From the NCBI GenBank assembly GCA_030066015.1, contig JASJCL010000037.1, forward strand, positions 1 to 64,000: a DNA stretch of 64,000 nucleotides, given 5' to 3'. Positions 1 to 64,000 of this stretch are shown here, one piece after another. A model generated the notes under the pieces. It worked only from the letters and a program-made list of their open reading frames with translations. It ran no database searches and was not told the DNA's origin. Made by a program: the position numbers and the translations under genes. Source of the stretch: Desulfosarcinaceae bacterium (lineage in GTDB: Bacteria; Desulfobacterota; Desulfobacteria; Desulfobacterales; Desulfosarcinaceae). Within the stretch, counting starts at the first letter, position 1. Each line of letters opens with the position of its first letter.

Positions 1-507
1 TTCGACCTCCCCTCCTCGGCCCCACCCGTTGCGGGGCTCTATCCCGCCACGGCCGCCCTCTGTCAGACATTGGCGCTCGCTGGCCGCAGCCTCTGGGTTG
101 ATCAGCCGCGTCACAGCCAGATTCGTCGGTGGTGCCGCCGACATACCGAGGCCCGGCTGGTGGCGAGTCCCGCCCAGGCCGATTTCACCCTGGTGACCCA
201 CCCCTCCCGCCTGCCGCCGCTCTACCACCTCAACATCGGTGATGGGTCGGATCCGGCCACCGCCACGACCCTTCTCATCCAGTTGCCCATGCTCGACTAT
301 CAGCTCGAGCTGATCTGGAGCACCGACCGCGGCAAGGGGTCGCCACCCCGTGCCCTGCATGGACTGCCGCACACCTTCTGGCACCAGCGAGAGGAGCTGC
401 AGGAGATGCTGCCCTGGGGGATCGACATCTTTTTTCTCCACGACTGCAGCCTCGTCGCCCTTCCCCGCACCGTTCACGTGGAGGGCAGCCTGCCCCTTTC
501 GGCTTGA
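1..507 (+). CDS. phnH: PhnH, carbon-phosphorus lyase complex subunit (5' end outside window)
   Basis: PhnH is a structural subunit of the PhnGHIJ C-P lyase core complex, which attaches methylphosphonate-type substrates to ribose triphosphate in the cytoplasm. The frame is open from base 1, so the N-terminus lies outside the window. About 168 residues are visible, against roughly 190 for the family. The C-terminal signature is clear: LPWGIDIFFLHD followed by ALPRTVHVE, which resembles the E. coli ending around PLGIDLIL and IPRTTHVE. The mid-protein ASPAQADFTLV and the glycine-rich GDGSDPATATTL segment also fit. No other phn gene follows downstream; partners, if present, lie to the left. Confidence 0.85.
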   Translation, partial: FDLPSSAPPVAGLYPATAALCQTLALAGRSLWVDQPRHSQIRRWCRRHTEARLVASPAQADFTLVTHPSRLPPLYHLNIGDGSDPATATTLLIQLPMLDYQLELIWSTDRGKGSPPRALHGLPHTFWHQREELQEMLPWGIDIFFLHDCSLVALPRTVHVEGSLPLSA

Positions 508-612
508 TTTTTCCCAGCCGTCCATCGTGCCCGCCGGTATGGCCCCCATCTCCGTCGAGACCATCCGTCCGAACCATTGGCAATCTTCTTCCTAACATTT
601 CGCTAACACGCG

Positions 613-642
613 TTGACAGTTCCCACAGGCGGGGGGTAATTT
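613..642 (+). promoter_or_regulatory. weak sigma-70-like promoter before the lipase
   Basis: A consensus -35 hexamer TTGACA (613-618) is followed 17-18 bases later by a poor -10 (GTAATT or TAATTT, near 636-642). It lies in the 188-base gap between phnH and the lipase. Only the -35 is convincing. Confidence 0.25.
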
Positions 643-695
643 TGGGCATACTGTTGATTGATGTCGACCCCTCGTTGAACCTGCGGCCTGTCGCC

Positions 696-1608
696 GTGAA
701 GCAGCGCCTCAACAAGCGAGTCAACGTCTCTTGGAAAGACCTCCTCAGACCGGGCACCAGCCGCGCCTATTTCCGGGTGACCCCGCTGCCGAACTTTCAG
801 GCCGATGAACGTGCCTACGATCCCCGCAATGCCTGGTGGCTGGCGGAGATCAGCCGCCTAATCTACCGCCAGAACGCCGATGAAAGCGGTCAGCGACAAC
901 GCGGCCCGACCCGCAATGACTACCTCCTGCCGGTCGGCCTGCGGGAAGTGCGCTTCTTCAGGACACCCCATGTCCAATGGGACACCCCATGTCCAATGCG
1001 CCCTGATACTTTCCACCGCTAGCCGACCGGCACCTTTCGCCGTGCTCGTGTTTCGCGGGACGATGGGCAGTCTGGAAGCATGGCTGCCCAACTTCTACAG
1101 CCTGCCGTCGCCCTGGTCCCATGATCCCGCGGAAGGACAGATCCACCGAGGGTTTCAGCGCTGCTTCGAGGAGATCTGGCCGGAGCTGGCGCCTGTTTTG
1201 GCCACGGTGCGGCGGCCCATCTTCTACACCGGCCACAGCCTGGGCGGTGCCCTGGCCACCTTGACAGCGGCCCGCAGAGCGCCGACAGCGGTCTACACCT
1301 TCGGTGCACCGCGCATGGGCGATCAGGCCTTTGTCACCTATCTTAAGGACCGCGCCATCTACCGGGTCTTCACCGCCAACGACATCGTCACCAGCATGCC
1401 GCCGACCATGGGCGAGGTCAGCTTCCTGCCCGTCGGCAAGCCCTTCGAGCTCCCCCACCACACCCCCGCAGGACCGCGCCCCTCCCTGCCGCAGCAGTTG
1501 CACAAGCGCCCCTTGCGCGAAAGTCCGCCCGCCTTCCTCGGCGATCACGCCCCCTTGAAATACAGCCGTCAGTTGGCCCGTTTCATCTCGGCCGGCCGGG
1601 CGGTTTAG
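696..1608 (+). pseudogene. class 3 lipase (alpha/beta hydrolase), frameshifted by a tandem duplication
   Basis: This encodes a lipase class 3 (Pfam Lipase_3 type) esterase of about 300 residues. The first part carries the N-terminal pattern WKDLLRPG and NAWWLAEISRLIYR. The second part, in another frame, carries VLVFRGT, the nucleophile elbow GHSLGGALATL and YTFGAPRMG. The frames separate exactly at two abutting copies of a 19-base sequence (961-998). Removing one copy joins them as ...RTPHVQCALILST... without a stop. As written, translation runs to a stop at 1020-1022 before the catalytic serine. The start is uncertain: GTG at 696 is the nearest plausible one, with no strong ribosome-binding site. 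It could be a recent mutation, a reversible switch, or an assembly error. Confidence 0.8.
961..998 (+). repeat. perfect 19-bp tandem direct duplication inside the lipase
   Basis: GGACACCCCATGTCCAATG occurs at 961-979 and again at 980-998 with no spacer. Nineteen is not a multiple of three, so the second copy shifts the frame by +1. One copy restores the lipase frame. Confidence 0.97.
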
Positions 1609-2120
1609 CCAAATCTCTTCCCATATTTGGCACAAGTTTTCATATGTCGGCGGGTTTCGCCAGTGAACCGATCACGCCCATCCGGTCATCTCCGAGCGGA
1701 CGAAGTGACGGCGGTCTTCAACGCTGCCACCGCCCCCGATCACAAGGACAGGCGCTTTCAGTCCATCGACCCCGCGGACACACCCCGGGCCCTCAACCAT
1801 GCGCCGGCCTCGCCGGCGTCGAGGCCATGGTCGGAATCGGCACCTACAGCAGCGCTTTTATCGGCGTCGAAAATCTGAGCGGCGATCCGGCCAGTGGCAG
1901 CGATCTGTCAGCGGGCGCCCAGAAGCGCTTTCGCTTCAGCGTCCCCGATACGGCAACGTGTAGGTCATTGCGCAGCGTGACGGTTCGGGAACGCCAATCC
2001 ATGGACGAGTTGCCTTCCGTAGCAGACTTGGGCGCCATGACGCATCATCCAAGGTCTGCCGCCCAAGCGGCAGGCCCCGTCGCCGGCAATCAAATCCGGG
2101 TGCGGTTTTGAGGAGGGCTT
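1609..2120. other. 512-base stretch without a recognisable gene
   Basis: This lies between the lipase stop and the convergent minus-strand cysteine-cluster gene. A 155-codon open frame (1644-2111, plus) exists, but its translation is rich in Arg, Ser and Pro, has no domain I recognise, and has no convincing ribosome-binding site. It may be the remains of decayed genes. I see no RNA gene or strong terminator here. Confidence 0.4.
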
Positions 2121-2765
2121 TTACGGGCCGACCGAAAGCAGCGGCAGACCGGCGCGCTGCTTGACCCGCAGCAGTCCGGGGCTGTTGTGGAGGTACATGA
2201 GGGAGGACCGATGACCGGCGTCGATGAAGATGCGCTCGAGGGCGTCGAACAAGACGGGGCGGTCGGGCCAGCGGAAGCGTTTGGCCGCCAGTTCGAAAGC
2301 CCGCCAGCGTTCGATCACTTCCGGACTTTCGCCAAAGGCCGTCGCCTGGGAACGGTCGCAGAGGAACATCGCGCACACCAGGGGCCGCACGGTCCAGCAG
2401 CACCCCTGGGGAGTGAGGTATACGCATTTGCCGGTGCGATTGGCCCGCTGCAGGCGGGCTTCCAAGGCCGCCAGGGGATCGGCCTCGCTGCAGAGGGCGT
2501 TGATGACATGGTCGGCGAAAAAGGTGATGATGCCGTCTTTGGAGCAGCAGGCGCTGCGCTGGTCCTGGTAGCAGGCGGCGGTACAGACCGCCTCTAGATG
2601 ACGGCCGAGGAAGCGGTCCAGCGTCCGCCGAAAATGGAGATAGGGCGTGATGGCCTCTTGCAGGGCGCTGCGATCCCGGCTGTTCAGGGATCTTAGATGG
2701 CGGCGGACCAGCAAATAGGCCGCGAGCTGCTCTTTCTGGTAATCGTTGGTCAATGCGTCCGTCAT
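2121..2765 (-). CDS. cysteine-cluster (YkgJ/UPF0153-like) protein
   Basis: A cytoplasmic protein of 214 residues with a cysteine pattern typical of putative zinc- or iron-chelating YkgJ-like proteins: CTAACYQDQRSACC near residues 73-86, then CVYLTPQGCCW and RPLVCAMFLC about 50-75 residues later. I infer metal or cluster binding; the reaction is unknown. The open frame continues upstream into the neighbouring diguanylate cyclase in another frame. I chose the ATG at 2765 because it begins 13 bases after the cyclase stop and leaves no overlap. The short gap suggests co-transcription with the cyclase. Family assignment is moderate and rests on the CxxxC/CC/CC spacing only. Confidence 0.6.
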   Translation of the reverse strand: MTDALTNDYQKEQLAAYLLVRRHLRSLNSRDRSALQEAITPYLHFRRTLDRFLGRHLEAVCTAACYQDQRSACCSKDGIITFFADHVINALCSEADPLAALEARLQRANRTGKCVYLTPQGCCWTVRPLVCAMFLCDRSQATAFGESPEVIERWRAFELAAKRFRWPDRPVLFDALERIFIDAGHRSSLMYLHNSPGLLRVKQRAGLPLLSVGP

Positions 2766-2778
2766 CGGTAATGAGGGG

Positions 2779-3711
2779 CTACAGCTGGTCGAGGTGGACC
2801 CGGTCACGTCCCGCGTCCTTGGCCGCGTAAAGCAGTGTGTCGGCGTGCTGGATGATGGTGTCGATGGAGAGTTTCTCCCAGGGGGTCTTTTCATTGAGCC
2901 CGGTGACACCGAAACTGGCCGTGACGTGGAAAGAGGTTCCTTCGGCAGTGTAGCGGGCTTCCGCCGCGGATCGACGTAGGCGTTCGGCCACCACCGCCGC
3001 GCCCTCCAGATCGGTCTCCGGCAGAATGATGATGAACTCCTCGCCGCCGTAGCGCACGGCCCAGTCCACCTTGTCGCGGATCGACCGGTTGATGATCTCG
3101 GCAAACCCCTTGAGCACCATATCGCCCGCCTGGTGGCCGTGGGTGTCGTTGACCTGTTTAAAATGGTCCAGGTCGCACATGATGACCGACAGCCAGTGGC
3201 GGTAGCGCTTGGCCCGCTTGATCTCAGGCTCCATGCGCTCGACCATGTATACACGGTTGTAGCAGCCGGTGAGTTGATCGGTGATGGAGAGTACCCGGAT
3301 CTCGTCGTTGGCCTTTTTAAGGGATCGCTCCAGTTCGAGAATACGGATGCCCGTGTTGATGCGGGCTGCCAGTTCGGCCGGATTGAAGGGTTTGGTGAGA
3401 TAGTCGTCGGCCCCGGCTTCGAGGCCGCGCACGATATCTTCGCGATTGTCCCGCGAGGTGAGCAGGATGATGAAGACGTAGCCCTCGGTTTCGACACCCC
3501 GGATCGCCTTGCAGATCTCCAGGCCATCCATTCCGGGCATCATCCAGTCGGATACCACCAGCGGGAAAAACTCCTCCTGGAAACGTTCAAACGCCTTGCG
3601 GCCATCATCCACGACGGTGACCCGATAGCCTCTCTTGGTCAGGGTCCGTTCGAGCAGTTTGCGGGTGACCGGGTCATCGTCTGCGATCAAAATCGGAAAT
3701 TCCGCGGCCAT
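2779..3711 (-). CDS. response regulator with diguanylate cyclase domain (REC-GGDEF)
   Basis: A 310-residue protein that should make cyclic di-GMP from GTP in response to phosphorylation. The receiver domain (1-120) has the acidic pocket ADDD at 10-13, phospho-acceptor Asp55 in VSDWMMPG and Lys107 in LTKPF. A short helix (about 120-140) leads to a GGDEF domain (about 141-310) with CDLDHFK near 179 and the catalytic signature RYGGEEF (220-226). The product-inhibition I-site is not canonical: the segment before RYGGEEF reads RDKVD, with Arg four rather than three residues before the Asp, so feedback control may differ. Layout is PleD-like with one receiver. The cysteine-cluster gene follows. Confidence 0.93.
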   Translation of the reverse strand: MAAEFPILIADDDPVTRKLLERTLTKRGYRVTVVDDGRKAFERFQEEFFPLVVSDWMMPGMDGLEICKAIRGVETEGYVFIILLTSRDNREDIVRGLEAGADDYLTKPFNPAELAARINTGIRILELERSLKKANDEIRVLSITDQLTGCYNRVYMVERMEPEIKRAKRYRHWLSVIMCDLDHFKQVNDTHGHQAGDMVLKGFAEIINRSIRDKVDWAVRYGGEEFIIILPETDLEGAAVVAERLRRSAAEARYTAEGTSFHVTASFGVTGLNEKTPWEKLSIDTIIQHADTLLYAAKDAGRDRVHLDQL

Positions 3712-3923
3712 GGGAAGTCCTTAGCGCTCAGGGCGTTGTACACCGGCAGTCAGATTCGGATTCGATTGCACTGTAACTCAAGGGGAATACGCCGTGTTTC
3801 GCCGGTTGAGAGGCTATAGCACACCCCTTCACCCCTTTCAATCTTCTGGCGGCGGGAGGAGGCCCGTTTTGGCGTGGCACGGCAGGGGTTTGGATCCCGC
3901 CGGTTTTTTTTTGGAATCCCTGC

Positions 3924-3952
3924 TTGACCCCTCTGGGGGGAGCTGTTATAGG
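3924..3952 (+). promoter_or_regulatory. sigma-70-type promoter for the 4.2-7.4 kb operon
   Basis: TTGACC (3924-3929), a 17-base spacer, then TATAGG (3947-3952). Spacing is ideal and both hexamers are close to consensus. Transcription would begin near 3959, giving a leader of about 205 bases before the first start codon. Confidence 0.6.
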
Positions 3953-3968
3953 CGCCCGATATTGGGCG
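3953..3968 (+). promoter_or_regulatory. operator-like dyad at the predicted transcription start
   Basis: CGCCC-GATATT-GGGCG forms a 5+5 base inverted repeat just downstream of the -10 hexamer, spanning the expected start site. The position fits a repressor operator. The regulator is unknown; no repressor gene is adjacent. Confidence 0.35.
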
Positions 3969-3986
3969 TTTCCATCCAATTGTCAC

Positions 3987-4100
3987 TACCGAATCAAAGG
4001 TCGGTACTAAGGATGATGCCATCCGAGTGTCAGCAGACCCGTTCTCAACGGATCCAAGGGATCCTGGTGGTGGGTTGCCGGACGGATGGCATTTTTATTT
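3987..4100 (+). promoter_or_regulatory. structured 5' leader, possible attenuator or unrecognised RNA element
   Basis: Three nested or adjacent pairings are visible. (1) TACCGA 3987-3992 pairs with TCGGTA 4001-4006. (2) ATGCCATCCG 4016-4025 pairs with CGGATGGCAT 4083-4092, a 10-bp closing stem. Inside it, GACCC 4036-4040 can pair with GGGTT 4072-4076 (one G-U), and GGATCC 4050-4055 with GGATCC 4059-4064 around an AAG loop. The closing stem runs directly into a T-rich tract (TTTTTATTT, 4092-4100). This looks like a terminator-type attenuator or riboswitch-like element. I could not match it to GEMM, fluoride, cobalamin, TPP or purine riboswitch consensus. Confidence 0.45.
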
Positions 4101-4164
4101 GGGGCCAGCGCCGCATCACCTTACCGCCGGCCGACGGTCAGCCAAAGCAGGAGAGCGAATTGAA

Positions 4165-4410
4165 ATGAGTGCCCATGCGGGTTCCCCGGAGCCCACCGTT
4201 CGCGTGAATGTCAATGTGGAGATCGCCGCCGCCGCCCTCCAGACGGTGGTTCAGAACGCCAAACAGATCGTCGGCAGGGACGCTCGCGGCCGTTACCGGG
4301 TGGACACCGCCGATATGGTCGCGACGCTGATCACCCGCTTTCTGGCCGAGCGAGATTTCACGGCCTACGCCGCGGATGTCGACAACTACCCGCGAGGAGA
4401 GGAGCTGTGA
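4165..4410 (+). CDS. small protein of unknown function, first gene of an acyl-CoA operon
   Basis: An 81-residue soluble protein with no family I recognise. It begins with a short Pro/Ser-rich N-terminus, then an alternating hydrophobic stretch (VRVNVNVEIAAAALQTVV) and a helix-prone C-terminal half with MVATLITRFLAERDF. The ATG at 4165 is preceded by AGGAGAG at 4149-4155 and fits better than upstream in-frame starts, which would place the N-terminus inside the structured leader. Its stop overlaps the start of the enoyl-CoA hydratase gene by one base (TGATG), so the two are translationally linked. A role in the same pathway is inference only. Confidence 0.65.
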   Translation: MSAHAGSPEPTVRVNVNVEIAAAALQTVVQNAKQIVGRDARGRYRVDTADMVATLITRFLAERDFTAYAADVDNYPRGEEL

Positions 4411-5180
4411 TGGAGTTAAGCTGTGTCATCTACGACAAGTCGGAAGGCGTGGCCTGGATCCGGCTCAACCGCCCCAAAGTGCTGAACGCCATGAATCGCC
4501 AAATGTGGCAAGATCTGCAGGCGGCCATGGCGGACGCTAAGGGGGACGAAGCCGTCAAGGTGCTGGTGATCACCGGCGAGGGGCGCGCCTTCTCCACCGG
4601 CGCCGATCTCAAGGAGTCCAAGACCCGCAGTATCGAAGCCTACCGCGGCTACCTTGAGACCCTGCAAGAGGTATCCCGTGAGGTGATCCGCTTCGAGAAG
4701 CCCACCATCGCCGCCATCAACGGCTACGCCGTCGGCTCGGGCTACGAGCTGGCCCTGGCCTGCGACCTGCGGGTGGCCGCCGAAACGGCCCAGATCGGAT
4801 CCCCGGAAGCCAAGGTCACCTCGTCGGTCACCGGCGGCGCCTTCCGCCTGCTGCAAGACCTGGTGGGGCCCGGAAAGGCGAGAGAGCTGCTCTTCACGGG
4901 CGAGTATATCGATGGTCGTGAGGCGGCCCGCATCGGTCTGGTCAATACCGCCGTGCCGGCGGAGGCGCTGGTCCCGACGGTCAACGCGTTGGCGGCCAAA
5001 ATCGCCGCCAATTCCGCCTTCTCACTCAAGATGATTAAAAAGGGACTCCAACTGGCGGCCGGCGAGGCCAGCCTGGAGGCCCTGATGGCCTACGAGGTGG
5101 AGGCCTGCCTGGCCTGCGTTTCAACGAAGGAGCGGCAGACTTCCCTGGACGCCTTTGCCAACCGGAAAACCGCGCCATAA
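4410..5180 (+). CDS. enoyl-CoA hydratase/isomerase family protein
   Basis: A 256-residue crotonase-fold enzyme acting on acyl-CoA thioesters. The oxyanion-hole segments are AFSTGADLKE (about 60-69) and NGYAVGSGYELALACDL (about 104-120). Both Glu positions that hydrate the double bond in classical hydratases are present (Glu113 in GSGYEL, Glu133 in GSPEAKV), so hydratase activity is plausible. The SPEAKVTSSVTGGA segment differs from the usual PEINLGLIPG loop, so the substrate cannot be told. The ATG at 4410 overlaps the stop of the small upstream gene. The acyl-CoA synthetase starts about 50 bases downstream, suggesting one operon for fatty- or aromatic-acid-derived CoA esters. Confidence 0.88.
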   Translation: MELSCVIYDKSEGVAWIRLNRPKVLNAMNRQMWQDLQAAMADAKGDEAVKVLVITGEGRAFSTGADLKESKTRSIEAYRGYLETLQEVSREVIRFEKPTIAAINGYAVGSGYELALACDLRVAAETAQIGSPEAKVTSSVTGGAFRLLQDLVGPGKARELLFTGEYIDGREAARIGLVNTAVPAEALVPTVNALAAKIAANSAFSLKMIKKGLQLAAGEASLEALMAYEVEACLACVSTKERQTSLDAFANRKTAP

Positions 5181-5228
5181 AGCGGTTTCGGGAAACACGA
5201 CCAACCGCACGGGAGAGTGGAGAAGACA

Positions 5229-7385
5229 ATGAGCTTGGACCGCATCATGGACGCCCGCTCCGTCGCCATCATCGGCGCCTCGCGAAACCCCACCAAACGC
5301 GGCTATCAGACCATCCGGGTGCTGCTCGAGGAGCAGTACGAAGGGGAGATCTTCCCGGTCAATCCGAAAGAGGAGCGGATCCTCGGACTGACCTGCTACC
5401 CCTCGCTCAAGGAGATCGAGACCGCCGTGGACCTGGCCCTGATCTGCACCCCTGCCAAGACCATCCCCACCATCCTGGAGGCCTGCGGTGAGAAGCAGGT
5501 CGCCGGCGCCGTGCTGCTGGCCGGCGGGTTCGGTGAGACGGGACAGGCCGGACGCGAACTGGAGAACACCATCGTCGATGTGGCCCGCACCCACGGCATT
5601 CGCCTGGTGGGGCCCAACACCAGCGGCATGCTCAACCTCAAGAGCAACATGAACCTGGTGGGGTTGCGCGACGCGCCCAAGGGCAACATCGCCCTGCTCA
5701 CCCAGAGCGGCAACATGGCCCTGACCCTCATCATGGAGGCCAAGATAAAGAGCCACAAAGGTTTCAGCTACTATGTGGGAGTGGGCAACGAGGCGGACAT
5801 CAAGTTCCACGAGTACTTGGAGTTCTTCCGTCAGGATCCCGATACCGCAGCCATCCTCATGTACGTGGAGGGGATGCGCGAAGGGCGCAAATTTCTCCAG
5901 CAGGCCTACAAGACCACCATCGAGAAACCGGTCATCTTGCTGAAAAGCGGGCGCTCCTCGACCGGCAAACGCTCGGCCGGTTCCCACACCGGCGCCCTGG
6001 CGGGGATGTCCCGGGTGGCCAAGTCGGCCCTTCAACGGGCCGGTGTGCTGGTGATCGAAAATTCGGACGAGCTCTTTCCCGTGGCCGAATCGCTCTCCAG
6101 CCTGCCGGCCATCCGCAACAACGCCGTCGCCATCCTGGCCGACGGCGGCGGTCACGCCACCATCGCCGCCGACCTGCTCACCGACCACGGGGTCCGGATG
6201 CCCGAACTCTCCGCCAAAACCCAGGAGAAATTGCGCGAGCTGCTGCCCCCGGCCGCATCGGTGGTCAACCCGGTGGACGTGGCCGGCGGTACCGACGCCG
6301 ACCCTTCCCTCTTCGCCGACTGCGCGCGCGTCATCCTGCAGGACCCCAACGTGGGCGGCTTGCTCCTGGTGGGCCTCTTCGGCGGTTACGGCATCCGCTT
6401 CGCCGAACAATTGACCCTCATGGAGGAGGACGCTGCCCATCAGATGGGCAAGATGGTGCGCAAGTATAAAAAACCGGTGGTGGTGCACAGCCTCTACGCG
6501 TCGGAGAAGCCCCACCCGCTGGAACTATTGCGCTACTATAATATTCCAGTGCACGACTCCCTTGACGTGGCCACGAAATGTGTGGCCAGCCTGGCGGAAT
6601 ATGGCAATTATCTGCACAGCTACCACGCCAAAACCAATTTTGTCTTCAACTGGGGACACAAGGCCCATCCCAAAGGCGCGGCCATCATCTGTCAGGTACG
6701 TGCCGAAGGGCGCTCGGCTTTACTGGAGAACGAGGCCAAGGCGCTGCTGCGGCATCACCAGGCGCCGGTCAGCGCCGACGCCCTGGCCCAGAGCGCCGAC
6801 GAGGCGGCCGATCTGGCCGAGGCGATCCAGGGACCGGTGGCCATGAAGATCGTCTCACCCCAGATTCTGCACAAAAGCGACGCTGGCGGTGTCAAACTAG
6901 GCCTCAGCCGCAAGGCCGACATCCGCAAGGCCTACAACCAGATCGTGAAGAACGCCAAGGCCTATGCCCCTGACGCCGATATCCGCGGGGTGATCGTGGC
7001 ACCCATGGCCGACGCCGGCGTCGAGGTGATCATCGGTACAAAAATCGACGATCAGTTCGGACCGGTGATCATGTATGGTCTGGGGGGGGTCATGGTGGAG
7101 ATCCTCAAGGACGTGAGCTTCCGGGTGCTGCCCATCTCGCGTCTCTCGGCCAAAAGGATGACGGAGGAGACCAAGTCGTCGCCCATCCTGGACGGCGTGC
7201 GCGGCAACCCGCCCCACGACCGCAAGGCCCTCATCAAGCTGCTGCTGCTCTGTTCGGACATTGTGGAGGCCTACCCCGAGATCGCCGAAATGGATCTCAA
7301 CCCGGTCATCGTCCACGAGGAGGGCGTGACCATCGTCGATGCGCGCATCCTGCTCAAACCGACCGAAAGCGCCTGTCCGATCTAG
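5229..7385 (+). CDS. acyl-CoA synthetase, NDP-forming (ACS/ACD family)
   Basis: A 718-residue single-chain enzyme joining the alpha and beta parts of ADP-forming acyl-CoA synthetases. It interconverts acyl-CoA plus ADP/phosphate with acid, CoA and ATP. In order: a CoA-binding Rossmann domain (about 1-140, SVAIIGASRNPTKRG), flavodoxin-like succinyl-CoA-ligase domains (about 150-460) with the conserved phospho-His motif GSHTGALAG (His253), and an ATP-grasp domain (about 490-715, with AMKIVSPQILHKSDAGGV and EMDLNPVIV). The ATG at 5229 is preceded by GGAGAAG. An in-frame GTG at 5217 sits directly on the upstream GGGAGA and is less likely. Together with the upstream hydratase it points to energy-conserving acyl-CoA metabolism. 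Confidence 0.9.
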   Translation: MSLDRIMDARSVAIIGASRNPTKRGYQTIRVLLEEQYEGEIFPVNPKEERILGLTCYPSLKEIETAVDLALICTPAKTIPTILEACGEKQVAGAVLLAGGFGETGQAGRELENTIVDVARTHGIRLVGPNTSGMLNLKSNMNLVGLRDAPKGNIALLTQSGNMALTLIMEAKIKSHKGFSYYVGVGNEADIKFHEYLEFFRQDPDTAAILMYVEGMREGRKFLQQAYKTTIEKPVILLKSGRSSTGKRSAGSHTGALAGMSRVAKSALQRAGVLVIENSDELFPVAESLSSLPAIRNNAVAILADGGGHATIAADLLTDHGVRMPELSAKTQEKLRELLPPAASVVNPVDVAGGTDADPSLFADCARVILQDPNVGGLLLVGLFGGYGIRFAEQLTLMEEDAAHQMGKMVRKYKKPVVVHSLYASEKPHPLELLRYYNIPVHDSLDVATKCVASLAEYGNYLHSYHAKTNFVFNWGHKAHPKGAAIICQVRAEGRSALLENEAKALLRHHQAPVSADALAQSADEAADLAEAIQGPVAMKIVSPQILHKSDAGGVKLGLSRKADIRKAYNQIVKNAKAYAPDADIRGVIVAPMADAGVEVIIGTKIDDQFGPVIMYGLGGVMVEILKDVSFRVLPISRLSAKRMTEETKSSPILDGVRGNPPHDRKALIKLLLLCSDIVEAYPEIAEMDLNPVIVHEEGVTIVDARILLKPTESACPI

Positions 7386-7558
7386 TCAGCGATGTTGTGC
7401 AGGGCGGTATAGATGCCCCCCGCGCTTAGGGGCCGTTGCCCACTTCGGCCCCGGCCCCGGCGGTGACGGCCCGCTCGAGGCGCTGGATGGCCTCCGCCTG
7501 GTTGGACGTCGGTGTCGGCGGGCGTTGCGTCGAGGGTGGACGGTGCGGTGGTCGGGGT
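7386..7558. other. convergent intergenic region
   Basis: It separates the acyl-CoA synthetase from the minus-strand VOC gene. I see no gene and no convincing hairpin terminator. Confidence 0.5.
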
Positions 7559-8134
7559 CTACTTCTCCCGGAAGATGATCCCCTCGCCCGGGAAAACCCA
7601 GCGCTCCCCCCCAGGGGTGGGCTTGGTGACGGCCGGCCAGCGTCCTCGCACCGGTGCAGACCCTTCCCGAGCCAACCTGCTGGGAGCGGTGTCGGTCATT
7701 TGGGGCGCGCGGCGCAGATCCACGCCCGGCACCGGTGCGCTGAACTCGATGGGGATCTCGTTGGGATCGAAGGTGTAGATACTGTGGATGAAGCCATGGT
7801 CGATCACCTCCGAGACCCAGATGCCGGCCGCCGCCAGCTTGTCTTTGAGTTCCCAGAGATCATCGTCGGACGCCACTGCCATGCTGAGATGATCGAAGCC
7901 CACCGGCCCCACGACCGGCACGCCATGGTCCTTGGCCGGCAGTTTGTCCGCCTCGGGCCACTCGAAGAAGGCGATCATGTCATGCGCACTCAAGGCGAAA
8001 AAATAGTGCCGATAGCCCGGGTGCCCCAGCCCGCCCACCAGCGGTAGTCCCAAGAGGTCGCGCCAGAAGGCGATGGTGGCGTCCATATCGCCCGTCACGA
8101 GGGCCAGGTGGTTGATGCCGGTGTAGGTGACCAT
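7559..8134 (-). CDS. VOC-superfamily (glyoxalase/bleomycin resistance fold) metalloprotein
   Basis: A 191-residue protein with two beta-alpha-beta-beta-beta modules. The likely metal ligands His9 (INHLALV), Glu58 (AFFEWP), His82 (GFDHLSMAV) and Glu130 (IPIEFS) occupy the classical His/Glu/His/Glu positions, so a divalent-metal lyase or dioxygenase activity is plausible. The last 55 residues extend beyond the core fold (ending GEGIIFREK) and are unusual. The gene lies 14 bases downstream of manA on the same strand and may be co-transcribed with it. The substrate is not deducible. Confidence 0.8.
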   Translation of the reverse strand: MVTYTGINHLALVTGDMDATIAFWRDLLGLPLVGGLGHPGYRHYFFALSAHDMIAFFEWPEADKLPAKDHGVPVVGPVGFDHLSMAVASDDDLWELKDKLAAAGIWVSEVIDHGFIHSIYTFDPNEIPIEFSAPVPGVDLRRAPQMTDTAPSRLAREGSAPVRGRWPAVTKPTPGGERWVFPGEGIIFREK

Positions 8135-8148
8135 TGACGCCTCCTGAA

Positions 8149-9363
8149 TCAGTCGGTTCGCGGGGGGACGGTGGCCCGGTAGGCGCTGCCGTTACCGGAA
8201 AGATGGTAGCGGCCGGTAGCGGCGGGAACGAAGACGGCCCCTCCCTTTGGCACCGCCAGACGCTGCGCGGGTGCCGGGGCGGCCAATGAGAGGTCGCCCG
8301 CCGTGCAGAGCAGTATTTCAGGCCCGGTCATCTCCAGCGTGATGGTTCCGCCGGCCTGCGTTGGGTCCAGGCGAAAGAGCTGAAACTCGGGACAGACTGC
8401 CGCAAAGGCGGCCACACCGTCCGCCTCCTCGCGGGCGGTGAGGATCTGCAGAGGAAAGGGGTTGAATTCGAGGACGCTGAGCAGTTCGGGCAGATCCACA
8501 TGTTTGGGGGTCAGGCCACCGCGCAGGACGTTGTCGGAGTTGGCCATGATCTCGATGCCGGTGCCCTCGAGATACGCGTGCAATACCCCGGCCGGCAGAT
8601 GGAGCGCTTCTCCGGGCTGCAGACAGACCAGGTGCAGGAGCAGTGGCGCCAGTGCACCGCCGTCGCCCGGGTAGGCCCGCGCCAGGCGGGGGATCCAGTG
8701 CCAGTGAGCGGCGTCTTCGCGCGTGGTGCGGCAATGGTCGCAGGCCTCGTCCAGCGCCGCCTGCCGCTCCGCCGCCGAGAGGGAGAGCAGGCCACGAAGC
8801 AGTGCCTTCAGCGGCTGCTCGGCGGAGGCCGCTTTCAGCGGTTCGATCAGGTGGCCCAGACTGTCGCGGCAGGCCGTGTCCAACAGCCGGACGATTTGCT
8901 GGCGGGGCCGGAATCCGCACAGTGCCCAAAAGGGGGTCAGGGCGCAGATCAGCTCCGGTTTGTGGTTGTCGTCGCGGTAGTTGCGGTGGGGGGCGTCCAG
9001 CGGGATAGCGGCGCGGTTTTCACGGGCGAAGCCGCTGCGGGCCTGTGCCAGGTTTGGGTGGGCCTGAATCGAGAGCGGTTCCCGCGCGGCGAGGACTTTG
9101 AGCAGATAGGGCAGCCGGGCACGGAAGGCACCGTTGACCCGCTCCCCCAGCGTCTTTAGAGGATCGGCCCGAATCAGGCCGGCCAGGGAGGGGCTTTCCG
9201 CTGTTTCGGCCAACCGCGAGGGCGCCTTGGGGTGGGCGCCCAGCCACAGCTCCGCCTCCGGTTGCGCGCTCGGCCGAGGGCGGCCCAAGAGATCGGCCAG
9301 TGCCGTGTGGGACCCCCAGGCGTAAGTCATGATGGGATTGTCCAGGGGATAGGCGGCTTGCAT
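8149..9363 (-). CDS. manA: mannose-6-phosphate isomerase, class I
   Basis: A 404-residue zinc enzyme interconverting mannose-6-phosphate and fructose-6-phosphate, which feeds GDP-mannose and polysaccharide synthesis. The N-terminal YAWGS with AELWLGAHPKAPS, the metal site in PLSIQAHPN (Gln and His) and DDNHKPELI (His, Glu), and the later LHLPAGVLHAYLEGTGIEIMANSDNVLRGGLTPKHVD are all hallmark segments. Length is normal for the bacterial/eukaryotic type I enzyme (about 390-420). It is divergent from queE with 167 bases between them, and the VOC gene follows downstream. Confidence 0.95.
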   Translation of the reverse strand: MQAAYPLDNPIMTYAWGSHTALADLLGRPRPSAQPEAELWLGAHPKAPSRLAETAESPSLAGLIRADPLKTLGERVNGAFRARLPYLLKVLAAREPLSIQAHPNLAQARSGFARENRAAIPLDAPHRNYRDDNHKPELICALTPFWALCGFRPRQQIVRLLDTACRDSLGHLIEPLKAASAEQPLKALLRGLLSLSAAERQAALDEACDHCRTTREDAAHWHWIPRLARAYPGDGGALAPLLLHLVCLQPGEALHLPAGVLHAYLEGTGIEIMANSDNVLRGGLTPKHVDLPELLSVLEFNPFPLQILTAREEADGVAAFAAVCPEFQLFRLDPTQAGGTITLEMTGPEILLCTAGDLSLAAPAPAQRLAVPKGGAVFVPAATGRYHLSGNGSAYRATVPPRTD

Positions 9364-9430
9364 GGTGTTTCTCGCTTGGCGACCGATGGGGCCGGTTTAC
9401 AGCCTATTTGGCGGCTGGTATAGGAAAAGA

Positions 9431-9496
9431 AGCCCTGAACGGCGAAGCGACCGTTCCAGCAGGGCAGGACCCAATTTGCCTTTTTTCGGAAGGCTT
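9431..9496 (+). promoter_or_regulatory. two hairpins in the manA-queE divergent region
   Basis: CCCTG/CAGGG with inner AACGG/CCGTT makes a stem-loop at about 9432-9464. A shorter GCCTT/AAGGC stem lies at about 9479-9496. They precede queE by about 35 bases. They do not match the preQ1-I consensus (no A-rich tail pairing with a C-rich loop), so no riboswitch is claimed. Confidence 0.25.
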
Positions 9497-9530
9497 TGCA
9501 ACCCGGCACGGGCAGTGCGGTTGGAGGGGC

Positions 9531-10175
9531 ATGACCCTCGTCGTCAATGAGATCTTCCACAGCATTCAGGGTGAAAGCCTCCACGCCGGTCGTCCCTGCG
9601 TCTTCATTCGGCTGACGGGCTGCAATCTGCGCTGTGCCTATTGCGATACCCGCTACGCCTTCGACGAGGGGCGGGCCCTGGAGCTCGACCTCGTTTTGGC
9701 CAAGGTGGCGCAGTTCAGCTGCCGCCTGGTGGAGATCACCGGCGGTGAACCCCTGTTACAGCCGCAGACGCCGACCCTCATTCAGGTCCTCCTGGAGCGG
9801 GGGTACGAAGTGCTGCTGGAGACCAACGGCAGCCAGCCCATCGACACGGTACCCACAGGCTGTGTGCGCATTGTGGATATCAAGTGCCCCGGCAGCGGTG
9901 AGAGCGAACGGATGCACTGGGACAACCTGACCTGGCTGACACCGCACGACCAGCTCAAATTCGTCATCGGGGACCGGACCGACTACGACTACGCCGTCGC
10001 ATCCGCCGCCCGCAAGCCGGCCCAGCTGCCCTGGGACCATCTGCTCTTCTCTCCCGTGGTGGCGCAGCTGGCCCCCCGCGAGCTGGCCCGCTGGATGCTG
10101 GCCGACGGCCTGGCCGTGCGCCTGCAGCTGCAGCTGCACCCCATCATCTGGCCAGGCGTGGAGCGGGGCGTATAA
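9531..10175 (+). CDS. queE: 7-carboxy-7-deazaguanine synthase (radical SAM)
   Basis: A 214-residue radical SAM enzyme converting 6-carboxytetrahydropterin to 7-carboxy-7-deazaguanine in the queuosine precursor pathway. The N-terminal motif EIFHSIQGESLHAGRPCVFI is typical. The 4Fe-4S motif CNLRCAYC uses Cys31, Cys35 and Cys38 (CxxxCxxC). ITGGEPLLQ and LETNGSQ follow as expected. The ATG at 9531 has GGAGG at 9523-9527, so longer in-frame starts upstream can be set aside. queC follows 66 bases downstream. queD and folE, needed for the preceding steps, are not in the window. Confidence 0.95.
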   Translation: MTLVVNEIFHSIQGESLHAGRPCVFIRLTGCNLRCAYCDTRYAFDEGRALELDLVLAKVAQFSCRLVEITGGEPLLQPQTPTLIQVLLERGYEVLLETNGSQPIDTVPTGCVRIVDIKCPGSGESERMHWDNLTWLTPHDQLKFVIGDRTDYDYAVASAARKPAQLPWDHLLFSPVVAQLAPRELARWMLADGLAVRLQLQLHPIIWPGVERGV

Positions 10176-10241
10176 GGTCCTTGGTTGGATGCCGCACGGA
10201 ATCCTCTCCGATGAAAGATCGGCAATGGAGGCGCATACCCC

Positions 10242-10952
10242 GTGAACAATGCCAAAAACGCAGTGATTCTCACCAGTGGCGGGCTGGATTCCACCACCGT
10301 CTTGGCCATCGCCCGTGAACAGGGCTATCGCCTTCACAGCCTAAGCTTCGCCTACGGCCAGCGGCACGAATTCGAACTCACGGCGGCCCGCAAGGTGGCC
10401 GCGGCCATGGAGGTGGAACGCCACCTGGTGCTCACCATCGACATGGGTCAAATCGGCGGATCGGCCCTTACCGACGAGATCGCGGTCCCCAAGGCGCGCT
10501 CCCTGGCCGCCATGGAGGCGGAGATCCCGGTCACCTATGTGCCGGCCCGCAACACCATTTTTCTCAGCTATGCCCTGGCCTGGGCCGAGGTGCTGCCCGC
10601 CTGCGACATCTTTATCGGGGTCAACGCGGTGGACTACAGCGGCTACCCCGACTGCCGGCCCGAGTTTATTGCTGCCTATGAGAAGATGGCCAACCTGGCC
10701 ACCAAGGCGGGTGTCACCGGCAAGGCGCCCCTGAAGATCCACACCCCCCTGATGACCCTCAGCAAAGCCGAGATCATCCGTCGGGGCGTTTCCCTGAAGG
10801 TGGACTATGGGATGACCCACAGCTGCTACGATCCCGATGGGGCGGGGCTGGCCTGCGGGGCGTGCGACAGCTGTCTGCTGCGCCACCAGGGATTCGTGGA
10901 CGCCGGCGTGCCCGATCCCACCGCCTATCAAGCCGGCGTCCGCTTCGGGTGA
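10242..10952 (+). CDS. queC: 7-cyano-7-deazaguanine (preQ0) synthase
   Basis: A 236-residue ATP-dependent enzyme converting 7-carboxy-7-deazaguanine and ammonia to preQ0. The PP-loop SGGLDS is at residues 12-17. The C-terminal zinc site uses Cys195, Cys205, Cys208 and Cys211 (HSCYDPDG...ACGACDSC). [17 protein letters not shown] is diagnostic for the family. The start is GTG at 10242, placed shortly after a GGAGG-like sequence (10227-10231). It directly follows queE on the same strand. Confidence 0.96.
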
Positions 10953-10981
10953 CGCGCCCACGGGAGGGAAGCCCATCTGGC

Positions 10982-12388
10982 ATGCGGATCGTCTACCTCC
11001 ACTATCACCTCAAACCCGGCGGGGTCACCACCGTCCTGCGCCAGCAGGCGAGTGCCCTGGCCCGGGATCATGAGCTCCTCATCCTCAGCGGGAGTCCGCC
11101 GCCCGACGACCTAGCGGCGCCGGCCATCCAACTTGCCGACCTCGACTACGACCACGTGCGACAAACGGCGGTGGGGCCCGCCGATCTGGCCGACGCCATC
11201 ACCAGCGCCATCCATGCAACCTGGCCGACGGGGTGCGATCTGATCCACGTCCACAATCCAACCTTGGTGAAAAACCGGGCCCTCCTGCCCGCCCTGGAGC
11301 GACTGCAGCGGGCGGGCCAGCGACTACTTCTGCAGATCCACGACTTCGCCGAGGACGGCCGCCCCGAAGTGTACACCCGCTCACCCTACCCGGCCGACTG
11401 TCATTACGCCGTGATCAACTCCCGCGACCGCTCCCTCCTGCGGGCGGCCGGCCTGCGCCCCGAGGGCTGTCATCTGCTGCCCAACATGGTTACGCCCCTG
11501 CCGCCGGCGGGCGCGGTCCCACCGGCGCGGGGACAGGTGCTCTACCCGGTGCGGGCGATCCGGCGTAAAAACATCGGCGAAGCCCTGCTCCTGGCGCAAT
11601 TGCTTCGCCCAGGGCTCACTTTGGGGATCACCCTGCCGCCCACCAGCCCGGCCGACCAGAAAAGTTATGGGATGTGGCGCCGGCTGGCCGAGGCGCAAGG
11701 TCTCGGGGTCGCCTTCGAGGTGGGCGTGGGACGGCGCTTCAGCGAACTGGTGCATGCCGCCCCCTTTCTCATCACCACCAGCATCACCGAGGGATTCGGC
11801 TTCTCCTTTCTGGAACCGTGGACGGCTAGGCGTGCCGTTTGGGGACGCCGCCTAGCGGCGATCTGCGGCGATTTCGAAGCCCACGGCATCGATCTCGGCC
11901 ACCTCTATTCCCACCTGCGGATCCCCGTGGAGTGGTTCGACAGGGCCGATTTCGCAGCCCGCTGGCTGGGGGCCTACAACCGGGCCCACCGCCAGTTCGG
12001 TCTATCGCTGAGCGAAGCTGCGGCGCAGCGGGTGCTGGAAGGATTGCTCCTTGACGATAAAGTGGATTTCGGCCTGCTCCATGAGACCCACCAAGTGGCC
12101 GTGCTGCGGGAACTGGCCGCGCTGCCGGATGGGATGGAGGCGCTGACGCGGCGTCATCCGGATCTGAAGGGTCTGGGGTCTCTGGCAGACGCGGACCGAC
12201 GGATCCGCAACAACCGCCAAAAGGTGTTGGACCACTATGGTCCCGACGGCTACCGCCGCCAGTTGACGGCGCTCTACCAAGCCGCCCGCCGGCCGGTGCG
12301 TCAGCACATCGACAAGGCCGCGCTCTGCCGCGCCTTTCTTCGGCCGGAGCAGTTCAGCCTGCTCAAATGGAGCGCCTACGATGCTTGA
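10982..12388 (+). CDS. GT-B-fold glycosyltransferase (GT4-like)
   Basis: A 468-residue cytoplasmic glycosyltransferase of the GT-B type. The N-terminal domain opens with IVYLHYHLKPGGVTTVL, typical of the acceptor domain. The C-terminal donor-nucleotide domain includes VGRRFSELVH and the EX7E-like SITEGFGFSFLEPW. The acceptor and donor cannot be told. I chose the ATG at 10982, 29 bases after queC, over longer frames that would run back through queC. GGGAGGGAAG lies upstream at about 10961-10970. Its end overlaps the start of the HAD hydrolase by 8 bases, indicating paired translation; a sugar-phosphate substrate for the pair is a guess. Confidence 0.8.
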   Translation: MRIVYLHYHLKPGGVTTVLRQQASALARDHELLILSGSPPPDDLAAPAIQLADLDYDHVRQTAVGPADLADAITSAIHATWPTGCDLIHVHNPTLVKNRALLPALERLQRAGQRLLLQIHDFAEDGRPEVYTRSPYPADCHYAVINSRDRSLLRAAGLRPEGCHLLPNMVTPLPPAGAVPPARGQVLYPVRAIRRKNIGEALLLAQLLRPGLTLGITLPPTSPADQKSYGMWRRLAEAQGLGVAFEVGVGRRFSELVHAAPFLITTSITEGFGFSFLEPWTARRAVWGRRLAAICGDFEAHGIDLGHLYSHLRIPVEWFDRADFAARWLGAYNRAHRQFGLSLSEAAAQRVLEGLLLDDKVDFGLLHETHQVAVLRELAALPDGMEALTRRHPDLKGLGSLADADRRIRNNRQKVLDHYGPDGYRRQLTALYQAARRPVRQHIDKAALCRAFLRPEQFSLLKWSAYDA

Positions 12389-13241
12389 CAGCCAGCTTGG
12401 GGAGCTGATCAGCCCCCGTAGGCCGAGGCCCACCAACGAATCCCCCCGCGGCGCGCTCAGGCGTCCGGTCAGGGCGGTCCTGTTCGACGTCTACGGCACC
12501 CTCCTGATCAGCGCCAGCGGCGACATTGACGCCGGCGGTGATGGGGAGAGCGGGATGGGATCCACGGATGCCCTGGACCGTCGGGTGCGCGATCTGGGAT
12601 TTGTCCCCCCGGCCGATGGCGTGCGGAGCGCGCTGAGGGGCGCCATCCGGCAGACCCACCGGCGGCTGAGAAGCCGCGGGTTCTCCCATCCGGAGGTGGT
12701 CATCGAGAAGGTCTGGGGGGAACTCTACCCCGCAGCCTCGGAGAGCGCGCTGCGGCGCCTGGCCCTGGCCTACGAGCTGACGGTCAACCCTGTCTGGCCC
12801 ATGCCCGCCATGCGGCGCTGCCTGGCCGCCCTCAAGGCCGACGGTCTCCGTCTGGGGATCATCTCCAACGCCCAGTTTTACACCCCGCTACTGCTGCGGC
12901 ACTTCCTGGGCGGCCCGCTGTTGGAGCAGGGGTTTACGGACGAGCTCTGCCACTACTCCTTTCGGTGCGGCGCGGCCAAGCCAGGACCGGCCCTGTTTGA
13001 ATCGGCCCAGCGGGCACTGGCGCAAATCGGTATCGCCGCAGGAGCGGCGGTGATGGTGGGCAACGACCGCCGCAACGACGTGGCCGCCGCCAAGACAGCG
13101 GGCTTTCAAACCGTCCTGTTCGCCGGAGATGCCCGCTCCCTGCGCTGGCGACGGGAGGACCCCGACTGGGCGACCGCCCAACCCGACATGGTGATCACCG
13201 ACTTGCTGCAGCTCAGCCGCCATCTCACCGCACCGCCATAA
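12381..13241 (+). CDS. HAD-superfamily hydrolase
   Basis: A 286-residue phosphatase-like protein. Motif I is LFDVYGTLL (nucleophile Asp near residue 36; the second Asp of DxD is replaced by Tyr as in DVYGT proteins). Motif II is in LGIISNAQ, motif III lysine in CGAAKPGPALF, and motif IV in MVGNDRRNDVAAAKTAGF. A 30-residue basic, proline-rich N-terminal extension precedes the fold. A second ATG is absent there, so the start at 12381, overlapping the glycosyltransferase stop, is favoured. The substrate is unknown; coupling to the glycosyltransferase suggests a sugar phosphate or dephosphorylation of a glycosylated product. Confidence 0.85.
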   Translation: MLDSQLGELISPRRPRPTNESPRGALRRPVRAVLFDVYGTLLISASGDIDAGGDGESGMGSTDALDRRVRDLGFVPPADGVRSALRGAIRQTHRRLRSRGFSHPEVVIEKVWGELYPAASESALRRLALAYELTVNPVWPMPAMRRCLAALKADGLRLGIISNAQFYTPLLLRHFLGGPLLEQGFTDELCHYSFRCGAAKPGPALFESAQRALAQIGIAAGAAVMVGNDRRNDVAAAKTAGFQTVLFAGDARSLRWRREDPDWATAQPDMVITDLLQLSRHLTAPP

Positions 13242-13290
13242 TCAGCAGATGATCGCAGTCGGCCGCCAGCTTACCGCCGCGCGCCTATGG

Positions 13291-16203
13291 TCACCCGCCG
13301 CCCGCCCCCTTGGCAGCTGCGTCCGCAACCGGTGCGGGGAAATCCACCGGTACCTCCATCCGCTGCCCCTCGGGGTCACGGTAAATCAGGTGGCCGTGGC
13401 GCCGGCCGTAGCGGTAGAGATCATGTGTCAGGGCAACGTCCCGGCGGCAGTAGTCGGCCAGTTCGGCGAGGCGCCCCTGCCGCCACCACCGCAGCGCCTG
13501 AAGACCGTCTCCGGTTTTGGCGCTGTTCAGGGTCTCCTGTGCCAGATGGGCCAGTGAGCGACGATAGCCCAATCTTTGACGCACCTGTTCCAGAATGTCG
13601 AGCGTGGCCCATGGTCGCCAGCCGTCGGGCAGATAGGGCCGCAGTACCCGGTAGTCGAACCGCAGCAGGTTGAACCCCACCACTAGATCGAGGGTATCCA
13701 GGCGCCTCAGCAGCCGATCGACGTCCCGCTCCCAATAGACGGCGGCGGCGTCGCGAGCGCTGTCGTAGAGCACGGCGCAGCTGAGCCCCATGCGGTCCGC
13801 GTTCCGCCACCCCCCGACCTCCTCGGCCGAGCGCTGGGTCTCCAGATCGAGTACGCCGTATCGCCGGGGCCCGCGGACGCGGTGCGCGGGGGACCGCTCC
13901 GGCAGCGCTGTCGAAAGCGGCGGCGCTTCGTTGGGCCCCCCACGATTCGATGCCAGCACCGCTTCCAGCAGCAGCTTCGCGCCGCGTTTGTCCAATGGGT
14001 CGTTTCCCGATCCGCATTTGGGGGAGTGAACACAGGCCGGGCAGCCCCGCTCACAGGCGCAGGCGGCCACCGTGGCAATGGCCTCCTCCAGGAGGGCAGA
14101 AACACGTTCGAAGGCGTCTTGGCAGAGACCTGCGCCACCGGGAATGCCGTCATAGATGAAGATGGCGGCGGTGCCGGTCTGCGGGTGATAATTGGTGGAT
14201 AGCCCGCCCACATCGTTTCGATCGGCCAGCACCTGGAGAGGAAACAGCGCAATCAGCAGGTGTTCGGCGGCGTGCAAGGCACCCATGGGATCGACGCCCA
14301 GTCGGACCAACTCCTCCAGTAGCACCGCATCCAGACGGAACCACAGGCCCTCGGTGTCGAAGCGCTGGGCCGGCAGGTCAAGATCCACCCGGGCCAGCTT
14401 TTTCCCATCGGATTTGCGCACGCGGTCATAGGCGACCACCTGTTCCTCCACCCGCAGCTGGCCGAAAAAGAATTTCGTGCCGGCGATCTCCCGTTCCATG
14501 GCACAGGTCACGATCTCGGTGCGCCCATGGGTACGGGCCCGGGTGGTGTAGCCCACCCGCCGAGGACGGGCGGTCACTTTGCCGGCAACCAGATCGAGGG
14601 TCTCGATGAGATAGGTATCGCCGCGGTGAAGATAGACGGCGCCGGGATGGGTGTCGCGCGGGGCCCGGTGCCGATCGACGTCGCCGATGAGGCGCTGATT
14701 CTCGGCGTCCCAGATGGGCAGCGGTCGGCCATGGGTGCGCAGGTGGACATGGCGGTGCGGTCGTTTCTCCCGGGCGAGCAATCGTGTTTCGTCGGCTCTT
14801 CGCCGCAGGCGGCCATCGCGTCGCAGCGAATCGGCCACGGCGGCAACCGGGGCGGTCGTGAGCCAGGGTTCGGACGTGTCCAGGGGCAGTTCGGCGGCCG
14901 CGCAGATCAGATGTTGCGCCAATATCCTGGAATTGAGCGGATTGAGGACCGCCCGCTCGGTTTCACCCTGCCAGAGCTGTTGTGGGTGGCGCAGGAAATA
15001 GGCGTCCAGGGCGTCTTCGCCGGCGATGAGCACAACGGCGGCCGCGGTGTGGCGCCGGCCGACCCGACCGGCCCGCTGGCGGGTGGCGATGCGGGTGCCG
15101 GGATAGCCCACCAAGATGCACAGATCCAGGTCACCGATATCGATACCCAGCTCCAGAGCGCTGGTCGTGACCACCGCCAAGAGCTCGCCCCGTGCGAGCT
15201 GACCTTCGATCTGGCGCCGCTCAGCTGGGGTGTAGCCGGCCCGGTAAGGGCTGATAGTGCCCGCCATGGTGGTCGACCGGTCTCGCGCGGCTTGAGAGAT
15301 CACCTCGGCCAGCTTGCGGGAGGGCGTGAACACGATGGTGCGCAGGCGGCGGTGCAGGGCGGCGCGCAGGAGGTCGATGGCCGTAGAAACGGCCCCCCGA
15401 TCGGGGTCGACCAGGAGCTGGTGGCAGCGAGGACGGGCGCAGCCGCTCTCCGACACGGCATAGACCGGCCGGCCCAAGAGCTGCTGGCAAAAGTGGTCCG
15501 GGTTGGCGATGGTGGCCGAGGTGAAGACGAAGCGGGGGCGGCTGCCGTAGGCGGCGGCCATCCGCAGAAGGCGCTGGAGCAGGGCGGCCATATGACTGCC
15601 CGCAATGCCGCGATAGACATGGGCCTCATCGATAACCACCAGCCGCAAGCCGCGCCAGAGCGCTGCCCAGGCGTCGTGGTGGGGCAGCAGAGAGAGGTGG
15701 AGCATCTCGGGATTGGAGAACAGCACCGCCGGCGGCTGCTGCCGGATGCGGCGACGCTCCCCCGCCGGCGTATCCCCATCGTAGATGGCGGCCGGATTGG
15801 CCAGATCCAGGGTCTCCGCCAAGGTACGGAAGCGTTGGCACTGATCCTGCGCCAGGGCCTTCAGGGGATAGAGAAACAGCCCCCGCGCAGACCCCTCGTC
15901 TTCTAAGGCGGACAGCATCGCCAGTTGATAAACGAGCGATTTCCCGCTGGCCGTCGGCGTGGCGACCACGGTATCCGTGCCGGCCGAGATGGCATCCAGG
16001 GCCGCCGCCTGATGCCGGTAGAGCCGCTCGATGCCACCCCTCTTCAAGGCCTGGCGCAGCCGATCCGAGAGCGGCAATGGATCCGTCGTCCAGTGCGGTG
16101 GACGCTCGGGCTCGCACCCCGCATCGATCAGCTGGCGCCCGTAAGTGGGCGAGTCGCGAAACGCGGTGAGGAAATCTTGCAGGGGGGTTTTCAGATTGGT
16201 CAT
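13291..16203 (-). CDS. DEAH-box helicase (MrfA/YprA-like) fused to a DEDD exonuclease domain (MrfB/YprB-like)
   Basis: A 970-residue DNA-repair protein. Superfamily 2 helicase motifs: Walker A ATPTASGKS (81-89), DEAH (192-195), FTSATI, and motif VI RAGRVGR. Next comes a DUF1998-type region with a cysteine cluster at 715, 717, 721, 724 and 730 (GCPACVHSPKCGSGN), as in MrfA. From about residue 782 an RNase H-like exonuclease domain follows, with DLE (Asp786, Glu788), NLLRFD (Asp850) and YCRRD (Tyr918, Asp922), a DEDDy arrangement. In Bacillus subtilis mrfA and mrfB are separate neighbouring genes acting on mitomycin lesions; here both are one polypeptide. It is convergent with the HAD gene (49 bases apart). 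Confidence 0.9.
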   Translation of the reverse strand: MTNLKTPLQDFLTAFRDSPTYGRQLIDAGCEPERPPHWTTDPLPLSDRLRQALKRGGIERLYRHQAAALDAISAGTDTVVATPTASGKSLVYQLAMLSALEDEGSARGLFLYPLKALAQDQCQRFRTLAETLDLANPAAIYDGDTPAGERRRIRQQPPAVLFSNPEMLHLSLLPHHDAWAALWRGLRLVVIDEAHVYRGIAGSHMAALLQRLLRMAAAYGSRPRFVFTSATIANPDHFCQQLLGRPVYAVSESGCARPRCHQLLVDPDRGAVSTAIDLLRAALHRRLRTIVFTPSRKLAEVISQAARDRSTTMAGTISPYRAGYTPAERRQIEGQLARGELLAVVTTSALELGIDIGDLDLCILVGYPGTRIATRQRAGRVGRRHTAAAVVLIAGEDALDAYFLRHPQQLWQGETERAVLNPLNSRILAQHLICAAAELPLDTSEPWLTTAPVAAVADSLRRDGRLRRRADETRLLAREKRPHRHVHLRTHGRPLPIWDAENQRLIGDVDRHRAPRDTHPGAVYLHRGDTYLIETLDLVAGKVTARPRRVGYTTRARTHGRTEIVTCAMEREIAGTKFFFGQLRVEEQVVAYDRVRKSDGKKLARVDLDLPAQRFDTEGLWFRLDAVLLEELVRLGVDPMGALHAAEHLLIALFPLQVLADRNDVGGLSTNYHPQTGTAAIFIYDGIPGGAGLCQDAFERVSALLEEAIATVAACACERGCPACVHSPKCGSGNDPLDKRGAKLLLEAVLASNRGGPNEAPPLSTALPERSPAHRVRGPRRYGVLDLETQRSAEEVGGWRNADRMGLSCAVLYDSARDAAAVYWERDVDRLLRRLDTLDLVVGFNLLRFDYRVLRPYLPDGWRPWATLDILEQVRQRLGYRRSLAHLAQETLNSAKTGDGLQALRWWRQGRLAELADYCRRDVALTHDLYRYGRRHGHLIYRDPEGQRMEVPVDFPAPVADAAAKGAGGG

Positions 16204-16499
16204 GGGATGGACTTGAAATGACGGTTTTTTTTGCTATATTGGGTTTGTTATACCATTACCGGCAAACCGTTTCCGAAACCGTTTTACCCGATCGTGTTAC
16301 CCATTGCCTCTTTTTTTTCCCGTCAGACCGATAGACGGGAGGTGGAAAGACCCGTTTTGGAAGACCCTTCTTTACGCCTGCCCGGCGGCACCCAGCGCCG
16401 GCCTGACACTGCGCCAACCATTTTGAACCCCCACGTGCCGCACGCGAGTTGTGCCCGTATTACTGCAAGCCCAATGACCAGCGCAGGAATTCCGAACCT
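16204..16499. other. divergent intergenic region (helicase / CBS-domain protein)
   Basis: 296 bases holding divergent promoters by position. AT-rich patches occur at 16224-16254 and a T8 run at about 16311-16318. The 8-mer AACCGTTT is repeated at about 16265 and 16279. I cannot assign a convincing -35/-10 pair. Confidence 0.35.
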
Positions 16500-17732
16500 A
16501 TGCTAGCTGACACCGTCGCCCTCGTCCTTCTGCTGGCGCTGAGTGGCTTTTTTTCATCGGCCGAGACGGCGCTGTTCTCCATCTCCAAAACCAAGGCACG
16601 CCACCTGGTCAAGGAGGGCGGCCGCACCGACCGGCTCATCTGGCTGATGAAGGAGGATCCGCACCGCCTGCTAACCACGATTCTGATCGGCAACAATGTC
16701 GTCAACGTGGCCGCATCGGCGCTGGCCACGGCGGTGACCCTCAACACCTTCCCCAATTATGCCGTGGGGCTCGCCACCGGTGTGATGACCTTCCTCATCC
16801 TCGTCTTCGGCGAGGTGTTCCCCAAATCCGTGGCAACCCGGAACAATATCGCCATCGCCCGCTTCGTGATCGGCCCCATCTACCTCCTGGCCTGGCTGTT
16901 CACACCCATTATTCTGGTGCTCAATTTCATTCCCAAGCTCACCGGCCGCATCCAGGAGACACCGTCCATCACCGAAGAGGAGCTGATGACCTTCGTGGAG
17001 GTGGTCGAGGAGGAGGGCGAGATCAAGGAGGCCGAGAAAGAGCTCATCGAGAACATCTTCGAGTTCGATGACACCAAGGCCTCCGAGATCATGACCCCCC
17101 GCGGAGACATGTTCGTCGTCGATGTCAACGAGCCGCTGGACCTCAAGGCGGTGGCCGAGTCGGGATTCACCCGCATCCCGGTCGTTGACGGTGACGTGGA
17201 CCATGTGGTGGGCATCCTCAACATCAAAGATCTCTTCATGCACCAGGCCACTTCCGGTGATCCGGTCAAGCTGGCCGCCATCATGCACAAGCCCTATTTC
17301 GTGCCGGAGATCAAAAAGCTGGACCAGCTCCTCCAGCAGTTCAAAAAACGCTCCCACCATATCGCCATCGTCGTGGATGAACACGGCGGGGTGTCCGGCC
17401 TGATCACCTTGGAGGACGCCCTCGAGGAGATCGTCGGCGAGATCCGCGACGAAACCGACCGCGAGGAGCCCTTCATCGTACGACTCAAACCGCGCGAATG
17501 GCGCGTGCTGGGGAAGACGGCGGTGGATGAGGTCAACGACGCCTTGGGCATGGAGATCCCCGAATCCAGCGAGTATGACACCTTCTCGGGCTACGTCCTG
17601 GATCAGATCGGCCGTATTCCCCAGGAGAAGGAAACGCTCAAGATCGGCGACTGCACCGTCGTGGTTCAGGAGATGGACGGCAACCGCATCAACAAATACC
17701 TGGTCCGCATGCCCGCCCAGGGCGGCCCGTGA
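16500..17732 (+). CDS. CNNM/CorC-type transmembrane CBS-domain protein (hemolysin C family)
   Basis: A 410-residue inner-membrane protein, probably for magnesium or cobalt efflux/homeostasis. A DUF21 transmembrane domain (about 1-180) begins LVLLLALSGFFSSAETALFSISK and includes LLTTILIGNNVVNVAASALAT and FGEVFPKS. A CBS pair follows (about 195-325, with MTPRGDMFVV and DEHGGVSGLITLEDALEEIVGEI). A CorC/HlyC transporter-associated domain is C-terminal (about 340-410, ending VRMPAQGGP). The ATG at 16500 sits behind AGGAA at about 16484; an in-frame GTG at 16449 would add a non-membrane tail and is less likely. A GC hairpin without a T-tract follows at 17775-17802. Confidence 0.9.
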   Translation: MLADTVALVLLLALSGFFSSAETALFSISKTKARHLVKEGGRTDRLIWLMKEDPHRLLTTILIGNNVVNVAASALATAVTLNTFPNYAVGLATGVMTFLILVFGEVFPKSVATRNNIAIARFVIGPIYLLAWLFTPIILVLNFIPKLTGRIQETPSITEEELMTFVEVVEEEGEIKEAEKELIENIFEFDDTKASEIMTPRGDMFVVDVNEPLDLKAVAESGFTRIPVVDGDVDHVVGILNIKDLFMHQATSGDPVKLAAIMHKPYFVPEIKKLDQLLQQFKKRSHHIAIVVDEHGGVSGLITLEDALEEIVGEIRDETDREEPFIVRLKPREWRVLGKTAVDEVNDALGMEIPESSEYDTFSGYVLDQIGRIPQEKETLKIGDCTVVVQEMDGNRINKYLVRMPAQGGP

Positions 17733-17748
17733 TCCCTTGAACACCGCA

Positions 17749-19269
17749 GTGCGGCCCCTGCCGCCTCGACCGCCCCGGCCCCCCGTCAAAGGGGGGTTCC
17801 GGAGGACCCTGCACTTCTGCCGTATCGACTGCCGAACACCCCTCGGAAAAGGGATCGACCTGGCCATCGCGCCCACCGTGGCGCTGCGGGTGCCGCCGCT
17901 TTTTAAATTCACGCCGGATCTGGCGTTTCTCAAGCTCCTGCGCGGACTGCGCATCTTCCGCATCTTTCGTTATCTGCGCTTCACCGCCGATCCGGATTTC
18001 TTCTTCGGTCGATACACCTGGCGATTTCTCAGGGGCCTGCGTCTTTTTCTGACCATCTTCATGCTCTTCTTCATCTCCAGCGGCCTCTTCTCTCGCGTGG
18101 AGCATTCCACCAATCCGATGGTCAACACCTTCGGCGACGCCCTCTGTTTCACCGAGGTGGCGCTCACCACGGTGGGATTCGGGGAGATCGTCCCCGTCAC
18201 CTCCGGCGGCCGCTGGTTGGCGGTGGCCATGATTCTCACGAACATCGTTCTGATCCCCTGGCAGGCCGGTTTGATCATCAAGGCCTGGCTGCGCATGGGG
18301 ACCAAACGCGACCTCATCTGCACCCGCTGCGGACTGCACTGGCAGGACCGGGACGCCTCCCACTGTAAATCCTGCGGTAACATCATCTTCCAGGAGTGCG
18401 AAGGGATGGTTGAGACAATGACGGTTGGCGTGAAGCGATTCGGGCAAGCGCCCCCGGGCGCTGCTTCATCGCGATCGCAGCGAATCCGCACGGCCGCCGA
18501 GCCGCGTCATCCCCCTATCCATAGTGCATCGGTGGCGGTACTGCTGTTCCTCATCTCAATCATCGTCGGTGCGGGCACCACAGCGGCCAGCGAGGCGCGC
18601 CTCACTGTCGGCGCGTTCTCCGGCCAATCGCCTGGGGGGCCGCTTCCCCAGGGATGGGAAGCGCTGCGTTTCGATGGCATCGACCGGCAGACGCGGTACT
18701 GGCTCGATGCCGAGGAGAACGGTGTCGTCGTGGTCCGCGCCCAGAGCGAGGCGGCCGCCTCCGGGCTGCAGCGCCGCATCCGGATCGACCTCACCGAGTG
18801 GCCCCGACTACAGTGGCGCTGGCGCGTGGAGATGCCCGTGACGGGCGAGAAGATGTCCAGCAAAGCGGGCGATGACTACGCCGCCCGCCTTTACGTCAAT
18901 TTTGCCTTCATGCCCGAAAGGGCCGGCTTCTGGGAACGCCAGTTGCACGCATTGGGAACCCGTCGCTACGGGCACCCGCCGCCCGGCAGCGCCTTGACCT
19001 ATATCTGGAGCAGCACTGCTCGGCGGGATACTGCGGCGCCGAGTCCTTATACGGACAAGGTGAAGATGCTGGCCCTGCGCGGCCGGGAGGATCCAACGGG
19101 ACACTGGTATAGCGAAATCCGCGACGTGGCCGCCGATTACCGGCGTCTTTTTGGTGAGGCACCGCCGCCGGTCATCGGCATCGCCATCATGTGCGATACC
19201 GATAACACCGGCAGCCGCGCGGCAGCGGCGTTCGGTGACATTGTCTTCCTCAGGAAGGCACATCCATAG
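17749..19269 (+). CDS. truncated potassium-channel-like domain in frame with a DUF3047 protein
   Basis: One uninterrupted frame covers two unrelated parts. Residues about 40-215 resemble the end of a six-helix ion channel: an Arg-rich S4-like LKLLRGLRIFRIFRYLRF, an S5 helix, the pore TTVGFGE (filter near 141), S6, and a zinc ribbon CTRCGL...CKSCG. Helices S1-S3 and a good start codon are missing, and the first 30 codons cover a GC hairpin. After residue 220, Met codons at 18406 and 18418 could start a second protein: a hydrophobic signal/anchor (about 260-280) and a DUF3047 domain (about 290-506, with YAARLYVNF, LTYIWSS, RDVAADYRRLFGE, GIAIMCDTDNTG). I favour a decayed channel fused by loss of its stop codon, with DUF3047 possibly translated separately. 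The GTG at 17749 is a guess. Confidence 0.6.
   Translation: MRPLPPRPPRPPVKGGFRRTLHFCRIDCRTPLGKGIDLAIAPTVALRVPPLFKFTPDLAFLKLLRGLRIFRIFRYLRFTADPDFFFGRYTWRFLRGLRLFLTIFMLFFISSGLFSRVEHSTNPMVNTFGDALCFTEVALTTVGFGEIVPVTSGGRWLAVAMILTNIVLIPWQAGLIIKAWLRMGTKRDLICTRCGLHWQDRDASHCKSCGNIIFQECEGMVETMTVGVKRFGQAPPGAASSRSQRIRTAAEPRHPPIHSASVAVLLFLISIIVGAGTTAASEARLTVGAFSGQSPGGPLPQGWEALRFDGIDRQTRYWLDAEENGVVVVRAQSEAAASGLQRRIRIDLTEWPRLQWRWRVEMPVTGEKMSSKAGDDYAARLYVNFAFMPERAGFWERQLHALGTRRYGHPPPGSALTYIWSSTARRDTAAPSPYTDKVKMLALRGREDPTGHWYSEIRDVAADYRRLFGEAPPPVIGIAIMCDTDNTGSRAAAAFGDIVFLRKAHP
17775..17802 (+). terminator. GC-rich hairpin after the CBS-domain gene
   Basis: CCGG plus CCCCCC (17775-17784) pairs with GGGGGG (17791-17796) and, after a TT bulge, CCGG (17799-17802), around loop GTCAAA. 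There is no T-tract. It lies 42 bases after the preceding stop, inside the nominal N-terminus of the next frame, which argues that this N-terminus may not be coding. Confidence 0.35.
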
Positions 19270-19298
19270 GTACGGATCCGTTGGTTGGGGCTCCCACG

Positions 19299-19328
19299 CC
19301 AAACGCCGGCCTGGTGGCCGGCGTTTGG
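19299..19328. terminator. bidirectional 13-bp hairpin between convergent genes
   Basis: CCAAACGCCGGCC (19299-19311) pairs perfectly with GGCCGGCGTTTGG (19316-19328) around a TGGT loop. It separates the DUF3047 frame (plus) from efp (minus). No T-tract follows on either side, so a hairpin-only terminator or 3'-end stabiliser is inferred. Confidence 0.6.
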
Positions 19329-19360
19329 TATGCAGGGCCCTAAGAGGATTTCGCGAGCGG

Positions 19361-19924
19361 TCAGCTTTTCACCCGTTCCACATACTGCCCGGTTCGGGTG
19401 TCGATACGGATCATCTCCCCCTCGTTGACGAAGGGTGGCACCTGCAATTCGTGGCCAGTTTCCAGAACGGCGGGTTTGGTATCGCCACCGGCGGTGTCTC
19501 CGCGGGCCCAGGGCTCGGCCTGGGTGATTTTGAGCTCGACGAAGTTGGGCAGGGTTAAGCCGATGGGTCTGCCATCAAAGAGCAAGACGCTGCAGACGGT
19601 GTTCTCCTTGAGCAGGCTCTTGGCATCCCCCACCTGCGCTTCGGTCAGAAATTCCTGATCGTAGGTGGTGGTGTTCATGAAGCAGTAGCTGCTGCCGTCG
19701 GTGTACAGGTACTCCATCTCCGTCTCCTCCAGATCGGCCGGCTTAAACTTTTCGCCCGACCGGAAGGTCTTATCGAACTGTACCCCGGTGATCATGTTTT
19801 TCAGCTTGCACTTGTAGAGGGCCTGCCCCTTGCCCGGTTTGACGAACTCGAATTGAACGATCACATAGGGCTCTCCGTCGAATTCGAGCTTTCGTCCCTT
19901 TCTCAGATCTCCACTTTCAAGCAT
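19361..19924 (-). CDS. efp: translation elongation factor P
   Basis: EF-P, 187 residues, binds stalled ribosomes and promotes peptide bonds at polyproline. The KOW-like domain I has FVKPGKGQALYKCKLKN, placing the modifiable lysine at Lys32 in the PGKG loop. Lysine with PGKGQA suggests the beta-lysylated (EpmA/EpmB) type rather than the arginine (EarP) type. Domain II (FRSGEKFKPADLEETEMEYLY) and domain III (GDTAGGDTKPAVLETGHELQVPPFVNEGEMIRIDTRTGQYVERV) are complete. Length matches the family. It is a single gene, with the convergent hairpin downstream and a 321-base gap to guaA upstream. Confidence 0.97.
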   Translation of the reverse strand: MLESGDLRKGRKLEFDGEPYVIVQFEFVKPGKGQALYKCKLKNMITGVQFDKTFRSGEKFKPADLEETEMEYLYTDGSSYCFMNTTTYDQEFLTEAQVGDAKSLLKENTVCSVLLFDGRPIGLTLPNFVELKITQAEPWARGDTAGGDTKPAVLETGHELQVPPFVNEGEMIRIDTRTGQYVERVKS

Positions 19925-20097
19925 GGTGATATCGCCTCCTCCAAAGGAATGCCAGCAAGAGGGGGGCGCCCCTCTCGGGATAGTGGCGCTGAACAGGTGT
20001 CAGGCGGAACCGCCGGCGGTGAGGGTGCGCCCTGACAACCATCTGATGACAATGACAATACGGGTAATCCAGGGCGTCGGCAACCCCCAGAAATCGG

Positions 20098-20126
20098 TTG
20101 ACTTTTCAGCCCGTGTCTACCATATT
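20098..20126 (+). promoter_or_regulatory. sigma-70-type promoter of guaA
   Basis: TTGACT (20098-20103), a 17-base spacer and CATATT (20121-20126). The start would fall near 20133, about 110 bases before guaA. The leader contains a CTGCCGA/TTCGGCAG hairpin at about 20176-20194. No purine riboswitch core is seen. Confidence 0.45.
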
Positions 20127-20245
20127 CAGCCTGTTTTTACAATCGTTTGAACCGCTGATATCAGGCACTTAAAGCGTGTTCTGCCGAGTTTTCGGCAGGC
20201 GCTGCGCGCGCCGTCAAACACTTCCATGCGAGCAAAGGGTATGGC

Positions 20246-21775
20246 ATGATTCTCATTATCGATTTTGGATCGCAGTTCAATCAGCTCATCGCCAGACGGG
20301 TGCGTGAAGGGAAGGTCTACTGCCAGGTGGAGCCGCCCAGTATCCCAATTGACGCTATCAAGACGTTGGCACCGAAGGGCATCATCCTGTCGGGAGGTCC
20401 GGCGAGCATCTACGCCAAGAACAGTCCGCGGGTGGACGCGGCCATTTTCGATCTCGGCATCCCGATCCTGGGCATCTGCTACGGAATGCACTTCATGGTG
20501 GACACGCTGGGCGGCAAGGTCAAACAAGCCGCCCGCAGGGAGTATGGTTTCGCCGAGTTCACCGCCAAAGGGAGAAGCCGCCTGCTCGCCAAGGTGGATA
20601 AACACAGCCAGTGCTGGATGAGTCATGGTGACAGCATCGTCGCGCTGCCCAAGGGCTTCAGCGTCATCGGCACCACGGACAACACTTCGGTGGCCGCGGC
20701 CCAGAATGCCCGCAGACGCTTCTACGGTCTTCAGTTTCATCCGGAGGTGGTCCACACGGTCAAGGGCACCCAAATGATTCACAACTTCATATACGACATC
20801 TGCGGGTGCAAACGCAGCTGGACCATGCAGGGATTCGCCCGTGACACCGTCACTCAGATCCGGGATACGGTGGGCGACCAGAAAGTTATTCTTGGACTGA
20901 GCGGGGGGGTGGATTCATCGGTGACCGCCCTCCTGGTGCACAAGGCGATCGGTCGTCAACTGACCTGCATCTTCGTCGATAATGGATTGCTGCGAAAAGA
21001 GGAGGCAGCCAACCTCAAATTGCGTCTCAAGCAGCATCTCAAGATCAATATCCGCTTTGTCAGCGCACGCAACCGCTTTCTCAGGGCGTTGGCCGGCGTC
21101 ACCGATCCAGAGCGCAAGCGCAAAATAATCGGTAAGGTTTTCATGGATGTCTTCGAGGCGGAAGCGAAGAAGATCAAGAATGCCAAGTTCCTCGGTCAAG
21201 GCACGCTTTACCCTGATGTGATCGAATCCCAATCCGCCTTCGGCGGTCCCACCGCGGTAATCAAATCCCACCACAACGTGGGGGGACTGCCAAAGAAGAT
21301 GAAACTCAAGCTGCTGGAGCCACTCAAGTATCTTTTCAAGGACGAAGTGCGCCAATTGGGCAAGGCCCTTGGCCTGGACGACGATCTCGTCTGGCGGCAA
21401 CCCTTCCCGGGGCCGGGGTTGGCGATCCGCGTCGTCGGCGAGATTACCCGCAGGCGACTGGAGATTTTGCGCGAGGTGGATGCGGTCCTGCTGGATGAGA
21501 TCCGCAAGGCGGGCTACTATCGCAAGCTTTGGCAATCCTTCGCTGTACTGCTGCCCATCAAGTCGGTGGGCATCATGGGAGACGGCCGCACGTACGAGTA
21601 TATCGCCGCCATCCGGGCGGTAACCAGTAAGGACGCCATGACGGCCGACTGGGCCAGGTTGCCCCATGCCCTCCTCGGCCGTATTTCGAATCGCATTATC
21701 AACGAGGTCCGTGGCGTGAACCGGGTGGTCTACGACATCAGCTCCAAACCGCCCAGCACCATCGAGTGGGAATAA
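20246..21775 (+). CDS. guaA: GMP synthase (glutamine-hydrolysing)
   Basis: A 509-residue enzyme making GMP from XMP, ATP and glutamine. The N-terminal class I glutamine amidotransferase domain has nucleophile Cys78 (GICYGMH) and His165/Glu167 (QFHPEV). The ATP-pyrophosphatase domain has the P-loop LSGGVDSS (218-225). The C-terminal dimerisation domain ends [12 protein letters not shown], the family hallmark. AAAGGG precedes the ATG by 6 bases. The next gene starts 4 bases after the stop, so guaA, the coiled-coil protein and larB form one operon. No guaB is nearby. Confidence 0.98.
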
Positions 21776-21779
21776 CACC

Positions 21780-22724
21780 ATGACGGCAGAACGGCAAGAC
21801 GGCGGTTTTCGTCTCTCCTTCGACGAGGAGCCGGAAGAGGACAGCGATCGCCAGTTACAGTCCGAGATTGAGGGTCTCAAGGTTGAAAAGCTTAGCCAGC
21901 GGGTGACCCTTATCACCATTCTGATCCCCATATTGATCGTCGTCATCCTGGGCGTCACCTACCTGGACATTAAACGGCGGGTGATCAGCACGGAGACGAC
22001 AGGCAGCAAGGGCTTCGAAAGCCTTTCGCGGGATCTCGAGTCGCGCTTCTCCTCCCTGAGCCTGCGTCAGGCCAAACTCGAAGAGGCATTCAGCAAAGAG
22101 ATCACCCAGCTCAATGAAGCATCGGCGGCCATGGGCGTCCGCGTCACGGAAACAGACGCGGCCCTCAAAGCGATGGGTGCCGCGGCTGCCACCCAGAAGA
22201 CGCTGGAGAAGATGACGGGCCAGACGCTGGCGGCCATGGAAGAGAAGCTGATCCCCTTGACCCAGCAGCTGACGGCCGCCAATGAGCGGTTGACCGCCCA
22301 AGGGCAAGACACCACCGCACGGCTCTCGGAGCTGGAAGGTCTGCTCGCCACCATGGATCCCGTGCTCGCAGGATTGCGGGCCAGTATCGACTCTCTGAAC
22401 GACCAGCTGGCGGTTCTCACCGAGAATATCGACACCTTGTCCGCGGAGAAAATCAGCAAGGAGCAGATGGACCTGGCACTCAAGCTGGATCGCTTCCGCA
22501 TTATTTCGGATTTACAGGCCCAGGACAAAGAGCTGGAACAGCAGTTGGGAGAGATGTCCCGTCAGATCACCCAGGTTCGAGGAGAGCTCGTCGCGTTGGA
22601 AAACCGATTGTATCCCCACAAGAAGCGAACCCTTGGACCACAGCCGTCGACGCCTCCCGCCACCAAATCGACGCCCGGCAGGCCTGCCGCCCAAGAGGGT
22701 ATCACCGAACAGGATCTAAATTAG
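21780..22724 (+). CDS. membrane-anchored coiled-coil protein of unknown function
   Basis: A 314-residue protein with an acidic cytoplasmic N-terminus (about 1-40), one transmembrane helix (about 42-64, LITILIPILIVVILGVTYL), a long predicted coiled coil (about 75-275, rich in Leu, Glu, Gln and Ala heptads) and a proline-rich tail (about 285-305). The arrangement resembles envelope scaffold or spacer proteins, but I recognise no family. It starts 4 bases after guaA and ends 3 bases before larB, so it is co-translated with housekeeping genes. The topology (bulk in the periplasm) follows from a basic KRR after the helix only weakly and is uncertain. Confidence 0.8.
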   Translation: MTAERQDGGFRLSFDEEPEEDSDRQLQSEIEGLKVEKLSQRVTLITILIPILIVVILGVTYLDIKRRVISTETTGSKGFESLSRDLESRFSSLSLRQAKLEEAFSKEITQLNEASAAMGVRVTETDAALKAMGAAAATQKTLEKMTGQTLAAMEEKLIPLTQQLTAANERLTAQGQDTTARLSELEGLLATMDPVLAGLRASIDSLNDQLAVLTENIDTLSAEKISKEQMDLALKLDRFRIISDLQAQDKELEQQLGEMSRQITQVRGELVALENRLYPHKKRTLGPQPSTPPATKSTPGRPAAQEGITEQDLN

Positions 22725-22727
22725 CAG

Positions 22728-23477
22728 ATGGACCAAGCGCGGTTAAAAAAACTCCTCGATGCCGTGGCCGACGGCCGAACACCGGTGGCAGATGCGGTGC
22801 AGACACTCACCTCACTGCCCAGTGAAGACATAGACTTTGCCCACATCGACCATCATCGCTCGCTGCGCAAAGGCTTCCCGGAAGTCATCTACGGTCAGGG
22901 CAAGCGGGCTGAGCAGATTACGGCCATCATGACGGCCATGGCACGCCAGGAGGGCGTCATCCTGGTCACACGCGTCGCCCCCGAGAAGGCGGACGCCATT
23001 TTGACTGCATTTCCCGACGCGCAATACGATACGGATGCGCGCATGTTGGTCTATGAAAGACATCCCATGCCGGCCGCCGGCCGGGGTACCATTCTCGTGC
23101 TGTCGGCCGGCACCTCCGATATACCCGTGGCACGTGAAGCGTATTTGACAGCCAAAACCATGGGCCATTCGGTGACGGCAATCAATGACGTGGGCGTTGC
23201 CGGCATTCATCGCCTCTTCGCCCACAAAGCGGAGATCGAGGCAGCGACGGTTCTGGTGGTGGTCGCTGGAATGGAGGGTGCGTTGCCAAGTGTCGTGGCG
23301 GGGATGGTCGGTCGGCCCATTATTGCCGTTCCCACCAGCGTTGGATACGGCACCAGCTTCGGCGGCATCACGGCCCTGCTGGCCATGCTCAACAGCTGCA
23401 GCTCCAACGTGGCCGTCGTGAACATCGACAACGGCTTCGGCGGCGGTTACATGGCTGCCATGATCAATCGCAAATAG
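22728..23477 (+). CDS. larB: LarB, nickel-pincer cofactor biosynthesis carboxylase (PurE-like)
   Basis: LarB carboxylates and hydrolyses nicotinic acid adenine dinucleotide in making the nickel-pincer nucleotide cofactor of lactate racemase-type enzymes. The 249-residue protein has an N-terminal FAHIDHHRSLRKGFPEVIYGQGK and a PurE-like C-terminal domain with SAGTSDIPVAREA, INDVGVAGIHRL, VVVAGMEGALPSVVAG and VGYGTSFGGITALLAMLNSC. These are hallmark blocks of the family. larC and larE are not in the window. It is the last gene of the guaA operon, followed by a convergent HIT gene. Confidence 0.93.
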   Translation: MDQARLKKLLDAVADGRTPVADAVQTLTSLPSEDIDFAHIDHHRSLRKGFPEVIYGQGKRAEQITAIMTAMARQEGVILVTRVAPEKADAILTAFPDAQYDTDARMLVYERHPMPAAGRGTILVLSAGTSDIPVAREAYLTAKTMGHSVTAINDVGVAGIHRLFAHKAEIEAATVLVVVAGMEGALPSVVAGMVGRPIIAVPTSVGYGTSFGGITALLAMLNSCSSNVAVVNIDNGFGGGYMAAMINRK

Positions 23478-23505
23478 ATGCCATCTGCCCCAACCCGCAC
23501 AGCAC

Positions 23506-23844
23506 CTATGCTTTGCGTTCCCACCCCCCCATCAGGTGCAGATGCAGGTGAAAGATGACCTGCCCCCCGCCGCGCTCCACATTGAACAGCAGCTTGTAGC
23601 CAGATTCAGAGACGCCCTCCTGTTTCGCCATCTCGCGAGAAACGAAGAAGAGTTCTGCCAGGATGGCGTCATCCTGGGGGGTCAGGTCGTTGATGCTGCG
23701 GATGTGGCGCCTGGGCACAATCAGCAGGTGTACGGGGGCGTGGGGGTTAATGTCCCGAAAGACAACGAGGTTATCATTTTCGAAGAGAAAAGGGGTATCG
23801 GTTTTGCCGGAAGCGATGTTGCAGAACAGGCAGTCCGTCGACAT
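23506..23844 (-). CDS. HIT-family (HINT-type) nucleotide hydrolase
   Basis: A 112-residue histidine triad protein. CLFCNIASGK at the N-terminus (CxxC, zinc in some members) and the triad HLHLHLMGGW near the C-terminus identify the PKCI/HINT branch, which hydrolyses aminoacyl- or purine-phosphoramidates. The ATG at 23844 is preceded by AAGGAG with suitable spacing. An in-frame TTG seven codons upstream overlaps that ribosome-binding site and is rejected. It is monocistronic, convergent with larB with 28 bases between. Confidence 0.92.
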   Translation of the reverse strand: MSTDCLFCNIASGKTDTPFLFENDNLVVFRDINPHAPVHLLIVPRRHIRSINDLTPQDDAILAELFFVSREMAKQEGVSESGYKLLFNVERGGGQVIFHLHLHLMGGWERKA

Positions 23845-24019
23845 GGTGAACGCTCCTTGATTCAATGCAATGGTTGGGTGGGGCGGCAGCGCCGCAAAGG
23901 GGCGCCGACGAGAGCGAACGGCGACGATGGACGGATGGATCCAAAGCGCCGGCTGACCGTGTGGATCACCCCGTAAAATTTTCAGAAATGGACGAAATTG
24001 TCAAGGTGGCGGCGTCGAA

Positions 24020-25204
24020 TCAAGCGGCTTGACGGACACCCTGCGCGGCGGCTGGCAGGGAGAGGATCACGCGGGTCCCCTGGCCCAGTTGAGACTGAAT
24101 CGCAATCTCTCCGGAGTAGGCGTTGACCATCGTATGGACGCTGGCCATCCCAAGACCGGTTCCCTTTCCGGCCGGCTTGGTCGTAAAATCGGGCGAGAAG
24201 ACCTTATCGAGGACCTCCGGCGCGATCCCGCAGCCGGTGTCCGCAATCTCCAATTCGATGGTGGTGTCGATGGCCCGACTGCGAATGGTCAAGGTTTTCT
24301 CGGGACAGCTCTCCATGGCGTCGAGAGCGTTTTGAATGATGTTGTCAAGGATCTGCTTCACCTGGATACGGTTTCCAAGGACCATGAGGGGCACGGTACT
24401 GAGATCGATCTCTCGGCGCACATGGTCCCTGAAGAGAGGATTGATCTCAAAAAATTCCAGCTCCTGTCGAACCACCGCGTTCACATCCACCTTTTCCAGA
24501 TGGTAGGAATTCGCCTCACGGGCGTGAAGCAGAATGCCGCCGACGATTTTTTTAAGATCTTCGATCGATTTCTGAGAGATCCGCAACGACTGCGCCAGTT
24601 TCTCGCGGTCGAGTTCCGCCTGTGAAACCAACACGCCGGCGAAATCGAGTGCACCGGCAGCACAATGGAGGGGATTGTTGAGGTTGTGGACCAGCTCAGA
24701 GGCGTATTTACCGATCTCCGCTTGGCCGCGGATCTTGAGGAGCTGTTCTGTGCGGTGGCGGACGGTTTCCTCCAACTGGCGATTGTGGCTTTCAATCTGG
24801 GCAACCAACCGCCGTTTGTCTTCCTGCAGCTTGTAGAGTTCGAGGGCTTGCCGAATGGTCAGGCGCAGTTCGTGGGTATCCCAGGGTTTTAGGATATAGC
24901 GGTAGATCTGGCCTGCCCGGATCGCCTCCAGGATGGCGCCGCTGTCGTCGAGTCCCGAGAGCACCAATCGGATGGTCAAGGGAAAGCGCCGCGTGACCTG
25001 CTCCAAGAGATGGGTGCCGTCCATGCGGGGCATCTTGAGATCGGTGACGATGATGTGAACGGGCTGAGCGGCCATGATGCTGAGCGCTTCTGCTCCGCTG
25101 TTAGCGAATACAGCCGTATAGGGCTCCTGACGGATGATCCGCGCCAATGCCCGACAGACTTCGGGCTCGTCATCCACGAAAAGCACGGTATGTTTAAGGC
25201 TCAT
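24020..25204 (-). CDS. REC-histidine kinase (inverted hybrid sensor)
   Basis: A 394-residue soluble signalling protein with the receiver first. REC (1-120): DDE at 11-13, phospho-acceptor Asp55, Lys106. A coiled-coil linker (about 120-160) leads to a dimerisation/phosphotransfer helix with [11 protein letters not shown] (His173). A C-terminal HATPase_c domain has an N-box QNALDAM, G1 DTGCGI and G2 [11 protein letters not shown]. The HNLNNPL phospho-site belongs to a HisKA variant. It lies 44 bases after another REC kinase on the same strand, probably in one transcript, and may form a phosphorelay with the REC-HD-GYP protein opposite. Confidence 0.9.
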
Positions 25205-25248
25205 CTCTTCTCCCGCATATGCTGATGGTGGTAGGGGCGCTCATCGTC

Positions 25249-26958
<1,710 letters not shown>

Positions 26959-27418
26959 GGCATCCCCTTGACGATTGGGCTCCCTTGTATCGGCGATTCA
27001 TCCACCCAGACGCGGTTGATGACATCCACAGTCATCAGGCGGCTGGACTGGCACGGTCTGAGCATAGTTCCATAGTCGACAGTGGCCTGACCGGATTGTG
27101 TATGATGCCCGCCAGGCCGAAGCACGGTCGCGATGGCCGCCTTGGACCGGCAGGCAGACCCAATTGAACCGATCGACTCTGCTATCGCCCACGACTCCGA
27201 TTACTTTAGAGCGACCACCGGCCCTAAAGGCAGTGGGATGCGGGGCGACGAAAACCGTCAAGATACCGTGATAGCTTAAGTTTTCGGTTGGATGAGCGAT
27301 AAACACAACGACAGGCAGCACCTGTATCAGAGATGGCGCAACGGGTAACGAATAGGGGGACGGCGCTCGCGGAGCGGCCGACCCCGGCGTTGAGAAAGCG
27401 TAGATTGAGATCGATACC
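26959..27418. other. 460-base divergent control region
   Basis: It separates the REC-PAS kinase (minus) from the HD-GYP-motAB operon (plus). I see no gene in it. It holds a sigma-28-like sequence at 27226-27252 and a weaker sigma-54-like TGGCAC-N5-GAGCA at 27049-27064, both on the plus strand. Confidence 0.45.
27226..27252 (+). promoter_or_regulatory. candidate sigma-28 (FliA) promoter of HD-GYP-motAB
   Basis: TAAAGGCA, an 11-base spacer, then GGCGACGA. Compared with TAAAGTTT-N11-GCCGATAA, 5 of 8 bases match in each element and the spacing is exact. It sits 167 bases upstream of the first gene. A sigma-28 gene is present in this window (39882-40661). Confidence 0.35.
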
Positions 27419-28591
27419 ATGAAAATTATCCTGGCGGACGATGATAAAGTCAGTCTGGAACTGCTGGAACGCCAGCTCACCCTGTGGGGATATACGGTAG
27501 CGACAGCGTGTGACGGCCAGCAGGCGTGGCATCTCCTGCAGGTGGAGCCCGTCAGTGTGGTGGTCAGTGACTGGCTGATGCCCGAGATGGACGGGCTGAC
27601 CCTCTGCCGCAAGATTCGCGAAACCGGCTTCAAGCACTACATCTATATCATCCTCATCAGCGGCCAGGATACCCGTCAGGATATTGTCGAGGGGTTGGAA
27701 GCGGGTGCAGACGACTTCATCACCAAACCGATCAATTTGGCCGAATTTAGAGCCCGTCTGCAGATCGCTGCCCGCGTTGTCAACCTCGAAGCGGCGCTCA
27801 ATCAGCGGTACAAGGAGATAGAGAGCAGCTACTATCAGACCTTGCAGATGTTCACACAGTTGATGGAAAGCTTCGACGAGACCCTGGGCGGCCATTGTCT
27901 GCGGGTCAGCCGATTGGCGCGGCAACTGGCGACGCGTCACCCCGCCGTCGACGAGGAAGCGTACGACCTCGTTGAAACGGCAGGATTACTTCACGATATC
28001 GGCATGGTGGGGCTTTCGCCAGAGTTATTGGCCAAACGGCGTACAGAGATGTGTGGCGATGAGCAGCAGCAGTTTCTCTCGCACCCGGTCCGCAGCGAGC
28101 TGCTTCTGAAAAACATAGACCAGCTAAAGCCGGTGGCGAAAATCGTCCGCGCCCACCACGAGCAGCACAATGGTCGCGGTTTTCCGGACAACCTTGCCGG
28201 TGCGGACATTCCCATGACGGCCCAATTGGTATCGGCGGCATCGATTTACGACAACCTGCGTCACCGTGGCAAGGTCGACTTTGCACAGATTCCGGATCAT
28301 CTGCAGCGGCTGTGCGGCTATCAGCTTTCGCCGGAACTCATCGACCTCCTGCTTGCGTTCAACATGGATCTCATGAAGGCGGAGCAAGCGCGCACGGACA
28401 CACCGCTCTCGCTGGCAGCGCTGGATGAGGGCATGATATTGGCCGACGATGTACGCATGAAGACTGGCGCCATCGTCATGGCGGCCGATACCCAATTGAA
28501 CCATCATCACATCGACAAATTGAAAGGTTACCTGGCCCTGGGCAACATTAATGACCAGGTGATCGTCTACAAAGAGACGCGGAGTTCATAA
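27419..28591 (+). CDS. response regulator with HD-GYP phosphodiesterase domain
   Basis: A 390-residue protein expected to degrade cyclic di-GMP when phosphorylated. REC (1-120): ADDD at 6-9, Asp51 (VSDWLMPEMDG), Lys103. The HD-GYP domain (about 150-310) keeps the metal ligands His159, His192-Asp193 (LLHDIG), His222 and His246-His247. The signature reads HHEQHNGRGFPDNLAG, so GYP is GFP; activity is plausible but not certain. A C-terminal region (about 340-385, DEGMILADDVRMKTGAIVMAADTQL) resembles the tail module of such regulators. motA begins 3 bases after the stop, so phosphodiesterase and stator are co-expressed. Confidence 0.9.
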   Translation: MKIILADDDKVSLELLERQLTLWGYTVATACDGQQAWHLLQVEPVSVVVSDWLMPEMDGLTLCRKIRETGFKHYIYIILISGQDTRQDIVEGLEAGADDFITKPINLAEFRARLQIAARVVNLEAALNQRYKEIESSYYQTLQMFTQLMESFDETLGGHCLRVSRLARQLATRHPAVDEEAYDLVETAGLLHDIGMVGLSPELLAKRRTEMCGDEQQQFLSHPVRSELLLKNIDQLKPVAKIVRAHHEQHNGRGFPDNLAGADIPMTAQLVSAASIYDNLRHRGKVDFAQIPDHLQRLCGYQLSPELIDLLLAFNMDLMKAEQARTDTPLSLAALDEGMILADDVRMKTGAIVMAADTQLNHHHIDKLKGYLALGNINDQVIVYKETRSS

Positions 28592-28594
28592 CCC

Positions 28595-29365
28595 ATGGAT
28601 CTGGCAACCGTTCTCGGACTGGTCAGCGGCAGTATTCTCATCCTGATCTCCATTCTGATGGGAGGCAGTGCGGGTATCTTCTTCAATGTCCCGGGGCTAC
28701 TGATTGTGGGCGGCGGCACTATCGCGGCCACTTTCATTAAATTCAAGATGGGAGACGTCATCGGTTCCATCAACGTCGCCATGAAGGCTTTCCTCCAGAA
28801 AATGGAAAGCCCCGAAAACATTATCAACGAGATGGTGAATTTCACCCGTATCGCCAAAAAGGAGGGACTCATCGCCTTGGAAAAGGAGACGCCGACCGAC
28901 GAGTTCTCCGCCAAGGCGCTGCGCTATCTCTCCGACGGCTATGATGAAGGTCTCATCGAGGATATGCTCAACAAGGACATTCGATTGACCCTCCAGCGCC
29001 ATATGACAGGTCAGAGCGTGTTCAAGAGCATGGGAGACGCTGCCCCGGCCTTTGGAATGATCGGTACCCTCATCGGACTGGTGCAGATGCTGGCATCTAT
29101 GGAGGATCCATCCACAATTGGCCCGGCGATGGCCGTCGCCCTGCTGACCACCATGTACGGTGCCGTTATCGCCAATCTGATATGCCTACCTCTGGCGGAC
29201 AAACTGGCGCTGAACAGCGAAAAAGAGAAGCTGAATAAGAGCATTATTCTCGAAGCCGCCATCGCCATCAATCGCGGGGTCAGCCCCATGGTACTGGAAG
29301 AGTCCTTGAAGATTTTCCTCTCCCCTAAGAATCGCGACAAGGTCGTGGAAGAAGCGGAAGAATAG
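28595..29365 (+). CDS. motA: flagellar stator protein MotA/PomA (set 1)
   Basis: A 256-residue inner-membrane stator subunit with four transmembrane helices: two near the N-terminus (about 5-50), then a large cytoplasmic loop, then two helices around SMGDAAPAFGMIGTLIGLVQML and GPAMAVALLTTMYGAVIANLICLPLADKL. These are the conserved MotA helices 3 and 4. It would conduct ions with its MotB partner, which begins 3 bases after the stop. The sequence is closer in style to PomA (sodium) than to E. coli MotA, but ion choice cannot be proven. It is encoded downstream of the HD-GYP regulator, away from the main cluster, on the opposite strand. Confidence 0.93.
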   Translation: MDLATVLGLVSGSILILISILMGGSAGIFFNVPGLLIVGGGTIAATFIKFKMGDVIGSINVAMKAFLQKMESPENIINEMVNFTRIAKKEGLIALEKETPTDEFSAKALRYLSDGYDEGLIEDMLNKDIRLTLQRHMTGQSVFKSMGDAAPAFGMIGTLIGLVQMLASMEDPSTIGPAMAVALLTTMYGAVIANLICLPLADKLALNSEKEKLNKSIILEAAIAINRGVSPMVLEESLKIFLSPKNRDKVVEEAEE

Positions 29366-29368
29366 CCC

Positions 29369-30124
29369 ATGGGCGCCCCCGCCGACAACTGTCCGCCCTG
29401 TGAGAAAGGCGCTCCGAGGTGGGTCACCACCTTTGGGGACCTGATGAGCCTCTTGCTCTGTTTCTTTGTCCTTTTGCTATCTTTTTCCGAAATGGATAGA
29501 GCGAAGTATAAGCAGGTGGCCGGTTCGATGGAGAAAGCGTTTGGCGTCCAGCGACGTACCCGCGTTATGGAATCTCCCAAAGGGATCAAGATGATCGCGC
29601 GCGATTTTGACCAAGAGGTGATCGCCACGCGCTTGAAAGAGGAGATCGGCCGTGAACTGGAAGAAGCGTTCAAGAATGATCTCTACGATGTGCGGGATCA
29701 ACTGGACGTCGGACTGGAACAGGACAATCTCGTTATTCGCATGATGGGTGAAAGCACCTTCGACTCCGGCAGCGCCGACATCCGAAAGCCGACCCAACCA
29801 CTATTGAAAAAGATCGGTCAGATCATTGCCAAGGCCAACAAGGATATTATCATCGCCGGCCACACTGACAATGTGCCGATTCACAGGGGACGGGGGACCT
29901 ATACCTCCAACCTGCGTCTCTCCATCGCCCGCGCTGCGGCTGTCGCAGAACTGCTTCTCGCCAGCAGCGAGATCGACCCTGCTCGACTCTCCACCATGGG
30001 CTTCGGCGAATACCGGCCCATCGCGGACAATGCCACCGCGGCTGGGCGTCAGAAAAACCGTCGTGTCGAAATCATCGTGGGGAAGATTCCCCAGACCCTT
30101 CCGGCAAACGCACCGCTCCCATAG
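29369..30124 (+). CDS. motB: flagellar stator protein MotB/PomB (set 1)
   Basis: A 251-residue partner of the upstream MotA. The single transmembrane helix (about 18-40) carries the ion-binding Asp24 in RWVTTFGDLMSLLLCFFVLLLSFSEMD, which resembles PomB. A plug/linker follows. The OmpA-like peptidoglycan-binding domain (about 130-245) contains IIAGHTDNVPIHRG, NLRLSIARAAAVAELL and NRRVEIIVGK. Both key features for a working stator are present. The gene ends 94 bases before flgL, convergent across a hairpin terminator. Confidence 0.94.
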   Translation: MGAPADNCPPCEKGAPRWVTTFGDLMSLLLCFFVLLLSFSEMDRAKYKQVAGSMEKAFGVQRRTRVMESPKGIKMIARDFDQEVIATRLKEEIGRELEEAFKNDLYDVRDQLDVGLEQDNLVIRMMGESTFDSGSADIRKPTQPLLKKIGQIIAKANKDIIIAGHTDNVPIHRGRGTYTSNLRLSIARAAAVAELLLASSEIDPARLSTMGFGEYRPIADNATAAGRQKNRRVEIIVGKIPQTLPANAPLP

Positions 30125-30146
30125 TGCCGTCTTGTGACGGTACCCA

Positions 30147-30177
30147 CAAAAAAAGCCCGGTGCTTCGAACCGGGCCT
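30147..30177 (-). terminator. intrinsic terminator of the flagellar cluster (after flgL)
   Basis: GCCCGGT (30155-30161) pairs with ACCGGGC (30169-30175). Read on the minus strand, the stem is followed by seven T residues, a classical Rho-independent terminator for flgL. On the plus strand, only TTT follows, so it may weakly stop motB too. Confidence 0.85.
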
Positions 30178-30217
30178 TTCCAGGGTTGGGTGCGTCCTTG
30201 TGGCCGCTACGGTTTGA

Positions 30218-31078
30218 TCAGGATAAGAACTGCATCAAATTGGGCTGAATGATTTTGGCGGAAGTGGCCAGAGAGGTTTCATAGGCCGTCTGCAGCGCCT
30301 GGAGTTCGACGATCACTTCGGCCGGATCGACGTCTTCGATGCTGGAGAGCATATTCTCCACATTGACCTTATACGTGCCCCAATGGGCGTCGGTCAGTTC
30401 GAGTCGTTGATATGCCGCCGATGCCTGCGCCCGTACTGTTTCAAGATGATCGATCACCTCGTTGAGGGGCGCTGCGTGGGAGGCGATATCGGCGGCGGTA
30501 CCGCTGGTAAGGTCGGTGCTCAGCTGGTCGAGAACGGCGAAAACGTCGTGGGCGCCCTGGAAAATGTCTGAGCCGTCCGTCTTCAGATCGATCTGGATGT
30601 TGTTGGCGATGCTATAGGCCTTCTCACCGCCATCGCCCACATAGGTGCCATCGCTGAGAAAGGGTTCGGTACCGGTCTGGTATCCCCCGAAGATATAGTC
30701 ATCGCCCATCTTTGAATTGGCCAATTGGAGGATCTCTTCGCGAATATCGGATACCTGTTCGGCATAGAGGAGACGATTATCCACATTGGTGTCCAGCGAC
30801 ATGTCCACCGCCTGCTGGAGGAGCTTCTCCACCGTGTCGAAAATTGTCTCGTCGTGCTCGATCCGCATGCGCGCCTCTTTGATATTGGTCTGGTATTGCT
30901 CGATGGCGGCGATCGTCTTGCGGTGGCGCAGGGCTTGCCCGATGCCGATGGGATCATCCGAAGCCGAATTGATCCGTTTGCCGGTGTAGACTTCACGTTG
31001 CTTGCGAACGATCTGCTCCGTCTGTCGAAATAGGTTGGCGGTGATATTGTCCGCCAGCATTTTATTGCTTACGCGCAT
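30218..31078 (-). CDS. flgL: flagellar hook-filament junction protein FlgL
   Basis: FlgL (HAP3), 286 residues, joins hook to filament outside the cell. The N-terminal flagellin-like helix MRVSNKMLADNITANLFRQ, YTGKRINSASDDPIGIGQAL and the C-terminal VIVELQALQTAYETSLATSAKI are typical. The 40-residue terminal D0 helices frame a variable middle with YIFGGYQTGTEPF. It directly follows flgK (23 bases) and is the last gene of the minus-strand cluster. csrA/fliW, often found next, are absent. Confidence 0.95.
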   Translation of the reverse strand: MRVSNKMLADNITANLFRQTEQIVRKQREVYTGKRINSASDDPIGIGQALRHRKTIAAIEQYQTNIKEARMRIEHDETIFDTVEKLLQQAVDMSLDTNVDNRLLYAEQVSDIREEILQLANSKMGDDYIFGGYQTGTEPFLSDGTYVGDGGEKAYSIANNIQIDLKTDGSDIFQGAHDVFAVLDQLSTDLTSGTAADIASHAAPLNEVIDHLETVRAQASAAYQRLELTDAHWGTYKVNVENMLSSIEDVDPAEVIVELQALQTAYETSLATSAKIIQPNLMQFLS

Positions 31079-31101
31079 GGGTACCCTCTTCCTCGGCGTC
31101 C

Positions 31102-32490
31102 TTAGGTCATCGCTATCAGCGTTTCGAGAAGTTCGTCTACCGTGCTGACCATCTTGGCGGCGGCGTTGTAGGCGTTCTGGTACTTCACCAAATTGACCAT
31201 CTCCTCGTCCAAGGAGACACCGGAGACCTCTTCACGATAGCTTTCCATCTGACGGAGCATGGAGCTCTGATAGTCGTAATAGATATTGCTTTCCTGGGCG
31301 TAGCTGCCCGCGTCGCTGACCAGTGAGGCGTAGTAGCCCTGGAAACTGCTGCTCCCGATGGTGGCGGCATCCTGCAGAGCGGCGATAGCGGCGGCGTTGC
31401 GGGCATCGCCGGGCGCGTTCACCGCCTGGGCGGCAGCAATTAGGCCGTTGTCATTCTGGATATCTGTGTGTACAGCGATCGTGCGCGCATCGGTGCCGCT
31501 GAAGAAGTCGTTTCCCGTAGAAACCCCGTCGATGCCATAACCGGCAGTGTGCAGGGTGTTGACCTGTGAGATGATCTCACCGGCCAGCGTGTCCAGCCGG
31601 CCCCGGAAGTCGGGAATATAGGTATCCCGCACTTCGAGGTGACCCTTTAGATTGCCACCATCGATTTCGCCGGTGATGTCTTGGGCGGTTCCAGCGCTGT
31701 CCACCCAATAAAGATCGTGGAGTCCCGTGGTGACGTTGGTGCGGGTCTCCAGCTGCCAGGCGTTGACATTGTCCACCAGGGGCCTGCCCTCCCCCACCAT
31801 GACGTGCACAAACCCGTCACCATCCTCAAAGTAATTGATGTCGATCTTTTCGGAGAGGTCTTTTAGCAGCAGATCGCGTTCATCCCGATACTGGTTGGCG
31901 GTGTTGCCGGCCCCCTCGATGGAGGCGATCTTCCAGTTCAACTCGGCGATCTGCTCACTAATGGGATTGATTTCGTCCACCAGGCGCTGAACGGCATAGT
32001 CGGTCTCCGCCTGAAGCTGCTCGAGATCGGCGGCCATGCGGTTAAACGTGCCGGCCATGATCTCGCTGTTGGCCACGAGGGTGGTGCGTTCAACGTGCCC
32101 GGTGGGGTTGTTGGAGAGATCCTGCCATGAGCCCCAGAACATCGACAGGGCATTGTTAATCCCGTAGCCTGACGCTTCGTCAAACAGCAGCTCGACCTTG
32201 GCGAGGCCATCCTTCTGCGTCTGCCAGCGGCCGAAATTCTGATTCTCGGTGACGATCTGAGACTCGAGGAATTGGTCGTAGATCCGCTGAACTTCGCGGC
32301 TCGCCTGAACCCCGCGGCCGAGCTGGCCGCCGTCGGAACGGGTCGGTTCGCTCTGCTCCATATGCACCCGTTGACGCGAATAACCGGGCGTGTTGACATT
32401 GGCGATATTGTTACCGGTAACGGCGATCGCCTTCTGCTGGGTGGCCAGCGCAGTGCGGCCTACATCCAACATTCCATAAATATTCGGCAT
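31102..32490 (-). CDS. flgK: flagellar hook-associated protein 1 FlgK
   Basis: FlgK (HAP1), 462 residues, is the first hook-filament junction protein, exported by the flagellar type III system with FlgN as chaperone. The N-terminal GRTALATQQKAIAVTGNNIANVNTPGYSRQRV and C-terminal SGVSLDEEMVNLVKYQNAYNAAAKMVSTVDELLETLI are hallmark D0/D1 segments. The length is short compared with E. coli (about 547), reflecting a small variable domain. It follows flgN and precedes flgL, the usual arrangement. Confidence 0.96.
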   Translation of the reverse strand: MPNIYGMLDVGRTALATQQKAIAVTGNNIANVNTPGYSRQRVHMEQSEPTRSDGGQLGRGVQASREVQRIYDQFLESQIVTENQNFGRWQTQKDGLAKVELLFDEASGYGINNALSMFWGSWQDLSNNPTGHVERTTLVANSEIMAGTFNRMAADLEQLQAETDYAVQRLVDEINPISEQIAELNWKIASIEGAGNTANQYRDERDLLLKDLSEKIDINYFEDGDGFVHVMVGEGRPLVDNVNAWQLETRTNVTTGLHDLYWVDSAGTAQDITGEIDGGNLKGHLEVRDTYIPDFRGRLDTLAGEIISQVNTLHTAGYGIDGVSTGNDFFSGTDARTIAVHTDIQNDNGLIAAAQAVNAPGDARNAAAIAALQDAATIGSSSFQGYYASLVSDAGSYAQESNIYYDYQSSMLRQMESYREEVSGVSLDEEMVNLVKYQNAYNAAAKMVSTVDELLETLIAMT

Positions 32491-32527
32491 GGTCGGTCAC
32501 CCCTTCGGTTGCGGCATCACGAATGCC

Positions 32528-33025
32528 CTAAGCGAGGCCGGAGAGCACCAGACCACCAGAACCGGCACCGGCCAGGTTTCCGTTGGACTGATAGGTCGGC
32601 TGAACATAGAGCTGACGACTCAATAAACGCAGCGCATCGTCGGTCAGCCCCCTGCAATGCTGCAACATCTTCCGGTGCTGATGGTTGCAACGCTCCATGG
32701 TTCGGGTGGCGGCAGCCAAATCGCGACGACAATTTTCCAGAGAATCGGCGAACTTCTGCGGCGCTGAAGCGATTAAGGCCTTGAGACTCGGCGAGTCACC
32801 TGGCGGGCCATGAGCCGCCAACCAATCGGAGCGCTCCCGTTCCAGGCGTTGGAGTTGGCGCACCAATTGTTGCTTTTCGCTAAGTAGTCGGTTGAATACG
32901 GTCAGATCCGATTTGGGGAGGGCGCCGGCTTCTTTATCAATAAGGTCTGCAAGTTCCCGGTAGAGGTGAAGCTCCGCCTTGAGCAATTCGATCAAGCGGG
33001 TCCATTGGGGGGGGGTGGCTTCCAT
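32528..33025 (-). CDS. flgN: FlgN-type flagellar export chaperone
   Basis: A 165-residue, mostly helical protein, probably the chaperone for FlgK and FlgL. Features are position between flgM and flgK, length near 140-170, an N-terminal helix with LIELLKAELHLYRELADLIDKEAGAL, and LTVFNRLLSEKQQLVRQLQRLERERSDWL, the FlgN pattern. The ATG at 33025 is preceded by GTG (33028) and by AAAGGAG further up; either may initiate. The upstream in-frame extension overlaps a 13-bp hairpin and is not used. Confidence 0.8.
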   Translation of the reverse strand: MEATPPQWTRLIELLKAELHLYRELADLIDKEAGALPKSDLTVFNRLLSEKQQLVRQLQRLERERSDWLAAHGPPGDSPSLKALIASAPQKFADSLENCRRDLAAATRTMERCNHQHRKMLQHCRGLTDDALRLLSRQLYVQPTYQSNGNLAGAGSGGLVLSGLA

Positions 33026-33053
33026 CACGATATGGACATCTCCTTTGGGTCCG

Positions 33054-33084
33054 CCCCGGCCTGTTCCTGCAGAACAGGCCGGGG
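33054..33084 (-). other. perfect 13-bp hairpin between flgM and flgN
   Basis: CCCCGGCCTGTTC (33054-33066) pairs with GAACAGGCCGGGG (33072-33084) around CTGCA. On the minus strand it sits about 30 bases before the flgN start, with the AAAGGAG ribosome-binding site between. There is no T-tract in the sense direction. It may act as an RNA processing or attenuation site separating flgM from flgN-flgK-flgL expression. Confidence 0.55.
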
Positions 33085-33166
33085 GTTTGTTGCTGATCCA
33101 TTTCGGTGTCAAGCAGGTCGACGTGAATGGGGAGATGCCATCAGGTACTCGGTTTCAACGGGTGCT

Positions 33167-33505
33167 TTAGGCTTTCAAGTCAATCCGTTTCATCACCTGA
33201 GCATTCATGAAGGCCTCGTCGAGCATGTGCCCGGCGGTTTTTTCACCATTCACGGTGTAAGTTCCTTTGTCCACTTGGGTCGAAATTTCATCGACCAGTT
33301 CAGTGCGGATCTCGGGCATCTCCTTGAGAACGGTCATGGCCTGCTGGACCTCCTTGGCCTGACCGGATAATTCAACGCGGTCGGATTGAAAGCCCGCCGT
33401 CGCGGTGTCGGTTTTCTGCTGCGACTGCGCCTCCGATGGTCGGCTGCCAGCGGTCTGCAGATATGCATTTACGCTTAAGTTGGAATTGGAACTGGATATT
33501 TCCAT
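33167..33505 (-). CDS. flgM: anti-sigma-28 factor FlgM
   Basis: A 112-residue protein that binds FliA and holds late flagellar genes off until it is exported through the finished hook-basal body. The disordered N-terminus (Ser/Asn/Gln rich) and C-terminal half are typical: DRVELSGQAKEVQQAMTVLKEMPEIRTELVDEISTQVDKGTYTVNGEKTAGHMLDEAF matches the FlgM consensus (VKLS..A..., R.e.V..ik..i..G.Y.vd...iA..ml). ATG at 33505 was chosen over an upstream TTG. It lies after flgJ and before flgN. Confidence 0.92.
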   Translation of the reverse strand: MEISSSNSNLSVNAYLQTAGSRPSEAQSQQKTDTATAGFQSDRVELSGQAKEVQQAMTVLKEMPEIRTELVDEISTQVDKGTYTVNGEKTAGHMLDEAFMNAQVMKRIDLKA

Positions 33506-33660
33506 TGCATACCCCCACAAAGATTACCAATTTCGGCGAAAGTGGCGACAAAAGCCCTTCGCCTTGTAAAACCAATTGTCACTCCAGTCAGATAGTCCAA
33601 TCCGCGGTCCCATCTGGCTGGTTCTCTTGCATGATGTATCGGTAACCTATGGGGGATCCT

Positions 33661-34020
33661 TTAATCTTTAGTTTCCGCCTTGTCCGCCTGGGCTGCCCGC
33701 ACGTGCTCAAAAAGCAGCCGTGAAATTCCCAAGCCACCGCCGGCCGCCATCTCTTGACCCAACTCTGCATCGAGCATTTCGCTGTACATCTGTTCCGCCG
33801 AACCACCGCTGAACATGCCATCTTTTGGTATGGTGGCGCGCATCTGCTTGAGCATCTGCTGCAGGAACAGCGCTTCGAAGCTGTCGCAGGCTTGCTTGAG
33901 TTGGGTCAACTGCTGGTCTTGCGGTGTTTTCTGAGCTGTGGGCGCTTCCTTCGGGCTTCGATTGACGTATTGCGCCTGCCGCAGATACGGCATCTGCATC
34001 CGCGATATGCCGTCGGCCAT
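33661..34020 (-). CDS. flgJ: FlgJ-type rod-binding protein, single domain
   Basis: A 119-residue protein matching only the N-terminal rod-binding half of FlgJ: LKQACDSFEALFLQQMLKQMRATIPKDGMFSGGSAEQMYSEMLDAELGQEMAAGGGLGISRLLFEHV. The C-terminal peptidoglycan hydrolase of enterobacterial FlgJ is absent, as in many non-enteric bacteria. A separate lytic enzyme must therefore open the wall; none is in the window. The start overlaps the flgI stop by one base. A 155-base gap follows before flgM. Confidence 0.9.
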   Translation of the reverse strand: MADGISRMQMPYLRQAQYVNRSPKEAPTAQKTPQDQQLTQLKQACDSFEALFLQQMLKQMRATIPKDGMFSGGSAEQMYSEMLDAELGQEMAAGGGLGISRLLFEHVRAAQADKAETKD

Positions 34021-35162
34021 CAGATCACCTCCAGTTCAGCCTGCAGGGCACCGGCGGCTTTGATCGCTTGAAAAATGGCCACCAGATCACGCGGTGTCAC
34101 ACCCAAAGCGTTGAGGGCTTTGACCACTTCGCCGATGCTGACACCCTCGTTCAACACCACCAGTCGGTTGTCATCCTCCTGAACACTGATGCTCGTGTTG
34201 GGAGCGACGATGGTTTCCCCTTCGGAGAATGGCGCCGGCTGCGACACGTCGACGCCCTCCTTAATAACGATGCTCAAATTGCCATGGGCGATGGCGATCG
34301 TGGAGATGCGTACCTGGTCCCCCATGACGACGGTGCCAGTGCGTTCGTTAATGACCACTTTGGCCATCTGATCCGGCGTCACCGAGAGACCTTCGAGCAG
34401 GGCCACCAGACTGACCACGTTGTTGATATACTTCTCCGGCACCTGCACCTCCACCGTCCCGGCGTCAGGCGCGCGAGCGATATTGCCGTAGAACACCCCA
34501 TTGATGGCGTCCGTCACGCGGGCCACAGTGGTAAAATCCGGCTGGTGCAGCGCCAAGGTCAGCTTGCGGCGCGCATTGAAGTCATTGACCACCTCACGTT
34601 CGATGAGGGCGCCTCCGACAACGCGTCCAACGGTGGGAAAATTCTTCTGTGCCTTCCCGCCGGCGCCGCTGGCGGAGAAGCCGCCCGTATTGACCGGCCC
34701 TTGGGCTACGGCGTATACATTGCCATTGACAGCCTTCAGTGGCGTCAGCAGCAAGGTTCCACCTTGCAGGTTTTCGGCATCGCCGATGGAATTGACCAGG
34801 GCGTCGATGCGCCCCCCGCTCCTGGCAAACGGGGGCAGTTCGGCGGTGACCATCACGGCGGCCACATTGGATACGGCGATATCGTCGGGGTTTACGGTGA
34901 CCCCCATCTTCTCCAACATGCTGGCCAGCGACTGGATGGTGAATTTGGATTTCTTGCCGTCCCCAGTGCCATCGAGGCCCACCACCAGCCCGTAGCCCAC
35001 CAATTGATTGTTGCGCACCCCTTTGATGTCCGCGATATCCTTGATGCGCACGGCTTGGGCGCCCGTCGCCCAAAGAAGGGTCAAGGCCAGCACTGCGACA
35101 AGCGTGAAGACAGAGCACCGCATGGGTTGCCTGCGGGTTTGGGTCAGATTATTGGGGTGCAT
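34020..35162 (-). CDS. flgI: flagellar P-ring protein FlgI
   Basis: FlgI, 380 residues, forms the periplasmic P ring around the rod. The signal peptide (about 14-37, SVFTLVAVLALTLLWATGAQA) leads into VRIKDIADIKGVRNNQLVGYGLVVGLDGTGDG, the family signature. FARSGGRIDALVNSIGDAENLQGGTLLLTPL and the C-terminal GEVVKALNALGVTPRDLVAIFQAIKAAGALQAELEVI complete it. The ATG at 35162, preceded by GAGGTG, was chosen; an ATG at 35123 is the alternative and would begin directly at the signal peptide. It is translationally coupled to flgJ. Confidence 0.97.
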   Translation of the reverse strand: MHPNNLTQTRRQPMRCSVFTLVAVLALTLLWATGAQAVRIKDIADIKGVRNNQLVGYGLVVGLDGTGDGKKSKFTIQSLASMLEKMGVTVNPDDIAVSNVAAVMVTAELPPFARSGGRIDALVNSIGDAENLQGGTLLLTPLKAVNGNVYAVAQGPVNTGGFSASGAGGKAQKNFPTVGRVVGGALIEREVVNDFNARRKLTLALHQPDFTTVARVTDAINGVFYGNIARAPDAGTVEVQVPEKYINNVVSLVALLEGLSVTPDQMAKVVINERTGTVVMGDQVRISTIAIAHGNLSIVIKEGVDVSQPAPFSEGETIVAPNTSISVQEDDNRLVVLNEGVSIGEVVKALNALGVTPRDLVAIFQAIKAAGALQAELEVI

Positions 35163-35239
35163 ACCTGAAATCACCTCGGGCTGGAAGATTAATAGAAGAT
35201 TGACGCTCGCCATGCGAACCCGCCGAGGCGCGCGTCTCA

Positions 35240-35989
35240 TTAAAACGGCCAAATTGCATCGATCGTCCGGGCCAACCAGCCTGGCCGCTGACGATCGTTG
35301 ATGATGCCGCTGCCGCTGTAAGCGATCTTGGCATCGGCGATGTAGTTGGACAGGACCACGTTCTCAGAAGAGATATCCCGGGGGCGCACGATGCCCGAGA
35401 GGGTGATCTCCTGCTTTTCGCGGTTGACCAACACCTCCCGTGACCCCATCACGATGAGATTGCCGTTGGGCAAAATGTCGACCACGCGCGCCGTAATGGT
35501 GGCGGTTAGATCGCCGCTGCGTTTGGTGGTGCCGCTACCATCGAAGTCACTCTCCACACCACCGGATACCCTTCCAAAGGGATTGAAAAAAGGGCTGTTG
35601 GCGGAGAAGTCGTTTTCGAGACCGAAGAAGTTGTTGACGGAAGCCGATACGGAACTGCTGCGACCGGTTTGGGTGGACGCCTTGTTGGTGGCGCTGGAGG
35701 ATTCGACGATGCGGATGGTGAGGATATCGCCGATGTGGCGTGCCTTCGGGTTGGTGAAGAGACTGCCGAAATTGTTTTGATCGGTCCACAGGGATCCCGC
35801 CTCGGGCGGATTGTAGGCGGCCGCATGCTCCCTTTCGAGATCCTGTTTCACCGCCAGAAGATCTCCGTCGAAGTTGGGATTTTGCTGGACGTTGATCTGG
35901 TTGGATGACCCCGTACTACATGCCATCAGGCCCATCAGGCCGATAATGAGGAGCGCCCTACCACAAATTGTCAGTCCATTGGTTTGCAT
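35240..35989 (-). CDS. flgH: flagellar L-ring lipoprotein FlgH
   Basis: FlgH, 249 residues, forms the outer-membrane L ring. It has a lipoprotein signal with lipobox LMAC (Cys24). The mature part has LWTDQNNFGSLFTNPKARHIGDILTIRIVESSSATNKASTQTGRSS and the C-terminal GSREVLVNREKQEITLSGIVRPRDISSENVVLSNYIADAKIAYSGSGII, the classical FlgH signatures. The ATG at 35989 has GGAGG upstream; a longer open frame upstream runs antisense-like through flgA and is not used. Presence of L and P rings shows a Gram-negative envelope. Confidence 0.97.
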   Translation of the reverse strand: MQTNGLTICGRALLIIGLMGLMACSTGSSNQINVQQNPNFDGDLLAVKQDLEREHAAAYNPPEAGSLWTDQNNFGSLFTNPKARHIGDILTIRIVESSSATNKASTQTGRSSSVSASVNNFFGLENDFSANSPFFNPFGRVSGGVESDFDGSGTTKRSGDLTATITARVVDILPNGNLIVMGSREVLVNREKQEITLSGIVRPRDISSENVVLSNYIADAKIAYSGSGIINDRQRPGWLARTIDAIWPF

Positions 35990-36002
35990 ATTTGCCTCCA
36001 GA

Positions 36003-36995
36003 TCAAAACTGCACTTCAACGGTAGATGCATCCACAACGATTGCATAGACCTGTTTTTTAGAATCGGTATTCTCCACCCGGATGCGCTCCCCCTTGCGGC
36101 CCCGCTCCTTGGTGATCCCCTGAGCGGTGAGTTTGAGGGTGTCGGAGCTGGCCACCATTTGCACAAGGTCACCCCGCTGAACCACATAGGGGGCCTCCAG
36201 ATAGTCCTCTCGCAGAACGGTCTTGGGAAAGAGCTTGCGTTTCGTCCGCATGCCCACGGCTGCATCTATCCGAGTGATCGCGTTGGACGGGACTTCGGAG
36301 AGGTCCGTGGCCACGAGCTTGAGGTCGTCAGCGGCGATGGGCTGATGGCGGCCCAACGGTTTGGCCACCACCACTACCTGGCTGCGCACCTCTATGACGG
36401 CGGTGACCCAGACTCTTTTATAAAATTCACCGTTGGAGAAGATGGACACCGCCAGGGGCACACTGCCAAGGTACTTGCTGCCGCGAGAAGCCGTCACCTT
36501 GAGATCCGCTTTACCGGCAGGGATCGTCAGGCTTGCGAGCCCCCGAATCGTCTTGATACGGACGGCTTTTTTCGGCCATGGCATCTCCCGCTGAAGAAAT
36601 ACTGTCACCGCCGTCTTTATCCTGGCGGCTTCGAGGGTAGCACTTTTGCGCGTCACCTTGATCGGGCGGTCCATGTCGATATGAACGGCGGCTTTGTCGA
36701 TGCGGCGGCTTTTCAAACGTCGCAGGATCGCCGCGGCATCGATGGTCGTACTTCTACCCGGTTTGGGTGCAGGCCCCAGCACGATCTGCTCGACAGCCTG
36801 CCGCAGTGCTGCATTCTCGCCGATCACCTCGGCGACCTGACCCAACAGCAGGGTCTCCTGGGACACCGCCACAGCCTCATTGCCTCTAATCGTCAGGGAA
36901 GCCGCCGCAGCCATCTGCGCTGAATTGAGGATGGTGTACAAGAGCACGAGAAGCGCACCGCGCAGAAACGCGGTATGGGGAGACCGAATGGCCAT
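36003..36995 (-). CDS. flgA: flagellar P-ring assembly protein FlgA
   Basis: A periplasmic chaperone for P-ring assembly, 330 residues. A signal peptide (about 10-33) is followed by a variable N-terminal domain. The C-terminal SAF/ChapFlgA region has GRHQPIAADDLKLVATDLSEVPSNAITRIDAAVGMRTKRKLFPKTVLREDYLEAPYVVQRGDLVQMV and ends with RIRVENTDSKKQVYAIVVDASTVEVQF, a strong family match. It is longer than E. coli FlgA (219) because of the N-terminal domain. It lies 13 bases before flgH and 18 bases after flgG. Confidence 0.93.
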   Translation of the reverse strand: MAIRSPHTAFLRGALLVLLYTILNSAQMAAAASLTIRGNEAVAVSQETLLLGQVAEVIGENAALRQAVEQIVLGPAPKPGRSTTIDAAAILRRLKSRRIDKAAVHIDMDRPIKVTRKSATLEAARIKTAVTVFLQREMPWPKKAVRIKTIRGLASLTIPAGKADLKVTASRGSKYLGSVPLAVSIFSNGEFYKRVWVTAVIEVRSQVVVVAKPLGRHQPIAADDLKLVATDLSEVPSNAITRIDAAVGMRTKRKLFPKTVLREDYLEAPYVVQRGDLVQMVASSDTLKLTAQGITKERGRKGERIRVENTDSKKQVYAIVVDASTVEVQF

Positions 36996-37013
36996 TTAAT
37001 TAACGTTCATTCC

Positions 37014-37802
37014 TTATCGTTTGAGATTGTTGGCCACTTGCAGCATATCGTCGGCCGACTGGATCGCCTTGCTGTTGATTTCGTAGGCTCTCTGAGCCGT
37101 AATCATGTTGACCATCTCATCCACCACGCTCACATTGGACATCTCTAAATATCCCTGGGCAATGGTGCCGAAGCCGTCCTCTCCCGCGATGCCCGTGGCC
37201 ACATCTCCAGATGCACCCGTGGGCAAATAGAGATTGCGACCAATGCTCAGCAGGCCAGCCGGGTTGGTGAAGCGGGCCAGTTCCACCGTGCCCACCTCGG
37301 TGGGCTGGTCGTCTCCAGCCTGGAGTACCGAGATCGTGCCGTCGGTGCCGATGGAGATGGAGATGGTGTCGGTGGGAATGGAGATCTCAGGCTCCATGGG
37401 GAATCCGTCGGAAGTGACCAGACGTCCGTCTCCGTCGATCTTGAAGGAGCCGGCACGCGTGTAGGCGAGATCCCCGTTGGGCTGGGTTATCTGAAAAAAA
37501 CCATTGCCCTCAATCGCCATGTCCAGGACGTTCTGGGTGTGCTGAAAATCCCCCTGGGAGAAAATCTTCTGGGTGGCCACCGGCCGGGTGCCGTGGCCGA
37601 TCTGGATACCGGTCGGCACCTCTGTGTCAGCGGATGATGACATTCCGGGCGGCCGCATGCTCTCGTATAGCAGATCCTGGAAATCCGCCCGGCTGCGCTT
37701 GAAGCCAGCCGTGTTGACATTGGAGAGATTGTTGGCGATGACATCGATATTGATGGTCTGGGCCTGCATGCCGGAAGCGGCGGTCCATAAACTGCGAATC
37801 AT
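37014..37802 (-). CDS. flgG: flagellar distal rod protein FlgG
   Basis: FlgG, 262 residues, forms the distal rod. N-terminal [47 protein letters not shown] and C-terminal [44 protein letters not shown] match FlgG closely, including the FlgG-specific [10 protein letters not shown] segment. The length equals that of E. coli FlgG (260). It follows flgF by 74 bases. Confidence 0.97.
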
Positions 37803-37876
37803 TCGGCCTCCTTGCCCCGGTCGCCGGGGCGGGTAAAACCTGCACGCTGTGCAGGCAGGTTCGTAATGTCACCCAT

Positions 37877-38632
37877 TTAGGGAGATACTTTGCCCACCTC
37901 GTTCACTGCCTTGCCATCCGCCTGGTCCATGGCGGCAATCATTTTCTGATAGGTTTCAAATATCCGCGTCGTTTCGATCAGTTGGGTCATGGTCTGAACG
38001 GCATTGACGTTGGACAGTTCGATATACCCCTGGCTGAGGGTGGCATCTTCCGCCGGTAATGGCGGATTGTCAGGGTCATTGGCGATGAAGAGTGCGTTTC
38101 CGGTCTTTTCGAGCCGCTGAGGATCGGCAAAGGTCACCACTCTCAATTGGTCCACCACGTTTCCGTCGGCGGTGACATTGCCGGCCTCGTCAATGTTCAC
38201 CCGACCGTCCGTGACATTGATGGCACCGCCCTCCCCTTGAACGGCGAAGCCGTCGGGCGTTGTCAAGTTTCCGTCGGCATCGACAATAAAACTGCCTTTT
38301 CGCGTGTACTGCTCGCCGTCCGGCGTATCCACAACAAAGAACCCGGCACCAACGATGGCGACATCCAGCGCGTTGCCCGTTTGCTTGAGCGCACCGGCAC
38401 TGAAATCGATCGCGCTGTCAAAAGGGGGGGTGTGCGGGGAGAGTGATTGACGCATTAGGGGCGACGCGTCGACGGCGTCCGCTGCGGCGCCATCCTCTTC
38501 AGGCAGGCGGAAGATGGGTTTATCCGCCTTGTAGCCAGGGCTGTTGGCATTGGCCAGATTATTGGTCAGCAGATCCAACCGCATCTGCTGCAGAAGTGCG
38601 CCAGAGGCTGCCACATAGATGCCACCACTCAT
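37877..38632 (-). CDS. flgF: flagellar proximal rod protein FlgF
   Basis: FlgF, 251 residues, a rod subunit. GGIYVAASGALLQQMRLDLLTNNLANANSPGYKADKPIF at the N-terminus and GYIELSNVNAVQTMTQLIETTRIFETYQKMIAAMDQADGKAVNEVGKV at the C-terminus are the FlgF/FlgG family ends. The ending VNEVGKV is FlgF-like rather than FlgG-like. It is the first gene of the flgF-flgL block, with a sigma-54-like promoter 60-75 bases upstream. Confidence 0.95.
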   Translation of the reverse strand: MSGGIYVAASGALLQQMRLDLLTNNLANANSPGYKADKPIFRLPEEDGAAADAVDASPLMRQSLSPHTPPFDSAIDFSAGALKQTGNALDVAIVGAGFFVVDTPDGEQYTRKGSFIVDADGNLTTPDGFAVQGEGGAINVTDGRVNIDEAGNVTADGNVVDQLRVVTFADPQRLEKTGNALFIANDPDNPPLPAEDATLSQGYIELSNVNAVQTMTQLIETTRIFETYQKMIAAMDQADGKAVNEVGKVSP

Positions 38633-38873
38633 CGATTTTCCTTCCCGTGAGAGTAGATATTGCGATTCAGCGATTCATGCACACGAAGAGATACAAGTCT
38701 CGTACCAATAATCGGTCGTTCGGCATATATCCCGGCTCGCCATGCGGTTACTGTGGAAGAATTGGCGTGCAATGGCACCTGATCAACGGCGCTGGTGTCG
38801 GCAAGATCTGCCGCTTCAGGAAGGTTTTTCCGATTTGTAGCGATGTGGGATTATCGAGGCGTGCGATCGGGTG
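38633..38873. other. intergenic region before flgF
   Basis: 241 bases between flgF and the DUF2802-like gene upstream of it. It contains a sigma-54-like sequence at 38692-38707 and no gene. Confidence 0.5.
38692..38707 (-). promoter_or_regulatory. candidate sigma-54 promoter of flgF operon
   Basis: On the minus strand: TGGTAC-GAGAC-TTGTA. The -24 element is consensus-like (TGGYAC) and the spacing is exact, but the -12 reads TTGT instead of TTGC. It lies 60 bases upstream of the flgF start. Confidence 0.5.
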
Positions 38874-39491
38874 TCAGGCGGTTCTTTGGCTACCGCTCTT
38901 ATGATCCGGCATGCGCAAGTTGACGTAGAGGTCAACAGCGGACTCGGGCAGGTTCAGGCGGGCGGCCACTTCCGGTATGGACAATCCCTCGCGGATGCAC
39001 CCGGGAATTTGGGCATAGGGGTCGAATAAAGCGCTGGACACCGCAGTTCCGTCGAGAAGCGTATCGTCGGCGGTGCCGCTGGCCTGCCTGCCGGTAGGGT
39101 GTCCCTCTCCATTGGGGAGCTGCGCTCCCTGGGGAGCGTCGAGCGGCGGACCGGCAGGGCCATTTGGAAGTGAGGCCGCAGACGTCTCCGGTGGCAACGG
39201 GAGCTGCTGCGTCTCCAGCACCTGAAGCAACTGGACACGTTGCGCTTGGATAGCATCTACGAGAGCGTTGAAGGCCGTGTCGGTCTGCTGCAGGATCATC
39301 TCCAGAAGGACGCGCTGGTTGAAGTTTACGTCGGCGGTTTGGCGGGTTGACCGCGATCGCCGCCGGGAAAAGCGACGCCAGCAATAGACGAGCGACACCA
39401 ACAATAGGCAGGTACTGGGCAAGGCGACGCCTACCAAGAGCACCCACAGATCGATATTCACCTGCGTCATCATAGAGCCTGTCTGAAACAT
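38874..39491 (-). CDS. DUF2802-like membrane-anchored protein
   Basis: A 205-residue protein with one N-terminal transmembrane helix (about 15-38, LWVLLVGVALPSTCLLLVSLVY), a basic stop-transfer (RRFSRRRSRS), a helical segment (about 52-90), a proline/glycine-rich linker, and a C-terminal helix-turn-helix-like stretch IREGLSIPEVAARLNLPESAVDLYVNLRM. That ending resembles DUF2802 proteins encoded beside flagellar and chemotaxis genes in other proteobacteria. The function is unknown. It lies between a small basic protein and flgF. Two other ATG codons at residues 7-8 are possible starts. Confidence 0.6.
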   Translation of the reverse strand: MFQTGSMMTQVNIDLWVLLVGVALPSTCLLLVSLVYCWRRFSRRRSRSTRQTADVNFNQRVLLEMILQQTDTAFNALVDAIQAQRVQLLQVLETQQLPLPPETSAASLPNGPAGPPLDAPQGAQLPNGEGHPTGRQASGTADDTLLDGTAVSSALFDPYAQIPGCIREGLSIPEVAARLNLPESAVDLYVNLRMPDHKSGSQRTA

Positions 39492-39520
39492 GATCGCCCG
39501 AACCCTCTCCTCTCCCCTAT

Positions 39521-39784
39521 TCAGACATGGATATCCACACGCGGTCGTCGGTTCCCTGGTGGCGTCATAGGGTGCTTGCGGTTGGCGTCCTTCTCATCGG
39601 AATCCGATGCTGGCCGTTGGCTGTGCCGGCCCAAATCGAGAAGGGTGGTTTTTGAGGGTTTACGCGGGGTGTTCTCGCCCTCTGGTGAAGGGCGCTCCTT
39701 ACGACGTCGTCGCTGTCGCCGGCGCTCCCGGGATTGTCGCTGAGCAGCCGGCACGGCCACCACACTTTTGGTCCGTGTGATCAT
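39521..39784 (-). CDS. small basic protein of unknown function
   Basis: An 87-residue, very basic (Arg/Lys-rich), apparently disordered protein. It has an arginine cluster at about 18-30 and a C-terminal PGNRRPRVDIHV. I recognise no family. The start is well supported by GGAGGTGAACGACC immediately before the ATG at 39784. It sits between fliA and the DUF2802-like gene in the same orientation, so expression with the flagellar genes is likely. RNA or nucleic-acid contact is only a guess from the charge. Confidence 0.6.
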   Translation of the reverse strand: MITRTKSVVAVPAAQRQSRERRRQRRRRKERPSPEGENTPRKPSKTTLLDLGRHSQRPASDSDEKDANRKHPMTPPGNRRPRVDIHV

Positions 39785-39881
39785 GGTCGTTCACCTCCGT
39801 GGCGAGGAGGGCCGAACCGCATGAGGACCGGTTGCAATCCAATCGACCAACGCTGCATCGTCATCGTCCGCCGCCGGACCA

Positions 39882-40661
39882 TCAGTCGTCGATCAGCCCC
39901 TCTCTTCTGAGCTTCGCGCGCAGGTGGATAATGGCCTGGGAATGGATTTGAGAAACGCGCGACTCGGTGATTCCCAGCACCTTGCCAATCTCCTTCATCG
40001 TCAATTCATCCGTGTAATACATCGACACCACGAGACGCTCCTTCTCGGGCAGGGTTTCAATGGAGCGCGCGATGACCATCTTGATCTCCTTCATGGTGGT
40101 CATGCTGAGGGCGTCCTCGCGATTGCCGTTGATAAGACTGTCCAGGATGGCGTCCTTCTCCTCTCGGCCGGTGTAGCCGACTTCCTCAAAGCTGATGAAG
40201 GAGATACTGGACATCCGCTTGACCTGGTAATACTGCTCCAAGTCCATGTTCAGCTCTTTGGCGACCTCTTCATCGTCCACCTCGCGCCCCAACTTCTGCT
40301 CCAGTTTCATATAGGCCTTCTCGAGGTCTCTGATTTTACGGCGGGTGGTGCGCCCGAGAAAGTCACGGGAGCGCAGCTCGCTGAGAACAGCGCCCTTGAT
40401 GCGGAAAACGGCATAGGTGATGAACTTGTTGTCGCGGGTCGGATCGTAGCGTTCGATGGCCTGGATCAGACCGATGATGCCGACATTCACCAAATCATCC
40501 ACCTCCACCGTGGGCGGCAGGTGGACGGCGATGCGGTTGACGATGCGGTTGACATAGGGCAGATACTCGGTGATGATTTCGTTGCGCAGGAGGAAATCAT
40601 CTTTTTGCAGTGTCTGGATCTTCTTTTCCGTGACTGCCATGTTCTGCTGTCCAGTTCTCAC
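39882..40661 (-). CDS. fliA: flagellar sigma factor 28 (FliA)
   Basis: FliA, 259 residues, directs RNA polymerase to late flagellar promoters and is inhibited by FlgM, also encoded here. Region 2 is LPPTVEVDDLVNVGIIGLIQAIERYDPTRDNKFITYAVFRIKGA, with the sigma-28-type ending SELRSRDF. Region 3 has LEQKLGREVDDEEVAKEL. Region 4 ends with LTMKEIGKVLGITESRVSQIHSQAI. The GTG at 40661 is preceded by GGGAAGGA; an ATG at 40640 (MAVTEKK) is the alternative with a weaker site. It follows flhG by 121 bases. Confidence 0.96.
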   Translation of the reverse strand: MRTGQQNMAVTEKKIQTLQKDDFLLRNEIITEYLPYVNRIVNRIAVHLPPTVEVDDLVNVGIIGLIQAIERYDPTRDNKFITYAVFRIKGAVLSELRSRDFLGRTTRRKIRDLEKAYMKLEQKLGREVDDEEVAKELNMDLEQYYQVKRMSSISFISFEEVGYTGREEKDAILDSLINGNREDALSMTTMKEIKMVIARSIETLPEKERLVVSMYYTDELTMKEIGKVLGITESRVSQIHSQAIIHLRAKLRREGLIDD

Positions 40662-40782
40662 GAGCCGTCCTTCCCTTGAAGTTTCAGATGTCCCGGTTCT
40701 CCCGCAAGCAGTTCTCTGCTCGATACACCTGCAAGCCGATCATGCAATTTCGAGGCCTAACCCTCCTGACTATCCGGATAAA

Positions 40783-41694
40783 TCACTCTACAATCTGCTG
40801 AAGGATGTCCTTGCCGAAGAAGTAATCCCCGGTGACGGACAGCGTTGGCGGTAGCGACGCTTCCAGGCAACGCGCCAGTATGGCGAAATTGCGGCTGGCT
40901 TTTGAGATGGGGGCCAACTCGCTCACCATGGTCTGGCAGCGGACGCCTCTTTTGACGTTGTCATCCAGCAGGACCTTGCCGAGATACTCCATTTCAATGT
41001 CAAGAAATCGACTCGTCACCACGTTCAGTTGACGATAGGTCTCGTCGGCCTCGGCATCGCTCTTGGCCGCGTTGACGATCAGTTTGAAGTGGCGTTCATG
41101 ATATTTTATGGCGAGCACCTTCATGAGGGCATAGGCATCGGTGATGGCCGTGGGCTCGGGGGTCACGACGACGAGGATCTCCTGGGCGCTGGCCGCGAAG
41201 TAGAGGACGTTGGTGGAGATGCCGGCAGCGGTATCGATGAGGAACACGTCGTAGGCCTCGATCAGCTCATTGAGGTTTCGCAGGATGCGGAACTGCTGCC
41301 CATGGGATAAGCGCGTCAGTTCCTGCACCCCTGATGACGCCGGCAGGATATGAAGATTGCCGGGTCCTGTCACGATGATCTCGTCGAGCCGTTTTTCGCC
41401 GTTGAGGACATGGGCGAGATTGTACCGCGGCGCAATCCCCAGCAGCACGTCGAGGTTTCCCAATCCCAGATCGGCGTCGAAAATCAACACCCGCTGGCCT
41501 CTCTTCGTGAGGGCGTAACCAAGATTGGCGACGATATTGGTTTTGCCCACCCCACCCTTGCCGCTGGTGACCGCCAGCACGCGGGTCGCACGCTTGCCGT
41601 TGGTGCCCAGGACGCCCGCTGGCCGCACCGTGCGTTGTGCTTTGATATCGCTCAGATGGATGATGTTGCTGGTTGGTTCGTTGGTCTGAATCAA
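40783..41694 (-). CDS. flhG: FlhG (FleN/YlxH), MinD-type ATPase controlling flagellar number
   Basis: A 303-residue ParA/MinD ATPase that limits flagellar number and works with FlhF at the pole. The deviant Walker A is TSGKGGVGKTN (43-53), followed by LIFDADLGLGNLDVLLGIAPRYNLAHVL and DVFLIDTAAGIS. C-terminal ends with a short helix after SLPPTLSVTGDYFFGKDILQQIVE, plausible for membrane contact. The first 38 residues (MIQTNEPTSNIIHLSDIKAQRT...) show no recognisable DQAxxLR activator helix, which in other FlhG proteins stimulates the FlhF GTPase. It lies 18 bases downstream of flhF. Confidence 0.94.
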   Translation of the reverse strand: MIQTNEPTSNIIHLSDIKAQRTVRPAGVLGTNGKRATRVLAVTSGKGGVGKTNIVANLGYALTKRGQRVLIFDADLGLGNLDVLLGIAPRYNLAHVLNGEKRLDEIIVTGPGNLHILPASSGVQELTRLSHGQQFRILRNLNELIEAYDVFLIDTAAGISTNVLYFAASAQEILVVVTPEPTAITDAYALMKVLAIKYHERHFKLIVNAAKSDAEADETYRQLNVVTSRFLDIEMEYLGKVLLDDNVKRGVRCQTMVSELAPISKASRNFAILARCLEASLPPTLSVTGDYFFGKDILQQIVE

Positions 41695-41712
41695 GTTCGC
41701 TCTCCTCAGTGA

Positions 41713-43197
41713 TCAGCTGGCAACCGCTTTAAGGCGGAAGGTTTCGAAGGCCGGTCGTCTGGATAGACGCATGGCACAGCACATCCGGCAAGGCTTGAAA
41801 TTCTGGGACTTGGCTTCGCCCATATTTTTAAACACCAGGATATTCTCCGGGTTGATCCGCTTGGCGGCTTTGCAGTCCGGTTGATGAAAAATATCGGAAT
41901 TGCGATTGGCCACAAAATAGTCCTGCTGAGCCGCCAAAACGGGCGAATTCCCGCTCTTGGGGGGCGCGATGGCGGCGGCAGTGCCGCTGTCACCGGTGGC
42001 GGAATCCGTACTGGCGCCATGGGGGGTAAAGAGCTCAATGACAGATGCCGCCGTAGCGGTTTTTAGGCCGTCCGGCACTTTGGGGCCATCGGTCAAGTAG
42101 GCGAGCGGGGTCTGGTTGGTGGTCATCAAATTCAAGAGATTTCCATATACTGCGGTTTCGTCCAGTTTGGTGAAGATGAGGCGGTTGTACCCCACACGAT
42201 TGAACTGCTCGGCAAGGAGATGCAGGTCGCGGTCTTTGGTTGTGGCGCTTAAGAGCAGATGGGTCTCGTTGGGGTGCAGGGGCGTCAACATTTGCGACAG
42301 TTTTTTGAGATCCTGGGTGCAGTTGACGCTGACACCGGGGGTATCTACGAGGATGATGTCGCATGACTTCATCTCGGCCAGTGCCGCTTTGAGCTCCGAT
42401 TTCGCTTTGATGACCACCAAGGGCAGTTTCATCACCTGGGCCAGCACTTCCAGCTGCGCTGTACCGCCGATCCGCTGATGATCCAGGCTGATCAAGCCGA
42501 CCCGGGCCCCCTCTTTCGCGCTGAAACGCGCCGCCAGCTTGGCGGCTGTGGTGGACTTGCCCACGCCGGTGGGCCCCACCAGAGCGATCACCCACGGCCC
42601 CCCCTTTTTGGATCGGTCTGCGCGGGCAAAGTGCAATTGGTCATTGAGCAGGCGCTGGAAACGCCTGTTCAAATCTATGTCCACCGCCTCCCCGCGCACC
42701 TCAAGATCGCGGGTGACCCGGTGAACCATCTGGGTGGCCAGATCGTCGCTGACATCCTGGGCCAGCAGCGCGCGCTTGAACGCCGCCAGTTCAGCACCCG
42801 GGGAGGGTGTTCGTGCGCTGCTGGCAGGCGCCGCTGCTGCCGGAAGCGGGGTCGTCACCGTGGGCGCCGCCGTCGGCATCGCTGTCTGGTCAGCGGTTGC
42901 AGACGGATCGGGTTTCTGGGTTGGGTTGACCGGCAGCTCCCTTCCGAGGAGATTGGCCGGATCGGGTGCAGCGGCGGGGAGGACAGCTTTGAACCTTGGC
43001 GCGGCGCTGCTATCGGCGGTGGGGAGTGGGTCGGAGGCCGCCGTAATCTCAACACCCTTGCGTCTGTGGGTGCCGAAGATACCGCCGGGCTGTTTGAGGG
43101 TTTTGGCCGACAAGATAACAGCCTGCTCGCCAAACTCCTTCTTGACCTTGCGGAGGGCGGCGGCCATGTCCCTGGCTTCAAATTTCTTGATCTGCAT
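41713..43197 (-). CDS. flhF: FlhF, SRP-type GTPase, with an extra C-terminal Cys/His module
   Basis: A 494-residue GTPase that places flagella at the pole. N-terminal B domain MQIKKFEARDMAAALRKVKKEFGEQAVILSAKTL, then a Pro/Ala/Thr-rich linker (about 55-135). The NG GTPase core spans about 136-392: P-loop GPTGVGKST (208-216), LISLDHQRIGGTAQL, DTPG (285-288), TKLDET (343-348). The protein then continues for about 100 residues. Residues 426-474 (YFVANRNSDIFHQPDC...KPCRMCC) resemble an Ada-like metal-binding module with His438, Cys442, Cys470 and Cys473. Ordinary FlhF ends after the G domain. The start overlaps the flhA stop by 20 bases. Confidence 0.94.
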   Translation of the reverse strand: MQIKKFEARDMAAALRKVKKEFGEQAVILSAKTLKQPGGIFGTHRRKGVEITAASDPLPTADSSAAPRFKAVLPAAAPDPANLLGRELPVNPTQKPDPSATADQTAMPTAAPTVTTPLPAAAAPASSARTPSPGAELAAFKRALLAQDVSDDLATQMVHRVTRDLEVRGEAVDIDLNRRFQRLLNDQLHFARADRSKKGGPWVIALVGPTGVGKSTTAAKLAARFSAKEGARVGLISLDHQRIGGTAQLEVLAQVMKLPLVVIKAKSELKAALAEMKSCDIILVDTPGVSVNCTQDLKKLSQMLTPLHPNETHLLLSATTKDRDLHLLAEQFNRVGYNRLIFTKLDETAVYGNLLNLMTTNQTPLAYLTDGPKVPDGLKTATAASVIELFTPHGASTDSATGDSGTAAAIAPPKSGNSPVLAAQQDYFVANRNSDIFHQPDCKAAKRINPENILVFKNMGEAKSQNFKPCRMCCAMRLSRRPAFETFRLKAVAS

Positions 43198-45292
43198 GGT
43201 TCAGCTCCACTGTGGCAAGGGATTGAATCTTAACGGTGGGCAATATTTCATCGTAGGCCAACACCACCAAATTGGGGATGAAGCGATCGGCCATCTTCTT
43301 GAAGTGACTGCGCAATTGTGTGGCACAGAGAACGACGGGTTGGAGGTTTAGCTGGGCGAATCGTTCCAGCCGTTGGGCGATCTCCTGCATGACGGCCTGC
43401 GCCTCCAGGGGATCCATGGCCAGGAAGGCCCCTTGGTCGGTCTGTTGAATCGACTCGACCATGCGCTTTTCCAGAGCCGGATCCATGGTAAGCACGTACA
43501 GCTCATTGTTGTCGGTGCGATAGATGCCCGTAATGGTGCGGGCCAACGCCTGGCGCGCGTACTCCGAGAGCAGATCGAGATGTTTAACGCTGGGAGCCCA
43601 GTCGGCCAGGGCTTCGACAATGGTAAGCAGGTCACGCACGGGAACCTGCTCCGCCAGAAGTCCCTGGAGCACCTTGACCACGCCGCCGAGGGTCATGAGG
43701 TTGGGCACCAGCTCCTCCACCGCCTTGGGATGGGAGCTCTTGAGGGCTTCCAGCAGCTGGTGCACCTCCTGGCGACCGATCAGCTCATGGGCCTGGCGGC
43801 GAATGACATCGGAGAGGTGGGTCGTCATCACGGTGGGGACATCCACCACCGTGTACCCCCTTGCCATGGCGTTCTCTTTCCGGTCATTTTTGATCCAGAA
43901 TGCCGGCAGACCATAAGTGGGTTCGGTGGTGCTGACCCCTTCGACCTTGCCCTGAGCGTTGCCCGGATTCATGGCGAGATGGTAGTTGACCATCATTTCA
44001 GCGCGGGCGATCTCGATCCCTTTGAGGCGGATCAGATACTCTCCCGGTTTCAGCTGCATATTGTCTTGAATGTGGATGGAGGGCACCACGATGCCGACCT
44101 CTTGGGCGATCTGATGCCGGATGGACTTTATCCGATCGAGCAACTCGCCGCCCTGCTGTACGTCCACCAGGGGAATCAGCGCATACCCCACCTCAAGGCC
44201 GAGGATGTCCACGGGCGGCAGGGGTGCCTGGAGGTCGAGGGGCTTCTCGTCGGTCTCTTCGGGAAGCTCCTGCTCCGCAGTTTCAGAGAGGCTGCGAGCG
44301 TGTTCGCTTCGGTAAACCAGAAAGGCGATGAGTCCGGTGCCGATCGCCAGGACGAAGAAGGGCCCGGTGGGCAGACCGGGAATTAGCCCCAGACCCAGCA
44401 AGATGGCGGCCGCCAGACCAATGGCGCGCGGCTGTACCAGCAACTGTGAGCTGATCTCACTGCCCAGGTTGCTGTCAGAACCCGCCCGGCTGACGATGAT
44501 ACCGGCGGCGGTGGAGATGATCAGGGCGGGAATCTGGCTCACCAGACCATCCCCCACCGTTAGCAGGGTGTAGGTGCGGGCGGCGTCGCCGAAACCCATC
44601 TGGTTTTGAAAGACGCCGATGGCGAAACCAGCGATGATGTTGATCAAGGTGATGATGATGCCGGCAATGGCATCCCCGCGAACGAATTTGTTGGCACCGT
44701 CCATGGCGCCGTAGTACTCTGCTTCTTTGGAGATCAGTTCCCGTCGCTCGCGGGCCTCCTGCTCGTCGATCAATCCGGCGTTGAGATCGGCGTCGATACT
44801 CATCTGTTTGCCGGGCATGGCATCCAGAGTGAAGCGCGCCGCCACCTCGGCGATGCGACCGGCGCCCTTGGTAATGACCATGAAATTGATCACCACCAAA
44901 ATGATGAAAACGATCAGCCCCACCAAGTAGTTGCCCCCAACCACAAAGTCCCCGAAAGCCCCAATCACCTTCCCCGCCGCACCGGCCCCCTCCTGACCTC
45001 TGAGCAGAATGATGCGGGTCGAGGCCACGTTGAGGGACAGTCGAAACAGGGTTGTCAGCAGCAGAATGGTCGGAAAGGCCGACAACTCAAGGGGCTTGAG
45101 CACATACATCCCCATGAGCAGGATCAATAGCGAGAAGGTGATGTTGAAGGAGAGCAGGAGATCGAGAAAAAGCGGCGGAATGGGGATGATCATCACCATT
45201 AGAATCCCCATGGCGCCGATGCCCATGAAGAGATCCGAATGGCGGGACAGCATCCCCAGGTGACCCGCTGGTTGATTGGCGGCAAGCTCCAT
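43178..45292 (-). CDS. flhA: flagellar export apparatus protein FlhA
   Basis: FlhA, 704 residues, the export gate that recruits substrates and uses the proton gradient. Eight N-terminal transmembrane helices (about 22-330) include the FHIPEP signature region VITKGAGRIAEVAARFTLDAMPGKQMSIDADLNAGLIDEQEARERRE. The C-terminal cytoplasmic domain (about 360-704) has VDVPTVMTTHLSDVIRRQAHELIGRQEV and PNLVVLAYDEI, typical. The length matches the family (about 690-700). The ATG at 45292 starts MELAANQP. An unusual 328-base gap separates it from flhB. Confidence 0.97.
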   Translation of the reverse strand: MELAANQPAGHLGMLSRHSDLFMGIGAMGILMVMIIPIPPLFLDLLLSFNITFSLLILLMGMYVLKPLELSAFPTILLLTTLFRLSLNVASTRIILLRGQEGAGAAGKVIGAFGDFVVGGNYLVGLIVFIILVVINFMVITKGAGRIAEVAARFTLDAMPGKQMSIDADLNAGLIDEQEARERRELISKEAEYYGAMDGANKFVRGDAIAGIIITLINIIAGFAIGVFQNQMGFGDAARTYTLLTVGDGLVSQIPALIISTAAGIIVSRAGSDSNLGSEISSQLLVQPRAIGLAAAILLGLGLIPGLPTGPFFVLAIGTGLIAFLVYRSEHARSLSETAEQELPEETDEKPLDLQAPLPPVDILGLEVGYALIPLVDVQQGGELLDRIKSIRHQIAQEVGIVVPSIHIQDNMQLKPGEYLIRLKGIEIARAEMMVNYHLAMNPGNAQGKVEGVSTTEPTYGLPAFWIKNDRKENAMARGYTVVDVPTVMTTHLSDVIRRQAHELIGRQEVHQLLEALKSSHPKAVEELVPNLMTLGGVVKVLQGLLAEQVPVRDLLTIVEALADWAPSVKHLDLLSEYARQALARTITGIYRTDNNELYVLTMDPALEKRMVESIQQTDQGAFLAMDPLEAQAVMQEIAQRLERFAQLNLQPVVLCATQLRSHFKKMADRFIPNLVVLAYDEILPTVKIQSLATVELNHADQEI

Positions 45293-45620
45293 ATGTAGAC
45301 GCTATCCTTAATGAGTTGGGTGTACTGGCCTGAGATCTTAGCAATAGGCATGCCGCCATCAAGTGTTCCGCGGGAGAGGGCTTGCGGATCACATGAATAC
45401 AAGCTAACCAGTTAATATTTTTTGTTTATTTTGAATCTCCGTCCGGCGGTGACAAGGGAGTTAAAGGAGGGTTCATGGCGTGCTGCGCCCGCTATCCTGA
45501 CAGCTGGGGTCAAGGGCTTGCCGGAGAGCTGCAAGGGCCGCCATCGCGGTCGGAGCAGATGGCCGCCCACACGGCGTCAATTTTCCGCCGGATGGGTTTG
45601 ACCGCCGCCAGCGATGGTGA
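45293..45620. other. 328-base gap inside the export-gene block (flhB / flhA)
   Basis: Neighbouring genes overlap or lie within about 15 bases of each other, so this gap stands out. It has an AT-rich patch (45409-45434) that could contain an flhA promoter on the minus strand, and on the plus strand a strong ribosome-binding site followed by a 59-codon open frame. No sigma-54 or sigma-28 consensus was found. Confidence 0.5.
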
Positions 45621-45654
45621 TCAAGGTGCGTGCACCAAGCCCTTGAGACGATAG
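45475..45654 (+). CDS. possible 59-residue antisense small protein
   Basis: An ATG at 45475 follows TTAAAGGAGGG, the strongest ribosome-binding sequence in this stretch. The open frame encodes 59 residues (MACCARYPDSWGQGLAGELQ...) and ends at TAG 45652-45654, overlapping the 3' end of flhB on the other strand by 34 bases. Four cysteines occur, none in a known motif. No homology is recognised. It may be chance. Confidence 0.22.
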   Translation: MACCARYPDSWGQGLAGELQGPPSRSEQMAAHTASIFRRMGLTAASDGDQGACTKPLRR

Positions 45655-46691
45655 ACATAGGCCAGAACTTCGGCCACTGCGCGGTAGAGCTCGGCGGGAA
45701 TATAGTCGCCAACTTCCACCAGTTTGAAGAGGGAGCGCGCCAGCGGCTTTTGCTCGACGATGGGAACCCCATTCTCGGTGGCGACCGCCCTGATTTTGGC
45801 CGCCACATGGCCGGCCCCCTTGGCAAGCACCACCGGTGCTGGCAACTCCTTTTCAAATTTCAGGGCAATGGCCAGGCGGGTCGGGTTGGTGATCACCACG
45901 GTGGCCTCGGGAACCGCGGCCATCATCCGCTGACGGGCCAGTTCTCGCTGGACGGCACGGATGCGCGCCTTAACGGTGGGATCCCCCTGCTGCTGCTTGG
46001 CTTCGTCCTTGACCTCCTGCTTGGTCATGCGCAGATCTTTCTCATGCTGCCAGCGCTGGTAGGCAACGTCGGCGATCGCCATTAAAATCATCACCAGGCT
46101 GATGTAGAGCATGGTCTTGAAGGCCACTTCGGAGATGAAAACGAGGATGTCGATCACCGCCAATTGGACCAGCCCCGGGAAAGCGGCCATCTCCTTGCGC
46201 ACTACGACGTAGGAAACGGTGCCGACGATGAGAATTTTGAGCACCGATTTGATCAGTTCCGTCAACGATTTAAGGGAGAAGAGGCGTTTGAGACCCGAGA
46301 GGGGATTCAGCTTGCTGAGCTTGGGTGTCAGCGGTTCGCTGGTGAGCAGAAATCCGTTCTGGGAAACGTTGCCGAAGACACCGGCGAAGATCAGGGCGCC
46401 CATGACGGGTGCGAGAATGGCGATGCTACTGGCGAACACTGTCCAAACGTAGGCGGAGATGGCGGTGATCCCGAATTCGAAGCTGCCCGCTTTTTCGAAG
46501 GTGGTCCGCATGAAGTGGGTGAGGCGGCCAAACATCCAGGCGCCGCCGAAGAAGAAGACACCCAGGGCGGTCATCAGGATGACCACCGAGGTGAGCTCTC
46601 GGCTGTTGGGCAGTTGACCCTTTTCACGCGCGTCGGCACGCTTTTTGGGCGTTGGGGCCTCGGTTTTGTCCTGATCGTGTCCGCCGGCCAT
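45621..46691 (-). CDS. flhB: flagellar export switch protein FlhB
   Basis: FlhB, 356 residues, switches export from rod/hook to filament substrates. An N-terminal cytoplasmic segment with [26 protein letters not shown], four transmembrane helices (about 35-205), and a cytoplasmic domain with autocleavage site follow. The site reads NPTR (Asn269-Pro270-Thr271-Arg272) rather than the usual NPTH; the cleaved Asn-Pro pair is intact. [33 protein letters not shown] is standard. It is 9 bases after fliR. Confidence 0.96.
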   Translation of the reverse strand: [356 protein letters not shown]

Positions 46692-46700
46692 GGTGGTGTC

Positions 46701-47483
46701 TTATCCCCCCATTAGCGAGATCACTTGCACCAAGTCCCGCCCCAAGTGGGTGAATCGCTCCGTCAGGAAGGCGGCGATGTAGGGCAACGAGATACTGAGA
46801 AATATCAGTCCCAGAACGATCTTCACCGGCATGGCCACAATGAAGACGTTCATCTGGGGCACTGTGCGCGCCAGCATGCCAAAGGCGACACTGGTGATCA
46901 GCATGGCGGCGATGACGGGAGCCCCGATTTTGATGGCGATGACGAAGATGTTGGCCGCCATGGCCATGACCGCAGTGAAGAGATCGTCTTGCACCGCGAT
47001 CTGAAATGGTGGCACGATGCGAAAGCTCTCCACCAGCGCCCGAAAGAACCAGTGATGGGCATTGGTGGCCAGAAACACCAGCATGGCGAACAGGTTCTTG
47101 AATTGGGCTAGGATGGGCATCTGGGCGCTAGAGGCGGGATCCATGACATTGGCGATGGCCAGGCCCATCTGGAAACCGGCGAACTGGCCGGCCAGTTGGA
47201 TACCGGCGAAGAACATCTTGACACTCATCCCGATCACAACGCCCAGGGCGATCTCGGCGCCCACCCAGAAGACGAACCGGAAGAGATTGTCAAATGCCGT
47301 CGCAGAATCGAGCTGCACCACCGGATAGAGCAACAGGCTGATACTGATGGCCAACCCCACCTTGAAAAGGATGGGGATGGTGCGGCTGTCGAAGACCGGT
47401 GCGACGAACAGGATGGCGCTGACCCGCAGGAAGATGACCAGGTAGGTTTGCAGCTGGCCGAGAGAGAGATTCAGCGCCAGCAT
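46701..47483 (-). CDS. fliR: flagellar export protein FliR
   Basis: FliR, 260 residues, an integral membrane component of the FliPQR export channel. It is almost entirely hydrophobic, with about six membrane segments. LRVSAILFVAPVFDSRTIPILFKVGLAISISLLLYP and FAGFQMGLAIANVMDPASSAQMPILAQFKNLFAMLVFLATNAHHWFFRALVESF are family hallmarks. It starts 2 bases after fliQ and lies 9 bases before flhB. Confidence 0.96.
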   Translation of the reverse strand: MLALNLSLGQLQTYLVIFLRVSAILFVAPVFDSRTIPILFKVGLAISISLLLYPVVQLDSATAFDNLFRFVFWVGAEIALGVVIGMSVKMFFAGIQLAGQFAGFQMGLAIANVMDPASSAQMPILAQFKNLFAMLVFLATNAHHWFFRALVESFRIVPPFQIAVQDDLFTAVMAMAANIFVIAIKIGAPVIAAMLITSVAFGMLARTVPQMNVFIVAMPVKIVLGLIFLSISLPYIAAFLTERFTHLGRDLVQVISLMGG

Positions 47484-47485
47484 GA

Positions 47486-47755
47486 TCAGTGCACGTAGAG
47501 CGGCAGATTGACGAAGAGGTTGGTCGTGAAGCCGATGATCAGCTTTAGCATCCAGGGGAAGAATACCAAGAGCGCCAGGGCCACCCCCAACATTTTGGGG
47601 ACGAAGACGAGGGTCATCTCGTTGATCTGGGTGGCCGCTTGAAACATGCTCACCAGCACGCCGGTGAAAAGTCCCACCAAGAGCATGGGGCTGGCCAGTA
47701 GAATGGCGGTTTTGATCGATTCCATGAAAAAGGCGGTGATGAATTCGGGCGTCAA
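47486..47755 (-). CDS. fliQ: flagellar export protein FliQ
   Basis: FliQ, 89 residues, two transmembrane helices. MTPEFITAFFMESIKTAILLASPMLLVGLFTGVLVSMFQAATQINEMTLVFVPKML is the canonical sequence pattern, and the length is exactly that of the family. It follows fliP by 10 bases and precedes fliR by 2. Confidence 0.97.
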   Translation of the reverse strand: MTPEFITAFFMESIKTAILLASPMLLVGLFTGVLVSMFQAATQINEMTLVFVPKMLGVALALLVFFPWMLKLIIGFTTNLFVNLPLYVH

Positions 47756-47765
47756 GGGCCTCCTC

Positions 47766-48551
47766 CTAACCGGTGAAGCTTTTCACTATGGAGCCGACGA
47801 TGAGGTACCAGCCGTCGGCGAGGACAAAGATCATCAGTTTGAAGGGCAGCGACACCATGATCGGGGGCAGCATCATCATGCCCATGGAGAGAAGTACACT
47901 GGCCACCACCATATCGACGATAAGGAACGGCACGTAGAGCATGAACCCAATCTGGAAAGCGGTCTTGAGTTCGCTGATGATGAAGGAGGGGATCAGCACC
48001 TGGGTCGGGATACTGGCTTGGTTCTGGGGACGTTCCAGTTTGGCCACGTCTACCAGCAGGGCCAGGTCTTTCTCCCGCGTGTGACGCAACATGAACTCAC
48101 GGATCGGCGTCAGGGCACGCTGAAAGGCCTCCTGTTGGGAGATCTCCTCCTGGAGGTAAGGCTGCAGGGCGGTCTGGTTGACGGTCTGCCAAACGGGCGT
48201 CATGATGAAAAAGGTCAAAAAGAGGGCCAATCCGATGAGGATCTGATTGGGCGGCAATTGATTGGCCCCCATGGCCTGTCGAAGCAATGACAATACGATG
48301 GCGATGCGGGTGAAGGAGGTCAGCATGATGAGGAGCGCCGGCGCGAGGGAGAGCACCGTCATCAGCAGGAAGATCTGCATCACCACCGCCACCTGACCAG
48401 GCTCCTGGGCCTCGTCCAGGCTAACGCTCAGAAAGGGCGGTGCCGCTTCCGCGGTGACCGTCGCCAGACTGCCGCTAAGGATCAAAAGGCATAGCAGGAT
48501 GGTGATGGGAGACAGCCGTCCGATGCCATCGTGGCGGTTTCGATCACGCAT
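47766..48551 (-). CDS. fliP: flagellar export protein FliP
   Basis: FliP, 261 residues, the main channel subunit of the export gate. A cleavable signal (about 15-35, ITILLCLLILSGSLATVTAEA) precedes membrane helices with VLSLAPALLIMLTSFTRIAIVLSLLRQAMGANQLPPNQILIGLALFLTFFIMTPV and FKLMIFVLADGWYLIVGSIVKSF, both family signatures. The ATG at 48551, with GAGGG upstream, overlaps the fliO stop by 8 bases. Longer in-frame starts extend into fliO and would bury the signal peptide. Confidence 0.96.
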   Translation of the reverse strand: MRDRNRHDGIGRLSPITILLCLLILSGSLATVTAEAAPPFLSVSLDEAQEPGQVAVVMQIFLLMTVLSLAPALLIMLTSFTRIAIVLSLLRQAMGANQLPPNQILIGLALFLTFFIMTPVWQTVNQTALQPYLQEEISQQEAFQRALTPIREFMLRHTREKDLALLVDVAKLERPQNQASIPTQVLIPSFIISELKTAFQIGFMLYVPFLIVDMVVASVLLSMGMMMLPPIMVSLPFKLMIFVLADGWYLIVGSIVKSFTG

Positions 48552-48993
48552 GGTCGCCCTCATCGGCGGTGATCTTCGAACCCGCTTGCTTGACGCCCTG
48601 CGGGTCGGCATCCTCAGGTGCGGAGAGATCGACATTGCGGCCACTGGTGAGTTTCGACAGGTGATCGGCAAAGCGTCCCCTGGACGCCTGGGGGACGGCG
48701 GTGTCGAAGCGCGCCAGCTGAACGGGATCGTCGATGCGACTGAGCAGCTGAATGCGGTCTGCCGTGACCCCCAGCACCAGCACGGCGCCTGGGATCTTTA
48801 CCATGGTGATGGTGCGCTTCATGCCCAAATACTGGTGACCCAGGACCTGCAGCAGGCCGCCGGGACCGCCCGCGGGCGTTTTCTGCAGGAAGCGGCGCAC
48901 CATGTACATGCCGCCCCAACAGAGGAGCACCACCAGTCCGAGCGAGAGACACAGTCGCAGGGCAGTTGCCCAGAGATCCGGCGAATGGGTCAT
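48544..48993 (-). CDS. fliO: flagellar biosynthesis protein FliO
   Basis: FliO, 149 residues, assists FliP assembly. One transmembrane helix near the N-terminus (about 10-30, LRLCLSLGLVVLLCWGGMYMV) is followed by a cytoplasmic domain with LLQVLGHQYLGMKRTITMVKIPGAVLVLGVTADRIQLLSRID, the FliO pattern. It overlaps the fliN stop by 4 bases and fliP by 8 bases, so all three are translationally linked. Confidence 0.9.
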   Translation of the reverse strand: MTHSPDLWATALRLCLSLGLVVLLCWGGMYMVRRFLQKTPAGGPGGLLQVLGHQYLGMKRTITMVKIPGAVLVLGVTADRIQLLSRIDDPVQLARFDTAVPQASRGRFADHLSKLTSGRNVDLSAPEDADPQGVKQAGSKITADEGDHA

Positions 48994-49313
48994 CCCAATT
49001 GCTCCACCCGTTCCGCCGGGCTGATCACCTCCGTCAGACGGATACCGTATTTATCATTGATCACCACCACATCCCCCCTGGCGATCAATCGGTTATTGGC
49101 CAAAATCTCCAGCGTCTCACCGGCTACTTTACCCAGCTCGATGACCGACCCCTGCCCCAGTTTGAGGAGTTCATTGACCATCATCCGGGTGCGTCCCAGC
49201 TCCACCGTAATCTCCAAGGGGATATCCAGAATGAAGTCCAGATTATTCTGCCCGGCATCGGTCGGTTTCGCCGTTGCTGCGATGCTCGTATCGGTTGAAG
49301 TCGTGTCGCTCAT
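48990..49313 (-). CDS. fliN: flagellar switch protein FliN
   Basis: FliN, 107 residues, part of the C ring. The SpoA-like domain has LDFILDIPLEITVELGRTRMMVNELLKLGQGSVIELGKVAGETLEILANNRLIARGDVVVINDKYGIRLTEVI, a textbook match. The N-terminal 25 residues are a variable Thr/Ala-rich extension. It follows fliM by 45 bases and overlaps fliO by 4. Confidence 0.97.
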   Translation of the reverse strand: MSDTTSTDTSIAATAKPTDAGQNNLDFILDIPLEITVELGRTRMMVNELLKLGQGSVIELGKVAGETLEILANNRLIARGDVVVINDKYGIRLTEVISPAERVEQLG

Positions 49314-49358
49314 CTACCATCCTTTTTGTGAAACCTAGTCACCGATGGGGTCCAGATC

Positions 49359-50345
49359 CTACTCCGATTCCGTTTCGAAGGGCGATTCTATCAGCTCTGT
49401 CACCTGAACGGCCCGGTTTCCTTTCACAACCCCGGGCATTCCGAAATACTTGGGAATGCTCTCCACATTCAGCTGCACGGCATCCTGGGGGCCGGTCCCC
49501 AGGCGAAGAACGTCTTCGACCTCCAGTTCCATGATATCGCGCATGCTGCAGTGCATGCGTCCCAGCTCTGCCACGACCTGGACATCGGTGTCCCTCAGCA
49601 AAGCGTGCAGCTGGTGGCGAAAAGAGTGGGCCATATCTTTCTCGCGCAGATAGCTGGAGGTAAGCTTGTCTTTGATCGGTTCGAGCATCAGATAGGGTGT
49701 GGCAACATGAATGTTTCCGGTGAATTCTGGGTTTGAGATGGAGAAAACGACGATGATCAACAAGTCGCTGGGATTCACCAAATTAACGAATTCGGGTTTG
49801 CTCTCCATTTTTTTAAGATGGATCTGCACAGGATATGCCACCTCCCAGGCCTTTTCCAACTCTCCCAACACATCGCCGGCAAAGCGTCTGACCATGCGAT
49901 GTTCGATCATGGTGAACTCGCGTATCTTTTCCAGGGGACGGCCGTTGCCGCCGAACATGCAGTCGATGAGGGAGAAAACCAGGTTGGGCTCGATGGCCAG
50001 CAGGGCCGACCCGATCAAGGGTTCCATATTGTAAATACTAAAACCGGTGGGATTGGAGAAGGCTTGCAGAAAATCACCGAACTTGACCACCTCCTTTGAG
50101 GCGATCTTCACCTCGAAGGCGCGTTGGAGTGTATTCTGCAGGGTGTTGTTGAGCAGGCTGATGAATTTATCGTATATTTCATCCAGGGCGTCGAACTGAT
50201 CCCGCAGCATGGAGCCCTGGGAGGTGAGGTCGTATGACTTGATCTTGGCCTCACGCGGCTTTTCCTCCTCGACATCCACCTCGCCGCTGTCCATGGCGCT
50301 GAGCAGCGCATCGATCTCTTCCTGGGATAGTATCTGGTCGGCCAT
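49359..50345 (-). CDS. fliM: flagellar motor switch protein FliM
   Basis: FliM, 328 residues, binds CheY-P and sets rotation direction. The N-terminal CheY-binding peptide is DQILSQEEIDALLSAMDSGE. The central CheC-like domain has EPLIGSALLAIEPNLVFSLIDCMFGGNGRP, and the C-terminal SpoA domain ends with VVKGNRAVQVTELIESPF. The conserved CheY-binding motif implies chemotaxis control, but no che genes are within this window. It follows fliL by 11 bases. Confidence 0.97.
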   Translation of the reverse strand: MADQILSQEEIDALLSAMDSGEVDVEEEKPREAKIKSYDLTSQGSMLRDQFDALDEIYDKFISLLNNTLQNTLQRAFEVKIASKEVVKFGDFLQAFSNPTGFSIYNMEPLIGSALLAIEPNLVFSLIDCMFGGNGRPLEKIREFTMIEHRMVRRFAGDVLGELEKAWEVAYPVQIHLKKMESKPEFVNLVNPSDLLIIVVFSISNPEFTGNIHVATPYLMLEPIKDKLTSSYLREKDMAHSFRHQLHALLRDTDVQVVAELGRMHCSMRDIMELEVEDVLRLGTGPQDAVQLNVESIPKYFGMPGVVKGNRAVQVTELIESPFETESE

Positions 50346-50356
50346 GGCGCCCTCTT

Positions 50357-50818
50357 TTACTGGACGACGAACTCGGTGAAGTAGAGGTTGTTGATATTGC
50401 CGCTGGTGACGATGTCGTTCATGGCGGCGAGCAGTTCGTCGCGCAGAGCGATCTTACCCGGGGTGGTGTTGATGTCCGCAAAGGTCTTGGTCGGCAGAAT
50501 CATCAAGATACTGTCACGCACCTGCGGCAGACGTTTTTCAACCTCCTCGGTCATGTCCTGTGCTTCCAGTTCCAGCTCGATCGTCACCCGCAGATAGCGC
50601 TTACCGCCTTCGTCCGCCAAGTTGACGATCAAGGTTCCCAGAGAGTAAAGCGGCCCGATCTCGGCGGGCGCCTCCTCTTCCACGACCTCCTCTTCGGTCG
50701 TTGGCGCCGGCGCCGAAAGGGCCGACATCTTCGTCCAGAGGATAAAGAACCCGCCGCCCATAAGGGCCATAACAAAGAGCAGGAAGGCGGCGATGATAAT
50801 GATGAGGGTTTTGGACAT
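50357..50818 (-). CDS. fliL: flagellar basal body-associated protein FliL
   Basis: FliL, 153 residues, a single-pass inner-membrane protein that rings the stators and increases torque. A transmembrane helix (about 5-27, LIIIIAAFLLFVMALMGGGFFIL) is followed by an acidic linker (PTTEEEVVEEEAPAE) and a stomatin-like domain with LGTLIVNLADEGGKRYLRVTIELEL and LLPTKTFADINTTPGKIALRDELLAAMN, ending NLYFTEFVVQ as usual. It comes right after the two MotB-like genes, consistent with a stator role. Confidence 0.95.
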   Translation of the reverse strand: MSKTLIIIIAAFLLFVMALMGGGFFILWTKMSALSAPAPTTEEEVVEEEAPAEIGPLYSLGTLIVNLADEGGKRYLRVTIELELEAQDMTEEVEKRLPQVRDSILMILPTKTFADINTTPGKIALRDELLAAMNDIVTSGNINNLYFTEFVVQ

Positions 50819-50851
50819 CGATGGTCTCCTAAACGGTTTGGAATATCCGGG

Positions 50852-51568
50852 CTATGGCCCCATCAGCAGGACGATCTCCACCCGCCGGTTGGCCGCACGC
50901 CCACTTGGAGTGTCGTTGGCGGCGATGGGTTTACTGTCCGCGTAGCCGACCGCGGCCATCCGCTCCGGTGCGATCTGACCGGTGCTGATGAGGTGCTTGA
51001 CGACCTGGGCGGCCCTGGCGGTGGACAATTCCCAGTTGGAGGGGAATCGGCTCGATGCGAGCGGGCGGTTGTCGGTGTGCCCTTCGACAAGGATGTCGCC
51101 CTCAATCCGGTTCAAGGCGGTCGCCACCTCCTGCAGAATTGGCAGCGCGGCTGGATTGAAACGGGTTTGCGCCGAACCGAACAGCAGCGCATCTTCCAGC
51201 GTGATCTGAATGCGGCGGGGCGACCAGGCGCTCGGCAGCCCCAGCCGCTCGCTAAGGCGTCTCAGTGCCAATACTTCTGCGACGACCTCCGGCGGCGGTG
51301 GCGCTCCTATCTCCGCTGGGGTCGATCTGGCGATGGATGGTTCAGGCGCCACCACGGCGACCTCTGTTTTCTGGCCCGCTTCCAGAATCCCAAAGGCGCT
51401 CTGCAGCTCACCGCGAAAATGCTTGAAGCGCTTCATGTCAACGGTGCTCATGCTGAAAAGCAGCACGAAAAAAACCATCAACAGGGTCATCATATCGTTG
51501 AAAGTGGTCAGCCAAATCCCTCTGGCCGGCGGCGATGCCGCCGCTTGGTGGCGTCCAGGCCGTCTCAC
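50852..51568 (-). CDS. MotB-like protein B (set 2), with ion-binding Asp
   Basis: A 238-residue stator-type protein. A single transmembrane helix (about 19-40) has WLTTFNDMMTLLMVFFVLLFS, keeping the ion-binding Asp25 six residues after the conserved Trp. The OmpA-like domain (about 130-237) has LVEGHTDNRPLASSRFPSNWELSTARAAQVVKHL and RRVEIVLLMG. It overlaps the other MotB-like gene by 4 bases (ATGA type) and precedes fliL. By these residues it is the functional MotB of this set. Confidence 0.9.
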   Translation of the reverse strand: MRRPGRHQAAASPPARGIWLTTFNDMMTLLMVFFVLLFSMSTVDMKRFKHFRGELQSAFGILEAGQKTEVAVVAPEPSIARSTPAEIGAPPPPEVVAEVLALRRLSERLGLPSAWSPRRIQITLEDALLFGSAQTRFNPAALPILQEVATALNRIEGDILVEGHTDNRPLASSRFPSNWELSTARAAQVVKHLISTGQIAPERMAAVGYADSKPIAANDTPSGRAANRRVEIVLLMGP

Positions 51569-52323
51569 TCGGCACCGCCCGCATCGAGTTCATGGGTTAA
51601 AAAGATGATCTCCACACGACGCTGCCGGGCCGCGGTGACGTCCCCCGGCAAGGGCTGATGCGACGCATAACCGGCGGCAGAGAGCCGGCTGGCAGGGATG
51701 CCGGTGGTCTCGAGAAAAAACCGCAGTACATTGACAGCCCGAGCGGTGGACAGCTCCCAGTTGGAGGGAAACTGAACCGTCCGGATCGGACGGTCATCGG
51801 TGTGCCCGGCGATACGCACCTGGCAGCGTACCTGGGCGATTAGACGCCCAATGGTGGTGAGGGTGGGTCTCGCTGCCGATTTAATGCGCGCCGTACCCGA
51901 ATCGAAGAGGGCGGCGTCGGGCAGGGTCATGACGACCGCCTTGGGATCCACGCGCAGTTCCACGTCGGACAATTCGTTATCTCCAGCGAAAGCGGCTATC
52001 TCTTCGACGAGTCGGGCGGTTGGGCTCTCTTTGGGAACGATCTCGGCTGCCGGTTTGAGGACTGTTTTGCCCTTGTCCAGACTGCGACCGCCGGAGAAGA
52101 TGTTGATGGCATCGGAGAAGGCCTCGGTGAACTGCATCACCTTGGCCTGCTCGAAAGAGGCGTAAGAGGTCAACATGATGAAAAAACAGAGCAGAATCAG
52201 AACAAAGCCCGTGTAGACGAGCTGCCATCCGTCTGAGGTCAGCGGCTTGTCCGACGATTCGCTGCGGTTATCGCGCCGACGCTTCTTGGTGAAGCGGTGG
52301 TGCTGCGGTTTAACGGTTGGCAT
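51565..52323 (-). CDS. MotB-like protein A (set 2), lacking the ion-binding Asp
   Basis: A 252-residue MotB-like protein. The basic N-terminus (KKRRRDNRS) leads to one transmembrane helix (about 33-53). It reads WQLVYTGFVLILLCFFIMLTS: the residue six after the conserved Trp is Gly39 where MotB/PomB have Asp, and Thr38 precedes it. The OmpA-like domain (about 135-240) is intact, with RIAGHTDDRPIRTVQFPSNWELSTARAVNVLRFF. The ATG at 52323 was chosen (GGTGG upstream; a GTG lies at 52332). It overlaps the motA stop by 14 bases and the second MotB-like gene by 4. Confidence 0.88.
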   Translation of the reverse strand: MPTVKPQHHRFTKKRRRDNRSESSDKPLTSDGWQLVYTGFVLILLCFFIMLTSYASFEQAKVMQFTEAFSDAINIFSGGRSLDKGKTVLKPAAEIVPKESPTARLVEEIAAFAGDNELSDVELRVDPKAVVMTLPDAALFDSGTARIKSAARPTLTTIGRLIAQVRCQVRIAGHTDDRPIRTVQFPSNWELSTARAVNVLRFFLETTGIPASRLSAAGYASHQPLPGDVTAARQRRVEIIFLTHELDAGGAE

Positions 52324-53083
52324 CAGTTCCACCGGGTCTCAGACGGGGTGACAGAAAGGCCTTCATCTTCTGTTCGACAATCCGATAATTATCACCGGCC
52401 TGAATGGCGATCACCCCCTCGATCACCATCTGCTTGGCCAGCATCTCTTGGCGGCTGCGCACTTTGAGCTTTCCGGATATGGGTAGGAACAGCAAATTGG
52501 CCAGCAGGGTACCGTAGAAGGTCGTCAACAGGGCAACGGCCATGGGGGCGCCGATGCCACTGGGGTCCTCCATCTGCATCAGCATCTGTACCAGGCCGAT
52601 GATGGTGCCCAACATCCCCACAGCGGGAGCGAAAGTGCCCATGGTGGAAAAGATCTCTGCACCCAGGCGGTGGCGTTCCTCCAGATAAACCACCTCGGTG
52701 GAGAGCACGTTTTCGATCGCCTCGGCCTCCATTCCGTCGATGGCCATCTCCAATGCGTTGCGCAAGAAGGGATATTCAACTTTGCTCAGCGCGTTCTCCA
52801 GCGAGAGAATCCCTTCACGGCGCACCTGCCGCGCCAGGGCGACGATCATGGGAATCATGCTGGTGGCCGGTTGGGAGCGATGCAGGAAGGCGTTTTTGGT
52901 CACCCGTAGAACACTGACCACGTCCTTGAGAGGATAGTTGATCAGGGTCGCGCCCATGGTGCCGCCGATAACGATCATCAGCGAGGGAACATTGATGAAC
53001 CAGGCGCCAGGGCCCCCCAGCAAAATGGAGCTGACCACCAGTCCGCCGGCCACCACGAGCCCCATGAATGTTGCGATATCCAT
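52310..53083 (-). CDS. motA: flagellar stator protein MotA (set 2)
   Basis: A 257-residue MotA-type subunit with four transmembrane helices: DIATFMGLVVAGGLVVSSILLGG and AWFINVPSLMIVIGGTMGATLI at the N-terminus, then after the cytoplasmic loop STMGTFAPAVGMLGTIIGLVQMLMQM and GAPMAVALLTTFYGTLLANLLFLPI. The ATG at 53083 with GGGAGA upstream starts MDIATFMG, as expected; longer frames add an unlikely 68-residue tail. A sigma-54-like promoter lies 96-111 bases upstream. It heads the block motA, motB-like A, motB-like B, fliL, fliM. Confidence 0.93.
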   Translation of the reverse strand: MDIATFMGLVVAGGLVVSSILLGGPGAWFINVPSLMIVIGGTMGATLINYPLKDVVSVLRVTKNAFLHRSQPATSMIPMIVALARQVRREGILSLENALSKVEYPFLRNALEMAIDGMEAEAIENVLSTEVVYLEERHRLGAEIFSTMGTFAPAVGMLGTIIGLVQMLMQMEDPSGIGAPMAVALLTTFYGTLLANLLFLPISGKLKVRSRQEMLAKQMVIEGVIAIQAGDNYRIVEQKMKAFLSPRLRPGGTDANR

Positions 53084-53178
53084 CCAGTTCTCCCAGGTGA
53101 GAAGGCGATTCACATTCCCGGAACCGGCGCTCTCCGATTCGGACGTGCGGGTCCCGGTCAATATCGACAGAGCTAAAA

Positions 53179-53194
53179 GCATGGATTGTGCCAT
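53179..53194 (-). promoter_or_regulatory. candidate sigma-54 promoter of the motA-fliLMNOPQR operon
   Basis: On the minus strand: TGGCAC-AATCC-ATGCT. The -24 element is perfect, GG and GC are spaced correctly, and the -12 is ATGC instead of TTGC. It lies 96 bases upstream of motA. Confidence 0.5.
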
Positions 53195-53409
53195 CGCAGG
53201 TGCCATCCCCACCGAGCGCGGCATGGCCCCCGTCGGCGCCCGGATTTGGGGCCGTCTCGCCCGGAGGGGGTGGAGGACCGTCGCCATGGGCAGGGACTCA
53301 CAGCAGACGGAACGACCTTGTCAGCGTCAAACTTGTTCGGATGGCAGTCAAGCCTTTGACAGCGAGAACAGGGGGTTGTCAGGGCAGTGGGGGGCGGTGG
53401 GGGGTGAGA

Positions 53410-53439
53410 CCGAGGTCGCAGGTTGCCCTGCGACCTCGG
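53410..53439 (-). terminator. perfect 13-bp hairpin after flgE
   Basis: CCGAGGTCGCAGG (53410-53422) pairs with CCTGCGACCTCGG (53427-53439) around TTGC. No T-tract follows; it lies about 140 bases after the flgE stop and 215 bases before the motA promoter, so a hairpin-only terminator is inferred. Confidence 0.5.
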
Positions 53440-53445
53440 CCATTT

Positions 53446-53554
53446 CGCCCGTGCGGGGAACGGGCGCCCGTTCATGGGTATTCGTGCCTCCCGTGCGGGG
53501 GATCAGGAGCACGCACGTGGAACGGGACGTCACCCGTGCGGGGGGACGGGTGAC
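53446..53554. repeat. three spaced CCCGTGCGGGG hairpin motifs
   Basis: CCCGTGCGGGG starts at 53448, 53490 and 53533, spaced 42 and 43 bases. The first lies in a CGCCCGT/ACGGGCG stem (53446-53466), the third in a GTCACCCGT/ACGGGTGAC stem (53529-53554); the second has weaker pairing. The stems differ while keeping pairing, and the loop is conserved (GCGGGG). Confidence 0.7.
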
Positions 53555-53576
53555 GAAATTACCAGCGCCGGCAGCA

Positions 53577-54785
53577 CTAACGCTTAATGTTGATCAACTC
53601 CGCCAGCACCTCATCACTGGCCGTGATCACCTTTGAATTGGCCTGAAAGGCCCGCTGGGTCGTGATCAACTCCACGAACTCGGTGGCCAGATCCACGTTG
53701 GACATCTCCAGTGTATTGGGCGCAACCGATCCCATGCCAGAGGTGTTGGCAGCTGAGATCAACGCTTGACCTGAGGCCAGAGACTCGGCGAAGAGGTTGG
53801 CGCCCTGTTTGGAAAGTCCGGCGTAGCTGGGAAAATCCGCCAGCGCGAGCTGGGCGAAAGGGATCATGGTGCCATTGGAGTAGAGACCGGTAAAAACACC
53901 ATCCTCGTCCACCGAAACCCCCTGAAGCATACCGGGCGGATAGCCGTTTTGGGCCTGCGCCGTCTTGGTGGATTCGGAGGAGTAACCGGTGACGCTGCCG
54001 TCGCTCGCGGCGCTATTCAGATAGGTCCAGTCGATGTTCAGGTTGGCACCCGCCAGACCGGTGATAGCGATGGTGGGGTTGCCCCCTGCCTCGGTGGCGG
54101 CGTCGAGACTGCCGTCGGAGTCGAAACTGATACTGCCCGTCGTGGCGCTGGCGCCTGTGGAAGGCGCGACGGTCCAGTCCCACTCGGTGTTGGTCTGATC
54201 GTAGGTGAACTGGAAGGTCAACTCAACGGGGGTTCCCAGAGAATCGTAGACGGTGATGGTGGAGTCGAAGGTGTCGCCGTCGGCTGCGGTGGCATCGAGG
54301 TTGATCTCGAACGAGATCTCATCGGTGGCCCGCGGCGAATTGGTGCCGTTGGGCAAGGTGATGTTGCTGATGGGCTGGGTGTTGCCGTTGATGTCGATGG
54401 GGTAGCCTTGAACCGCCAACCCGTCGGGTGTCACCAGGTCGCCGTCGCGGTCGAACTCGAATTTCCCGGCACGCGTGTAGTATTGGCTGCCATCGTTGGG
54501 ATCCTGTACGATGAACATCCCCTGGCCGTTTATGGAGAGATCGGTGACGCTGGTCGTGTTCTCCATGGACCCGGCATCCCAGTTGGGATTGACGCCGTTC
54601 ATGACGACGCCTCGGCCGATCTGGTTTTGGGCCGATCCCATGGAGGCGGTGAAGATGTTGGCGAAGGTGACCCGCGAGACTTTGAAACCGGTGGTATCCA
54701 CGTTGGCGATGTTGTCGCCGATGACGGCCATGGCGCTGGTGTTGGCCTTCAGTCCGGAGATGCCTGAATATAATGATCCTATCAT
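53577..54785 (-). CDS. flgE: flagellar hook protein FlgE
   Basis: FlgE, 402 residues, forms the hook. The N-terminus SLYSGISGLKANTSAMAVIGDNIANVDTTGFKVSRVTFANIF and C-terminus APNTLEMSNVDLATEFVELITTQRAFQANSKVITASDEVLAELINIKR are hallmark D0 segments. The YYTRAGKFEFDRDGDLVTPDGLAVQGYPID segment is FlgE-like. It matches E. coli FlgE in length (about 402). It follows flgD by 55 bases and ends the first transcription block. Confidence 0.97.
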   Translation of the reverse strand: MIGSLYSGISGLKANTSAMAVIGDNIANVDTTGFKVSRVTFANIFTASMGSAQNQIGRGVVMNGVNPNWDAGSMENTTSVTDLSINGQGMFIVQDPNDGSQYYTRAGKFEFDRDGDLVTPDGLAVQGYPIDINGNTQPISNITLPNGTNSPRATDEISFEINLDATAADGDTFDSTITVYDSLGTPVELTFQFTYDQTNTEWDWTVAPSTGASATTGSISFDSDGSLDAATEAGGNPTIAITGLAGANLNIDWTYLNSAASDGSVTGYSSESTKTAQAQNGYPPGMLQGVSVDEDGVFTGLYSNGTMIPFAQLALADFPSYAGLSKQGANLFAESLASGQALISAANTSGMGSVAPNTLEMSNVDLATEFVELITTQRAFQANSKVITASDEVLAELINIKR

Positions 54786-54840
54786 GTAACACGTCCTTTC
54801 AGCTGGTGTCGCTTCAGTAGCAGTAATACTGCAGTCGCGT

Positions 54841-55518
54841 TTACCCCTCGGTGGCGGCCTGATCGATGCGCACCACGGAGCCGATGGGCAGCAAGAAGCT
54901 GTCGGTCTGCAGGTAAGCCTCTCCGTTCTGGTAGCTGACGCCTGTCACCACACCCGATGAGTATGTGGTGGCGGACACCGGAACATCCTGTTCGTCGACG
55001 GCCAGGACATCGAACTGATAACGCCCTTCTGGCAGCGGTTGTCCGTCCTGATCGGTGCCATCCCAGGTCACCTGCTGCTCGCCGGCGGCCAGAGAGCCTA
55101 CTTCGAAATCGCCCACATAGGCGCCGGCGGCATTGTAAATTTTTATGTAGACGGCATCGGCATCCCCTGCCAGGTCAAAGCGCAGGGTCGCCGCACCGGT
55201 ATCATCCAATTCGACCTCATTGCCAACCGCCGTCACCTGTTTGCCAATGAATTGAACCGCCTGGGCGTTGTCACTGGCAGCCTGATAGGCGGTCAGGGTT
55301 TCAAGTGTCGCGTTGATGTTCTCCAATTGTTCCAGAGAGCTGAACTGGGCCAATTGGGCCGTAAAGCCCGTGCTGTCCATGGGATTCATGGGATCCTGAT
55401 ACTGGAGCTGGGCCACCAGCATGGTGAGAAACTCATCTTTGCCCAGTTCGTTGTTCGTATTGGTTTGAGTATTGGTCTGGGCAGCACTCTGGACATTGTC
55501 GATGCCAATCAGTGACAT
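54841..55518 (-). CDS. flgD: flagellar hook cap protein FlgD
   Basis: FlgD, 225 residues, caps the growing hook. The N-terminal motif LGKDEFLTMLVAQLQYQDPMNPMDSTGFTAQLAQFSSLEQLENIN is diagnostic. The C-terminal FlgD Tudor/Ig-like region has VTWDGTDQDGQPLPEGRYQFDVLAVD, as expected. CAAGGAGAG precedes the ATG at 55518. It is after fliK and before flgE. Confidence 0.96.
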   Translation of the reverse strand: MSLIGIDNVQSAAQTNTQTNTNNELGKDEFLTMLVAQLQYQDPMNPMDSTGFTAQLAQFSSLEQLENINATLETLTAYQAASDNAQAVQFIGKQVTAVGNEVELDDTGAATLRFDLAGDADAVYIKIYNAAGAYVGDFEVGSLAAGEQQVTWDGTDQDGQPLPEGRYQFDVLAVDEQDVPVSATTYSSGVVTGVSYQNGEAYLQTDSFLLPIGSVVRIDQAATEG

Positions 55519-55565
55519 ATTCTCTCCTTGTGAAAGGGGTTTTCGGGAAACACCCCCGAGGCGCG

Positions 55566-57038
55566 CTAGGCGAAGTAGTCCACGCCGTCGCTCGTCTCCG
55601 TCTCCTGTGGCGGAAGTTGGTGCTCTGATCGGGATTGGTCCTCGCGATGCTCCCGATTCGCCTGGCTGAAGGCTTTACCTCGACCTCCGCTGCGGCGCTG
55701 GCCCCAGGTCTGTTGCTCTTTGTTCTGAGATTCCTGGTCGCCGCCCACGGAGACCTCGAATTTGTCGATCTCCAGTCCCTGCCCTGAAAGTTCGCTGCGC
55801 AACTGGTGCAGATTGCTTTCCAGGAGCTCTTTGACCATGGGCATATCGGCCACCACCTTGACCATCACCTGCTGCTGGTCGGTGGAGATATTTAGGCGGA
55901 CCTGTCCCAGGTGCTCGGGCTTCAACTGAATACGCATTTCGGTCTGGCCGTTCTGCACCCGGACCTTGGCGGATTCGACAATCTGCTGGACAACCTCTTC
56001 CCTTGGAAGCGGCTGCGGTGGGGCCGGATCTGTCTTACCGGCACTGGCCAGGGCGCTGGTGGCGGGCGTCGCGCTCTTTGGACCGGCGTTTCCCGCTGCT
56101 TCCAGGGGGAGGTCCCCGGCGGCCCGCATCGGTCCGGCCTCAGCGTCCTTCGGCGCCATTTGATCCGCAATGTTAGAAACGGCTTGAGGCGGTCCCTCTT
56201 GGGTGGCGATCGATTTCGCGATGTTGGCGGGCGCCTCGCCTCCCTTCGACTGCGTCTGCCCTGAGCCGCCTTGCAATTGATCCGCACGCAGGTGCGTCCC
56301 GTTTGGCGGGGCCGATTTCCCGCCAAGATCGGACTTTTCTGTCGACGGGCCGGCGTGCTGGGAAATGGCAGGGGCGCGATTGTCGGTCGGCTTGACGACT
56401 GGTGCGTCATCCCCACGCGCACCCTCCGAAGTCGCCCGTTCGACCGAGATTCTGCTCCCCTCGGGATCAAATCGCCGCGGTACCTGTTCCGCCACTGCGG
56501 CGGTGGTGCTCGGTTCTGGCGTCTTCGCCGCCATCTTGCCGGCTGGGTTTGCCGCTGTCATGCCGGACGCCGTCTGTACCGCAGCTCCCTTGGGGATTGC
56601 CTTGAACGGCGGGACCGTCGGCTGATCTTCCTTCTGGGCGGTGACAACCGAATCCCTACCCAAGGTCCCGCCCGCAGCGGATATCTCCGGCGGAGGTGAT
56701 GGGGCGGCGCCAGTATCGGGCGCAAGCGGCGCTTGCTCGGGCACCATCGTCGGCGGTTGCACGCCAGGCGCCACCAGGAGCCCCTCCTCGACTGGGGTAT
56801 CGCCGACGGGAGGAGATTCGGGGATCACCGGGGCAGCGCCGGCGGCCGCATCGGCGTCGGTCGCTTGGAATAGATCCGCCATGGTCTCGCGAAAATCTTT
56901 TAAAAATCGGGGCTGCTCCTGATCCCCTCCCGCGGTGCCATCTTGGAATGCCACCTGGTTCATGTCTCCGCTGATCGCCGGTGCTTCCACCGGGACCGTT
57001 TCTACACTCGCCGGCACCGGATTGATATCGAAATGCAT
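55566..57038 (-). CDS. fliK: flagellar hook-length control protein FliK
   Basis: FliK, 490 residues, measures hook length and triggers FlhB switching. The long N-terminal part (about 1-330) is Pro/Ala/Gly-rich and disordered. The C-terminal Flg_hook domain (about 345-440) has VRVQNGQTEMRIQLKPEHLGQVRLNISTDQQQVMVKVVADMPMVKELLESNLHQLRSELSGQGLEIDKFEVSVG, the conserved core. The last 50 residues are Gln/Arg-rich. The ATG at 57038 has GAGG five bases upstream; a GTG at 57044 is the alternative. It lies 21 bases after fliJ. Confidence 0.92.
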   Translation of the reverse strand: MHFDINPVPASVETVPVEAPAISGDMNQVAFQDGTAGGDQEQPRFLKDFRETMADLFQATDADAAAGAAPVIPESPPVGDTPVEEGLLVAPGVQPPTMVPEQAPLAPDTGAAPSPPPEISAAGGTLGRDSVVTAQKEDQPTVPPFKAIPKGAAVQTASGMTAANPAGKMAAKTPEPSTTAAVAEQVPRRFDPEGSRISVERATSEGARGDDAPVVKPTDNRAPAISQHAGPSTEKSDLGGKSAPPNGTHLRADQLQGGSGQTQSKGGEAPANIAKSIATQEGPPQAVSNIADQMAPKDAEAGPMRAAGDLPLEAAGNAGPKSATPATSALASAGKTDPAPPQPLPREEVVQQIVESAKVRVQNGQTEMRIQLKPEHLGQVRLNISTDQQQVMVKVVADMPMVKELLESNLHQLRSELSGQGLEIDKFEVSVGGDQESQNKEQQTWGQRRSGGRGKAFSQANREHREDQSRSEHQLPPQETETSDGVDYFA

Positions 57039-57059
57039 CCTCACCTCACAATACTGCCC

Positions 57060-57533
57060 TTAGCTGGGCATGCGGTTACGATTGTAAGCACCCAAAGCGA
57101 TCTCATTGAGGTCGGCCTGCTCTTTGCGCAGCAGCTTTTCGTGGTAGGCGCTGAGTCCCTTCTTCCGCAGCTGTTCCAACATCTCCCGTTTTTTGACGGC
57201 TTCCAGCAACTCCTTCTGCTTGACGCGGAAACAGCGCTCCGTTTCACGGGTGAGTTCGCGCTGACTGGCCACATCTTCGCGGAGGCGATCAAAATAGTGC
57301 CGATAGAGGATCAGGTCATCGCTGCTGAGGGCCCCGTTCTGCTTTTTTTTAAATTGTGCTGTCATATCTGCTTCTTTCTGGAGCAACCGCTCCAACACAT
57401 CCGTTTGGGCATCGAGTTGCAATCGTATCTCTGCCAACGCCTTTTGGTGTTCATCCTCGATAAAGCGTTGATGGTTCAGAAGGACCTCTAAATTGAAGCG
57501 ATACAATCGTGCCCGCCTTTTCCCTGTCGTCAT
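57060..57533 (-). CDS. fliJ: flagellar export chaperone FliJ
   Basis: FliJ, 157 residues, a coiled-coil protein that links the FliI ATPase to FlhA. It is helical throughout, with YRFNLEVLLNHQRFIEDEHQKALAEIRLQL and LYRHYFDRLREDVASQRELTRETERCFRVKQKELLEAVKKREMLEQLRKK. This matches the FliJ pattern, and the position right after fliI (4-base overlap) is canonical. Confidence 0.92.
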   Translation of the reverse strand: MTTGKRRARLYRFNLEVLLNHQRFIEDEHQKALAEIRLQLDAQTDVLERLLQKEADMTAQFKKKQNGALSSDDLILYRHYFDRLREDVASQRELTRETERCFRVKQKELLEAVKKREMLEQLRKKGLSAYHEKLLRKEQADLNEIALGAYNRNRMPS

Positions 57534-58852
57534 CCATTAATGACGCCTTCCAGCTGTTCCAAGCTGGTCTCAAGATCACCGGTCTCCTGGATATCCTGTC
57601 GCAGGTAGGAGTTGATCCGTTCGATCTTGTCAATGGCCTGGTCGATTTTCGGATTGGAGCCGGCCACATAGGCGCCGATGTTGATCAAATCCTCTGCTTT
57701 GCGGTAGGTCGCCAGGATCTCTTTCAACAGACCGGCGTTGTGGCGGTGGTCCAGGGTTGTAATATCGTTCATTACCCGGCTAATGCTTTTGAGAACATCA
57801 ATGGCCGGGAAGTGGTTTTGGTGGGCCAGCTCGCGGGTCAGCACCACATGGCCATCCAGGATAGAGCGAACGGCATCGGCAATGGGTTCGTTCATATCGT
57901 CCCCCTCCACCAATACCGTGTAGAGGCCGGTTATGGAGCCTTGTTGTTGGGAAGTACCGGCCCGTTCCAGCAGCTTGGGCAGCAGGGTAAACACCGAAGG
58001 GGTGTAGCCCTTGGTGGTGGGCGGCTCCCCGACGGCGAGGCCGATCTCACGCTGGGCCATGGCAAACCGGGTCACCGAATCCATCATGAGATTGACCGTC
58101 AATCCCAGGTCGCGGAAGTACTCCGCAATGGCGGTGGCGATGAAGGCGCCCCGCATACGGATGAGGGGCAGATGGTCGGAGGTGGCCACCACAACCACCG
58201 ATTTTCGGAGACCTTCGGGTCCCAGTTGCTGGTCAATAAACTCATTGAGTTCCCGGCCGCGCTCCCCGATGAGGGCGATGACGTTGACGTCCGCTACCGT
58301 GCGACGGGCGATCATTCCAAGCAGGACGCTCTTGCCGACCCCGGAACCGGCGAATATACCCATGCGCTGTCCACGCCCCACTGTTAGCAGGCCATTGATG
58401 GCCCGGATCCCCAGGTCCAAGGGTTCACTGATGCGGCTTCGCAGCAAGGGATTGATGGGCTTGCCGTAGATGGGGTAGTGGGCCTCCACTGGGATGCCCC
58501 CCTTCCCATCGATGGGCTGTCCAAGCCCGTCAACAATGCGGCCGAGGAGGGCTCTGCCCACGCCGATGTCGGCCTGGGGCGACACCTCCATCACCCGGCT
58601 GCCGGGACCGATCCCCCGCATCTCCTCAAGTGGCATCAGCAGAACGGTATTATCACGGAAGCCCATCACTTCCGCCATAATCTTGGCCTGCTGATCCGGC
58701 GCGTACACCTCGCATACACTGCCCAGCTGCGATGCCGGCCCGGTGGCCTCCAGCACCAGGCCCACCACCTTGGTGACCTTACCGCTGGCCCGCACCGTCA
58801 TGGCATCGTCCAGGATCTTGAGGTAGCGTTGGGTTCGGTTTTCCAAGGTCAT
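57530..58852 (-). CDS. fliI: flagellar export ATPase FliI
   Basis: FliI, 440 residues, hexameric ATPase related to F1-beta. Walker A GSGVGKS is at 169-175, with GRGQRMGIFAGSGVGKSVLLGMIAR as the family block. VIALIGERGRELNEFI, VVVATSDHLPLIRMRGAFIATAIAEYFRD and the Walker B region LMMDSVTRFAMAQREIGLAVGEPPTTKGYTPSVFTLLPKLLERAG are all diagnostic. It overlaps fliH and fliJ by 4 bases each. Confidence 0.98.
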   Translation of the reverse strand: MTLENRTQRYLKILDDAMTVRASGKVTKVVGLVLEATGPASQLGSVCEVYAPDQQAKIMAEVMGFRDNTVLLMPLEEMRGIGPGSRVMEVSPQADIGVGRALLGRIVDGLGQPIDGKGGIPVEAHYPIYGKPINPLLRSRISEPLDLGIRAINGLLTVGRGQRMGIFAGSGVGKSVLLGMIARRTVADVNVIALIGERGRELNEFIDQQLGPEGLRKSVVVVATSDHLPLIRMRGAFIATAIAEYFRDLGLTVNLMMDSVTRFAMAQREIGLAVGEPPTTKGYTPSVFTLLPKLLERAGTSQQQGSITGLYTVLVEGDDMNEPIADAVRSILDGHVVLTRELAHQNHFPAIDVLKSISRVMNDITTLDHRHNAGLLKEILATYRKAEDLINIGAYVAGSNPKIDQAIDKIERINSYLRQDIQETGDLETSLEQLEGVING

Positions 58853-59583
58853 CCGTCGGTCCCCTGCCCTTCATCCGTCTCGATCGTCTTGCCGAGCTGT
58901 TGACGGAACAGGTTTTCGATGAGCATCAACTGGTGCTCGATCCGTGCATCGATATCGCCGAAATCGGTTTCGACGATACACCCCCCGCGGCCGATGCCCG
59001 GGTCGGCGCTCCAGGTCAGGCGGGCCGGGTCGATGGTCGGCAGATCCAAGAGATTCTGGCTATCCTTGAGCCGCGCCAGGTCGTCCGGATTGACGCGAAT
59101 ATTGAGCCGATTCGTGTCCATTACCTTGGCGAGGGCCTGATTGAGGACGCTCGGCAGTGCTTGCGGCAGTTCGCCAATCGCATGGGGTATCACCTTACGG
59201 GCGATGGCCAGGGAAAGCTCGACGACGGCCTTTTCGGCCTGCCCCGTCAATTGTGCCTCGGTAGAAGCCATGGCCGCCACGGCACTCTGAAGGGCCTGAA
59301 TAACTGGGGCCAACGATTCGGCCGCCGCTTTCTGTCCAGCTTCCATACCGGCGGCATATCCCTCTTGGCGGGCCATGGTCATCTGCTGCGCGGTCGACGG
59401 TTCACTGCCTTCCGCACCCTCCTGATGGTGGTTGGCGGGGATAAAAGCGCCCGAATTTGGTGGCGTCTCACTGTCTGACCACCCACTGCGGGAACTCTCT
59501 TCGGGTGCGTCAGCCCCCTCAAACTCGGGGAAGCAGTGCGGTTTGAAGCACCCGTCATCGTTTGATGGTGATTGCGATGCCAT
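58849..59583 (-). CDS. fliH: flagellar export ATPase regulator FliH
   Basis: FliH, 244 residues, binds and restrains FliI. The N-terminus is variable, and AYGAGM-type repeats are reduced to a helical GYAAGMEAGQKAAAESLAPVIQALQSAVAAM. The C-terminal domain has VELSLAIARKVIPHAIGELPQALPSVLNQALAKVMDTNRLNIRVNPDDLARL and GRGGCIVETDFGDIDARIEHQL, typical FliH/YscL features. The ATG at 59583 starts one base after the fliG stop; longer frames overlap fliG. Confidence 0.93.
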   Translation of the reverse strand: MASQSPSNDDGCFKPHCFPEFEGADAPEESSRSGWSDSETPPNSGAFIPANHHQEGAEGSEPSTAQQMTMARQEGYAAGMEAGQKAAAESLAPVIQALQSAVAAMASTEAQLTGQAEKAVVELSLAIARKVIPHAIGELPQALPSVLNQALAKVMDTNRLNIRVNPDDLARLKDSQNLLDLPTIDPARLTWSADPGIGRGGCIVETDFGDIDARIEHQLMLIENLFRQQLGKTIETDEGQGTDG

Positions 59584-59584
59584 A

Positions 59585-60586
59585 CTAAGCAACGAATTCC
59601 TCCCCACCACGGCCACTGATGATCAGCTCGCCTTTTCGCTCCATATCCTGGATCACTTTGGTGACCTTCTGCTGGGCATCGGTCACGTCCTTCATCCGCA
59701 CCGCGCCGGCAACTTCCATCTCCTCCTTGAGGATGGAAGCGGCGCGTTCCGACATATTCCGGAAAATCTTCTCTTTGACCTCGTCGGCGGCGGCTTTCAG
59801 TGCCAGTGCCAACTCATTGGATTCGACCGAGCGCAGCACTTGCTGCAGGCCCTTGTCGTCAACGTAGATAATATCATCGAAGATGAACATATTGGCCTTG
59901 ATCTCTTCGGCCAGATCTGGATCGCTCTCTTCGATCTCATCGATGATCTGTTCGGCCGAAGCGCCGTCAATCTGATTGAGAATCTCTGCCAGATGCGTCA
60001 CTCCGCCAGCTTCCTGGGTGGCGGCATTATCCTTGTTTTGCAAAATCTCGGCGAACACCTTGTCAATCTCCTCCACCATGCCGGAGACAACCTTGTCCAG
60101 GCTGGCGATGCGGTAAGCCACATCGGACTTGATCTCATCGGGCAGCTGCCCCAGCACCTCGCTGGCCGAATGGGGATTGAGATTGACGATGATCAACGCG
60201 ATGGTCTGGGGATGCTCATCCTTGATGAGCTGCACCAATTGACTCGCCTCGATGTTCTGGATAGCGGCCAGATTCGTCGGCTGTTTCGGGTCATCGCCCC
60301 CGTTGCCGCCCTCCACGGCGACGGGTTCCGAACCGCTGGGGCTGCCCTCGCCCCTCCCTGCTTGGGGTTCATGGGTTAACTGAGGACCGCCCAGATTGCT
60401 GAGAAACTCCTGCGCCACGCGTTCCACCAAGTCCGGACTGATGCTGCCCATTTGGGACTGCAGTTTGTAAATCATGGCGCGCTCAGCATCGCTCAGCCGG
60501 TCGAGAAGGCTCCGGGCCGCCTCAGACCCAATGGCATGAACGAGAATGGCGGCTTTCAGAGATCCGGCAAGCTTGTTGGGATTCAT
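59585..60586 (-). CDS. fliG: flagellar motor switch protein FliG
   Basis: FliG, 333 residues, transmits torque. The N-terminal FliF-binding domain (KLAGSLKAAILVHAIG...) is followed by an atypical Gly/Ser/Gln-rich linker (about 75-110). The armadillo core has NIEASQLVQLIKDEHPQTIALIIVNLNPHSASEVLGQLP, the EHPQ family signature. The C-terminal torque domain has MFIFDDIIYVDDKGLQQVLRSVESNELALALK and ends GRGGEEFVA. The length is usual (about 330-345). Confidence 0.97.
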   Translation of the reverse strand: MNPNKLAGSLKAAILVHAIGSEAARSLLDRLSDAERAMIYKLQSQMGSISPDLVERVAQEFLSNLGGPQLTHEPQAGRGEGSPSGSEPVAVEGGNGGDDPKQPTNLAAIQNIEASQLVQLIKDEHPQTIALIIVNLNPHSASEVLGQLPDEIKSDVAYRIASLDKVVSGMVEEIDKVFAEILQNKDNAATQEAGGVTHLAEILNQIDGASAEQIIDEIEESDPDLAEEIKANMFIFDDIIYVDDKGLQQVLRSVESNELALALKAAADEVKEKIFRNMSERAASILKEEMEVAGAVRMKDVTDAQQKVTKVIQDMERKGELIISGRGGEEFVA

Positions 60587-60656
60587 CTGTGCTGTGCTTT
60601 CCGAAGCGTTCTCGGACGCATTTCAAACGGCGCCATGGGAAGTACTGCGCAAGGTC

Positions 60657-62261
60657 TCACTGTTGTTGATCCTTTAACCAGGACTGCATCAACTGCGCGG
60701 TGCCGTCCTGGTTGCTGGAGATCAGCTGCGCCGCCTGCTGGGTATACGGCAGCTGGGTGCCATCATACTCTTTCTCCAGTTCTGCGATCGTCTTGGGCAA
60801 TTGTTCGATCAATTCGTAGTCCTCTATTGACGTTGAGGTCAGCCAAGCGATCAGGGGCTTTACGACGATGAGGTAGCTGAAAATGAGAAATCCCCCGGCG
60901 ATGAGGTATTTGAGCAGGTAGGCATACTCAGACAATTTATCCAATAACCCCGGCGCCTTGACGGTTTCGGAGACCTCCCCTTGTCCGGCGGCGAAGCTGA
61001 TATTGACGACCTCCACCTGGTCTCCGCGTTCGGCGTCGAAGTTGACCGAACGCCTGACGATATTCTGGAGTTTGGCCATCTCCTCTTCCGTCCGAGGGAC
61101 ATAAGTGGTCGTGGGTGCCTCCCCTTCGACAGCGGCAGCCACACTCTGGTAGGTGCCGTCAACCACCACCGCCACCGAGAGCCGTTTTAGCTTGCCGGTT
61201 GGCATGACTTGGTGACTGGTCACCTTGCCGATCTCGTAATTGGTAGTGTTGTCCGTTTTACGAAATCCATCCTTAGCGGCGCCGCCAGAAGTGCGTGGTT
61301 GCCCCTGGGTAATATTGGCGGCCAGGCCCGGAATCCCGGCTGGTCCACCAACGGCCCGGTTGGAGGCTTCGTTGTAGTTTTGCTCACTCCGCACCACTTG
61401 GTTGTCCGGCAGGTAGAGTTCTTCGGTTTTCTCCTGTCGGACGAAATCCAATTCGGCGGCGACCCTCACAATCGCCTTGTTCTTCCCAAGAACATTCTCC
61501 AGCATGGTGGCGATCCGCGTCTCGAGAATACGCTCCAAGCGCGCCTGAAAATCCAGTTGATCATTGGAAATATTGCCCAGGTCATTGGGATTCTCGTGGC
61601 CGGCAAGCAGCTTGCCGTTGCTGTCCACCACGGTGACCTTTTCCGGTGGCAACTGCGCCACGCTGGAGGAAACCAGGTTGACGATTCCCTGCACCTGATC
61701 CTTGGAGAGAAAACGGCCCCCTTTGAGCTTGAGGATCACCGACGCGCTGGCGGGGTGTTCATCTTCGATGAAGAGGGATTTTTCGGGCATGACGAGATGC
61801 ACCCGGCTGCTCTCCACCTCCGAGAGCCCATTGATGGTGCGAACCAGTTCCCCCTGTAAGGCGCGTTGATAGTTGACGGTTTGGGCAAACTCCGTCATGC
61901 CGAGCTTCAGATTGTCGAACAGTTCAAATCCAATCCCGCCCCCGTTGGGCAATCCCTGGGTGGCCAGGTCGATGCGCGTGGTGTAGATTTTGTCGCGGGG
62001 CACCATGATGGTGGCGCCATTGGCCGAAAGACGGTAGGGGATCTTGCGTGCATCCAATGCCGCGATCACCTCTCCGGCGTCGGCGGGTGCCATCTGTGTG
62101 TAGAGCGGCAGGTAATTGTCATTCCCCGACCAGGTGATCAGAAAGAGAAAGGCCGCCATCGTGCCGAAGAAAAAGACCAGCAGCGCGATCAGTTTCCCGA
62201 GGGAGATGTGCTTGAGAAGGGTTTTGAGGAGCGCCGGTATCTCTTTAGGATTGAAGGCCAT
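60657..62261 (-). CDS. fliF: flagellar MS-ring protein FliF
   Basis: FliF, 534 residues, forms the MS ring in the inner membrane. It has two transmembrane helices (about 23-44 and 450-470) flanking the periplasmic ring domains with YLPLYTQMAPADAGEVIAALDARKIPYRLSANGATIMVPRDKIYTTRIDLATQGLPNGGGIGFELFD, the YscJ/FliF signature, and YQRALQGELVRTINGLSEVESSRVHLVMPEKSLF. The C-terminal cytoplasmic tail should bind FliG, encoded 70 bases downstream. Confidence 0.98.
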   Translation of the reverse strand: MAFNPKEIPALLKTLLKHISLGKLIALLVFFFGTMAAFLFLITWSGNDNYLPLYTQMAPADAGEVIAALDARKIPYRLSANGATIMVPRDKIYTTRIDLATQGLPNGGGIGFELFDNLKLGMTEFAQTVNYQRALQGELVRTINGLSEVESSRVHLVMPEKSLFIEDEHPASASVILKLKGGRFLSKDQVQGIVNLVSSSVAQLPPEKVTVVDSNGKLLAGHENPNDLGNISNDQLDFQARLERILETRIATMLENVLGKNKAIVRVAAELDFVRQEKTEELYLPDNQVVRSEQNYNEASNRAVGGPAGIPGLAANITQGQPRTSGGAAKDGFRKTDNTTNYEIGKVTSHQVMPTGKLKRLSVAVVVDGTYQSVAAAVEGEAPTTTYVPRTEEEMAKLQNIVRRSVNFDAERGDQVEVVNISFAAGQGEVSETVKAPGLLDKLSEYAYLLKYLIAGGFLIFSYLIVVKPLIAWLTSTSIEDYELIEQLPKTIAELEKEYDGTQLPYTQQAAQLISSNQDGTAQLMQSWLKDQQQ

Positions 62262-62273
62262 AGGTCCCTATGC

Positions 62274-62582
62274 TTACATCTGCATGTTTTTAATCTGGTC
62301 GTAGGCGGCCACGATCTTGTTGCGCACCTGAACCATCAACTCGAAGCTCACTTCCGCTTTCTGCAGGGTGATCATGGTGTTGTGAATATCCGTGTTCTCG
62401 CCGCTTACCATTTGCCGCACGGCCTCATCTCCTTTGAGTTGCAGTTCGTTCACCTGGTCGAAGGTTGACTGCAGGAGATTACCGAAGCTGCTGGCTTCCG
62501 CAGCAGGGTTGGCTTCGGGGCGCTCTGGAGCGGGTTTAACGGTGTCGATGCGCGGGGGTTGGAGGGCGTTCAACTTCATCAT
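62274..62582 (-). CDS. fliE: flagellar hook-basal body protein FliE
   Basis: FliE, 102 residues, links MS ring and rod. NLLQSTFDQVNELQLKGDEAVRQMVSGENTDIHNTMITLQKAEVSFELMVQVRNKIVAAYDQIKNMQM is the textbook FliE C-terminus ending in an Met-rich motif. The start overlaps the flgC stop by one base. Confidence 0.97.
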   Translation of the reverse strand: MMKLNALQPPRIDTVKPAPERPEANPAAEASSFGNLLQSTFDQVNELQLKGDEAVRQMVSGENTDIHNTMITLQKAEVSFELMVQVRNKIVAAYDQIKNMQM

Positions 62583-63019
62583 TAGCGTCCAATCTCGAGT
62601 GCCGTCACGGCCATGTCTTTGGTGGTTTTGACGGCGGTCACATTGGCCTCATAGCTGCGGCTGGCCGACATCATGTTGACCATCTCCTCAACGACGTTGA
62701 TATTGGGCATGGCCACAAAACCGCTTTCATCGGCGTCGGGATGGGCCGGGTCGAATTTGCGGATAGGGGGTCGCCTGTCCTCTCGGATCTCGGTGACCTG
62801 AACCTGTTTGAGGTAGGTATCCATACGGTTGCGCAGTGCTTGTCGAAAGTCGGCCGGCGGCTCTACGGTTTCGAAAAGAGCATCCTTGCGCTTGTAGGGT
62901 CCGCCCTCGGCGGTCCGCGTTGTGCTGACATTGGCCAAGTTATGGGAGATGAGATTCATGCGGATCCGCTGGGCATTGAGACCTGCGGCACTGGCATCAA
63001 GCGACTTCATGAAATCCAT
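62582..63019 (-). CDS. flgC: flagellar proximal rod protein FlgC
   Basis: FlgC, 145 residues, rod subunit. LDASAAGLNAQRIRMNLISHNLANVSTTRTAEGGPYKRKDALFE at the N-terminus and VAMPNINVVEEMVNMMSASRSYEANVTAVKTTKDMAVTALEIGR at the C-terminus are diagnostic. The length is usual. It lies 2 bases after flgB and is coupled to fliE. Confidence 0.97.
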   Translation of the reverse strand: MDFMKSLDASAAGLNAQRIRMNLISHNLANVSTTRTAEGGPYKRKDALFETVEPPADFRQALRNRMDTYLKQVQVTEIREDRRPPIRKFDPAHPDADESGFVAMPNINVVEEMVNMMSASRSYEANVTAVKTTKDMAVTALEIGR

Positions 63020-63021
63020 GA

Positions 63022-63444
63022 TTACTTCCCACCTCCTTTGATCGCATTCTTCAGGCCCATGAACTTGCTTCCCAAAATCTGGGCGGTGGCTTTATAAAGA
63101 AGGTTGTTGCGTGCCAGGTCGGCCATCTCTTTTTCTAAAATGACGGTGTTGCCGTCTCCCCGCAGACTCACCTCTGCAGACACTTCACGCATTTCGGGTC
63201 GTATGGCAGCGCCGGCGTGGCTGCGCGGCGGCAGATGCCCTTGATGGGTCAGTGTCAATTCTCCGTTGCCGGTTTTTTGACTATTGGCTTGGAGAGCTTC
63301 TTTGACCGCCAAGTCAAATGCCTTGTAATCGGGCGTATCCACATTGACGACGTTGGAGACGACGACCTCGTGCTTACGGGAGCGCAGGTTGAGGGCACGT
63401 TGCATCAGATCGAAGTTGGCGTTGAAGAGTTTGTCTACCGGCAT
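63022..63444 (-). CDS. flgB: flagellar proximal rod protein FlgB
   Basis: FlgB, 140 residues, rod subunit. LNLRSRKHEVVVSNVVNVDTPDYKAFDLAVKEAL and GNTVILEKEMADLARNNLLYKATAQILGSKFMGLKNAIKGG match the family. It is the first gene of the 10-kb flgB-to-flgE operon, with a strong sigma-54-like promoter 36-51 bases upstream. Confidence 0.97.
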   Translation of the reverse strand: MPVDKLFNANFDLMQRALNLRSRKHEVVVSNVVNVDTPDYKAFDLAVKEALQANSQKTGNGELTLTHQGHLPPRSHAGAAIRPEMREVSAEVSLRGDGNTVILEKEMADLARNNLLYKATAQILGSKFMGLKNAIKGGGK

Positions 63445-63642
63445 GTCTACCTTCCTTGTGCATTGCTGGGGGTACTAAAAGCAAGGTTTGTACCACGGTC
63501 CTAAAGACATCGCCTTAGAATTATTTTTGACAAATTTTTAGTAGCTTACGGTATTTTGCCAGATGCCTCAGCCTCCCCATCGGGTGGCTGGGCGGCAATT
63601 TGTACCGGCACGGCAGAGGATTCTGCCGGTCGGCTGAAGGCT
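63445..63642. other. intergenic region between the regulator gene and flgB
   Basis: 198 bases holding the sigma-54 promoter of flgB (63480-63495) and, just after the regulator gene, two short hairpins: CGGCTGAA/TTCAGCCG (about 63632-63650, overlapping the gene end) and CGGCAGA/TCTGCCG (about 63608-63625). No gene is visible. Confidence 0.5.
63480..63495 (-). promoter_or_regulatory. sigma-54 promoter of the flgB operon
   Basis: On the minus strand: TGGTAC-AAACC-TTGCT. Both the -24 (TGGYAC) and -12 (TTGCW) elements match consensus with correct spacing. It lies 36 bases before the flgB start. An NtrC-type activator gene is directly upstream. Confidence 0.8.
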
Positions 63643-64000
63643 TCAGCCGGTGGCGTTGGACAACTCCGGGTTTTCGGATCGGTATTCGTTGAGTTTGTTG
63701 CGGAGCGTGCGAATGCTGATCCCCAGCATCTCAGCCGCGCGGGTGCGGTTGGCGTTCACCTGTCCCAGGGTGGAGAGAATCAGCCGACGCTCCATCTCCT
63801 TGACCGTGGTGCCGGCCGGCAGGTCTTCAGGCAGTGCTGTTTGAGGATCCTCAACAAGGAGATCCTCGCTTTGGAGGGTGGTATTCCGGCAGATCAGGAC
63901 GCCGCGTTCGATGGTATTCTGCAATTCTCGGATGTTGCCGGGCCAGGAATGGGCTTCCAGGCGGGCAAGGGCCTCTGGTGCTATCCCCGTCACCAGTCGC
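63643..64000 (-). CDS. sigma-54-dependent flagellar regulator, FlrC/FleR-like (N-terminus outside window)
   Basis: The C-terminal 118 residues of an NtrC-family activator; the frame is open to base 64000. The end of the AAA+ domain is seen in WPGNIRELQNTIERGVLICRNTTLQSEDL. A Fis-type helix-turn-helix follows, with NRTRAAEMLGISIRTLRNKLNEYR, where the RTLRNKLNEYR form is typical of flagellar activators such as FlrC, FleR and FlgR. The gene lies directly upstream of flgB, whose promoter has a sigma-54 consensus. The receiver or PAS domain is not visible. Confidence 0.85.
   Translation of the reverse strand, partial: RLVTGIAPEALARLEAHSWPGNIRELQNTIERGVLICRNTTLQSEDLLVEDPQTALPEDLPAGTTVKEMERRLILSTLGQVNANRTRAAEMLGISIRTLRNKLNEYRSENPELSNATG

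What the first reader, a model, noticed from the sequence alone, without database searches (positions are those of the whole stretch)
50852..53083. One MotA followed by two MotB-like proteins, one with Asp replaced by Gly
MotB-like A has an intact OmpA domain but WQLVYTG where Asp is essential for ion flow; MotB-like B keeps Asp (TTFND). The overlapping stops and starts force co-expression. A 5:2 stator built with one of each could have one ion site, or A may be a scaffold, brake or FliL-like partner. A second complete motAB pair elsewhere shows stator exchange is possible.
Basis: partly seen in the sequence, partly recalled or inferred. Interest (0 to 1): 0.65.

Follow-up and report, generated by a model that had tools for sequence, protein, structure and literature searches.

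The report
Flagellar stator with one dead MotB
In many relatives of this bacterium the flagellar motor's ion-driven unit is encoded as one MotA plus two different MotB genes, of which one has permanently lost the amino acid that carries the ion, suggesting natural motors whose central axle has only one working ion site instead of the usual two.

Summary
In detail: motA, motB-A and motB-B lie head to tail (53083..50852, minus strand) in the flagellar operon between flgE and fliL. MotB-A has Gly39 where the pore Asp should be; MotB-B keeps Asp25. It is not a private mutation. In 46 complete Desulfobacterota triads from at least 22 family-level groups the first MotB always lacks Asp (31 Gly, 10 Ser, 4 Ala, 1 Asn) and the second always has it. 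The Asp-less copies form one clade, are under purifying selection, and carry no charged residue in the membrane helix. Some genomes with a flagellar export gene (one a 99% complete single contig) have only this stator. MotB-B has Asn before its Asp in 38/46 triads, a residue not seen in 126 non-tandem MotBs. In Elusimicrobiota, non-flagellar MotA-MotB-MotB triads lost the Asp independently, in the first or the second copy; among 76 tandem pairs it is never lost in both. I infer a heterodimeric stator, MotA5-MotB-MotB', with one ion site per axle. No paper found describes it; a review-fold symmetry of such motors 'almost certain to be a universal feature'. Mixed-dimer assembly is inferred, not shown.

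The parts
52310..53083 (-). motA: the single ring subunit of the triad
   Evidence: Pfam MotA_ExbB 96.8 bits; rotor-facing charges, two Pro and pore Thr conserved in triad MotAs; ATG at 53083 preceded by a GGGAG-type ribosome site
51565..52323 (-). motB-A: Asp-less MotB (plug plus OmpA domain), proposed neutral half of the axle
   Evidence: Pfam MotB_plug 34.3 and OmpA 55.8 bits; clade of 46 Asp-less first MotBs; dN/dS in related triads well below 1
52207..52209 (-). codon GGC, Gly39 of MotB-A, at the pore-Asp position
   Evidence: alignment to solved MotB 8UCS/6YSF
50852..51568 (-). motB-B: Asp-bearing MotB, proposed ion-binding half of the axle
   Evidence: Pfam MotB_plug 62.3 and OmpA 62.6 bits; Asp kept in 46 of 46 triads
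51494..51496 (-). codon GAT, Asp25 of MotB-B, preceded by Asn24 (triad-specific Asn-Asp)
51565..51568 (-). GTGA overlap of motB-A stop and motB-B start
50357..50818 (-). fliL, the separate true FliL gene just downstream
   Evidence: Pfam FliL 88.6 bits
28595..30124 (+). second, ordinary motA-motB pair (MotB with Asp); context, not part of the triad

Best explanation
The locus encodes a heterodimeric flagellar stator: five MotA around one MotB-A and one MotB-B. Only MotB-B carries the ion-binding Asp. MotB-A is a structural half-axle: an uncharged membrane helix inside the MotA ring, with a plug and a peptidoglycan anchor. Shown: gene order, Asp loss fixed in one copy, Asp kept in the other, purifying selection on both, intact MotA, and triad-only genomes that have flhA. 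Inferred: mixed-dimer assembly. Also inferred: with one site per axle the repeat unit becomes 72 degrees (five ions per turn of MotA5) instead of 36 degrees (ten ions), a gear with lower ion cost and lower torque.
For: 46/46 flagellar triads have an Asp-less first and an Asp-bearing second MotB. Over 76 tandem pairs, both-lost = 0. The Asp-less helices lack any charge and both flanking Thr but keep the pore-helix pattern. Asn before the Asp in 38/46 partners against none of 126 non-tandem MotBs with usable context. Triad-only genomes G038 and G457 with flhA and the flagellar operon. GTGA and 14-nt overlaps in the order A, B-A, B-B. dN/dS 0.06-0.43 for MotB-A. Independent Asp losses in Elusimicrobiota tandems.
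Against: No physical evidence of a mixed dimer; no complex could be modelled with the tools. The tandem order alone fits two homodimers sharing MotA. The loss in Desulfobacterota is a single old event, so the 46 triads are not independent. The Asn signature is absent from some triad lineages (8/46). Whether the triad-only organisms swim is unknown.
Confidence: 0.6

Rival explanations
1. Two complexes share one MotA: MotA5-(MotB-B)2 is the engine, and MotA5-(MotB-A)2 is a non-conducting decoy that docks at the rotor as brake, clutch or spacer.
For: MotB-A keeps the helix, plug and peptidoglycan domain needed to assemble with MotA; the co-transcribed order fits either assembly.
Against: The partner's pore site differs from that of ordinary MotBs (Asn before the Asp), which an unchanged B2 engine would not need. 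In Elusimicrobiota either copy can lose the Asp but never both, as expected for two halves of one machine.
Confidence: 0.22
2. MotB-A is a periplasmic scaffold or stator chaperone (FliL-like or MotX/Y-like) that does not enter the MotA ring.
For: It lacks the ion site; the OmpA domain is well conserved and the modelled periplasmic domain matches solved MotS/MotB anchors.
Against: It keeps the MotB plug and pore-helix pattern, uncharged throughout; fliL is a separate gene in most of these loci.
Confidence: 0.12
3. MotB-A is a decaying duplicate with no function, or the Gly is an assembly error.
For: The window copy has lost three residues in the loop before the final Arg-Arg motif.
Against: One old clade kept intact in at least 22 family groups, dN/dS well below 1, conserved order.
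Confidence: 0.03

Closest known systems
Flagellar stator MotA5MotB2 / PomA5PomB2 (e.g. PDB 6YKM, 8UCS, 8BRI)
   Same: MotA, MotB plug, OmpA peptidoglycan anchor, place in the flagellar operon
   Different: Two different MotBs behind one MotA, one without the ion-binding Asp
AglRQS gliding motor of Myxococcus xanthus
   Same: One ring subunit with two MotB/TolR-like subunits; whether they form mixed dimers is stated to be unknown (PMC9389320)
   Different: Both B subunits there are described as keeping the Asp; it is a gliding motor, not a flagellar one
Dual stator systems (MotAB plus MotPS, MotAB plus MotCD)
   Same: More than one MotB per genome; this genome also has a separate motAB pair
   Different: There each MotB has its own MotA and its own Asp (own knowledge); here two MotBs share one MotA and one lacks Asp
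FliL
   Same: Flagellar single-span protein next to the stator genes
   Different: MotB-A has no FliL domain and a true fliL lies just downstream

Membership tests
MotB family (MotB-A) | MotB_plug and OmpA domains above curated cut-offs | tested here: met
   34.3 and 55.8 bits against 24 and 27.2
MotB family (MotB-A) | ion-binding Asp in the membrane helix | tested here: not met
   Gly39 on the Asp column; 0 of 46 clade members have Asp. So MotB-A is a MotB homologue but not an ion-conducting MotB
MotB family (MotB-A) | periplasmic domain fold of MotB | tested here: met
   AlphaFold model matches MotS, MotB and PomB periplasmic domains
MotB family (MotB-B) | plug, Asp and OmpA domain | tested here: met
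5:2 flagellar stator (the triad) | MotA with rotor-facing charges, two Pro and pore Thr | tested here: met
5:2 flagellar stator (the triad) | five MotA and two MotB in one complex | not testable with these tools
   only single chains can be modelled
5:2 flagellar stator (the triad) | two equivalent ion sites | tested here: inconclusive
   true only if MotB-B homodimerises; not met if the dimer is mixed
FliL (MotB-A) | FliL domain | tested here: not met
   no PF03748 match in MotB-A; fliL is a separate downstream gene

The most novel reading that the evidence does not exclude
A natural flagellar stator, widespread in Desulfobacterota, with an asymmetric axle (MotA5-MotB-MotB') and a single ion-binding site, so that rotation has 5-fold rather than 10-fold periodicity and uses half the ions per turn; the same one-site solution evolved separately in non-flagellar Elusimicrobiota motors.
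Probability: 0.5. Interest if true: 0.85.

Novelty: new variant of a known kind. Interest (0 to 1): 0.72.

Why it matters
Current models of 5:2 motors let two identical ion sites alternate, and one review-fold rotational symmetry 'almost certain to be a universal feature' (PMC9389320). A conserved natural stator with one site would show that alternation between two sites is not needed. It would give a direct test of how many ions drive one step and whether the two MotB chains play different roles, and it suggests a gear change by gene duplication in energy-limited anaerobes.

Tried and rejected
Sequencing error or private mutation: rejected, 46 triads in at least 22 family groups. Asp shifted to a neighbouring residue: no D/E/K/R/H from -4 to +14 in any Asp-less copy. 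Asp-less MotB as a general variant outside triads: none found; apparent cases were triads cut or split by contig ends (L006, L137) or distant OmpA proteins, mostly alphaproteobacterial, whose Asp falls one column off. Wide spread in Pseudomonadota (200 genomes) or Nitrospirota (100): no tandem pairs at E <= 1e-45; that threshold would miss divergent pairs. The top four Nitrospirota hits were MotBs with Asp. L147 is a D/D tandem with no flagellar neighbours detected, treated as a separate duplication. Literature: searches found no description.

Full report
Observation. On the minus strand motA (53083..52310), motB-A (52323..51565) and motB-B (51568..50852) follow flgE and precede fliL, fliM, fliN, fliO, fliP, fliQ, fliR and flhB (gene names by homology). 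motA overlaps motB-A by 14 nt with a GGTGGA ribosome-site-like stretch; motB-A and motB-B overlap as GTGA. Both MotBs pass Pfam's plug and OmpA cut-offs. MotB-A Gly39 falls on the pore Asp of MotB 8UCS/6YSF. The genome (5.7 Mb draft, 97% complete) has three plug-bearing MotBs: this pair and an ordinary one with its own motA at 28595-30124.

Conservation. A phylum-wide search with MotB-A, an order-wide search with a profile of Asp-less MotBs (A1) and one scan of named genomes gave tandem MotBs behind one MotA. After removal of duplicates and incomplete loci, 46 Desulfobacterota triads share the asymmetry: first MotB G31/S10/A4/N1, second MotB D46, from at least 22 family-level groups. The one D/D tandem found in the phylum (L147) has no flagellar neighbours detected and branches elsewhere. 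Bacillota operons of the same order (L035, L036) have a single MotB between MotA and FliL, so MotB-A looks like an added gene between motA and the ancestral motB. In a FastTree tree built without the Asp column the 46 Asp-less proteins form one clade (support 98) near the Asp-bearing partners. The loss is thus old and kept, while the residue drifted among small uncharged ones. In pairs of related triads dN/dS, where dS could be estimated, is 0.06-0.43 for MotB-A and 0.06-0.49 for MotB-B; some pairs are near saturation, but both genes are constrained.

Chemistry. From -4 to +14 of the Asp position none of the 46 Asp-less helices has a charged or His residue. The Thr at -3 and at +3, each present in 44/46 partners, is replaced (by aliphatics in nearly all), whereas Trp at -6 (37/46) and Phe-Phe at +8/+9 (43 and 46 of 46) are kept. 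MotB-A therefore cannot bind an ion in the usual way but keeps a pore-type helix. The partner has Asn just before its Asp in 38/46 triads. Of 128 non-tandem MotBs two have it: one is a triad split between contigs, and the other begins about 200 nt from a contig end.

Sufficiency. In G038 (single contig, 99% complete) and G457 (single contig, 92%) the triad holds the only plug-bearing MotBs. Both have flhA and flagellar genes around the triad. G457 has no other MotA; G038 has only a weak, partial MotA/TolQ-like second hit. G086, G279, G293 and G026 also have one MotA and two MotBs. If these cells swim, the triad is enough. G273 is similar but has a second MotA-like gene.

Convergence. Elusimicrobiota contain many MotA-MotB-MotB triads. 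None of 24 such genomes has FlhA, so these motors are probably not flagellar. Here the pattern varies: both Asp kept, Asn in the second copy (10), or Gly in the first (2). Over all 76 tandem pairs: first lost 48, second lost 10, both kept 18, both lost 0. The tree needs at least six changes of state, so the rule rests on a handful of independent events plus long retention, not on 58 independent observations.

Mechanism. The simplest reading is a heterodimeric axle, MotA5-MotB-MotB', with one ion site. In the published turnstile model a 36-degree step swaps two equivalent sites and the complex has 10-fold periodicity (PMC9389320). A one-site axle should repeat every 72 degrees and use five ions per turn of MotA5, i.e. 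about half the torque and half the ion cost per turn. This is inference. The main rival, two kinds of homodimer sharing MotA, is not excluded.

Known or not. The closest described case of one ring subunit with two B subunits is Myxococcus AglRQS, where both B subunits are described with the Asp and mixed dimers are an open question (PMC9389320). I found no paper on Asp-less MotB partners, but most subscription journals are not held in the library searched.

Limits. The tree used FastTree. The AlphaFold model of MotB-A (mean pLDDT 71) is good for the periplasmic domain and the helix only, and no complex could be modelled.

Noticed in passing
L240 6879-8423, L242 6456-7922, L244 6835-8184, L246 11431-12864 (Elusimicrobiota): A secreted or membrane-anchored protein with FliG middle and C-terminal domains (two with a weak FliF C-terminal match) lies just upstream of MotA-MotB-MotB in genomes without FlhA: possibly a non-flagellar rotary machine with a FliF/FliG-like rotor and a two-MotB stator.
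   Followed up: partly
L240 10896-11810, L243 4042-5025, L246 7957-8823 (Elusimicrobiota): A TPR-repeat protein of about 300 aa follows the second MotB in several of these non-flagellar triads.
   Followed up: no
L239 6719-8597 (G457): No fliL was detected between motB-B and fliM in this triad-only genome, unlike most other triads.
   Followed up: no
window 51565-52323: The window's MotB-A has a three-residue deletion and QRR instead of NRR in the conserved OmpA loop near the C-terminus, which most other clade members keep intact.
   Followed up: no
L153, L154 (G376, contigs C817 and C1106): MotA and MotB-A lie at one contig end and MotB-B at another, and both ends carry the same repeated sequence, as if an element sits between motB-A and motB-B.
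   Followed up: no
triad membrane helices, position +13 from the Asp site: MotB-A has mostly small residues (Cys/Ser/Thr/Asn) where MotB-B has mostly Phe (34/46) and ordinary MotBs have Tyr/Leu/Phe, which could be a knob-and-hole contact between unlike helices.
   Followed up: no
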